Assembly: GCA_016223045.1 (NCBI GenBank)
Contig: JACRPT010000067.1
Coordinates: forward strand, 1,768 to 41,553
DNA length: 39,786 bases
Reading direction: 5' to 3'
Source of the DNA: Candidatus Eiseniibacteriota bacterium
Lineage (GTDB): Bacteria > Eisenbacteria > RBG-16-71-46
Shown: positions 1 through 39,786 of the stretch, in pieces
Layout: every line of letters starts with the position of its first letter
Position numbering within the stretch: position 1 is the first letter of the stretch
Notes under the pieces: generated by a model
Seen by the model: only the letters and a program-made list of their open reading frames with translations
What the model was told of the DNA's origin: nothing
Database searches by the model: none
Made by a program: the position numbers and the translations under genes

Positions 1-1
1 C

Positions 2-1204
2 GACGGCAAGCGCCGCACGCTCACGCTGCGCGCCTCCCGCGTCGCGCGCCTCATGGGCGTCGGCGTCCCGGCACCCGAGGCGCAGCGCCACCTCGAGGGC
101 TTCGAGTTCGGCGTCCAGCCCGGTGAGCCGCTGCGCGTCACCGTGCCGACGTGGCGCGTGGACGTCGCGCTCGAGGACGACCTGGTCGAGGAGGTGGCGC
201 GCGCGCACGGTTACGACCGGATCCCCGAGAGCCCGCTGGAGACCCACGGCGTCTACGCCACGCGCAGCGCGCGCGAGCGCGGGCTCGAGCGCGCGCGCCG
301 CGCGATGCTCGCGCGCGGACTCACCGAGGCCTGGTCGAGCACGCTGCTGGCCGAGCGCGAGGCGCTGGAGGCCGCGCGGCTGCTGGGCGACGACGAGCGC
401 GCGCTGGTGCGACTCGCCAACCCGATGAGCCGCGAGGGCGAGGTGCTGCGGCCGAACCTGGTGCCGGGCCTGCTGCGCGCCTGCGCGCACAACCTGCGGC
501 AGGGCGTGAAGGCGGTGCGCCTGTTCGAGACCGGCGCGGGCTTCCGCGCCGGCGCGGGTCCGCTGCCCGAGGAGACCCTGATGCTCGCCGCGGTCGTGAC
601 CGGTCCGCGCCATGCGCACGCCCACGATGCGGCGCAGCAGGCTGCCGACCACGACGATGCCAGAGGCCTGTGGGAAGCCTGGCTCGAGGAGATGCGCGTT
701 GACACTGCCGAGTGGCGGGCCTATCCTGCGGCCGGTTGGAAACCCGGTGCCAGTGCTGAGGTTGCAAGCGGCGGTTCACGCATTGGATGGGGCGGCACGC
801 TGGCTCTGCCGCTGCTGCGGGCGTGGGAGATCGAGGTTCCGGTCCACCTCTTCGTGGCGCTGCTCGATCCCGTGTTCAGCGTCGCGAGCGCGAAGCGGAG
901 CGTCACTCTCCCGGGCCGGTTCCCGCCGGTGAGCCGCGACGTCGCGTTCTTCGTGCCGGCGGCGCGGACGCACCACGAGGTGGAGCAGGCGCTCGTCCGC
1001 GGGGCGGGGGAGCGGCTGGCTTCGGTCGAGCTGTTCGATGTCTACGCTGGTCCCGGCACTCCCGAGGGCATGAAGAGCCTGGCGTACGCGCTCCAGTTCC
1101 AGCACCCGGAGCGCACGCTCACGGAGGCCGAGGTCCAGGCCATCCAGGACCGCATGGTGGCGGCCGTCGCGAAGCAGTGCGGCGGCCGGCTGAGAGAGCG
1201 ATGA
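2..1204 (+). CDS. pheT: Phenylalanyl-tRNA synthetase beta subunit, 3' part only
   Basis: PheT pairs with PheS to charge tRNA-Phe in the cytoplasm. The reading frame is open from base 2, so the start lies before the window; 400 residues are visible of the usual ~800. They begin in the B5 DNA-binding-like domain, ending with the family signature EEVARAHGYDRIP near residue 75. The catalytic-like core follows (PMSREGEVLRPNLVPGLL, then LFETG). The C-terminal FDX-ACB anticodon-binding domain covers about residues 300-400 (LPGRFPPVSRDVAFFV, then SLAYALQFQHPERTLT). The stop overlaps the next start as ATGA, so the two genes are probably translationally coupled. Confidence 0.96.
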   Translation, partial: DGKRRTLTLRASRVARLMGVGVPAPEAQRHLEGFEFGVQPGEPLRVTVPTWRVDVALEDDLVEEVARAHGYDRIPESPLETHGVYATRSARERGLERARRAMLARGLTEAWSSTLLAEREALEAARLLGDDERALVRLANPMSREGEVLRPNLVPGLLRACAHNLRQGVKAVRLFETGAGFRAGAGPLPEETLMLAAVVTGPRHAHAHDAAQQAADHDDARGLWEAWLEEMRVDTAEWRAYPAAGWKPGASAEVASGGSRIGWGGTLALPLLRAWEIEVPVHLFVALLDPVFSVASAKRSVTLPGRFPPVSRDVAFFVPAARTHHEVEQALVRGAGERLASVELFDVYAGPGTPEGMKSLAYALQFQHPERTLTEAEVQAIQDRMVAAVAKQCGGRLRER

Positions 1205-1497
1205 GCGACACCGCCGTCATGACGACCGACCTCGACCGGCTCAGCGAACGCATCGAGAAGGCGGCCACCCTGTTCCAGCAGGTGCGCGGCGACCGCGACC
1301 GCCTGCAGCGCGAGCGCGACGAGCTCACGCGCCGCGTCAAGGAGCTGGAACAGAAACTGCAAGGACAGGACCCCACCGCGTTGCTCGGGGAGCTGCAGGC
1401 GCTCAAGCGCGAGCAGCGCGACTGGCAGGTCGAGCGGCGCGAGGTGGCGGTGCGGATCGAGGCGCTGCTGAAGAAGCTCGAGCGGCTCGAAGGCTGA
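1201..1497 (+). CDS. Small coiled-coil protein, ZapB-like
   Basis: A 98-residue protein, rich in Glu, Arg, Lys and Leu, predicted to be almost entirely one coiled coil (DLDRLSERIEKAATLFQQV, then long heptad-like runs such as RERDELTRRVKELEQKL). It has no signal peptide or membrane segment. It sits between pheT and zapA: its ATG overlaps the pheT stop by 4 bp, and zapA starts 20 bp after its stop. Short coiled-coil proteins next to zapA often act at the division ring, so a ZapB-like role is reasonable. That rests on context and shape, since coiled-coil sequence alone cannot show orthology. Confidence 0.85.
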   Translation: MSDTAVMTTDLDRLSERIEKAATLFQQVRGDRDRLQRERDELTRRVKELEQKLQGQDPTALLGELQALKREQRDWQVERREVAVRIEALLKKLERLEG

Positions 1498-1517
1498 GAC
1501 CGCGGCGCGAGGACGCC

Positions 1518-1817
1518 ATGGACACCAAGAACCTGGTCGAGGTCCAGATCTTCGGCCACGGCTACACGATCCGCGGTGAGGCCGACCAGGCGTACATCCT
1601 CGGCGTCGCCGCGTACGTGGACCGCAAGATGCGCGAGATCACCGAGAAGCTGCCGGTGGCCTCGCTTTCCAAGGAGGCCGTGCTGGCCTCCCTCAACATC
1701 GCCGATGAGCTGTTCAAGGAGCGCGCCCTGCGGGAGCAGCGGGACCAGGAGCTCGGCGACCGCGCGGCGCGGCTCAACGCCGTGCTGGACGACTTCATCC
1801 GGAGCGGCGCGTCGTGA
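1518..1817 (+). CDS. zapA: Cell division protein ZapA
   Basis: ZapA binds FtsZ and bundles protofilaments at the division ring. The 99-residue protein has the family layout: a small N-terminal globular domain (VEVQIFGHGYTIRGEADQ) with the conserved Y-I-x-x-V-A-x-x-V-D-x-K-M core (AYILGVAAYVDRKMREI), the helix SKEAVLASLNIADELFK, and a C-terminal coiled coil (LREQRDQELGDRAARLN). Length matches the family. It follows a coiled-coil gene and precedes the 6S-like RNA by about 55 bp, a zapA-6S neighbourhood known from several phyla. Confidence 0.93.
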   Translation: MDTKNLVEVQIFGHGYTIRGEADQAYILGVAAYVDRKMREITEKLPVASLSKEAVLASLNIADELFKERALREQRDQELGDRAARLNAVLDDFIRSGAS

Positions 1818-1871
1818 CGGGGCGCGGGGCGCTCCGGTGGCACATGCATTCCCTGCCGTGCTCGTGATGCA

Positions 1872-2052
1872 ACGCAGTTCTTGAACCAACAGAACTCAAG
1901 CAGGGTTTCCCGGTGGCCGGCGACGCCGCGCCGCGGCCCGGATCCGGCGCCCGAGGTCCCCCGGTGGGGACGCGGGGCCGCATCCGGGCCCGCGGAGGGC
2001 CCACCCGGTCGAAGGGGAGCCCACCTGGCTCGCCAGGTCTCAAGAACTCCCG
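1872..2052 (+). ncRNA. ssrS: Candidate 6S RNA
   Basis: The non-coding stretch between zapA and rny folds as a long rod about 180 nt long, the shape of 6S RNA, which binds and sequesters housekeeping RNA polymerase. I see: a closing stem pairing 1876-1887 with 2036-2048 (AGTTCTTGA/TCAAGAACT, then ACC/GGT past one bulged C); a second stem 1899-1906 with 2023-2030; a large open central region (1907-1930 against 1996-2022) corresponding to the promoter-mimicking bubble; an apical stem 1931-1943 with 1982-1995 (13 bp, one bulge); and a terminal hairpin 1956-1961/1966-1971. The TTGAACCAA segment at 1881 resembles a stretch of E. coli 6S. Ends are approximate. Identity rests on fold and location, without a covariance-model hit. 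Confidence 0.7.
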
Positions 2053-2082
2053 GGCACACGGCATCTCGGCGGGGATCCTTTC

Positions 2083-2122
2083 CGGCCGGCGCCGCCGGCC
2101 GCGGCTCCCGCATCTTCGCGGG
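2083..2122 (+). terminator. Two tandem GC hairpins after the 6S-like RNA
   Basis: Two perfect inverted repeats lie between the 6S-like RNA and rny: CGGCCGGC/GCCGGCCG (2083-2090 with 2094-2101, 3-nt loop) and CCCGC/GCGGG (2107-2111 with 2118-2122). There is no T tract, so this is not a classical intrinsic terminator. It may mark the 3' boundary of the RNA or form a structured rny leader. Confidence 0.35.
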
Positions 2123-2152
2123 CACCCGGCCGACGGCACCCTGGGAGTCCCC

Positions 2153-3715
2153 ATGAATCCTCTGACCTGGATCGGCGGCATCGTCCTCGGTGCCGTCGTG
2201 TCGTTCTTCGCCGGGTACGTCGTGCGCGCGCGTATCGGGCGGCGCAACCTGCAGAGCGCGGAGCGCCTCGCCCAGAGCGTGCTCGAGCAGGCCGGCCGCG
2301 AGGCCGAGTCGGTCAAGCGCGCCGCGGTGCTCGAAGGCCGCGAGGAGGCGCTGCGCCTCAAGCAGCAGGTGGAGCGCGAGACCCAGGAGGCGCGCAACAA
2401 CCAGCTCGCGGCCGAACGCGCCTTCCAGGAGAAGGAGGCCGCCTTCAACCGGCGCGTCGAGCTGATCGAGAAGAAGGACCGCGACCTCAAGCGCGCCGAG
2501 AACGACCTGCGCGAACGCGAGGGCGCGGTCGAGTCGCGCAACACGCAGCTCGACCGGCTGCTCCAGGAGCAGACCACGCGGCTCGAGAAGATCGCCGGCA
2601 TGAACGCCGAGGAAGCCCGCCAGCAGCTGCTCGCCGCCATCGAGAGCGAGGCGCGGGCCGAGGCCGCGCGGCGCGTCGCCGAGATCCGCGAGAACGCCCA
2701 GCGCAACGCCGAGCGCGAGGCGCGCAAGGTCATCGGGCTCGCGATCCAGCGCTTCGCCGCGGACCACGCCTCCGAGTCTTCGGTGTCGGTGGTGCACCTG
2801 CCGAGCGACGACATGAAGGGGCGCATCATCGGGCGCGAGGGCCGCAACATCCGCTCCTTCGAGGTCATCACCGGCGTGGACGTCATCATCGACGACACCC
2901 CCGAGGCGGTGATCCTCTCGGGATTCGACCCGGTGCGCCGCGAGGTCGCCCGGCTCGCCCTCGAGCGGCTGGTCGCGGACGGCCGCATCCACCCCGCCCG
3001 CATCGAGGAGGTGGTGGCCAAGGTCAAGGTCGAGGTCGAGAACAAGATCCGCGAGCTGGGCGAGATGGCCTGCCTCGAGGTCGGCGTGCACGGCATCCAC
3101 ACCGAACTGCAGAACCTGCTCGGGCGGCTCCACTACCGCACCTCTTACGGCCAGAACATCCTGAGCCACTCGATCGAGGTCGCGCACCTGGCCGGCATGA
3201 TGGCGGCCGAGATCGGCATGGACCAGAAGATGGCCAAGCGCGGGGGCCTGCTCCACGACATCGGCAAGGCCATCGACCATGATCGCGAGGGCACGCACCC
3301 GGCGCTGGGCATGGAGGTGGCGCAGCGCTACGGCGAGCCGCAGCCGGTGCTCGAGGCCATCGGTTACCACCACGACGACTTCGCCGGCGGCAGCCTGTGG
3401 CCGGTGCTCATCTCCGCGGCCGACGCGATCTCGGGCGCGCGGCCGGGCGCCCGACGCGAGAGTCTCGAGATCTACATCAAGCGGCTCGAGGCGCTGGAGC
3501 GCATCGCGAACACGTTCCCCGGCGTCGAGAAGTCCTACGCCATCCAGGCCGGGCGCGAGGTGCGCATCATGGTCGAGCACAACAAGGTGGACGACGCGCG
3601 CTCGCAGGCGCTGGCCAGCGAGATCGCGCGCCGCATCGAGAAGGAGCTGGAGTACCCGGGCCAGATCCGCGTGACGGTGATCCGAGAGACGCGCGCGGTG
3701 GACTACGCGAAGTAG
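2153..3715 (+). CDS. rny: Ribonuclease Y
   Basis: RNase Y is a membrane-anchored endoribonuclease that starts mRNA decay. At 520 residues it matches the usual length. The N-terminus is a membrane helix ([20 protein letters not shown]), followed by a long coiled coil (about residues 30-190). Then come a KH domain with the GxxG loop in [11 protein letters not shown] and an HD phosphohydrolase domain with [12 protein letters not shown] and a later YHHDD. I place the start at 2153 because the anchor begins right there and a GGGAG lies a few bases upstream. The same frame is open back to a GTG-type start at 1913, but that would add about 80 Pro/Arg/Gly-rich residues ahead of the anchor and run through the 6S-like RNA. 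Confidence 0.96.
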
Positions 3716-3853
3716 GGGCTTCCGCGAACGGCCGTTCTGCCGCGTGGTCGAGACGCGGCCGGCCTGCGGGGTTTCCATGAAGGGCACGACCCGGCCGGCC
3801 ACGCCTCTCGGCCCCGCAGCCCGGCCGTTCGCCGTCGCCCCTGAGGAGGCTGT

Positions 3854-5542
3854 CTGAACATTCTCTTCATCGCTGACGTGATCGGCGCGCCGGGGCGCGA
3901 GGTGGTCAAGGCGCTGCTGCCGGGGCTGCGCCGGCGCTTCGACGTCCACCTGGTGGTGTGCAACGCCGAGAACTCGGCGGGCGGCTACGGGGTCACGCGC
4001 GACTCGGGCACCGCGTTGATCGCCGCGGGCTGCGACGCGCTCACCGGCGGCAACCACCTGTGGGACCGCCGCGAGGGCGCCGCCTACATCGCCGAGGAGC
4101 CGCGCCTGGTGCGCCCGGCGAACCTGCCCGAGGGCACGCCGGGCGAGGGCTGGCGCGTGTTCCGCGCGAGCGACGGCACGGCGGTGGGAGTGGTGAACCT
4201 GCTGGGCCGCGTCTTCATGAGGGAGGCCGACTGTCCGTTCCGCACCGCGGACCGCGTGCTGGGCGCGCTGCGGGAGAAATGCAAGGTCGTGCTGGTGGAC
4301 TTCCACGCCGAGACCACGGCCGAGAAGATGGCGATGGGCTGGCACCTGGACGGACGCGTGAGCGCGCTGCTCGGCACCCACACCCACATCCAGACTGCGG
4401 ACGACCGCGTGCTGCCGGGCGGCACCGCCTGCCTGAGCGACGCGGGCATGACGGGCGGCTTCGACTCGGTGATCGGCATGGACCGCCAGGCCGCGCTCCA
4501 GCGCTTCCTCACGCTGCTCCCGGGGAAGCTGACGCCCTCCGACGGCGACCTCAGGCTGAACGGCGCGCTGGTGACCGTGGACCACGCCACCGGCCGGGCG
4601 CTCGCGATCCGCCGCCTGGAGATCCCGTACGCCCCGGCGGTGTCCGGGGGCGGCGCGCGCCTGCTGCGCGGCGACGAGCCCGCGCTCTCGGTGCGCCTGG
4701 CCGCCCGCGCCGAGGTCGAGCGGTTGCGCGCGCGCGGCGTGACGCCCGCGCTGGCGCTGGTCTCGGTGGGCGAGGATCCGGCCTCGCGGATCTACCTCAA
4801 GCGCAAGGGCGAGGCGTGCGCCGAGGTCGGGATCGAGGCGCGGCGGGTCACGCTGCCGGCCGGGACCGAGACGCACGCGGTGGTGGAGCGCGTGCGCGCG
4901 CTGGGGGAGGACCCGGCGCTGCACGGCATCCTGGTCCAGCTCCCGCTGGCCCCGCCGGCGGCGGCCCAGGCCGTGCTCGAGGCCGTCCCGCCGGGGAAGG
5001 ACGTGGACGGTTTCCACCCGGTCAACGTCGGCCGGCTCGCGGCCGGCCTCCCGGGCTTCGTGCCGTGCACGCCGCGCGGCATCCTCGAGCTGCTGCGCTA
5101 CCACCAGGTGCCGCTCGCCGGCAGGCACGCGGTGGTGCTGGGGCGCAGCAACATCGTGGGCCGCCCGCTCGCCGCCCTGCTGTCGCGCAAGGGCGTGGAC
5201 TGCACCGTGACCCTCGGCCACAGCGCGAGCGGCCCGGCGCTGCGCGCGCTCGCCGCCGACGCCGACCTGCTGGTGTGCGCGATCGGCCGGCCGGAGATGG
5301 TCACCGCGGATTGGGTGAAGCCCGGCGCCACGGTGGTGGACGTCGGCATCCACCGCGTCGCAGCGCCCGACTCGCGCACCGGCCACCGGCTGTGCGGCGA
5401 CGTCGAGGCCGCCTCGGTCGCGCTCGTGGCGGGTGCGCTCACGCCCGTGCCGGGCGGCGTGGGACCGATGACCGTGGCGATGGTGGCGGCGAACACCGTG
5501 CTCGCCGCCGAGGGCGCGTTCGCTCCCTCCGTCGCGAGCTGA
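3854..5542 (+). CDS. folD: Fused YmdB-type phosphodiesterase and FolD
   Basis: One uninterrupted 562-residue frame holds two enzymes. Residues 1-260 are a TIGR00282/YmdB metallophosphoesterase; in Bacillus YmdB hydrolyses 2',3'-cAMP. Its metal ligands all align: D8, E39, N40, N67, H151, H176 and H178, the last two in GTHTHIQTAD. Residues from about 267 to the end are a complete FolD (methylene-THF dehydrogenase/cyclohydrolase): SRIYLKRKGEACAEVGI with the catalytic Tyr and Lys, GILVQLPLAP, GKDVDGFHPVN, VVLGRSNIVGRPLAALL and TPVPGGVGPMTVAM. The start must be the CTG at 3854: an in-frame stop lies at 3842, the next standard start (GTG 3878) would delete D8, and AGGAGG sits at 3844-3849. A GTG at 4640 at the junction could give a separate FolD. 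rny lies upstream and xseA follows after 2 bp. Confidence 0.92.
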   Translation: MNILFIADVIGAPGREVVKALLPGLRRRFDVHLVVCNAENSAGGYGVTRDSGTALIAAGCDALTGGNHLWDRREGAAYIAEEPRLVRPANLPEGTPGEGWRVFRASDGTAVGVVNLLGRVFMREADCPFRTADRVLGALREKCKVVLVDFHAETTAEKMAMGWHLDGRVSALLGTHTHIQTADDRVLPGGTACLSDAGMTGGFDSVIGMDRQAALQRFLTLLPGKLTPSDGDLRLNGALVTVDHATGRALAIRRLEIPYAPAVSGGGARLLRGDEPALSVRLAARAEVERLRARGVTPALALVSVGEDPASRIYLKRKGEACAEVGIEARRVTLPAGTETHAVVERVRALGEDPALHGILVQLPLAPPAAAQAVLEAVPPGKDVDGFHPVNVGRLAAGLPGFVPCTPRGILELLRYHQVPLAGRHAVVLGRSNIVGRPLAALLSRKGVDCTVTLGHSASGPALRALAADADLLVCAIGRPEMVTADWVKPGATVVDVGIHRVAAPDSRTGHRLCGDVEAASVALVAGALTPVPGGVGPMTVAMVAANTVLAAEGAFAPSVAS

Positions 5543-5544
5543 CC

Positions 5545-6912
5545 ATGGCGCTGCTGCCGGAGCAGGAGAAGATCCTCACCGTCAGCGCGCTGACCGCGCT
5601 CATCAAGGACCGGCTCACCGAGGCGTTCCCCGCGCTGTGGGTGCGCGGCGAGCTGTCGGGCGTCAAGCGCTACGGCGCGAGCGGGCACCTCTACTTCTCC
5701 ATCAAGGACGCGGACGCCCTGATCGACGCGGTGATGTGGAAGGGCAAGAACGCCCGCCTCACCTTCGAGCCCGCGGACGGCATGGAGGTCGAGGCGTTCG
5801 GCGGCATCGGGGTCTACGAGCCGCGCGGCCGCTACCAGCTGATCGTCGAGGAGATGCGCCCGGCCGGCGTGGGCGCGTTGCTGCTGGCGTTCGAGGAGCT
5901 CAAGCGGCGGCTCCAGGCCGAGGGGCTGTTCGACCCGGTGCGCCGGAAGCCGCTCGCGCGCTACCCCGCCCGCATCGGGCTCGTCACCTCGCCGGTGGGC
6001 GCGGCGGTGCGCGACATGGTCAAGGTGCTGCGCGCGCGCTGGCCCTCGATCGGCATCGTGCTCGCGCCGGTCAGGGTGCAGGGCGCGGGAGCGGCCGAGG
6101 AGATCGCCGCGGCCATCGAGCGGTTCAACCGCCACGGCGCGGTGGACACCCTCATCGTCGGGCGCGGCGGCGGGTCGCTCGAGGACCTGTGGGCCTTCAA
6201 CGAGGAGCCGGTGGTGCGCGCCATCGCCACCTCGCGCATCCCGGTGATCTCGGCGGTCGGCCACGAAGTGGACGTGACGCTCGCCGACCTCGCGGCCGAC
6301 CTGCGCGCCGCCACGCCCAGCAACGCCGCGGAGCTGGCGGTGCGCGACCGCGCCGAGGTGACGCGCCGCGTCCGGGAACTCGCCGAGCGCGCGGGCCGCG
6401 CGGCCCGGCTGGCGGTCGAAGTCCGCCGCCGCCGCCTCGGGGGCCTCACCGCGCAGTACGGGTTCCGCCGGCAGCAGGACGTGCTCGGCATGGTGCAGCA
6501 GCGCGTGGACGACCTGGTCGAGCGGCTGCGCGCCGCGATCCACGGTCGCGCGCGCGCCGCGCGCGAGTGGCTCGCCGACATCCAGGCGCGCTACGGGTTG
6601 CGGGAGTGGCCGCGCACGCTGGCCGCGCGCCGCGACCAGCTGGCGGCCGCCCGCGAGCGGCTCGACGCGGTCGTGGTGCAGGCGGTGCTGGCCCGGCGCA
6701 CCCGGCTCAACGGCTACGACGACCGGCTGCGCGCGCTCTCGCCCCGGCTGGTGCTCGAGCGCGGCTATTGCCTGGCACGGCGCCCGGACGGTACCCTGCT
6801 GCGTTCCGCGGCGACCCTCGCGGTGGGGGATCCCATCCGGGTCGAGTTCGCCCGCGGCGAAGCGGACGCGCGGGTCGAGGCCGTGCGCCCCGGAGGGAAT
6901 GATGGCCCGTGA
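5545..6912 (+). CDS. xseA: Exodeoxyribonuclease VII large subunit
   Basis: XseA with several XseB copies degrades single-stranded DNA into acid-soluble oligonucleotides in repair and recombination. The 455-residue product starts with the OB-fold (TVSALTALIKDRLTEAFPALWVRGELSG, then SGHLYFSIKD). The catalytic domain follows with IGLVTSPVGAAVRDM, the signature IVGRGGGSLEDLWAFNEE, AISR-like ATSRIPVISAVGHEVDVTLAD and LRAATPSNAAEL. A long Arg-rich coiled-coil tail precedes the C-terminal segment PRLVLERGYCLAR. Its ATG is 2 bp after the folD stop, and its end overlaps xseB by 14 bp. Confidence 0.96.
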   Translation: MALLPEQEKILTVSALTALIKDRLTEAFPALWVRGELSGVKRYGASGHLYFSIKDADALIDAVMWKGKNARLTFEPADGMEVEAFGGIGVYEPRGRYQLIVEEMRPAGVGALLLAFEELKRRLQAEGLFDPVRRKPLARYPARIGLVTSPVGAAVRDMVKVLRARWPSIGIVLAPVRVQGAGAAEEIAAAIERFNRHGAVDTLIVGRGGGSLEDLWAFNEEPVVRAIATSRIPVISAVGHEVDVTLADLAADLRAATPSNAAELAVRDRAEVTRRVRELAERAGRAARLAVEVRRRRLGGLTAQYGFRRQQDVLGMVQQRVDDLVERLRAAIHGRARAAREWLADIQARYGLREWPRTLAARRDQLAAARERLDAVVVQAVLARRTRLNGYDDRLRALSPRLVLERGYCLARRPDGTLLRSAATLAVGDPIRVEFARGEADARVEAVRPGGNDGP

Positions 6913-7258
6913 CAGGAAGCCCGCGCCCGGCGCCGCCGGGACCGACGGAGCCGCGGAGCTGAGCTTCGAGCAGGCGATCGAGCGCCTCCAGACCATCGTC
7001 GAGGAGCTGGAGAGCGGGAGCCTGTCACTCGAGGAGTCCATCGCGCGCTACGAGGAGGGCGTGAAGCTCTCGCGCCGGCTCACCCAGACGCTCGGCGAGG
7101 CCGAGAAGCGGATCGAGCGTCTGACCGAGGACGCGAGCGGCGCGCCCACGACCGAGCCGACGGAGCTCGAGATGCAGGGCCCCGAGAACCCGGGCCGCGG
7201 CGGGCGGCCGGCGGCCGGGGGCGGCAAGCCCGACCCGGAAGGCGAGCTGCCGTTCTGA
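6899..7258 (+). CDS. xseB: Exodeoxyribonuclease VII small subunit
   Basis: Small helical subunit that binds the XseA coiled coil. The family core is clear at about residues 20-75: LSFEQAIERLQTIVEELESG, SLSLEESIARYEEGVKL, then a helix ending AEKRIERLT. At 119 residues it is longer than the usual ~70-80 because of a low-complexity acidic, Gly/Pro-rich C-terminal tail that ends PEGELPF. Either ATG 6899 or ATG 6902 could start it; both overlap xseA, and its stop overlaps the next start (TGATG). Confidence 0.93.
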   Translation: MMARDRKPAPGAAGTDGAAELSFEQAIERLQTIVEELESGSLSLEESIARYEEGVKLSRRLTQTLGEAEKRIERLTEDASGAPTTEPTELEMQGPENPGRGGRPAAGGGKPDPEGELPF

Positions 7259-8178
7259 TGGAGACCGGCCGCAGCGCGCGGGCACGCGGGCCCGCGCGCC
7301 ACGGGCCGCTCGAAGCGCGGCGCCGCACCTTCGAGCGCTGCTTCGTGCGCGCGCTGACCGCGCGCTGCCAGGGACCGGGCCGCGTGGCCGAGGCGATGCG
7401 CTACGCGGCGCTCGGACCCGGCAAGCGGGTGCGTCCCCTGCTCGTGCTCTGCGCCTGCGAGGCGGTAGGCGGGGACTGGCGCCGGGCGCTGCCCGCCGCG
7501 GTCGCGGTGGAGTGCGTGCACGCGTTCTCGCTGGTGCACGACGATCTGCCCGCGCTGGACGACGACGACTACCGCCGCGGCCGTCTCACCACGCACCGGA
7601 AGTTCGGCGAGGCGCTGGGCATCCTCGCCGGCGACGCGCTGCTGGCCTTCGCCTTCGAGGAGCTGGCGCGTCTGCAGTATGTGCACGTGCCATCGCCGCG
7701 CGTGGTGGTGGCCGTGAGGTGGCTGGCGCGCGCCAGCGGCAGCGCCGACCTGATCGGCGGCCAGGCCCTCGACATGGCGGCCGAGCGGAAGCGCGTGACG
7801 CCGCGCGATGCCGGGGCGATCCACCGGCGCAAGACCGGCGCGCTCATGGGCGCCTGCCTCGCGCTCGGCGCCATCGCGGGCGGAGCGGACGCGCGGCAGA
7901 TCGCGGCCCTGGACCGGGCCGGCCGGCAGCTCGGCTTCGCCTTCCAGATCCACGACGACCTGCTGAACGCCGACTCGTCGCTCGCGCAGCTCGGCAAGCG
8001 CGCGGGCACCGATCGGGCCCGCGGCAAGGCCACGTATCATGGGACGGCGGGCCGGGAAGCGGCCGTCCGCAAGGAGCGGTTGCTGCTGCGTTCGGCCCGA
8101 GGCATCATCGAGCGGTGCTGCCGGCACCCCGCGAACCTCCTCGCGCTGCTCGAGGCCGTAGCCGCGAGGGAGAAGTAG
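7258..8178 (+). CDS. ispA: Polyprenyl (farnesyl-type) diphosphate synthase
   Basis: Condenses IPP with allylic diphosphates to make FPP or GGPP for undecaprenyl, quinone and other isoprenoids. The 306-residue protein has the first Asp-rich motif in LVHDDLPALDDDDYRRGRLTTH. It also has the substrate-binding GKRVRPLL, the RRKTGALM motif and the second Asp-rich region FQIHDDLLNADS, then LGKRAGTDRARGKATY. The last Asp of the second DDxxD is Asn, a variant seen in other members. DDxxxxD in the first motif fits a short-chain synthase. It is coupled to xseB by TGATG overlap, the common xseA-xseB-ispA arrangement, with dxs two genes on. The exact chain length cannot be read from sequence alone. Confidence 0.93.
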   Translation: METGRSARARGPARHGPLEARRRTFERCFVRALTARCQGPGRVAEAMRYAALGPGKRVRPLLVLCACEAVGGDWRRALPAAVAVECVHAFSLVHDDLPALDDDDYRRGRLTTHRKFGEALGILAGDALLAFAFEELARLQYVHVPSPRVVVAVRWLARASGSADLIGGQALDMAAERKRVTPRDAGAIHRRKTGALMGACLALGAIAGGADARQIAALDRAGRQLGFAFQIHDDLLNADSSLAQLGKRAGTDRARGKATYHGTAGREAAVRKERLLLRSARGIIERCCRHPANLLALLEAVAAREK

Positions 8179-8195
8179 CGGAGCGCAGGGCAGCG

Positions 8196-8233
8196 GGCGG
8201 CGCGGAGCCGGCCCGGCCCGGCTCCGCGCCGCC
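8196..8233 (+). terminator. 16-bp perfect hairpin after ispA
   Basis: GGCGGCGCGGAGCCGG (8196-8211) is the exact reverse complement of 8218-8233, with a 6-nt loop, 18 bp after the ispA stop. There is no T run. Its place between ispA and the next promoter suggests a transcription end point or an RNA-stabilising 3' structure. Confidence 0.5.
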
Positions 8234-8276
8234 GCGCGCATCCGGACCGGACTCCGCGGTCCCTCCGCGCGCCCTC

Positions 8277-8305
8277 TTGCCGTCCTCCGCCTTCGCGCTT
8301 ATCTT
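8277..8305 (+). promoter_or_regulatory. Candidate sigma-70 promoter for the PAP2-dxs-nadK-recN-trp unit
   Basis: TTGCCG at 8277-8282 and TATCTT at 8300-8305 are separated by 17 bp, each matching 4 of 6 consensus bases. The predicted transcription start is about 25 bp before the ATG at 8338. This is the only sizeable gap before an 11-kb run of overlapping genes. Confidence 0.45.
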
Positions 8306-8337
8306 CGGACTTCGCTCGTCCACGCGCCGGCCCCGAG

Positions 8338-8805
8338 ATGGCCGCGCCCGGCTCCACACCATCCACCGAGGCAGCCCCAACGGGACCCTTCTGGCTCGCT
8401 CTCATCCTGGGCACGCTGGTCCAGGGCTTCAAGGGCGTGAGCTATTTCGTCGCGCACCACCGCTGGAACTTCCGGCGCTTCTTCGAGACCGGGGGCATGC
8501 CCAGCTCTCATGCGGCGGCCGTCTCGGCGCTCTCCACCGCGGTGGGGCTCGAGGCGGGTTTCGGTTCGCTGCTCTTCGGCGTAACGCTGTATTTCAGCCT
8601 GATCGTCATGTATGATGCCGCGGGTCTGCGCCGGGCCGCGGGGAGGCAGGCCGTCATCCTCAACCGCCTGATCGAAGAACACTTCGCGCACGCCGAGGCG
8701 GACACCCACCGCCTGATGGAGCTGCTCGGGCACACGCCGCTGGAGGTCGCCGCCGGCGCGCTGCTGGGGGTGTCGAGCGCGCTGGCGTGGTCGTGGATCC
8801 ACTGA
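8338..8805 (+). CDS. Divergent PAP2 family membrane protein (DUF212/YuiD type)
   Basis: A 155-residue protein of the divergent acid phosphatase/PAP2 family. It shows the family signature GGMPSSHAAAVSALSTAVGL, an N-terminal hydrophobic helix (FWLALILGTLVQGFK), the VMYDAAGLRRAAGRQAVILN segment and a C-terminal hydrophobic helix (TPLEVAAGALLGVSSALAW). PAP2 relatives remove phosphate from lipid or isoprenoid phosphates. Its position between ispA and dxs suggests an isoprenoid-phosphate substrate, but the DUF212 branch has no settled activity. Its stop overlaps the dxs start by one base. Confidence 0.9.
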   Translation: MAAPGSTPSTEAAPTGPFWLALILGTLVQGFKGVSYFVAHHRWNFRRFFETGGMPSSHAAAVSALSTAVGLEAGFGSLLFGVTLYFSLIVMYDAAGLRRAAGRQAVILNRLIEEHFAHAEADTHRLMELLGHTPLEVAAGALLGVSSALAWSWIH

Positions 8806-10688
8806 TGAGCCTGCTCGAGACCATCCATTCCCCCGCCGACCTCAAGGCGCTCACCCGGCCGCAGCTCGACCAGCTCGCCGTCGAGATCCGCCACACCATC
8901 ATCCAGACCGTGGCCCGCCGCGCCGGCCACCTCGCGCCCAACCTCGGCGTGGTCGAGCTGGCGCTGGCCATCCACCGGGTGTTCGACTCGCCCCGCGACA
9001 AGATCATCTGGGACGTGGGCCACCAGTCCTACCCGCACAAGCTGCTGACCGGACGCCTCGAGCGATTCGACACGCTGCGCACGCTCGACGGCATCGCGGG
9101 CTACCCGGTGCGCAGCGAGAGCGAGCACGACCCGTTCGGCACCTGCCACGGCTCGACCTCGATCTCGGCGGCGCTCGGGCTCGCGGTGGCGCGCGACCTC
9201 CGCGGAGAGGACCACCACGTGGTCGCGGTGATCGGCGACGGCGCGCTCACCGGCGGCATGGCGTTCGAGGGCCTCAACAACCTGGGCGAGCTGAAGAAGC
9301 GCATGCTGGTCATCCTCAACGACAACGAGATGAGCATCTCGCCGAACATCGGCGCGATCGCCCGCTACCTCACGCGCCTCACCGCGCACCGGGTCTACCG
9401 CCAGATCGAGCGCGATGTCTACGAGCTGCTGGGTCGCCTGGGCAAGCGCGCGCAGAAGGCGGCGCACCGGATCAAGGAGGGGCTCGCCAACCTGATCGTC
9501 CCGGGGGTGCTGTTCGAGGAGCTGGGGCTCAAGTACTACGGCCCCATCGACGGCCACGACCTCGACCTGATGATGGGCACGCTCGCCGAGCTCAAGCAGG
9601 TGCCGGGCCCGGTGCTGCTCCACGTGGTGACGCGCAAGGGCAAGGGCTACGCGCCGGCCGAGGGCGACGCCACCGGTTTCCACGGCGTCGGGATGTTCGA
9701 CCCCGAGACCGGCAGCGCGTCGAAGAGCTCGGCCAGGACCTACACGCACGTGTTCGGCGAGACCGCGATCGAGATCGCGAAGCGCTTCCCCCACGCGGTC
9801 GCGGTCACCGCGGCGATGACCGACAACACCGGCTTGAAGCCGTTCTCGAAGCAGTTCCCCGACCGCTTCTTCGACGTCGGGATGGCCGAGGAGCACGCGG
9901 TGACGTTCTCGGCCGGGCTCGCGGCCGGCGGCCTGCTGCCGATCACGGCGATCTACTCGACGTTCCTGCAGCGCGCCTTCGACCAGATCGTGCACGACGT
10001 CGCGGTGCAGGACCTGCGCATCGTGCTCGCGGTGGACCGCGCGGGGCTGGTGGGGGAGGACGGCGCCCCGCAGCACGGCGCGTTCGACGTCTCCTACCTG
10101 CGCATGATCCCCGGCATGACGCTGATGCAGCCCCGGAACGGCGAGGAGCTGCGCGACATGCTGTGGACCGCGGCCCACCACGAGAAGGGTCCGGTCGCGG
10201 TGCGCTTCCCGCGCGCCAGCATCCCGGAGGAGAAGCTCCCCGAGGGCGAAGCCCGGCTGCTGCCCGTCGGCATCTCCGAGCAGCTGCGCGCCGGCGGCGA
10301 CGTCGCCCTCTTCGCGCTCGGCACCATGGTGGCCCCCGCGCTCAAGGCCGCCGACCTGCTGGCCGAGCAGGGCGTCTCGGCGACGGTGGTGAACGCGCGC
10401 TTCGTCTGCCCGCTCGACGAGCGCGCGATCGCCGGACTCGCGGCTTCGGTGGGCCGGCTGGTCACCGTCGAGGAGAACGTGCCGATGGGCGGCTTCGGCA
10501 GCGCGGTGAGCGAATGTCTCGACCGCGGCGGCCTCTCCGCCACGCCGCTGCTGCGCATCGCGCTGCCCGAGCAGTTCGTCACCCACGGCCAGCGCGACCA
10601 GCTGCTGCAGCGCGTCGGGCTCGACGCCCCCGGCATCGCCCGGCGCACGCTCGACTGGCTGCGCTCCACCCAGCGCCAGTACACATGA
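8805..10688 (+). CDS. dxs: 1-deoxy-D-xylulose-5-phosphate synthase
   Basis: Thiamine-diphosphate enzyme that condenses pyruvate and glyceraldehyde-3-phosphate, the first step of the MEP isoprenoid pathway. The 627-residue length is typical. Visible motifs: WDVGHQSYPHKLLTGR, the ThDP-binding IGDGALTGGMAFEGLNNLG with ILNDNEMSIS, the transketolase pyrimidine domain FDVGMAEEHAVTFSAGLA, and DRAGLVGEDGAPQHGAFDVSYLR. The C-terminal domain holds VTVEENVPMGGFGSAVSE. The frame is open back to a GTG at 8787, but MSLLETI at 8805 matches the family N-terminus and gives a 1-base overlap with the gene before. It overlaps nadK by 4 bp. Confidence 0.97.
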   Translation: MSLLETIHSPADLKALTRPQLDQLAVEIRHTIIQTVARRAGHLAPNLGVVELALAIHRVFDSPRDKIIWDVGHQSYPHKLLTGRLERFDTLRTLDGIAGYPVRSESEHDPFGTCHGSTSISAALGLAVARDLRGEDHHVVAVIGDGALTGGMAFEGLNNLGELKKRMLVILNDNEMSISPNIGAIARYLTRLTAHRVYRQIERDVYELLGRLGKRAQKAAHRIKEGLANLIVPGVLFEELGLKYYGPIDGHDLDLMMGTLAELKQVPGPVLLHVVTRKGKGYAPAEGDATGFHGVGMFDPETGSASKSSARTYTHVFGETAIEIAKRFPHAVAVTAAMTDNTGLKPFSKQFPDRFFDVGMAEEHAVTFSAGLAAGGLLPITAIYSTFLQRAFDQIVHDVAVQDLRIVLAVDRAGLVGEDGAPQHGAFDVSYLRMIPGMTLMQPRNGEELRDMLWTAAHHEKGPVAVRFPRASIPEEKLPEGEARLLPVGISEQLRAGGDVALFALGTMVAPALKAADLLAEQGVSATVVNARFVCPLDERAIAGLAASVGRLVTVEENVPMGGFGSAVSECLDRGGLSATPLLRIALPEQFVTHGQRDQLLQRVGLDAPGIARRTLDWLRSTQRQYT

Positions 10689-11569
10689 GAGGCCGCGTGC
10701 GCCGCGTCGCGATCCTGGGCCACATCGGCCGGCCCGGGGTCCGGCGCGCCGCCGCGAAGCTGCGCGCGCGGCTCGCGCGCCGCGGCTGCGACGTGCGCGT
10801 GGAGCAGCATCTCGCCGACCTGATGGGGATCGAAGGCGCGCCGCTCCCCGGGCTGGCGCGTTGGTGCCAGCTCGCCATCAGCCTGGGCGGCGACGGCACC
10901 GTGCTCACCGGCGGGCGTGCCATGGCCGGGCAGAAGGGCGTGCTGCTCGCCGTCAATTTCGGCGGCCTCGGCTTCCTCGCCGCCGCCGAGGAGGACGAGC
11001 TCGGGCGGGCCGTGGAGGCCGCGCTCAGCGGGGCGTGGAAGGTGCAGGAGCGCCGCCTGCTCCGCGCCACCGTGCGGCGCGGCCGCAAGGGTGTCCGCGC
11101 CTTCTCGCGCCTCGCCATGAACGACGCGGTGGTGAAGAGCGCCGGCGGGCTCGCGGCGGTCCACCTCCAGATGCACGCGCTCGGGCAGGACCTCGGCTAC
11201 CTGCTGGCCGATGGCCTGATCGCCGCGAGCGCCTCGGGCTCGACCGCCTATTCGCTCTCGGCCGGCGGCCCGGTGCTGGCGCCCGACGTCGAGGCGCTGG
11301 TGGTGACGCCGGTGTGCGCGCACACGCTCGGCAGCCGCGCGCTGGTGCTGGCGGCCGACGACGAGCTGTCCCTCCGGCTGATCGGGTCGGTGGACCATTC
11401 GATCCTCCTGCTCGACGGCCAGGAGATGGTCGAGCTCGAGCCCGGTGACACGATCCGCGTCCGTCTCGACCGCGCCGCGGTGCGCTGCCTGCGCAACCCC
11501 GAGCGCCCCTTCGCGCGCTCGCTCCAGGCCAAGCTCGGCTGGCAGGGGAGCGCGCGGCGGTCCCTGTAG
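10685..11569 (+). CDS. nadK: NAD kinase
   Basis: Phosphorylates NAD to NADP in the cytoplasm. The 294-residue protein has the GGDGT nucleotide motif (LAISLGGDGTVLTGGR), NFGGLGFLA, the conserved AMNDAVV, and DGLIAASASGSTAYSLSAGGPV, followed by a His in PVCAHTLGSR. The ATG at 10685 overlaps the dxs stop (ATGA). NADP made here feeds reductive steps of the isoprenoid and folate pathways encoded nearby, though the linkage is probably ancestral gene order. Confidence 0.95.
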   Translation: MRGRVRRVAILGHIGRPGVRRAAAKLRARLARRGCDVRVEQHLADLMGIEGAPLPGLARWCQLAISLGGDGTVLTGGRAMAGQKGVLLAVNFGGLGFLAAAEEDELGRAVEAALSGAWKVQERRLLRATVRRGRKGVRAFSRLAMNDAVVKSAGGLAAVHLQMHALGQDLGYLLADGLIAASASGSTAYSLSAGGPVLAPDVEALVVTPVCAHTLGSRALVLAADDELSLRLIGSVDHSILLLDGQEMVELEPGDTIRVRLDRAAVRCLRNPERPFARSLQAKLGWQGSARRSL

Positions 11570-11583
11570 GGCGGGTTCCATCC

Positions 11584-13299
11584 ATGCTCGAACGGCTGAT
11601 CATCCGCGACCTGGCCCTGGTCGAGCGCGCCGAGGTCCCCTTCGGTCCCGGGCTCAACGTGGTCACGGGCGAGACCGGCGCCGGCAAGTCGCTGCTGGTC
11701 CAGGCGGTGGACCTGCTGATGGGCGGGCGCGCCGACGCGGGCGTGGTGCGCGACGGCGCCCCGGCGGCGGTGGCCGAGGGCGAGTTCCGGGTGGAGGGCG
11801 ACCCCGGCGCGCGCGTGGCCGCGTTGCTCGCCGGATGGGGCATCGAGTGCGACGGTGAGACCGTCATCGTGCGGCGCGAGGTGCAGGCCGGGGGCAAGAG
11901 CCGCGCGCTCGTCAACCAGTCGGCGGTGACGCGCGGTGCGCTCGCGCAGCTCGGCGACATCCTCGCCGATCTCCACGGCCAGCACGAGCACCAGAGCCTG
12001 CTGCGGGCCGAGGCCGGGTTGGATGTGCTCGACCGGCTGGCCGACCTCGGCGGCGACGTTACGCGTTACGGCGAGGCGCTCGCGGCGTGGCGCGCGGCCT
12101 CCGCGGAGCTGGCGGCGCTCGAGACCTCGCTCGCCACGTACGCCGACCGTCGCGAGTGGATGGAGCAGGCGGCACGCGAGCTGGCGGAGGCGGACCTGGT
12201 CGAGGGGGAGGAGGAGCGCCTCAAGCTCGAGGCGGCGCGCCTCGCGCACGCCGACCGGCTGCGCGCACTGGTCGGCCAGGCGCTGGCGAAGCTCTCGGAG
12301 GGCGACGACGCGGCGCTGGACGCGATCGCCGTGGCGGCGCGCGCGGTGGAGCAGGCGGCCTCCCTGGACCCCAGCCTCGCCGACACGCTGCTCGCGCTCG
12401 ACGAGGCGCGCATCGCGGCGGCCGAGGCGGGCCGCGCGCTCGCGGCGTACGGCGCCGGGCTCGAGGCCGACCCGCAGGCGCTCGAGACCATCGAGGCGCG
12501 CCGCGAGCTGATCGCGCGGCTCCAGCGCAGGTACCGACGCGGCATCGCGGAGCTGATCGCCTGGCGCGCCGAGCTGGCTCAGGAACTCGCGACCGGCGAG
12601 GACGGAGCAGGCGCGCTGGAGCGCGCCCGCACGCGCGCCGCGGAGGCGGAAGCGAAGTGCCTCGCCGCGGGCCACGCGCTGTCGCGCAAGCGTCGCGCCG
12701 CGGCCCGGGAGTGGGGCGCCGGCCTCACGCGCGGGCTCGAGCCGCTCGGCTTTCCGCACGCGCGGCTCGAGTTCCTGGTCGCGCCGGCGGGCGGGGACGC
12801 GCCCGCGCCCGGTGCGCGCGGACTCGACCGGGTCGAGATGCTGTTCACCGCGAATCCCGGCGAGCCGGCGCGACCGCTCCACAAGATCGCCTCGGGCGGC
12901 GAGCTGTCGCGGGTCATGCTGGCGTTGAAGACCGCGCTGGAAGCCCAAGACCCCGTTGACCTTCTGCTCTTCGATGAAGTAGATTCCGGCATCGGCGGTG
13001 CCGTGGCACAGGCGGTCGGAGAGCGCCTCCGGCGGCTGTCGCGGCACCGCCAGATCGTCTGCGTCACCCACCTGCCCATGATCGCCTCCCTCGCCACCCA
13101 CCACGTCCGGGTCACCAAGCGGGTCACCGGCGGGCGCACCGTCGCGCGCATCGAGCCGGTGGCGGGCGAGGAGCGCGTGGACGAGCTGGCGCGGATGCTG
13201 GCGGGCGAGCGGGTCACCGAGACCACGCGACGCCAGGCGCGCGAGCTGCTCGCCGACGCTCCGGCGCGGCCGGCGGGCGTGCCGCGGGGCTCCGCATGA
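11584..13299 (+). CDS. recN: DNA repair protein RecN
   Basis: SMC-like ATPase acting at double-strand breaks. The 571 residues run from an N-terminal ATPase half (LERLIIRDLALVERAEV, Walker A in GETGAGKSLLVQA) through a long coiled-coil centre (about residues 150-370). The C-terminal half carries the ABC-type signature ASGGELSRVMLALK, Walker B LLFDEVDSGIGG and the switch region VCVTHLPMIASLATHH. The coiled coil is Ala/Arg-rich as expected for this GC content. It starts 14 bp after nadK and overlaps trpE by 4 bp, joining a repair gene to the trp genes. Confidence 0.96.
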   Translation: MLERLIIRDLALVERAEVPFGPGLNVVTGETGAGKSLLVQAVDLLMGGRADAGVVRDGAPAAVAEGEFRVEGDPGARVAALLAGWGIECDGETVIVRREVQAGGKSRALVNQSAVTRGALAQLGDILADLHGQHEHQSLLRAEAGLDVLDRLADLGGDVTRYGEALAAWRAASAELAALETSLATYADRREWMEQAARELAEADLVEGEEERLKLEAARLAHADRLRALVGQALAKLSEGDDAALDAIAVAARAVEQAASLDPSLADTLLALDEARIAAAEAGRALAAYGAGLEADPQALETIEARRELIARLQRRYRRGIAELIAWRAELAQELATGEDGAGALERARTRAAEAEAKCLAAGHALSRKRRAAAREWGAGLTRGLEPLGFPHARLEFLVAPAGGDAPAPGARGLDRVEMLFTANPGEPARPLHKIASGGELSRVMLALKTALEAQDPVDLLLFDEVDSGIGGAVAQAVGERLRRLSRHRQIVCVTHLPMIASLATHHVRVTKRVTGGRTVARIEPVAGEERVDELARMLAGERVTETTRRQARELLADAPARPAGVPRGSA

Positions 13300-14762
13300 T
13301 CGTCCCGACCCGCGCCGAGTTCCGCGCCCTGGCGGCCGGCGGCAGGCTGGTGCCGGTCTACCGCGAGGTGTTCGCGGACCACGACACGCCGGTCTCGGCG
13401 TTCCGCAAGATCGACGACGGGCCCTACGCGTTCCTGCTCGAGAGCGTGGAGGGCGGCGAGAAGTGGGGGCGCTTCTCCCTGCTCGGCAGCCGCCCCTCGC
13501 TGGTGTTCGTCGCCCGCGGGGAGCGCTGCGAGCTGCGCGAGGGCGGACGCGTGACGCCGCTTCCCGGCCGGCCGACCGACGAGCTGGCCGCGCTGCTGGC
13601 GCGCCACCAGGCAGTGCCGCTGCCGGGGCTGCCGCGCTTCTGCGGCGGCGCGGTCGGCTACCTGGGCTACGACGCGGTGCGCTGGTTCGAGCGCATCCCC
13701 GCGCGGGCGAAGGACGACCTCGGGCTGCCCGACGCGGTGTTCCTGTTCGGCGACGTGGTGAGCGTGTTCGACAACCTCACGCACACCATGAAGGTGGTGA
13801 CGCACGCGCGCGCCGGAGCCGATCCCGACGCGGCCTACGACGCCGCGGTCGCGCGGCTCGAGGCCGAGGTGACGCGGCTGCGGACGCCGCTCGCGTGGGC
13901 CGAGCCCGCGCCGGGCGAGGCGCCGTCCGAGCCGCGCTCCTCGGCCACGCGGCAGGCCTTCATGGCCGCGGTCGAGCGCGCGAAGGAGCACATCCGCGCC
14001 GGCGACATCTTCCAGGTGGTGCTGGCGCACCGCATGAGCGCGCCGGTCAGGCAACCCGCGTTCGAGGCCTACCGCGCGCTGCGGGTCACCAACCCGTCGC
14101 CCTACATGTACTTCCTCAGGCTCGGCGACTTCGCCCTGGTGGGCTCCTCGCCCGAGGTGCTGGTGCGGCGCACCGACAACCTGGTCGAGGTGCGGCCGAT
14201 CGCCGGCACCCACCCGCGCGGGCGCAGCCCCGAGGAGGACCAGCGGCTCGAGGAGGAGCTGCGCGCCAGCGAGAAGGAGCGCGCCGAGCACGTCATGCTG
14301 GTGGACCTGGGCCGCAACGACGTGGGCCGGGTGGCCGAGTTCGGCACGGTCGAGACCAACGAGTACATGTCGGTGGAGCGCTACTCGCAGGTCATGCACC
14401 TGGTGTCGAACGTGCGCGGGCGCGGCCTGCCGAAGCTCCAGCCGCTCGACATCGTGCGGGCCTGCTTCCCGGCCGGCACCGTCTCGGGGGCCCCCAAGGT
14501 GCGGGCCATGGAGATCATCGAGGACCTCGAGCCGCTGCGGCGCGGGGTCTACGCGGGCGCCGTCGGCCATTTCGACTATCATGGCAACCTCGACCTGTGC
14601 ATCGCCATCCGCACGCTGGTGTACGCGGACGGGCAGGCGCACTGGGGCGTGGGCGCCGGCATCGTCGCTGACTCCGACCCCGCGGGCGAGTGGCAGGAAA
14701 CGCTGAACAAGGGGCGCGCGCTGTGGCTGGCGGTGCAGCGCGCCGAGCGGGGCTCGCCGTGA
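13296..14762 (+). CDS. trpE: Anthranilate synthase component I
   Basis: Converts chorismate plus ammonia (supplied by TrpG) to anthranilate, the first committed step to tryptophan. The 488-residue protein has the TrpE N-terminal region with [19 protein letters not shown], a feedback-inhibition-type segment, and the chorismate-binding core: [81 protein letters not shown] and [20 protein letters not shown]. Overlaps recN upstream and trpG downstream, each by 4 bp. Confidence 0.97.
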
Positions 14763-15349
14763 TCCTGGTCATCGACAACTACGACTCCTTCACCTACAAC
14801 CTGGTGCAGTACCTGGGTACGCTGGGCGCCGAGGTCGAGGTGCACCGCAACGACACGGTCGCGGTCGCGGCGCTCGCGGCCAGGCCGGTGGAAGGCCTGG
14901 TGGTCTCGCCGGGACCGGGCGAGCCGCGCGACGCCGGCATCTCGGAGGCGGCGATCGCGGACTTCGCCGGCCGCGTGCCGGTGCTGGGCGTGTGCCTCGG
15001 ACACCAGGCGCTGGGCGAGGTCTTCGGCGGCCGGGTGGTGCGCGCGCCGCGCCTGATGCACGGCAAGACCAGTCCCATCCTGCACCGGGGCCGCGGCATC
15101 TTCGCCGGACTCGACAACCCGTTCGAGGCCACGCGCTACCATTCGCTCATCGTCGAGCGCGAGTCGCTCCCCGAGGTCCTCGAGGTGACCGCGTGGACGC
15201 CGGAGGGGGAGATCATGGGCCTCAAGCACCGCGACCACGAGACCTGGGGCGTCCAGTTCCATCCCGAGTCCGTGCTGACGCGGCCGGGCCTCAAGCTGAT
15301 CGAGAACTTCCTGACCCTGTGCCGCCAGCAGAGGAGTGCCGCCCGATGA
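14759..15349 (+). CDS. trpG: Anthranilate synthase component II (glutamine amidotransferase)
   Basis: Class I glutamine amidotransferase that supplies ammonia to TrpE. The 196 residues begin [18 protein letters not shown]. The nucleophile Cys is in [18 protein letters not shown] and the His/Glu pair in [13 protein letters not shown] use the GTG at 14759, which overlaps the trpE stop as GTGA and places the family N-terminus at residue 1; an upstream GTG-type start at 14690 would add 23 unrelated residues. TrpG and PabA are hard to tell apart, but the trpE-trpG-trpD order favours TrpG. Confidence 0.96.
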
Positions 15350-16353
15350 TCCGGTCCGCCATCGCCCGCGCGGTGCTGCGCCAGGACCTGCCGCGCGACG
15401 TCGCCCGCGCCAGCATGGAGCAGATCCTGGCAGGCGAGGCCAGCCCCGCGCAGATCGCGGCGCTCGCGGTCGCGATGCGCATGAAGGGGGAGACCCCCGA
15501 GGAGATCGCGGGCATGGCCGAGGCGATGCGCCTGCGCGTGCAGCCCATCCGCACCCGGCGTACCCCGCTCATCGACACCTGCGGCACCGGCGGCGACAAC
15601 GCCGGCACCTTCAACATCTCGACCACCGTGGCCATCGTGGTCGCGGCGTGCGGCGTGGCGGTGGCCAAGCACGGCAACCGCGGAGTCTCGAGCCGCACCG
15701 GGAGCGCGGACGTGCTGGAGTCGCTGGGCGTGCGCATCGACCTGACGCCCGAGAGCGCGGGGCGCTCGCTCGACCTGCTCGGCATCACCTTCCTGTTCGC
15801 GCCCAACTACCACACCGCGCTGCGCCACGCGGCGGGCCCGCGCCGCGAGGTCGGCGTGCGCACGGTGTTCAACCTGCTCGGGCCACTCACCAACCCCGCG
15901 GGAGCCACCCGCCAGCTGCTCGGCGTGTTCGCCGACGACCTGGTGCGCCCGGTGGCCGAGGTGCTGCGCATGCTGGGCAGCGAGCGCGCCTGGGTGGTGC
16001 ACGGACTCGACGGGCTCGACGAGCTCACCGTGTTCGCCCCCTCGCACGTCGCCGAGCTGGACCGCGGCGAGATCAGAGAGTACCAGGTGGACCCCGGGTC
16101 GCTGGGCCTGGCGAACACCGACCGCGCCGCGCTGGCGGGGGGCGACGCCGCCGTGAACGCCGCGAAGACGCGCGCGGTGCTGGCCGGGGAGCAGGGCCCC
16201 GCGCGCGACATCGTGGTGCTCAACACCGGCGCCGCGCTGGTGGTCGCGGGCGTCTCGAAGGACCTCGCCGAGGGTGTGGCGCGCGCGCAGCAGGCGCTTG
16301 ACCGCGGCGAGGCTGCCGCGAAGCTCGCCCAGCTCGCCGCCTTCCGCGGCTGA
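15346..16353 (+). CDS. trpD: Anthranilate phosphoribosyltransferase
   Basis: Transfers the phosphoribosyl group of PRPP to anthranilate. The 335-residue protein has the helical N-terminal domain ([19 protein letters not shown]), the PRPP loop in [18 protein letters not shown], the anthranilate/PRPP segment [33 protein letters not shown], and [17 protein letters not shown]. The ATG at 15346 overlaps the trpG stop. The longer open frame back to 14992 is only overlap with trpG. Confidence 0.97.
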
Positions 16354-16378
16354 CGCCGCGCGCCGGGGGGAGGCCGTC

Positions 16379-17002
16379 ATGTTCTGCTCGCGCTGCGGCA
16401 GCCCGGTCCCCGCGGCCGCCGCGTTCTGCCCGCGCTGCGGCGCGCCGGTGGCGGCGCCACCCGAAGCCACGGCCGTCCCGCCGGCTGCGGCTCCACCCGA
16501 GTGGGCGGCCGGCGCCGCGCCCGCCGGGCCGCCGCCCGGCTGGGCCGGGGCGGGACCTTCCGTCCGCTACGGCGGCTTCTGGCGCCGGTTCTGGGCCTGG
16601 GTCGTGGACGGCATCCTGCTGAACGCGGTGTTCATCCCGCTGAGCCTGATGGCCGGACTCCCGCTGCTCGGCTGGGGGGACACGGAGGACCTCGACCCGG
16701 ACCGGCTCTTCGCGTTCGTCGGCAGCTTCGTGGCCATCGGGCTGGTGCGCACGATCCTGAGCTGGCTCTACTTCGCGCTCATGGAGAGCTCGTCGAAGCA
16801 GGCCACGGTGGGGAAGATGGCGCTCGGCATCCGCGTGACCGACCTGGCGGGCCGGCGCATCTCGTTCGCCCGCGCCACCGGCCGCTGCTTCGGCGCGATC
16901 CTCTCGGGACTGCTCTTCGGCATCGGCTTCCTGATGGTCGCGTTCACCGAGAAGAAGCAGGGCCTGCACGACATCATGGCTGGTACACTCGTCGTGCGAT
17001 GA
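16379..17002 (+). CDS. Zinc-ribbon plus RDD-domain membrane protein
   Basis: A 207-residue protein with an N-terminal CxxC/CxxC zinc ribbon (FCSRCGSPVPAAAAFCPRCG, residues 2-21), a Pro/Ala-rich linker (about 22-60) and a C-terminal RDD domain. The RDD part begins YGGFWRRFWAWVVDGILLNAVF, with predicted membrane helices near residues 75-95, 115-140 and 175-195, and holds the TVGKMALGIRVTD motif. GGGGGGAGG just upstream of 16379 is a strong ribosome site. Function is unknown; RDD proteins have been linked to transport or membrane stress. Its presence inside the trp operon, with its stop codon next to the trpC ribosome site, is unusual. Confidence 0.9.
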   Translation: MFCSRCGSPVPAAAAFCPRCGAPVAAPPEATAVPPAAAPPEWAAGAAPAGPPPGWAGAGPSVRYGGFWRRFWAWVVDGILLNAVFIPLSLMAGLPLLGWGDTEDLDPDRLFAFVGSFVAIGLVRTILSWLYFALMESSSKQATVGKMALGIRVTDLAGRRISFARATGRCFGAILSGLLFGIGFLMVAFTEKKQGLHDIMAGTLVVR

Positions 17003-17012
17003 GGAGGTGCGG

Positions 17013-17831
17013 ATGACGACTGGCACGGATTTCCTGGCGCGCATCGCCGCCGACCGGCGGCGCCGGGTCGAGGCGATGAAGCTCGAGCAGCCCGCCTGGA
17101 CGCTGCGCGCCCGGCTCGGCCCGGCGCGGCCGGACGGGCGGCTCGAGCGCGCGCTGCGGCGCGGCGCCGCGACCGACCCGCTGCGGCTGCTGTGCGAGGT
17201 CAAGCGCGCTTCCCCCTCGAAGGGCGTGCTCAACGCCGGCGTGGACCCGGTCGCGATGGCCCGGGTGTTCGAGGCGGGCGGCGCGGCCGCGGTCTCGCTG
17301 GTCACCGAGCCCGACCACTTCCAGGGCGACCCGGCGTGGGTGGACGCGGTGCGACCGCAGGTGAAGCTCCCGATCCTCGTCAAGGACTTCGTGGTGGACG
17401 AGTACCAGCTGTTCGACGCCGCGCTGCGCGGCGCCGACGGCGTGCTGCTGTTGGCCGCCCTGCTCTCCGACGTCCAGCTCCAGATCCTGATCAGCGGGGC
17501 GCGCCAGCTCGGCCTCGACGCGCTGGTCGAGGTGCACGACGAAGCCGAGCTCAAGCGCGCGCTCAAGGCCGGCGCCACGCTGGTGGGCATCAACAACCGC
17601 GACCTGCGCAGCTTCGAGGTGGACCTCGGGGTGTCGCTCGCGCTCCTCCCCGCGGTGCCGCCGCTGGTCACCGCGGTGGCCGAGAGCGGGCTCTCGACGC
17701 CCGCCGACCTGGCGCGCCTGCGCGCGACGCGCTGCGACGCCGTGCTGATGGGCGAAGTGTTCATGACCAGCCCTGACCCGGCCGCGACCCTCGCCACGCT
17801 CGCGGCCGCGGCCGCCCGCGGCATCGGCTGA
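17013..17831 (+). CDS. trpC: Indole-3-glycerol phosphate synthase
   Basis: Closes the indole ring from CdRP. The 272-residue TIM barrel shows LCEVKRASPSKGVLN, the catalytic Lys in ILVKDFVVDEYQLFDA, the Glu in ALVEVHDEAELKRAL, GINNRDLRSFEVDL and VAESGLSTPADLARL. I use ATG 17013; GAGGAGG at 17001-17007 is its ribosome site and overlaps the end of the RDD gene, so translation is probably coupled. A GTG at 17007 would fall inside that site. Confidence 0.97.
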   Translation: MTTGTDFLARIAADRRRRVEAMKLEQPAWTLRARLGPARPDGRLERALRRGAATDPLRLLCEVKRASPSKGVLNAGVDPVAMARVFEAGGAAAVSLVTEPDHFQGDPAWVDAVRPQVKLPILVKDFVVDEYQLFDAALRGADGVLLLAALLSDVQLQILISGARQLGLDALVEVHDEAELKRALKAGATLVGINNRDLRSFEVDLGVSLALLPAVPPLVTAVAESGLSTPADLARLRATRCDAVLMGEVFMTSPDPAATLATLAAAAARGIG

Positions 17832-17832
17832 C

Positions 17833-18445
17833 GTGCGGCGCACCGTCGTCAAGGTGTGCGGGATCACCCGGCTCGAGGACGCGCGCGGCGCGCTCGCGGC
17901 CGGCGCCGACTGGCTGGGCTTCGTGCTGGCGGGGGAGAGCCCGCGCCGCCTGGCGGCGGAGATCGCGGCGGAGATCGTGGGGGCGGTCGCGCCCGCGATC
18001 GCCGTGGGCGTGCTGGTGGCCCCGCGACCGGACCAGGCGCTGGCGCTGGCGCGGCGGGCGGGCGTGGCGCGCCTCCAGCTCCACCGCGTCGAGCCCGCGG
18101 CGTGGCCCGAGGACTTCCCGCTCCCCGTGGCCTTCGCGCTGCCGGTCGGCGCCGACGGCCGGATCAGCGGGGCGCTGCCGGCCGCGCGCCACCTGCTGAT
18201 GCTCGACACCGCGCACCCCGCGCTGGCCGGCGGCACCGGGCTGAGCTTCCCGTGGGAAGCGGCGGCGGACCTGTGCGCGGAGCGCGCGGTGATGATCGCC
18301 GGCGGGCTCGATCCGGCGAACGTCGCGGCCGCGATCGAGCGCGCGCGGCCGTTCGGCGTGGACGCCTCGTCGCGGCTCGAGGCCGCGCCGGGCATCAAGG
18401 ACCCCGACCAGGTGCGGCGCTTCGTCGCCGCGGTGAGGGAGTGCG

Positions 18446-18471
<26 letters not shown>
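17833..18471 (+). CDS. trpF: Phosphoribosylanthranilate isomerase
   Basis: Converts PRA to CdRP. The 212-residue barrel has the catalytic Cys in [17 protein letters not shown], the [15 protein letters not shown] segment, [20 protein letters not shown], the general-acid-type Asp in LLMLD, and [15 protein letters not shown] followed by GVDASSRLE near the phosphate site. It starts with GTG one base after the trpC stop and runs 26 bp into trpB. The SSR/LE segment matches the usual DxSSGVE with small changes. Confidence 0.94.
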
Positions 18472-19645
<1,174 letters not shown>

Positions 19646-19646
19646 A

Positions 19647-19667
19647 CCGCGCGCCCCGGCCGCGCGG
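19647..19667 (+). terminator. GC hairpin directly after trpB
   Basis: CCGCGCG (19647-19653) pairs with CGCGCGG (19661-19667) across a 7-nt loop, starting one base after the trpB stop. No T tract follows, so the call rests on the perfect arms and position at the end of the long operon. Confidence 0.4.
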
Positions 19668-20046
19668 GGGCCCGGTGTGGCGCCGCGCGCCGGCCGCCGG
19701 GCGAGTATCCGGTTGACGGCCGAGCCTCCTGCGGCTCAAGCTGGAGGCCGGTCGGTGGGCCGCCGCGGTGCAGCATCGCCACGCCCGGACCTCGCGGCCG
19801 CAGTCCCGAAGCGCAGCCTCCCCCCGCTCCGGTGACGCGGTGCTCCGCACACCTCGAGTTTCATCCTCGCGCGACACCCGGACCGCGGACACCTCGCACC
19901 ACGCGTGCCGGTGACTGTCGCGCGACGCCGCGGCGGCGCCGCCACGGGTGCCCGTATTCGAGGAAGAGGATCGCCATGACGGTGCGCCGGTCCGGAGTCA
20001 CGAGGTTCTCCCCGGCCCCCGCGCGCCCGAGCGGAGCCGCGCGGCC
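19668..20046 (+). other. Non-coding gap between trpB and the kinase gene
   Basis: About 380 bp in which I find no convincing gene. A TTGACG at 19713 has no good -10 partner 17 bp downstream. The kinase frame extends back to a GTG at 19948, but those 33 residues look like non-domain extension. A small promoter or leader for the kinase is expected here, yet I cannot point to it. Confidence 0.5.
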
Positions 20047-23000
20047 ATGAGCGACGGCGGAGCCTCGCGGGCGACCCCGCGGCCCAGGGGCGGTGCGGTC
20101 CCCGCCCGCCTGCAGCGGGCGCTCGCCGGGCACTACCGGCTCGGCGCCGAGCTGGGGCGCGGCGGCATGTCCACCGTCTACGCCGCGGAGGACCTCAAGC
20201 ACCACCGCCCGGTGGCGATCAAGGTGCTGCACCCCGCGCTCGCGGGCCTGCTCGGGGCCGAGCGCTTCCTGCGCGAGATCGAGATCGTGGCCCACCTGGT
20301 CCATCCCAACGTCGTCCCGCTGCTGGACTCGGGGGCGGCCGGCGATCAGCTCTACTACATCATGCCGTACTTCGCCGAGGGTTCGCTGGCGGCGCACCTC
20401 GCGCGCGCGAAGCAGCTCCCGCTGGAGCACGCCCTCGAGCTGGCGCGCGACGTGGCGGCGGCCCTGCACTGCGCGCACGGCCAGGGGCTGGTCCATCGCG
20501 ACATCAAGCCGCAGAACATCCTGCTCTCGGGCGGGCGCGGGCTGGTGGCGGATTTCGGCATCGCGCGCGCCGTGCAGGTGGCGGGAAGCGAGCGGCTCAC
20601 CACCAGCGGCTCGCACCCGGGGACGCCGCTCTACATGAGCCCCGAGCAGACCGTGGGCGGGGTGAAGCTCGACGGCCGGAGCGACCAGTACAGCCTCGCC
20701 TGCGTCCTCTACGAGATGCTGGCGGGGGAGACCCCGTTCACCGGACGGCAGCTCGAGCTGCTCGCCTACCAGCATCGCAACCTCGAGCCCCGGCCGCTGC
20801 GCGCGCTGCGCCCCGCCGTGCCGCCCGCGGTCGCGCAGGCGGTGCAACGTGCGCTGTCCAAGGTGCCCGCCGACCGGTTCGAGACCACCGATGCGTTCGC
20901 CCGCGCGCTGGGCCCCTCGCCGGTCCCGGCGGCCGGGGAGGCCCCGCCAGCCGCGGCCGCGGCGATTCCTCACAACCTGCCCCAGTCGCTCACCAGCTTC
21001 GTCGGGCGCGAGGAGGAGATCTGGGAATGCTCGCGGCGCATCCTGCATGAGCGGCTGGTCACGCTCACGGGTCCGGGCGGCTGCGGCAAGACGCGGCTGG
21101 CGATCCGCCTGGGCGAGCGGCTGTCGGGCGAGTTCCCGGACGGCGTCTGGTTCGCGGACCTGGCGGCCGTCTCCGACCCGCCGCGGGTCCCGCAGGCGCT
21201 GGCGGCGGCCGCCGGAGTACGTGAGGAGCCGGGACGGGCGCTCATCGAGACCCTGAAGGCGCGCTTCACGACGCGGCGGGCGCTCGTGATCCTCGACAAC
21301 TGCGAGCACGTCCTCGCGGCCAGCGCGCAGCTCGCCCGGGGCCTGCTGGCCGGCTGCCCGCAGCTCCACCTGCTGGCCACCAGCCGCGAGGCGCTGGGCC
21401 TGCGCGAGGAGGCAGGGTCCCCGGTCCACCCGCTGCCCTTGCCCGCCCCGGACCGAGCCTTCGACGCCGAAGTGATGGGCGCGGTCGAGTCGGTGCGGCT
21501 GTTCGTGGAGCGCGCCTCCGCGGTCCAGCCGGGGTTCACCCTGACCTCCGAGAACGCCGCCGCCATCGGCGACATCTGCATCCATCTCGACGGCATCCCA
21601 CTGGCCCTCGAGCTGGCGGCGGCGCGGGTCCGGATGCTCTCCGTGCACGAGATCCGTGCGAAGCTCGACGACCGCTTCCGCCTCCTCAGGGGTGGCGGCC
21701 GCGAGGCGCTGGCCCGCCACCAGACCCTGCAGGCCGCGTTCCAGTGGAGCTACGACCACCTGGAGCCGGAGGAGCAACGCCTGTTCCGGGCGCTCGCCGT
21801 GTTCTCGGGAGGCTGGGAGCTGAGCGCGGCGGCCGCGGTCTGCGCGGACGGCAGTGACGAGTACGGTGTCCTCGACCTGATGACGCGGCTCGCGGACACC
21901 TCGCTGATGCTGGTCGAGAGCGCCGACGGGGCGGAGACGCGGTACCGCTACCTGGAGACGGTGCGGCAGTACGCGCTCGAGCGGCTGGAGGAGACCGGCG
22001 GATCGGCCGCGCTGCGCTCGCGTCATCTCGCTCATTTCCTCGCCCGGGCCGAGGCCGCGGAGACGGCGTTCTGGGGGCCCGAGGGCGCGAGCTGGCTGGC
22101 GCGCCTGGAGCGCGACCACGAGAACCTGCTCGCGGCGATCGCCTGGTCCCAGCGCGCGGAAGGAGAAGCGCCCGCCGGGCTCCGGCTGGCCGGGGCGCTC
22201 TACCGGCTGTGGTACATGCGCGGGCACTACGAGGTCGGGCGCCGCGTCCTCGCCGGCGCGCTCACGCACCCGGGCGCTCAGGAGCCGACCATCGCCCGGG
22301 CCCGGGCGCTCTACGCCGCGGCCGGGATGGCGGTCTTCCAGGGCGACAACGCGGCAGCCCGGCCGCTCTACGAGCAGAGCCTCGCCATCCACCGTGCGCT
22401 GGCCGACCGCCTGGGCGTCGCGCGGACCCTGATCGGGCTGGGGACGCTCGAGGCCAACGAGGGTCACTACGACAGCGCCCGCGAGCTGGACGAGGAGAGC
22501 CTCGCCATCTACCGCGAGACCGGCGAGCCGCGCAGCATCCTCATCGTGCTCCACAACCTTGGCGACATCGCGCTCTACCAGCGCGACTACGAGTCCGCGC
22601 ACCGGCTCTTCGAGGAATCGCTGGCCCGCGGCCGCGCGACCGGGAACAAGCCCGTCATGGCGACCACGCTCGCCGCCCTGAGCGTGGCTTCGTCCCGGCT
22701 CGGCCGCTTCGCCGAGGCGCGCTCCGAGCTGATCGAGGGGCTGCGGCTGGTGCGGGAGCTCAAGGCGCTGACCTCGGGGACCGACGCGCTGGAGAGCACG
22801 GCCGAGCTGGCGCTGGCGCGGGGCGCGCCCGAGCGCGCGGCCCTCCTCTTCGGGGCCTCCGAGGCGTTGCGCGAGAAGGTCGGGCTGCGCCGGGAGCCCG
22901 GGCTCCAGAGCGTGCAGACGACCCTGGTCGCGCGGGCGCGTGAGACGCTGGGAGGGGAGGCGTTCGCGAAGTCCTGGATCGAGGGGCGGGGGCTTTCGTT

Positions 23001-23070
23001 CGAGGCGGCCGTCGGGACCGCTCTGACGTGGCTCGAGGGTCTCGGGCCGGATCCGACCGTGGAGGGCTGA
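20047..23070 (+). CDS. Ser/Thr protein kinase fused to STAND ATPase and TPR repeats
   Basis: A 1007-residue signalling protein. Residues ~30-295 are a Hanks-type kinase with intact motifs: glycine loop GRGGMSTVY, Lys59 in VAIKVL, HRDIKPQN, DFGIAR and MSPEQ. After a Pro/Ala linker comes a LuxR/AfsR-like STAND NTPase starting NLPQSLTSFVGREEEI, with P-loop TGPGGCGKTRLAI (near 340), Walker B LVILDNCEHV, TSREAL and GIPLALELAAARVR. The C-terminus (about 700-970) is helical TPR repeats such as LYEQSLAIHRALADRLGVAR. No membrane helix or DNA-binding domain is visible, so output is probably phosphorylation, with TPRs as sensor or oligomerisation arm. ATG 20047 is preferred. The secreted-protein gene downstream may be its partner. 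Confidence 0.93.
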   Translation: MSDGGASRATPRPRGGAVPARLQRALAGHYRLGAELGRGGMSTVYAAEDLKHHRPVAIKVLHPALAGLLGAERFLREIEIVAHLVHPNVVPLLDSGAAGDQLYYIMPYFAEGSLAAHLARAKQLPLEHALELARDVAAALHCAHGQGLVHRDIKPQNILLSGGRGLVADFGIARAVQVAGSERLTTSGSHPGTPLYMSPEQTVGGVKLDGRSDQYSLACVLYEMLAGETPFTGRQLELLAYQHRNLEPRPLRALRPAVPPAVAQAVQRALSKVPADRFETTDAFARALGPSPVPAAGEAPPAAAAAIPHNLPQSLTSFVGREEEIWECSRRILHERLVTLTGPGGCGKTRLAIRLGERLSGEFPDGVWFADLAAVSDPPRVPQALAAAAGVREEPGRALIETLKARFTTRRALVILDNCEHVLAASAQLARGLLAGCPQLHLLATSREALGLREEAGSPVHPLPLPAPDRAFDAEVMGAVESVRLFVERASAVQPGFTLTSENAAAIGDICIHLDGIPLALELAAARVRMLSVHEIRAKLDDRFRLLRGGGREALARHQTLQAAFQWSYDHLEPEEQRLFRALAVFSGGWELSAAAAVCADGSDEYGVLDLMTRLADTSLMLVESADGAETRYRYLETVRQYALERLEETGGSAALRSRHLAHFLARAEAAETAFWGPEGASWLARLERDHENLLAAIAWSQRAEGEAPAGLRLAGALYRLWYMRGHYEVGRRVLAGALTHPGAQEPTIARARALYAAAGMAVFQGDNAAARPLYEQSLAIHRALADRLGVARTLIGLGTLEANEGHYDSARELDEESLAIYRETGEPRSILIVLHNLGDIALYQRDYESAHRLFEESLARGRATGNKPVMATTLAALSVASSRLGRFAEARSELIEGLRLVRELKALTSGTDALESTAELALARGAPERAALLFGASEALREKVGLRREPGLQSVQTTLVARARETLGGEAFAKSWIEGRGLSFEAAVGTALTWLEGLGPDPTVEG

Positions 23071-23168
23071 CGAGAAGAGAGGCCGGTCCTCGAGACCCCG
23101 GGGCGGCTTCGAGCAGGAGGGACGCGAACCGGAAGTCTGCTCGCACGGTACGGAGAAGGAGGCTCGAG

Positions 23169-23966
23169 ATGAAACGCTCACGAGTGCATTCGGTGGGGTG
23201 GCTCCTGTTGATCCTGGCGCTGGTCTCCTGCATGGGGCCACGGAAGGCCGGAGCCTCGTGCCAGCTCATCCATGGCATCGAGTTCTGCACCATCGAGGAC
23301 ACCGAGTTGAGTTCCCCGGACATCCCCGATTCGTTTCGCGTGTCCTCCGTCCACCCCGACGGGGTCTTCGGCGTCAGGACGGACGCCTCGCAGGCGCAGT
23401 CGCTCGCCGTCAGCTTCGGAGTCACCGGCGGCGGCGCCGCGACCGCCGGCGCGTATCTCGAAGCGGGTTTCATCGCGGGCCCGGGCAAGCCGGTTGCCGC
23501 CCCGCTCGTGAGGACGCGCGTGACCCGGGTCAGGCCGGCGGCGGGCCGGGCGACCTACGTGGTCTCGTCCGATTTCGGCGGCACCGGCACCTGCATGGTG
23601 GAGATCTACCGGGGCGGCTCGCGGGTGCTGCGCGTGCCCGGGCGTGCGGGCGCGGCCGTGGCGCGACTCGGCGCCTGGCCGGCGCGCGTGAAGGCGAGCA
23701 CGGGGACCAGTCACGCCGTGGTGTGGGGATGGGAGCTGGCCTCGCCGGGCGGCATCCGCGTGGTCCGCGGCCGACCCGCCAGACCGGACACCACCGTGAT
23801 GGGCGACGAGGTGCGGATGGTGTCGGGGCCGGCGCTCCATGCGGCACCGGGACTCGGCACCTGTTTCCTGCGCGCCCGCCACGTGCCCTCGCTGAGCATC
23901 TACGGAGCCGAGCTGCGGCCCGCGTCGCCGTCACCGCGCCCGACACCCGTCACGCCCGTACACTGA
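23169..23966 (+). CDS. Exported protein of unknown function, possible lipoprotein
   Basis: A 265-residue protein with a clear export signal: KRSR, then the hydrophobic core VGWLLLILALVSC. LVSC fits a lipobox with Cys21; cleavage after KAGA is the other option. The mature part is rich in Gly, Ala, Val and Arg with beta-strand-like segments, several Cys (CQLIHGIEFC, GTGTCMVEIY, GTCFLRARH) and a Pro/Thr-rich end. I recognise no family. ATG 23169 follows AAGGAGG; the frame is open further upstream but lacks a signal there. It starts 98 bp after the kinase-STAND gene and may be co-transcribed with it. Confidence 0.78.
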   Translation: MKRSRVHSVGWLLLILALVSCMGPRKAGASCQLIHGIEFCTIEDTELSSPDIPDSFRVSSVHPDGVFGVRTDASQAQSLAVSFGVTGGGAATAGAYLEAGFIAGPGKPVAAPLVRTRVTRVRPAAGRATYVVSSDFGGTGTCMVEIYRGGSRVLRVPGRAGAAVARLGAWPARVKASTGTSHAVVWGWELASPGGIRVVRGRPARPDTTVMGDEVRMVSGPALHAAPGLGTCFLRARHVPSLSIYGAELRPASPSPRPTPVTPVH

Positions 23967-24130
23967 GATACCGATCCCGGCCCTGCCGTCGGCCCGCGCG
24001 GAAGCCACTCGCGGCGGAGCGGCGGTGGGGCCGCTCGGGGCGGGGCTGCGAGCGACTGGAGCGGGGGGACCTGGTCGCTGACGCTTCAGGGGGACAGGAT
24101 CAGTGACTTGCGACACGCGGGCCCCGCGGT

Positions 24131-24160
24131 GTGACGGCCGCGCTCGCCCTGTGCTATAAA
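24131..24160 (+). promoter_or_regulatory. Promoter of the tRNA-Arg gene
   Basis: GTGACG (24131-24136) and TATAAA (24155-24160) are 18 bp apart, and the -10 box is preceded by TGC, giving an extended -10. The start of the tRNA is 10 bp after the -10 box, so transcription should begin near its 5' end. This is one of the few AT-rich hexamers in the region. Confidence 0.6.
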
Positions 24161-24170
24161 CGCGGGCTGC

Positions 24171-24247
<77 letters not shown>

Positions 24248-24262
24248 CCCCTGTCCTCCCGC

Positions 24263-25324
24263 ATGCCCGCCGAGACCCCGCCCACCGACGCCCGCGACCC
24301 GGGCCCCCTCGCCGCTGCGCGTGCCCGGCCCCATGCCGTGCGCGAGCTGGCCGGGATGTTCGACGACGTCTCGGGCCGCTACGACCTGCTGAATTCCCTC
24401 ATGACCCTGGGCCAGGACCGCGCGTGGCGGCGTGCCATGTGGCGCGCCGTGCCGGATGACGCCCGCGTCGTGCTCGACCTGTGCACCGGGAGCGGCGCCT
24501 CGCTGCCGGGGCTGGTGCGCCCGGGGCGGCTGGTGCTCGGCATGGACGCCAGTCTGCGCATGCTCGAGCGGGCCGCGGAGGGCGCGCGCTACCACGGCTG
24601 GGCGCCGCGGCTGGCCTGCGCCGACGCCTTCCGGCTGCCGCTGCGCGCCGGCTCGCTCGACGCGGTCACCATGGCCTTCGGCGCGCGCAACCTGAGGCCG
24701 CGCGGCGCGGCGCTCGCCGAGCTGGCCCGGGTGCTCAGGCCCGGCGGGACGCTGGCCGTGCTCGAGGCCACCGCTCCACGCCGCGGGCCGCTGGCGCCGC
24801 TCCACGCGTTCTGGGCGCGAACGATGATCCCGCTCCTGGGCCGGCTCTCGCCCGACCCGAGCGCCTACCGCTACCTGAGCCAGTCCGTGTTCGAGTTCGG
24901 GGCGGGGGAGGAGTTCGAGCGCGACCTCGACGCCGCGGGCTTCACCGTGGTCGGGCGACGGGCGTTCCTGCTCGGGGCCAGCCGGCTCTGGGCCGCCCAG
25001 CGGCTGGCCGGCGCGCTCCCGGGTGGATTGCAATTCGCCCGCTCGGAGCGCCCGGAACGGGGGAATTCCACGCACCCGCCCCGCGCGGGGGAGGCGGAGT
25101 GGCGGTGGTGGACCGGGGCCCAGGCGGCGACCTCCGCCGCGCTGGTGGCGGCGCTGGCCTGGGCCGCGGTGGCGTTCTTCAAGTACGGCGAAGGCTTGCG
25201 CTTGGAGCCCTGGCAGCGCTCCGGACTGTGGTTCCTGATCGCCGCCGGGCTGGCCGGCTTCGCCGTCCGCACCGTGGTCCTGTTGTTGCGATTCCTCGGC
25301 CCGCCCGGCGGTCGGGGAGCCTAA
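24263..25324 (+). CDS. ubiE: UbiE/MenG-type quinone methyltransferase with membrane tail
   Basis: SAM-dependent C-methyltransferase expected to convert demethylmenaquinone to menaquinone. Residues ~30-255 match the family: MFDDVSGRYDLLNSLMTLGQDRAWRR, SAM loop VLDLCTGSGASLPGL, ACADAFRLPLRAGSLDAVTMAFGARNL, RVLRPGGTLAVLE, and SPDPSAYRYLSQSVFEF. The protein is 353 residues against a usual ~240. The extra C-terminus holds two hydrophobic helices (ATSAALVAALAWAAVAFF near 290-307; WFLIAAGLAGFAVRTVVLLL near 323-345) that should form a membrane hairpin. The ATG is 16 nt after the tRNA CCA, with no ribosome-binding sequence in between. Confidence 0.9.
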   Translation: MPAETPPTDARDPGPLAAARARPHAVRELAGMFDDVSGRYDLLNSLMTLGQDRAWRRAMWRAVPDDARVVLDLCTGSGASLPGLVRPGRLVLGMDASLRMLERAAEGARYHGWAPRLACADAFRLPLRAGSLDAVTMAFGARNLRPRGAALAELARVLRPGGTLAVLEATAPRRGPLAPLHAFWARTMIPLLGRLSPDPSAYRYLSQSVFEFGAGEEFERDLDAAGFTVVGRRAFLLGASRLWAAQRLAGALPGGLQFARSERPERGNSTHPPRAGEAEWRWWTGAQAATSAALVAALAWAAVAFFKYGEGLRLEPWQRSGLWFLIAAGLAGFAVRTVVLLLRFLGPPGGRGA

Positions 25325-25420
25325 GTCCCAGCGTGGCATGGGCGTTGCGTTCTTGGGTGGGATTCATCAAGCCACTCGGACCGGATCGCGGATCGTCCGG
25401 GCCAGGCCGGGGACCACCGC

Positions 25421-26428
25421 ATGCTCTGTCGGGAACGCATCCTCGAGTCGCTGCTGGAGATCTCCGGCGCTCACCTGCGCTCGCGCGCCGAAGTGCACCA
25501 GCAGGTGCTCCACGCCGCGCTGCTGCTCGCCGAATGCGAGGGCGCCGCGCTCGTCAGCCTGTGTCGCCGGCGCTTCGAGCGCGTCACGCTCCTGGCCGAC
25601 CGCGCGCGCCCCGAGTCCGCCGAGATGCAGAAGGGCGGCAGCGACTTCACCCGCCTGCTGGTGCGGCTCGGCCGGCCGCTCTCGATGGCCGACCTCGCCG
25701 AGGACGCGCGCGCCGCGGTTGACGACCGCTGTCCGGGGCTCGATGCCGGCCCGGCGCTGTTCGTGCCGCTGCGCCAGCGCGAGCACCAGCCCGGCTACCT
25801 GGCGGTCTACCGCCGGCGCGGCTCGGAGCGCTTCGACCCGGCCGCCACGCAGCTCGTCACGCTGCTCGCGGCGTGGGCGGTGATGGCGCTCGAGAACCTG
25901 CGGCTCGCCGAGAGCGTCGAGAAACTCGCGGTCACCGACGAGCTGACCCAAGTCTACAACTACCGCTTCATCAAGACCGCGCTGAAGCGCGAGCTCAAGC
26001 GCGCGCAGCGCTTCGGGCAGGAGCTGTCGCTGGTGATGCTCGACGTGGACAACCTCAAGGCCTACAACGACCGCAACGGCCACCTGCGCGGCAGCTTCCT
26101 GCTCAAGGAGATGGCCGCGCTGCTGGCCTCGCAGCTCCGCTCGTTCGACCTGGTCGCGAAGTACGGCGGCGACGAGTTCACGCTGATCCTGCCGCAGACC
26201 AGCCGCGAGGGCGCGCTCACCGTGGCCGAGCGCATGCGGGAGACCGTCGAGGGCCACGCCTTCCCGCTGGTCGGGCGCGGCGAGATCACGATCAGCCTCG
26301 GCGTGGCGTCCTACCCGTCGGACGCGGCGGACAGCAATGGATTGATCCGGGCGGCGGACCGGGCGCTGTACGCCGCCAAGCAGCATGGCAGGAACCGGGT
26401 GACCCTGTTCGAGGGGGCGGTAGCGTAG
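25421..26428 (+). CDS. GAF-GGDEF diguanylate cyclase
   Basis: A 335-residue cytoplasmic protein with an N-terminal GAF-like sensor domain (about 15-155, ending in an amphipathic helix leading to VTDELTQVYNYRF) and a GGDEF domain that makes cyclic di-GMP. The active site is intact (KYGGDEFTLIL), metal residues are present in VMLDVDNLKAYNDRNGH, and an RxxD inhibitory site (RSFD) lies exactly five residues before GGDEF, so product inhibition is expected. There is no membrane segment. It lies 96 bp after ubiE and before the nucleotide-sugar genes. Confidence 0.94.
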   Translation: MLCRERILESLLEISGAHLRSRAEVHQQVLHAALLLAECEGAALVSLCRRRFERVTLLADRARPESAEMQKGGSDFTRLLVRLGRPLSMADLAEDARAAVDDRCPGLDAGPALFVPLRQREHQPGYLAVYRRRGSERFDPAATQLVTLLAAWAVMALENLRLAESVEKLAVTDELTQVYNYRFIKTALKRELKRAQRFGQELSLVMLDVDNLKAYNDRNGHLRGSFLLKEMAALLASQLRSFDLVAKYGGDEFTLILPQTSREGALTVAERMRETVEGHAFPLVGRGEITISLGVASYPSDAADSNGLIRAADRALYAAKQHGRNRVTLFEGAVA

Positions 26429-26481
26429 GCGGGTCATGGATGGTCCAAGCCTGATCCGGGCCACGGCAGGCGGCCCGTGCG

Positions 26482-26510
26482 TTGACCCTGTGCGGGAGCG
26501 CGGCTAGACT
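26482..26510 (+). promoter_or_regulatory. Strong sigma-70 promoter of the nucleotide-sugar operon
   Basis: TTGACC (26482-26487) and TAGACT (26505-26510) with an exact 17-bp spacer, the best promoter match in the window. The leader to the ATG at 26582 is about 65 nt and ends with GAGAGGAG as the ribosome site. Confidence 0.7.
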
Positions 26511-26581
26511 CCGCGACCCCCACGGGAACGCCCGTCTCGACACGGTGTCCCTTCCCCGAACAAGAAACGAGAGGAGCGACG

Positions 26582-27619
26582 ATGTCGGAACCCATCGGCG
26601 TCGCGGTGGTCGGCACCGGCGACTGGGGCGCGAACCTGGTGCGCAACTTCGCCAGCCTCCCGGGCGCGCGACTGGCGGCGCTGTGCGACGCCGACCCGCA
26701 GCGCCTGGCGAAGAGCGCCGGGCAGCATCCCGGGGCCCGGGCACTGGCGCACGTGGACCAGGTGGCGGGCGCCGCCGACGTGCAGGCCGCGGTGGTCGCG
26801 GCCTCGGCGGTGAACCACCACGCGCTGGCCAGGGTGTTGCTCGAGGCCGGCAAGGACGTGTTCGTCGAGAAGCCGCTCACCCTCCGGGTCGAGCACGCCG
26901 AGGAGCTGGTGCGGCTGGCGCAGGCCCGCGACCGCATCCTGATGGTCGGCCACCTGCTGCTCTACCACCCGGGGGTGCGCTACCTGAAGGGCATGGTGGA
27001 GCGCGGCGACCTCGGCGACCTCTACTATATCTACTCGCAGCGCGTGAACCTGGGGAAGGTGCGGCGCGACGAGAACGCCATCTGGAGCTTCGCCCCGCAC
27101 GACCTCTCGGTGATCCTCCACCTGCTGGACGCGGAGCCGCTCGACGTGGTCGCGCGCGGCTCGGCGTTCGTGCAGGGCGGGGTCGAGGACGTGGTGTTCG
27201 TGGACCTGCGCTTCCCGGACGGCAAGCTGGCGCACGTCCACGTCTCCTGGCTCGACCCGCACAAGCTGCGCAAGTTCACCGTGGTCGGCAGTCGCAAGAT
27301 GGTGGTGTTCGACGACATGGAGGCGAGCGAGAAGGTCCGGATCTACGACAAGGGCGTGGACCGGGCGGGGGAGGTGGTGTCGTACGGTGACGCCCTGACG
27401 GTGCGCAGCGGCGACATCCTCATCCCCAGGATCTCGCTGCAGGAGCCGCTGCGGCTGGAGTGCCAGCACTTCATCGAGTGCGTGCGCGAGCGCAAGCGGC
27501 CGCTCACCGACGGCGCCGGCGGCCTGCGCGTGGTCAAGGTGCTGGCCGCGGCGCAGGCCTCGCTCGAGCGCGGCGGCGCGCCGGTGCCGCTCGCGCGCAC
27601 GAAACAGGAGGTCGCATGA
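26582..27619 (+). CDS. Gfo/Idh/MocA oxidoreductase, WbpB/WlbA-like
   Basis: A 345-residue NAD-dependent sugar dehydrogenase. The N-terminal Rossmann fold has VAVVGTGDWGANLVRNF, then DVFVEKPLTLRVEHAEELV with the family EKP. The C-terminal domain shows MVGHLLLYHPGVRYLK and WSFAPHDLSVILHLL, where the His is the usual catalytic candidate. With the acetyltransferase and aminotransferase that follow, it probably acts as WbpB, oxidising UDP-GlcNAc uronate at C3. Stop overlaps the next start (ATGA). The family alone cannot fix the substrate. Confidence 0.9.
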   Translation: MSEPIGVAVVGTGDWGANLVRNFASLPGARLAALCDADPQRLAKSAGQHPGARALAHVDQVAGAADVQAAVVAASAVNHHALARVLLEAGKDVFVEKPLTLRVEHAEELVRLAQARDRILMVGHLLLYHPGVRYLKGMVERGDLGDLYYIYSQRVNLGKVRRDENAIWSFAPHDLSVILHLLDAEPLDVVARGSAFVQGGVEDVVFVDLRFPDGKLAHVHVSWLDPHKLRKFTVVGSRKMVVFDDMEASEKVRIYDKGVDRAGEVVSYGDALTVRSGDILIPRISLQEPLRLECQHFIECVRERKRPLTDGAGGLRVVKVLAAAQASLERGGAPVPLARTKQEVA

Positions 27620-28374
27620 CTTCGGTAGTCCACCCCGGCGCCGTGCTCGGCGCCGGGACCACGCACGGCGAGGGCTGCGTGTTCGGCGCCGGTGTGCGCA
27701 TCGGCAGCGGCTGCCGCATCGGCCACCACGTCGTCATCCACGCGGACACCGTGATCGGCAACGACGTGCGCGTGGATGACCACGCCACGCTCGGCAAGCT
27801 GCCGATGAAGGCCGCCAACTCGGCGACCACGAAGGAGCAGGAGCTGGCGCCGCTCACGGTCGGCGACCTGTGCATCGTCGGCACCGGGGTCGTACTCTAC
27901 CGCGGCGCCGCCATCGCCGGCAAGGTGCTGATGGCGGACCTGTCCACGGTGCGCGAGAACGTCACGATCGGGCGTGGCACCATCGTCGGCCGCGGGGTCA
28001 CGGTCGAGAACTTCTGCGCCATCGGCCGCTACTGCAAGCTCGAGAGCGAGTGCTACGTCACCGCCTACTCCACGCTCGAGGACCGGGTGTTCGTGGCCCC
28101 GGGCGTGATCACCTCGAACGACAACTTCGTCGGCCGCACCGCCGAGCGCTTCAAGCACTTCAAGGGCGTCACGGTGCGCCGCGGCGGCCGCATCGGCGCC
28201 GGGTCGGTCATCCTGCCCGGCATCGAGATCGGCGCGGACGCGCAGGTGGCCGCGGGCTCGGTGGTGACCCGCGACGTGCCACCGAAGACCATCGTGCTGG
28301 GGCAGCCGGCCAGGCCCTGGCGGGCGGTGCCGGAGGAACAGCTGCTCGACAACCAGGGATGGGTGGACGCCTAG
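27616..28374 (+). CDS. Left-handed beta-helix N-acetyltransferase, WbpD-like
   Basis: A 252-residue acetyltransferase built of hexapeptide repeats (VVHPGAVLGAGTTHGEG, IGSGCRIGHHVVIHADTVIG, IGRGTIVGRGVTVENFC, GAGSVILPGIEIGADAQV). Its Asn/Asp loop VAPGVITSNDNFVGRT and C-terminal VTRDVPPKTIVLGQPARP are typical of WbpD/WlbB, which acetylate the 3-amino group of a UDP-sugar uronate. The ATG at 27616 follows CAGGAGG and overlaps the stop of the gene before; the frame is open upstream only as overlap. Confidence 0.9.
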   Translation: MTSVVHPGAVLGAGTTHGEGCVFGAGVRIGSGCRIGHHVVIHADTVIGNDVRVDDHATLGKLPMKAANSATTKEQELAPLTVGDLCIVGTGVVLYRGAAIAGKVLMADLSTVRENVTIGRGTIVGRGVTVENFCAIGRYCKLESECYVTAYSTLEDRVFVAPGVITSNDNFVGRTAERFKHFKGVTVRRGGRIGAGSVILPGIEIGADAQVAAGSVVTRDVPPKTIVLGQPARPWRAVPEEQLLDNQGWVDA

Positions 28375-28404
28375 CCCGCGGACCATAGAAGGGGAGACCC
28401 GCAC

Positions 28405-29535
28405 ATGAGCGCGATGCCCGTGAAGACCACGATGACCGTGCCGCTGCTGGACCTCAAGGCGCAGTACGCCGAGATCCGGCAGGACGTGGACGACGCCGTC
28501 CGCCGCACCATGGAGAGCGCGCGGTTCATCGGCGGCCCCGAGGTGAGCGGACTCGAGGAGGAGGTGGCGCGCTACTCGCAGTGCGCGCACGCGGTGGGCG
28601 TGGCTTCGGGCACCGACGCGCTGCTGCTGTCGCTGCGCGCGCTGGGCGTGGGCCCGGGCGACGAGGTCGTCACCAGCGCCTACTCGTTCTTCGCCAGCGC
28701 CGGCACCATCGCCAACAACGGCGCCACGCCGGTGTTCGTGGACGTCGACCCGGGCACCTGCAACCTCGACCCGCACCGGCTGGAGGCCGCGTTCACCCCG
28801 CGAACCAAGGCGGTGGTGGCGGTCTCGCTCTACGGCCAGTGCTGCGACCTGCCGGCGATCCAGGCGGTCTGCGACCGGCACCACGCGTGGCTGGTGGAGG
28901 ACGCGGCGCAGTCGATCGGCTCGGAGTGGGAGGGGAAGCGCTCCGGCTCGCTCGCCGACCTCGGCTGCTTCTCGTTCTTCCCGTCCAAGAACCTGGGCGC
29001 CGCAGGCGACGGCGGCATGGTGGTGACGCAGAGCGCGGAGCTGGCCGAGAAGGTCCGCCTGTTGCGCGAGCACGGTTCGAAGCCCAAGTACTACCACGCC
29101 ATCGTCGGCACCAACTCGCGGCTCGACGCGTTGCAGGCCGCGATCCTGCGCGTCAAGCTCCGGCACCTCGACCGCTGGAGCGAGGCCCGCGCGCGCAACG
29201 CCGCGCTCTACAACCAGCTGTTCGAGGGCTCGCGCGTCACCCGTCCGTACCACGACCCGCGCACCCGGCATATCTACAACCAGTACGTGATCCGCGCGCC
29301 GCGCCGCGACGACCTGAGAAAGTTCCTGACCGAGCGGGGGATCGGACACGAGGTCTACTACCCGGTGCCGCTCCACCTGCAGAAGTGCTTCGCCCCGCTC
29401 GGCTACAAGGAAGGCGACATGCCGCACGCGGAAGCGGCGGCGAAGGAGACCATCGCCCTGCCGATCTACCCGGAGCTCACGGAGGAGCAGATCCGCTACG
29501 TGGCCGCGACGGTCCGCGAGTTCGCGGACCAGTAG
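28405..29535 (+). CDS. DegT/DnrJ/EryC1 aminotransferase, WbpE-like
   Basis: A 376-residue PLP aminotransferase. It begins with VPLLDLKAQYAEIRQDVDDA and shows GVASGTDALLLSLRALG, FFASAGTIANNGATPVFVDV, the PLP-stacking VEDAAQSIGSEWEG and the Schiff-base Lys in FSFFPSKNLGAAGDGG, then GTNSRLDALQAAIL. The C-terminal HEVYYPVPLHLQKCF fits the VioA/WbpE branch. In this operon it would aminate the C3-keto sugar between the dehydrogenase and the acetyltransferase. Starts 30 bp after the previous gene with AAGGGGAG upstream. Confidence 0.93.
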   Translation: MSAMPVKTTMTVPLLDLKAQYAEIRQDVDDAVRRTMESARFIGGPEVSGLEEEVARYSQCAHAVGVASGTDALLLSLRALGVGPGDEVVTSAYSFFASAGTIANNGATPVFVDVDPGTCNLDPHRLEAAFTPRTKAVVAVSLYGQCCDLPAIQAVCDRHHAWLVEDAAQSIGSEWEGKRSGSLADLGCFSFFPSKNLGAAGDGGMVVTQSAELAEKVRLLREHGSKPKYYHAIVGTNSRLDALQAAILRVKLRHLDRWSEARARNAALYNQLFEGSRVTRPYHDPRTRHIYNQYVIRAPRRDDLRKFLTERGIGHEVYYPVPLHLQKCFAPLGYKEGDMPHAEAAAKETIALPIYPELTEEQIRYVAATVREFADQ

Positions 29536-29606
29536 CCGCCCCATCGCCATCCCGGCGCGTCCCTCCTCCCCGCCCTGAGCGGACGCGACCGGTCGCAGTC
29601 CAAAGG

Positions 29607-29639
29607 CCCGCGCCGGCACCGTCCCCGAGTCGGCGCGGG
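29607..29639 (+). terminator. Hairpin after the aminotransferase gene
   Basis: CCCGCGCCG (29607-29615) is the exact complement of CGGCGCGGG (29631-29639), loop 15 nt, in the 151-bp gap before the histidine kinase. A 12-bp palindrome GCGACCGGTCGC lies just before it at 29585-29596. No T run; a possible operon end. Confidence 0.35.
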
Positions 29640-29686
29640 ATCCGGCCCCGCGGCTGCCCGCCCCGGGACCGGCGGACCGTGTCCCC

Positions 29687-31687
29687 ATGATCACGAATCA
29701 GCGCGATGCCCTGCGCGAGCTGCTGCGCCGCGTGGACGAGGTGCGCGGTATGGCCGACCGCAGCGAAGCGCGCACGGCCATCGCGCCCGAAGACCACGAC
29801 GCGCTGATCGAGACGCTCCACGAGCTGGTGGAGGAGCTCGAACGCAGCCACCGGCGGCTGATCGAGACCAACGTCCAGCTGGTGTCGCTGCGCGAGGTGG
29901 CGAGCAGCATGGTGAGCACGCTCGACACCGGCGAGACCACGCGCACGGTCACGCGCTACCTGTGCCAGGCGTTCGGGTTCGAGCAGGTGTTCCTGCTGCT
30001 GGTGAACCGCGAGGCCGGGAAACTCGAGGGCACCTGGACCCGCGGCGGCGGCCGCGACCAGAGCGTCGCGGTCGAGCTGCCGCTGCTGGGCGACCAGGGG
30101 GCGATCGCGCGCGCGCTGTGGCTCAATCGGACCGTGGTCCATCACGCCGCGCGCCACCACCCGCCGGCCCTGCTGCCCGAGGGCCACCCGCTGCAGGAGA
30201 CGCTGGCGCACCTCGGCCCGGTGGTGTGCGTACCGCTCCAGCGCAGCCAGTCCATGCTGCCCGCGGCCGAGACGCACGAGCTGTGCGGCGCGCACTGCGT
30301 CATCGGCGACGCGACCCTGCTGGTCCCGCCGCCGGGGCCCGCCGCCGACGGCTGGGCGCTGGAGCGCGAGGAGCGCCAGGCCCACTGCCTCGCCTGCAGC
30401 TTCATGCCCATGCTCGGCGTCATCGGCCTCGCGCGCGGGGCCGCGCCCTCGGGCGCGGCCGCGCCGCTGGCGCAGGGTGACGTCACGCTGCTCGAGTCCA
30501 TCGCCCTCTCGGTCGCCCCGGTGGTCGAGACCGCCCGCCTCACCCAGGAGCTGCGCCGCAGCGAGCGCTTCCGCGAGCACGTGCTCGACAGCATGGCGAG
30601 CGCGCTCGCCGCGGTGAACATGAAGGGCGAGATCCTCACCTTCAACCGCGCGGCCGAATCGCTGCTCGGCTGGAGCGAGGCCGAGGTGCTGGGCCAGCCG
30701 TTCGGGCAGCTGTTCGGCATCGACGGCGAGGCGCTGGTCCACACCACGCTCGAGCACGGCCACGAGGTGCTGCGCCACGAGACGCTGCTGCGCGCGCGCG
30801 ACGGCGTCCCGGTGCCGGTCAGCCTGAGCACCTCGCTGCTGCGCAACGAGCGCCGCGCGGTCTACGGCGCCATCGCCACCTTCGTGGACCTCACGCCGCT
30901 CAAGCGCGCCGAGGAGCACGCCCGCCGGCTCGACCGGCTGGCCGCGCTCGGGCGCTTCACCTCGAGCGTGGCCCACGAGATCCGCAACCCGCTGACCGGG
31001 ATCGCCGCCGGGGTCCAGTACCTGGCGCGCACGCTGGCGGACGACGCGCCGCAGCGCGAGAGCCTCGCCTTCATCCTGGGCGAGATCCAGCGGCTCGACC
31101 GCATCGTGCAGGACCTGTTCGACATCACGCACCCGCGCGGGCTGCAGTGCCGCGCGGCGCCGGTCGAGGACACGGTGCGCCGCGCGCTCCAGTGCCTGGA
31201 CGCGCTGATGGCCGAGCGCGGCGTGGCGGCCGCGGTGGACCTCTCGCCGCGCACCCCGCCGGTGTCGCACGACCCCGACCAGCTCGAGCAGGTGCTCATC
31301 AACCTGCTGAAGAACGCGGTCGAGGCCTCGCCCTCCGGCGCCACCATCACCGTGTCGCTGGCGCCGGCGGCGCCGCCCGCGCCGGACCCGCGCTTCGCCC
31401 GCGGGCCGCGGCGCGCCCGCCCGGCGACGCCCCCCAACGGCCCGGCTGCGCCGCCCGGCGTGGTGGTGCGCATCGAGGACCAGGGGCACGGCATCAGCCC
31501 CGAGCACCTCAAGACCATCTTCGAGCCCTTCTTCACCACCAAGCCCGGCGGCACGGGCCTGGGTCTCTATATCAGCCACGACATCGTCAAACGCCACGGC
31601 GGCAACCTGACCGTCAGCAGCGAGCCGGGACGCGGCACCACCTTCACGGTGGAGCTGCCGCTGGAGAACCACGGAGGGAACCCATGA
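29687..31687 (+). CDS. Soluble GAF-PAS sensor histidine kinase (NtrB-like)
   Basis: A 666-residue kinase without signal peptide or membrane helix. It starts with a coiled coil (about 35-70), then a GAF-like domain (85-290), a PAS domain (about 300-405; VNMKGEILTFNRAAESLLGW), HisKA with phospho-acceptor His430 in SSVAHEIRNPLTGIAAGVQYL, and HATPase (QVLINLLKNAVEASPSG, EDQGHGISPEHLKTIFEPFF, GGTGLGLYI). A 40-residue Pro/Ala/Arg insert sits between the N and G boxes. The GAF domain has four Cys, C200, C204, C234 and C237, spaced CX3C-X29-CX2C. It overlaps the sigma-54 regulator gene by 4 bp, so the two form a two-component pair. Confidence 0.93.
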   Translation: MITNQRDALRELLRRVDEVRGMADRSEARTAIAPEDHDALIETLHELVEELERSHRRLIETNVQLVSLREVASSMVSTLDTGETTRTVTRYLCQAFGFEQVFLLLVNREAGKLEGTWTRGGGRDQSVAVELPLLGDQGAIARALWLNRTVVHHAARHHPPALLPEGHPLQETLAHLGPVVCVPLQRSQSMLPAAETHELCGAHCVIGDATLLVPPPGPAADGWALEREERQAHCLACSFMPMLGVIGLARGAAPSGAAAPLAQGDVTLLESIALSVAPVVETARLTQELRRSERFREHVLDSMASALAAVNMKGEILTFNRAAESLLGWSEAEVLGQPFGQLFGIDGEALVHTTLEHGHEVLRHETLLRARDGVPVPVSLSTSLLRNERRAVYGAIATFVDLTPLKRAEEHARRLDRLAALGRFTSSVAHEIRNPLTGIAAGVQYLARTLADDAPQRESLAFILGEIQRLDRIVQDLFDITHPRGLQCRAAPVEDTVRRALQCLDALMAERGVAAAVDLSPRTPPVSHDPDQLEQVLINLLKNAVEASPSGATITVSLAPAAPPAPDPRFARGPRRARPATPPNGPAAPPGVVVRIEDQGHGISPEHLKTIFEPFFTTKPGGTGLGLYISHDIVKRHGGNLTVSSEPGRGTTFTVELPLENHGGNP

Positions 31688-33111
31688 GCAAGGCCAACAT
31701 CCTGGTGGTGGACGACCAGGATTCGATCCGCCACTTCGTCAGCAAGGCGCTCGGCGACGAGGGCTACGCGGTCCAGACCACCGGGTCCCTGCGCGAGGCG
31801 CGACAGGTGCTGGAGCACGACCTGCCGGACCTCGCAATCGTCGACCTCAAGCTGCCCGACGGCACCGGCATCGACCTGCTCCGCGAGCTCAAGCGCTCCC
31901 AGCCCGAGATCCCGGTCATCCTGATGACCGCCTTCGGCGAGCTCGAGACCGCGGTCGAGGCGATGAGCGCGGGCGCCTACTGGTTCGTCAAGAAACCGTT
32001 CCAGAACGAGGAGCTGGTCGCGCTGGCGGCGCGCGCGCTCGAATCCCAGAAGCTGTGGCTCGAGCTGCGGCGCCTGCGCAGCACGGCGTTCTCGGACGAG
32101 GACTACCTCCACTCGTCGAGCCCGTCCATGCAGGAGGCCTACGCGATCGCCGAGCAGGTGGCGCGCGGCGACACCACCAGCGTCCTGATCGAGGGTGAGA
32201 GCGGCACCGGCAAAGAGTACTTCGCGAACCTCATCCACCGCATGAGCGCGCGGCACGACAAGCCGTTCGTCGAGATCAACTGCGCCGCCATCCCGAGCGA
32301 GCTGCTCGAGAGCGAGCTGTTCGGCCACGAGAAGGGCGCCTTCACCGACGCCCGCGCCCAGAAGCAGGGCCTGATGGAGCTGGCGAACGGCGGCACGCTG
32401 TTCCTCGACGAGATCGGGGAGATGAACCCGATGCTCCAGGTGAAGCTGCTGCGCGTGCTCGAGCGCCGCACCTTCAAGCGGGTGGGCGGCACCAAGGACA
32501 TCTCGGTGAACCTGCGCATCATCTCCGCCACGAACCAGGACCTCGAGCGCATGGTGCAGGAGGGGGGGTTCCGCGAGGACCTCTACTACCGGCTCAAGGT
32601 GGTGCCGCTCTACGTGCCGCCGCTGCGCGAGCGCCGGGAGGACATCCTGCCGCTGTCGCGGCTGTTCATGGACCGCTTCTCGCGCCAGTTCAAGAAGTCG
32701 TTCCGCGAGATCACGCCGGCCGCCGAGCGGCTGCTGGCCGACTACCCGTGGCCCGGGAACATCCGCGAGCTCAAGAACCTGTTCGAGCGCACCGTGCTGC
32801 TCGAGACCGGCGACGTGCTCGAACCGCACCACCTCAAGCTCAACCCGCGGTCGCGCGCGCAGGCGGCCGAGGCCACGGTGGGGCAGCGCGTCGACGAGTA
32901 CCTCAACGGGTCCCTGCCGGCCGGCGGCATCCCGTTCGAACAGCTGGTCGAGGAGCTGGAGCGAGCCTTGATTCTGCGGGCCTCGTGTGCTACGAAATGG
33001 AACCAGTCCCGCACGGCCGAGTTGCTCAACCTCAAGCGCGACAAGCTGCGCTACCGCATGAAGCTCTACCAGATCCATGCGGGCAACGGAGCGATGGCTC
33101 CCGCGGAGTAG
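31684..33111 (+). CDS. NtrC-family sigma-54-dependent response regulator
   Basis: A 475-residue activator. The receiver domain (residues 1-120) has DD at 10-11, phospho-acceptor D54 in AIVDLKLPDGTG, and the switch Lys in FVKKPF. The AAA+ domain (about 145-380) shows Walker A EGESGTGKEYFANLIH, NCAAIPSELLESELFGHEKGAFTDA, Walker B GGTLFLDEIGEM and the R-finger region FREDLYYRLKV. The sigma-54 contact loop reads GAFTDA, a known variant of GAFTGA. The C-terminal Fis-type helix-turn-helix is NQSRTAELLNLKRDKLRYRM. It is the partner of the overlapping kinase. Its target genes are not shown. Confidence 0.95.
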   Translation: MSKANILVVDDQDSIRHFVSKALGDEGYAVQTTGSLREARQVLEHDLPDLAIVDLKLPDGTGIDLLRELKRSQPEIPVILMTAFGELETAVEAMSAGAYWFVKKPFQNEELVALAARALESQKLWLELRRLRSTAFSDEDYLHSSSPSMQEAYAIAEQVARGDTTSVLIEGESGTGKEYFANLIHRMSARHDKPFVEINCAAIPSELLESELFGHEKGAFTDARAQKQGLMELANGGTLFLDEIGEMNPMLQVKLLRVLERRTFKRVGGTKDISVNLRIISATNQDLERMVQEGGFREDLYYRLKVVPLYVPPLRERREDILPLSRLFMDRFSRQFKKSFREITPAAERLLADYPWPGNIRELKNLFERTVLLETGDVLEPHHLKLNPRSRAQAAEATVGQRVDEYLNGSLPAGGIPFEQLVEELERALILRASCATKWNQSRTAELLNLKRDKLRYRMKLYQIHAGNGAMAPAE

Positions 33112-33631
33112 CTCCACGAAGCTCTGGATCCGGACGATCGCGCTGGGCGTCCTGGTGGCGGCGGGCGCGGGCGGCTGCGGCTACACCGCCAGCACCGCGC
33201 TGCTCCCGCCGCACCTCAAGACGGTCGCGATCCCGGTGTTCGAGAACGCCACCACGGAGTACACGCTCGAGCAGGACGTCACCCAGGCGGTGATCGCGCG
33301 CTTCGTCAAGGACAACCACCTGCGCGTGGTGGACGAGCGCTCCGCCAACGCGGTGATCAAGGGCCGGATCACCGGCTACAAGAACTCGGTGTTCGGCTTC
33401 TCGGCCGCCAACCGGACCCAGGAGTACCGGGTCACCATCTCGTGCTCGGTGCTGTTCAAGGACCAGGTGAAGAACCGCGAGATCTGGAGCGAGCCGAGCC
33501 TGGTCAAGACCGCGAACTACTACGTGGTGGATGTGCCCGGCCAGAAGGCCAGGACCGAGCTCGATGGACGCCAGGAAGCCATCACCAAGATCGCCGACGA
33601 GATCCTCAGCCGCAGCGTCGAAGGCTGGTAG
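33077..33631 (+). CDS. lptE: LPS-assembly lipoprotein LptE family
   Basis: LptE plugs the LptD barrel that inserts LPS in the outer membrane. The 184-residue precursor has a signal peptide (LWIRTIALGVLVAAGAGGC) with lipobox AGGC, then the family opening GYTASTALLPPHLKTVAIPVFENATTE (in two parts) and LEQDVTQAVIARFVKDNHL, VVDERSANAVIKGRITGY. ATG 33077 overlaps the regulator gene by 35 bp. A start nearer the signal peptide is possible, but I see no better standard codon. Its place beside holA and leuS supports the call and implies an LPS-like outer membrane. Confidence 0.87.
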   Translation: MRATERWLPRSSSTKLWIRTIALGVLVAAGAGGCGYTASTALLPPHLKTVAIPVFENATTEYTLEQDVTQAVIARFVKDNHLRVVDERSANAVIKGRITGYKNSVFGFSAANRTQEYRVTISCSVLFKDQVKNREIWSEPSLVKTANYYVVDVPGQKARTELDGRQEAITKIADEILSRSVEGW

Positions 33632-33635
33632 GGCG

Positions 33636-34637
33636 GTGCCGCCGGGGCGCCGCGCGGCGCCGCGCGCGCGGCCGGGCGCCGCCGCCCGCGAGGCGAGCGG
33701 GCTCGAGCTGCTCGAGCGCTTCCGCCGCGCGGAGTTCCCGGCCACGCTCTACGTCGAGGGCCCGAGCGAGCCGCTCAAGGCGGCGCTGCTCGCGGCGCTC
33801 CGCCATGCCTGGGCGCGCGCCTGCCCCGAGTCGCCGCTCGCGCACGTGTTCCGCGCCGCCGAGTCCGGAGTCGAGGCGGTGCTCGCGGTCTGGCAGGGTG
33901 GATCGCTCTTCAGCCCGCGCGAGCTGGTGCTGGTGCTCGAGGTCGAGGACCTGGGGCGCAGCGAGAAGCGCGTCGCCGCGCTCGCCGCCGGGCTCGCCCA
34001 TCCGGCCGGCGCCTCGACGCTCGTGCTGGTCGAGTCGGAGGCCGACGCTCCGCGCAAGTCGCTCGAGCCGCTGCGCGCGGCCTGCGCCGAGCGCTGGGTG
34101 GCGCTGCCGCCGCAGCGCCTCGACCTGGTCCAGTGGGGCGTGCGCCGGCTGGCGCTCGAGGGCATCGAGCCCGAGCCCGGCGTGGTCGAGGCGGTGGGGG
34201 ACGGCTGCGAGGGCGACGCGCTCACGTTCTTCAACGAGCTCGACAAGCTGTGCGTCGCCGCGACCGGCGGCCGGCTCACGCGGGCCGCGGCCGCGGCGCT
34301 CACGCCGCCGGTGCTGGGCGCCGACCTGCCGGCCTACCTCGGCGCGGTGGCCGAGGGCCGGCCGGCCGTCGCCGCCCGCAAGCTGTCGCGCCTGCTGGCG
34401 ACCGGGGTGGGGGAGGGCGCGGTGCTGTTCGCCCTGGCCAACCTGGTGGGCGGCGCGCTGGGCGGCTGGGCGCGCCACCGCGAGCTGTCGGCCACGCTCG
34501 GACGGCGCTGCGGCGGGAGCGAGCTCGCGCGCGCGCTCGACGCGGTCTACCGCGCCGAAGCGGCCTGGAAAGGCGGGCGCGCCGACCCGGTCGCGGCGCT
34601 CGAGCAGGCCACGCGGGCGGTCTGCGGCGCCCGCTGA
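33636..34637 (+). CDS. holA: DNA polymerase III delta subunit
   Basis: Clamp-loader delta subunit that opens the sliding clamp. At 333 residues it fits HolA: N-terminal P-loop-less AAA-like domain with FPATLYVEGPSEPLKAALLAAL, the GSLFSPRELVLVLEVEDL segment, STLVLVESEAD, then the C-terminal collar region VVEAVGDGCEGDALTFFNELDKL and ARKLSRLLATGVGEGAVLFALAN. It is divergent, as HolA usually is. The start is the GTG at 33636, five bases after the lptE stop; the frame is open to 33531 only as overlap with lptE. Confidence 0.85.
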   Translation: MPPGRRAAPRARPGAAAREASGLELLERFRRAEFPATLYVEGPSEPLKAALLAALRHAWARACPESPLAHVFRAAESGVEAVLAVWQGGSLFSPRELVLVLEVEDLGRSEKRVAALAAGLAHPAGASTLVLVESEADAPRKSLEPLRAACAERWVALPPQRLDLVQWGVRRLALEGIEPEPGVVEAVGDGCEGDALTFFNELDKLCVAATGGRLTRAAAAALTPPVLGADLPAYLGAVAEGRPAVAARKLSRLLATGVGEGAVLFALANLVGGALGGWARHRELSATLGRRCGGSELARALDAVYRAEAAWKGGRADPVAALEQATRAVCGAR

Positions 34638-34644
34638 GCCGGAT

Positions 34645-34677
34645 CCGGGAGCCCGCTCCGGGGCCGGGCGCTCCCGG
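34645..34677 (+). terminator. Hairpin after holA
   Basis: CCGGGAGC (34645-34652) pairs perfectly with GCTCCCGG (34670-34677) around a GC-rich 17-nt loop, seven bases after the holA stop and directly before the leuS promoter. No T tract. Confidence 0.45.
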
Positions 34678-34678
34678 C

Positions 34679-34708
34679 GTGACTCGGGCCGCCCTCTTCG
34701 CGTAGTCT
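34679..34708 (+). promoter_or_regulatory. Candidate leuS promoter
   Basis: GTGACT (34679-34684) and TAGTCT (34703-34708), spacer 18 bp, in the only gap before leuS. It resembles the TAGACT -10 of the nucleotide-sugar promoter. Predicted leader is about 37 nt. Confidence 0.5.
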
Positions 34709-34751
34709 CCCGCGCGACCTTCGCATCCCATCCTTCGGACGCCGCGAGATC

Positions 34752-37205
<2,454 letters not shown>

Positions 37206-37236
37206 GCTGAGCCGGCCCTGTCGCCGGTGCGGGAGG

Positions 37237-37270
37237 GTGCCGCTGTCCCACCGGTGCCGCTGTCCAACCG
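37237..37270 (+). repeat. 17-bp tandem repeat downstream of leuS
   Basis: Two adjacent copies, 37237-37253 and 37254-37270, read GTGCCGCTGTCC(C/A)ACCG and differ at one base. They share the core TGTCC-ACC with the larger repeats that follow. Confidence 0.85.
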
Positions 37271-37284
37271 GCCTGCCAGGATAT

Positions 37285-37349
37285 TATGTCCGCCACCGCG
37301 CGGTGAAACCCGCGCGATGGTGGACATACCCGCGCGATGGTGGACATAC
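37285..37349 (+). repeat. Inverted plus tandem 20-bp repeats
   Basis: CCCGCGCGATGGTGGACATA occurs twice in tandem (37309-37328 and 37329-37348). A third copy lies inverted at 37285-37304, with about three differences. The 60 bp from 37287 to 37346 begin TGTCC and end GGACA. A further TGTCCCACC stands at 37360. Possible readings are binding sites for a repressor of the genes downstream, or transposase-binding ends of a mobile element. A TGGACA in each direct copy could also serve as a -35 box. Confidence 0.8.
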
Positions 37350-37414
37350 TATCCCAACTGTCCCACCCTATGTGAATCGCCCGCACGTCTCCCCGTACAC
37401 CATCGGAGGCGTGT

Positions 37415-37687
37415 ATGAGCGGCACTATCAATGAGCAGGTCAGTACAGCCCCCTATACCACGGTCGAACTGGCCGAGTTCGCCGTCAGGAATCTCCAGGG
37501 GGCGGTGATCCTCGAGAGTGGCGGCATCAGTGGCAAGTCGGCGCTGACCCGGGCGGAGATCTCCCAGGCCGCCTCGCTGCTGCTGCTGAACGCGCAGCTC
37601 GAGCTCCTCTCGCGCCGGCTCGAGCAGTACTGCGAGCTGATGGCCGACAGCCTGGCGGCGCTGGCCGCCCAGCGCGCGGGTCACTGA
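37415..37687 (+). CDS. Small protein of unknown function
   Basis: A 90-residue, mostly helical acidic-to-neutral protein, TTVELAEFAVRNLQGAVIL in the first half and a coil-like AQLELLSRRLEQYCELMADSLA in the second. No signal, membrane helix or known motif. It has a good ribosome site (GGAGG at 37405-37409) and overlaps the next gene as TGATG, so it is probably real and first in the accessory operon. Confidence 0.72.
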   Translation: MSGTINEQVSTAPYTTVELAEFAVRNLQGAVILESGGISGKSALTRAEISQAASLLLLNAQLELLSRRLEQYCELMADSLAALAAQRAGH

Positions 37688-37947
37688 TGCGGCGCCTGTG
37701 GAAGCCGATCACCCGCGAGATCGTCGTGGAAGGGCAGCGCTACTTCGTCACGCTCACGCCTGGCTGCGGTACCCATCTCGGCCAGGTGCTTCTCGAGATC
37801 CGCCGGCCGCGCCACCGCCGCGGCTGGAGCTTCGTCCTCTCCGACATCGTGCGCGGCCTGGCGAAGGTCGAGCACCGGGAGGGGTTCCCCCAGCTCGCAC
37901 TCTTCGGCGAGGCGCTCAACGGCTCGCCGCTTCAGGGAAGGAGCTGA
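37687..37947 (+). CDS. Small basic protein of unknown function
   Basis: An 86-residue basic protein with a beta-rich-looking N-terminus (WKPITREIVVEGQRYFVTLTP) and GWSFVLSDIVRG in the middle. Coupled to the gene before by TGATG and followed 2 bp later by the next ATG. No family recognised. Tight spacing supports a real gene. Confidence 0.68.
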   Translation: MRRLWKPITREIVVEGQRYFVTLTPGCGTHLGQVLLEIRRPRHRRGWSFVLSDIVRGLAKVEHREGFPQLALFGEALNGSPLQGRS

Positions 37948-37949
37948 CC

Positions 37950-38210
37950 ATGGACGGCTGGCTGTTGATCTTCCTGGTGGTGGTGGCCGTGGTGCTCACG
38001 CTGGTGGTGCTCGAGCTCCACCTCGACCTGAGGTCGGTGCACAAGCGGATTGCCGAGGAGCGGTTCAGGTTCCTCTGCCTGGTCAAGCTGCTCCACGAGC
38101 AGCTGCACGGTGTGGATCCCGACTGCGAGCTGCGGCAGGTTCGCTGGGAGCTCGAGGGTCTGTTCGCCGACATGCTGCTCCAGGACAAGGAGGACGAGGA
38201 TGCGGCCTGA
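37950..38210 (+). CDS. Small single-pass membrane protein
   Basis: An 86-residue protein with one N-terminal membrane helix (WLLIFLVVVAVVLTLVVLEL, residues 4-23) and a charged helical remainder (VHKRIAEERFRFLCLVKLL, ending KEDEDAA). GGAAGGAG precedes the ATG. It overlaps the lipoprotein gene downstream by 11 bp. A membrane-anchored helix overlapping a lipoprotein gene resembles phage Rz/Rz1 spanin pairs, but similarity beyond layout is not shown. Confidence 0.7.
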   Translation: MDGWLLIFLVVVAVVLTLVVLELHLDLRSVHKRIAEERFRFLCLVKLLHEQLHGVDPDCELRQVRWELEGLFADMLLQDKEDEDAA

Positions 38211-38586
38211 CCTGAGAGACCGCGTGCTCACGCGGCTTCTGTTTCTGGCATCGCTGGGGGCGCTGCTGAACTTCTCCTCGTGTGCGGCGACGCTGCGGAT
38301 GCGGGCGAGCGCGCCGCAGTACGACAACGACGGCAGCTGCGCGGTGCCGCTGCTCTTGTCGCGCGCGGCGCAGGATTCCTGCTGGATCCACTTCGCCTGG
38401 TCGGGGCCGGCGGCGGGGGAGGACTCGGCACGAGGGGCACCGGGTCAGCTCGTCTCGCTCGTGCGCACGGTCCCGGCCGGGCTCTACCAGCTGCGCGGCT
38501 GGGCGAGCGACGCCGGCGGCATTGGCTGCGACACCACGATCGCGGTGACGGTGCGCGCCGCGCCCTGGAAGCCGCGGTTGCAGTAG
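38200..38586 (+). CDS. Predicted small lipoprotein
   Basis: A 128-residue protein beginning RPDLRDRVLTRLLFLASLGA, with a lipobox-like FSSC ending at Cys28. Mature part has four further Cys (GSCAVPLLL, DSCWIHFAW, GIGCDTT) and strand-like stretches, so a disulfide-bonded exported domain is plausible. No family recognised. It overlaps the membrane-protein gene by 11 bp and ends 12 bp before the helix-turn-helix gene. Confidence 0.65.
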   Translation: MRPDLRDRVLTRLLFLASLGALLNFSSCAATLRMRASAPQYDNDGSCAVPLLLSRAAQDSCWIHFAWSGPAAGEDSARGAPGQLVSLVRTVPAGLYQLRGWASDAGGIGCDTTIAVTVRAAPWKPRLQ

Positions 38587-38598
38587 AGCGCTCGCGCC

Positions 38599-39210
38599 AT
38601 GGACGGCCCGCGCTGGTCGAAGCAGAACCCGCCGCCACTGGTGCGGCCCGGGGTCCGCGTGCTGATGACGCCGATCCCGGACTGGCTGGCGGAGCGGCCG
38701 GAGATCTCCTGGCCGGCCAAGTTCCTCTACTGCCGGCTGCGTCGCTTCGCCGGCCGCCGGGTATGCGCCTGGCCGACCCAACCGCAGCTCGCACGGCTCA
38801 TGCGATCCAGTGAACGCAGCGTGAGGAGCTGGCTCGTCGAGCTGCGGAAGAATCATGCCGGGATGCCACTGCTCTGGGCCAACCAGGCGGGGGACGGCCG
38901 GCCGGCGCGGTATTTTTTCACCGCGCACCCGTGGGGTGAAGAAGCGGTGGATAACTACTGTGCCAAGAATTCAGCCCGGCAGAACATTGCCGGGCTGAGC
39001 GGGTCAGGGCGGCAGAAAACTGCCGGGCTGACTATTAAGGATCGCGCGCGCGCGTCTGGGAGAGTCATAGAAAAGACGGAGAGTCACCGCTCCGCGGGGG
39101 GCGGCGCTGCGCGCCGGGGCCGATTGTTCACGCCGGACGGCCACCAGCGGAACCAGGCGCGGCTCTCGAAGATCATCTCGGGCGCCGCCGCGAAGCTCAC
39201 CCTGCGGTGA
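38599..39210 (+). CDS. Helix-turn-helix protein, possible replication initiator
   Basis: A 203-residue basic protein. Residues ~30-75 form a winged-helix-like domain: WPAKFLYCRLRRFAGRRVCAW, then PTQPQLARLMRSSERSVRSWL with an aromatic RYFF soon after. This N-terminal layout is common in phage and plasmid replication initiators or replisome organisers. The middle has a near-repeat ARQNIAGLS/GRQKTAGLT encoded by DNA hairpins, and the C-terminus is Arg/Gly-rich (RNQARLSKIISGAAAKL). It could instead be a transcription factor. No replication motif beyond the domain is seen, so the role is inference. Confidence 0.7.
   Translation: MDGPRWSKQNPPPLVRPGVRVLMTPIPDWLAERPEISWPAKFLYCRLRRFAGRRVCAWPTQPQLARLMRSSERSVRSWLVELRKNHAGMPLLWANQAGDGRPARYFFTAHPWGEEAVDNYCAKNSARQNIAGLSGSGRQKTAGLTIKDRARASGRVIEKTESHRSAGGGAARRGRLFTPDGHQRNQARLSKIISGAAAKLTLR
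38905..38926. repeat. Hairpin with T-rich loop inside the HTH gene
   Basis: GCGCGGT (38905-38911) and ACCGCGC (38920-38926) are perfect arms around ATTTTTTC, the most AT-rich octamer in the neighbourhood. About 20 bp further is GGTGGATAA (38946-38954), one base off the DnaA box TGTGGATAA. Confidence 0.75.
38971..39032. repeat. Two related hairpins (iteron-like) inside the HTH gene
   Basis: TCAGCCCGGCA (38971-38981) and TGCCGGGCTGA (38988-38998) form an 11-bp perfect inverted repeat with loop GAACAT. The second hairpin (39003-39032) has arms GTCAG and CGGCAG pairing with CTGCCG and CTGAC, loop AAAA, and a G-G mismatch pair between. The two share CGGCAGAA and TGCCGGGCTGA, so they are also direct repeats about 31 bp apart. 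Confidence 0.8.
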
Positions 39211-39228
39211 GCGGGAAGGAGCCACACG

Positions 39229-39402
39229 GTGAAGAAGGCCGAGCTGCAACAGGCGATCAAGGGACAGACCCGCAAGGTGGCGCGGCTGCGGCTGGAGCTG
39301 GCCGAGGCCGAGGAGGACCTGGCCGAGCTCTCGCAGCAGAAGCCGGAGGCCGAGCCGGCGCCAGAGCCGGAGGATGACGAGGAGGAGGAGCCAAGCCTGT
39401 GA
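39229..39402 (+). CDS. Small acidic coiled-coil protein
   Basis: A 57-residue protein from a GTG at 39229, with GGAAGGA upstream. A basic first part (KKAELQQAIKGQTRKVARL) leads into a coiled coil (LELAEAEEDLAELSQQ) and a very acidic tail of Glu, Asp and Pro. It overlaps the next start as GTGA. Too short for firm coding statistics; supported by ribosome site, coupling and heptad pattern. Function unknown. Confidence 0.6.
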   Translation: MKKAELQQAIKGQTRKVARLRLELAEAEEDLAELSQQKPEAEPAPEPEDDEEEEPSL

Positions 39403-39786
39403 CAGAAGCCCAAGGAACCCCGCAGGCGGGCGAACCCGCCCCGCCCGAGTCCGACACCCCGCCCACCCCGGTGGAGCTCGCAGCGGCCGAAGTACGGGCC
39501 GAGCGCGAGGCCGCCGGCGCGCCGGCGGCCTTGAAGCGCAGCCGCGGCCGTCCGCGGGGGAGCCGCGACTCCCGCAAGCGCCGGCCGCGTCACGATCGCC
39601 CGGCCGGATCGCCGGCGCCCGCGTCGCCGGCGGAGCCAGCGCCTGAGCCGCCGGCGGAACCGACCGAGGCGGAGCTGCGCGTGATGGCGCGGTTGTGCGC
39701 GGCCGCCTGGTCAGTGGTCGGCCGGCGCTTCCACCGCCGCGACCTCGAGGAGAGTGAGGCCCACGAGCTGGCCGGCGCCGCGATCC
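39399..39786 (+). CDS. AT-hook-like basic protein, 3' end beyond the window
   Basis: From the GTG at 39399 the frame stays open to the window end (129 residues seen). The N-terminus is Pro/Glu-rich (GEPAPPESDTPPTPVELA), followed by a basic segment SRGRPRGSRDSRKRRPR that resembles an AT-hook, then a Pro/Ala-rich spacer, and a more ordered part, LRVMARLCAAAWSVVGRRF then HRRDLEESEAHELAGAAI. DNA binding is plausible. Low complexity makes the first 80 residues less certain, and no family is recognised. Confidence 0.55.
   Translation, partial: MTEAQGTPQAGEPAPPESDTPPTPVELAAAEVRAEREAAGAPAALKRSRGRPRGSRDSRKRRPRHDRPAGSPAPASPAEPAPEPPAEPTEAELRVMARLCAAAWSVVGRRFHRRDLEESEAHELAGAAI

Follow-up and report, generated by a model that had tools for sequence, protein, structure and literature searches.

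A 6S RNA gene upstream of rny

The 335-nt gap between zapA and rny in the stretch of DNA analysed here (39,786 nt from a Candidatus Eiseniibacteriota genome, hereafter the window) almost certainly encodes a 6S RNA, as homology, structure and synteny all indicate. A 6S RNA had been proposed for this gap from the letters alone, and the identification is borne out: the Rfam model RF00013 (6S/SsrS), searched with an E-value threshold, matches 1847–2079 from its first to its last position (1–187 of 187; 39.8 bits, E 2.2e-6), and this is its sole match in the genome at E ≤ 10. The covariance search that the original prediction had proposed thus gives a match, but one that misses the curated cut-off of 46.4 bits, a value that serves annotation and is no biological property; a scan of the window at the Rfam cut-offs reported one tRNA and left the gap empty. 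Since an earlier set of 35 sequences contained the window's own, a model was rebuilt from 34 relatives with that sequence excluded (R3), and this leave-one-out model gives 1847–2079 a score of 119.9 bits (E 1.2e-30), the runner-up in the window reaching 4.3 bits. On three genomes of the class that belong to neither model set (L137, L138 and L139) R3 scores 72.6–89.8 bits, and 6S RNA in other phyla is also detected by a model of class relatives. The RNA shares with RF00013 the full-length match, the closing stem, the central bubble, the hairpin on the 3′ side, the apical arm and the adjoining zapA; it differs in its length (233 nt against 187 model positions), in a 51-nt apical insert and in its score below the cut-off. 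It is an ordinary 6S RNA of enlarged form, and one that a routine search skips.

The gene order in the window is pheT, a ZapB-like gene, zapA, the gap, rny and an open reading frame from 3878 that was used as ymdB. The features around the gap are:

1201–1497, + strand: ZapB-like coiled-coil gene upstream of zapA (start set by eye; in the frame of the open reading frame 787–1497)
1518–1817, + strand: zapA, cell division protein ZapA (PF05164, E 1e-19)
1847–2079, + strand: 6S RNA gene (ssrS), 233 nt (RF00013, leave-one-out model R3, fold)
2143–2147, + strand: probable rny ribosome-binding site, GGGAG (by eye, 5 nt before the ATG at 2153)
2153–3715, + strand: rny, RNase Y of 520 aa, true start (TIGR03319, PF12072, relatives' alignments)

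The ZapB match is weak (20.3 bits against a Pfam cut-off of 31.5), and the position of the gene is shared with many relatives. The window comes from a metagenome-assembled genome, and its RNase Y shares 82% identity with the one in a Candidatus Eisenbacteria record.

Structure and extent of the RNA

Folded alone, 1847–2079 reaches −143.3 kcal/mol against −112.0 (s.d. 5.5) for shuffled sequences (z −5.68), none of 200 shuffles being as stable, and its lowest-energy fold has the 6S shape of closing stem, large bubble, small hairpin on the 3′ side and long apical arm. The rod with a large central bubble and an apical stem that had been described beforehand was therefore recognized correctly, while its extent was not: it had been given as about 180 nt over 1872–2052 (z −4.89 when folded alone), and since homology sets the ends at 1847 and 2079, for a length of 233 nt, that span omits most of the closing stem. 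The parts of the RNA are:

1850–1874, + strand: closing stem, 5′ side (lowest-energy fold; helices 1 and 2 of alignment A1, which covary)
1885–1902, + strand: central bubble, 5′ strand (unpaired in the lowest-energy fold)
1903–2022, + strand: apical arm, lengthened in the window (lowest-energy fold)
1940–1990, + strand: 51-nt insertion in the apical arm (extra against the model of relatives in the R3 alignment)
2023–2038, + strand: small hairpin on the 3′ side of the central bubble (lowest-energy fold; helix 5 of A1)
2051–2075, + strand: closing stem, 3′ side (lowest-energy fold; helices 1 and 2 of A1)

The low Rfam score, the lowest among the family members that RF00013 matches, may be due in large part to the insertion at 1940–1990. 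That score and the large insert could alternatively mark a degenerate, non-functional 6S gene. We regard such decay as very improbable, given that the fold preserves closing stem, bubble and 3′ hairpin, that these align to the leave-one-out consensus at a mean posterior of 0.99, and that enlargement is not confined to this genome: 6S RNA measures 185–197 nt in 13 of the 16 family members and 223, 230 and 233 nt in the other three, the last being the window's own and the first two belonging to two other genera.

Conservation in the class

Covariation was assessed over 36 consensus pairs in 35 aligned sequences, the window's included; in the apical arm the quality of the MAFFT alignment is low, and only the first six pairs of the arm entered the test. 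In these sequences 94.1% of cells are paired (87.0% when shuffled), 17 of the 36 pairs are changed on both sides (9.8 in shuffles) and so are 89 cells (29.6 in shuffles), and not one of 500 shuffles matches the observed pairing or the two-sided changes. Sliding the partners by one base lowers pairing to 45–50%.

RF00013 finds matches in 41 of the 59 genomes searched, the window's own included, and exceeds its cut-off in 38, the window's genome not being among these; in most of the 38 the match sits at the zapA–rny locus. A model of class sequences (R1) detects 6S RNA in 40 of 47 class genomes, of which 35 had contributed sequences to the model and five had not, and in all 26 that are at least 90% complete and at most 5% contaminated. 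Six of the seven class genomes without an R1 match likewise have no detected rny, which is what one would expect of incomplete metagenome-assembled genomes that lack the contig; one of the six, G025, holds an RF00013 match of 49.0 bits that is not beside zapA or rny. In the seventh, G017, the rny contig starts about 200 nt upstream of the gene, with a ZapA-like C-terminus recognizable by eye and no 6S RNA between the two. The genus g12 seems to lack the RNA, which was not found in any of its three genomes (G011, G015 and G017; 79, 65 and 87% complete); rny was not detected in G011 and G015 either, and G017 has rny without 6S RNA in front of it. Second 6S copies occur in G020 and G022 (L034 4049–4225, − strand; L041 651–835, + strand) with neither zapA nor rny alongside, the one in L041 lying slightly below the Rfam cut-off.

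The start of RNase Y

The open frame in the register of rny runs from 1913 to 3715 and thus reaches back into the RNA gene. That a start at 1913 would be a false N-terminus overlying an RNA had been claimed at the outset, and rightly so: TIGR03319 matches the 520-aa protein beginning at 2153 with 712.7 bits over residues 10–520, PF12072 covers residues 8–205, and many relatives' proteins align from residue 1. Protein-level conservation of 1913–2152, which had been named as a ground for refutation, was not found: from the 6S start up to the start of rny, the rny frame of each of the 15 family relatives carries one to three stops, and on these grounds the segment was rejected as a coding extension. 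At class level, this frame is interrupted by at least one stop across the 6S RNA in 36 of 38 loci. For a genuine N-terminal extension of RNase Y one might cite the frame of the window, open back to 1913, the two exceptions in the class (G030 and G034, both outside the family), and tblastn searches with the 80-aa extension, which give matches within the 6S region in 11 of the 15 relatives of the family and further matches in three genomes beyond it, in one case on the opposite strand. In six of the 11 relatives, however, the matches lie only outside the rny frame, so that nucleotide conservation of the RNA explains them, and with the stops and with RNase Y profiles that begin at residue 8–10 of the shorter protein the probability of an extension is practically nil.

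A longer gene order ending in rny

The linkage to zapA that had been part of the original prediction holds in the window, where the 6S gene starts 29 nt past zapA, and across the class: among 43 long 6S loci in 41 class genomes, zapA lies upstream at 38, rny at most 300 nt downstream at 38, and both at 36. The seven exceptions comprise a contig edge (G013), a zapA overlooked by that search and recovered by blastp (G040), two loci at which the 6S gene follows zapA and ymdB comes next, rny not being found downstream (G024 and G028), and three with neither neighbour (G025 and the second copies in G020 and G022).

Outside the class, 15 of 80 rny loci of named genomes, chosen from outside the Clostridia-like majority of the 80, were scanned with Rfam, and six have a 6S RNA over the cut-off upstream of rny. 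At the Deltaproteobacterium, NC10 and Nitrospinota loci ygfA (5-FTHF cyclo-ligase, PF01812) stands between 6S and rny; at the Myxococcales, Krumholzibacteriia and Desulfobulbus loci no ygfA was found there, the gaps measuring 63 to 397 nt, and the ZapA of Desulfobulbus is 0.1 bit short of the Pfam cut-off. A second phylum, that of G051, has 6S RNA in 56 of 60 genomes, and at the best 30 of these 56 loci zapA is upstream in all 30 and ygfA followed by rny in all 28 with downstream room. The record named Nitrospinota (L116) belongs to this phylum and hence is no independent case; beyond the two phyla the long order, with or without ygfA, is represented by five single loci. At seven loci with zapA near rny and no 6S RNA over the cut-off (six of the 15, and L070), a search with an E-value threshold matched only L089 (Ignavibacteriales; sub-threshold 6S, E 0.0016). 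No 6S RNA was detected at the KSB1 and Zixibacteria loci, where zapA is 124 and 80 nt from rny, nor in the zapA–rny gaps of L067, L070, L081 and L102 (246–801 nt).

The beta- and gamma-proteobacterial neighbourhood zapB-zapA-ssrS-(ygfA), as described in the available part of PMC7641849, resembles that of the window in having ssrS directly after zapA and ygfA as an optional member, and differs in what follows, an EVE-domain gene there and rny here; its main text contains neither 'rny' nor 'RNase Y'. The known zapA-ssrS-ygfA order belongs to a longer order that ends in rny and is kept in two phyla, and the position of 6S beside rny is a conserved arrangement and no peculiarity of this genome. 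PF01812 is unmatched in 43 of the 47 class genomes, the window's among them. The simplest history would be an ancient zapA-6S-ygfA-rny order from which ygfA was later lost in this class. The 5-FTHF cyclo-ligase family is found in four of the 47, all of family f10, in open frames of 273–291 aa.

6S RNA was reportedly surveyed across bacteria in 2014. Our literature search, which left most subscription journals uncovered, found no paper joining '6S RNA', 'RNase Y' and 'zapA', and none joining '6S RNA' and 'Eisenbacteria'; the zapA-6S-ygfA-rny order may have been published already.

Transcription of rny

In the window 73 nt with 82% G+C separate the 6S RNA from rny. In family f5 the distance from the 6S 3′ end to the rny ATG is only 23–25 nt in eight relatives with 6S RNA (two of the ATGs set by eye), which leaves no room for a promoter, so that transcription of rny in f5 has to cross the 6S gene or begin within it. 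A scan of window positions 1700–2250 found no sigma-70-like promoter, an absence that says little because the scan assumes the E. coli consensus, and no terminator-like site was found in the window at the 3′ end of the RNA. Because the f5 spacers are short and the window spacer holds no promoter-like site, zapA, 6S and rny are most likely co-transcribed, with the 6S RNA as leader of the rny mRNA, and we hold this to be probable. Such a transcript would resemble that of E. coli, in which ssrS and then ygfA lie on one dicistronic RNA that is processed (PMC7641849, in the part available), with rny as the partner here.

Termination may add a further layer. At least seven T within the 12 nt spanning the 6S 3′ end occur at one of 16 family loci, against 15 of the 27 other class loci, at which the closing stem runs into a T-rich end. 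Partial termination at such an end may set the amount of rny.

Over 2080–2147 the spacer of the window is taken up by a single structure:

2080–2146, + strand: hairpin filling the 6S–rny spacer (lowest-energy fold)

Its base pairs the bases that follow the 6S RNA with the rny ribosome-binding site. The layout recurs in 14 of the 16 family members with unlike sequences and lengths; tested member by member against shuffles it gives p values from 0.00 to 1.0, three of them at or below 0.055, and is weak singly. An alternative hairpin, in which post-6S bases that repeat the 5′ arm of the 6S RNA in several family members could pair with its 3′ arm, was dropped as no better than shuffles in the window (p 0.44; among the 16 members only G003, at 0.017, and G006, at 0.051, reach about 0.05).

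The hairpin over the ribosome-binding site, together with the position of the RNA upstream of rny at most class loci, might suggest that the region acts in cis as a structured leader of rny, with only a resemblance to 6S and no mature 6S RNA as its product. This we consider highly unlikely: the RNA also follows zapA in G024 and G028, where rny was not found downstream, in the second phylum ygfA separates it from rny, and the whole of the 6S model is matched, and the model of class relatives recognizes 6S in other phyla.

Function and maturation

As a rod with an open bubble at its centre, 6S RNA mimics melted promoter DNA; it occupies RNA polymerase with the housekeeping sigma factor when growth slows and is released from it by the synthesis of short product RNAs. 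By homology the RNA of the window would work like other 6S RNAs, by binding the polymerase. It would be cut out of the zapA-6S-rny transcript as a mature RNA, the candidate enzymes being RNase Y and RNase E/G. We infer that the 6S RNA of the window is expressed, transcribed together with rny and matured, and that it binds the polymerase.

RNase Y as the obvious 6S processor for want of RNase E was rejected, since RNase E/G is encoded in this genome. The related idea, raised with the original prediction, that RNase Y processes or degrades its neighbour and that this underlies the gene linkage can appeal to the conservation of the 6S–rny neighbourhood in two phyla. That linkage, however, also fits simple co-transcription, or an inherited order from which ygfA was lost, and with a second candidate nuclease in the same genome we think it unlikely that the linkage reflects RNase Y acting on 6S RNA.

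A short 6S-like RNA

The 6S searches also caught shorter RNAs, about 104 nt long, whose ends are 6S-like and which lack an apical arm. A model built from seven of them (R2) finds exactly one in each of 31 of the 47 class genomes, 24 of these having been unused in its construction; that of the window's genome lies at G000:C22:17808–17906 (L169 1501–1599, − strand), and the relatives' loci are within L148–L177. The short RNA carries an almost invariant GCTGATCC segment. In 30 of the 31 sequences, whose alignment was fitted to the structure of the model, which favours covariation, pairing is 91.2% against 78.5% when shuffled, 139 cells are changed on both sides (52.3 shuffled, 0 of 500) and 18 pairs are changed on both sides (14.2 shuffled, 1 of 500). 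Rfam searches with an E-value threshold over 11 of the loci returned two matches, both of them weak 6S matches (E 0.0024 and 0.0088). The ends resemble those of the 6S RNA of the same genome in 27 genomes (z 1.9–8.0), a likeness biased by the discovery of the first seven through it and by the inclusion of the ends in R2. The short RNA is present in G011, G015 and G017, the genomes of genus g12 in which 6S RNA was not found, and is possibly an arm-less 6S paralogue. The lack of an RF00169 (SRP RNA) match in the window's genome had raised the idea of a divergent SRP RNA, which was rejected as a separate SRP RNA over the cut-off is present in 37 of the 47 class genomes. Near the short RNA, one genome of f1 and one of f2 encode small proteins (L178 1039–1344 in reverse-complement coordinates; L180 5000–5308) that, read by eye, we take to be like the microcompartment vertex proteins EutN/CcmL.

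Discussion

The 6S RNA described here adds a member from an uncultured phylum, one that annotation at the Rfam cut-offs overlooks in this genome. Its place in front of rny bears on a genetic link between RNase Y and RNA polymerase in Bacillus subtilis, where suppressors of an rny deletion duplicate the polymerase core genes or, when duplication is prevented, carry mutations that strongly reduce the activity of the polymerase (PMC8266666, in the part available), and where RNA polymerase binds the rny mRNA (PMC11077062, in the part available). The available text of PMC11077062 states that the biological explanation of this link is not yet known. The 6S-1 and 6S-2 RNAs of B. subtilis are of the same type as the RNA of the window and bind the sigma-A holoenzyme, and transcript parts flanking 6S-1 are enriched along with it; in contrast to the window, the 6S gene bsrA is flanked there by aspS and yrvM, not by rny, and no 6S leader on the polymerase-bound rny mRNA is reported in that text (PMC11077062).

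A read-through transcript would place an RNA-polymerase-binding domain before rny, followed by the hairpin over the rny ribosome-binding site, and a 6S leader on rny would physically tie the rny mRNA directly to RNA polymerase. One might go further and propose that beyond the Proteobacteria 6S RNA is a fixed member of the rny transcription unit and, in this phylum, forms the leader of the RNase Y mRNA itself, so that polymerase occupancy, the maturation of 6S RNA and the synthesis of RNase Y would be adjusted jointly. We offer this broader scheme as speculation that is unlikely to hold; if true, it would mean that a brake on RNA synthesis and a main RNA-decay enzyme are balanced from one transcript. 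If 6S RNA and rny are indeed transcribed together, bacteria with this gene order would offer a means of testing the tie reported between RNase Y and RNA polymerase.
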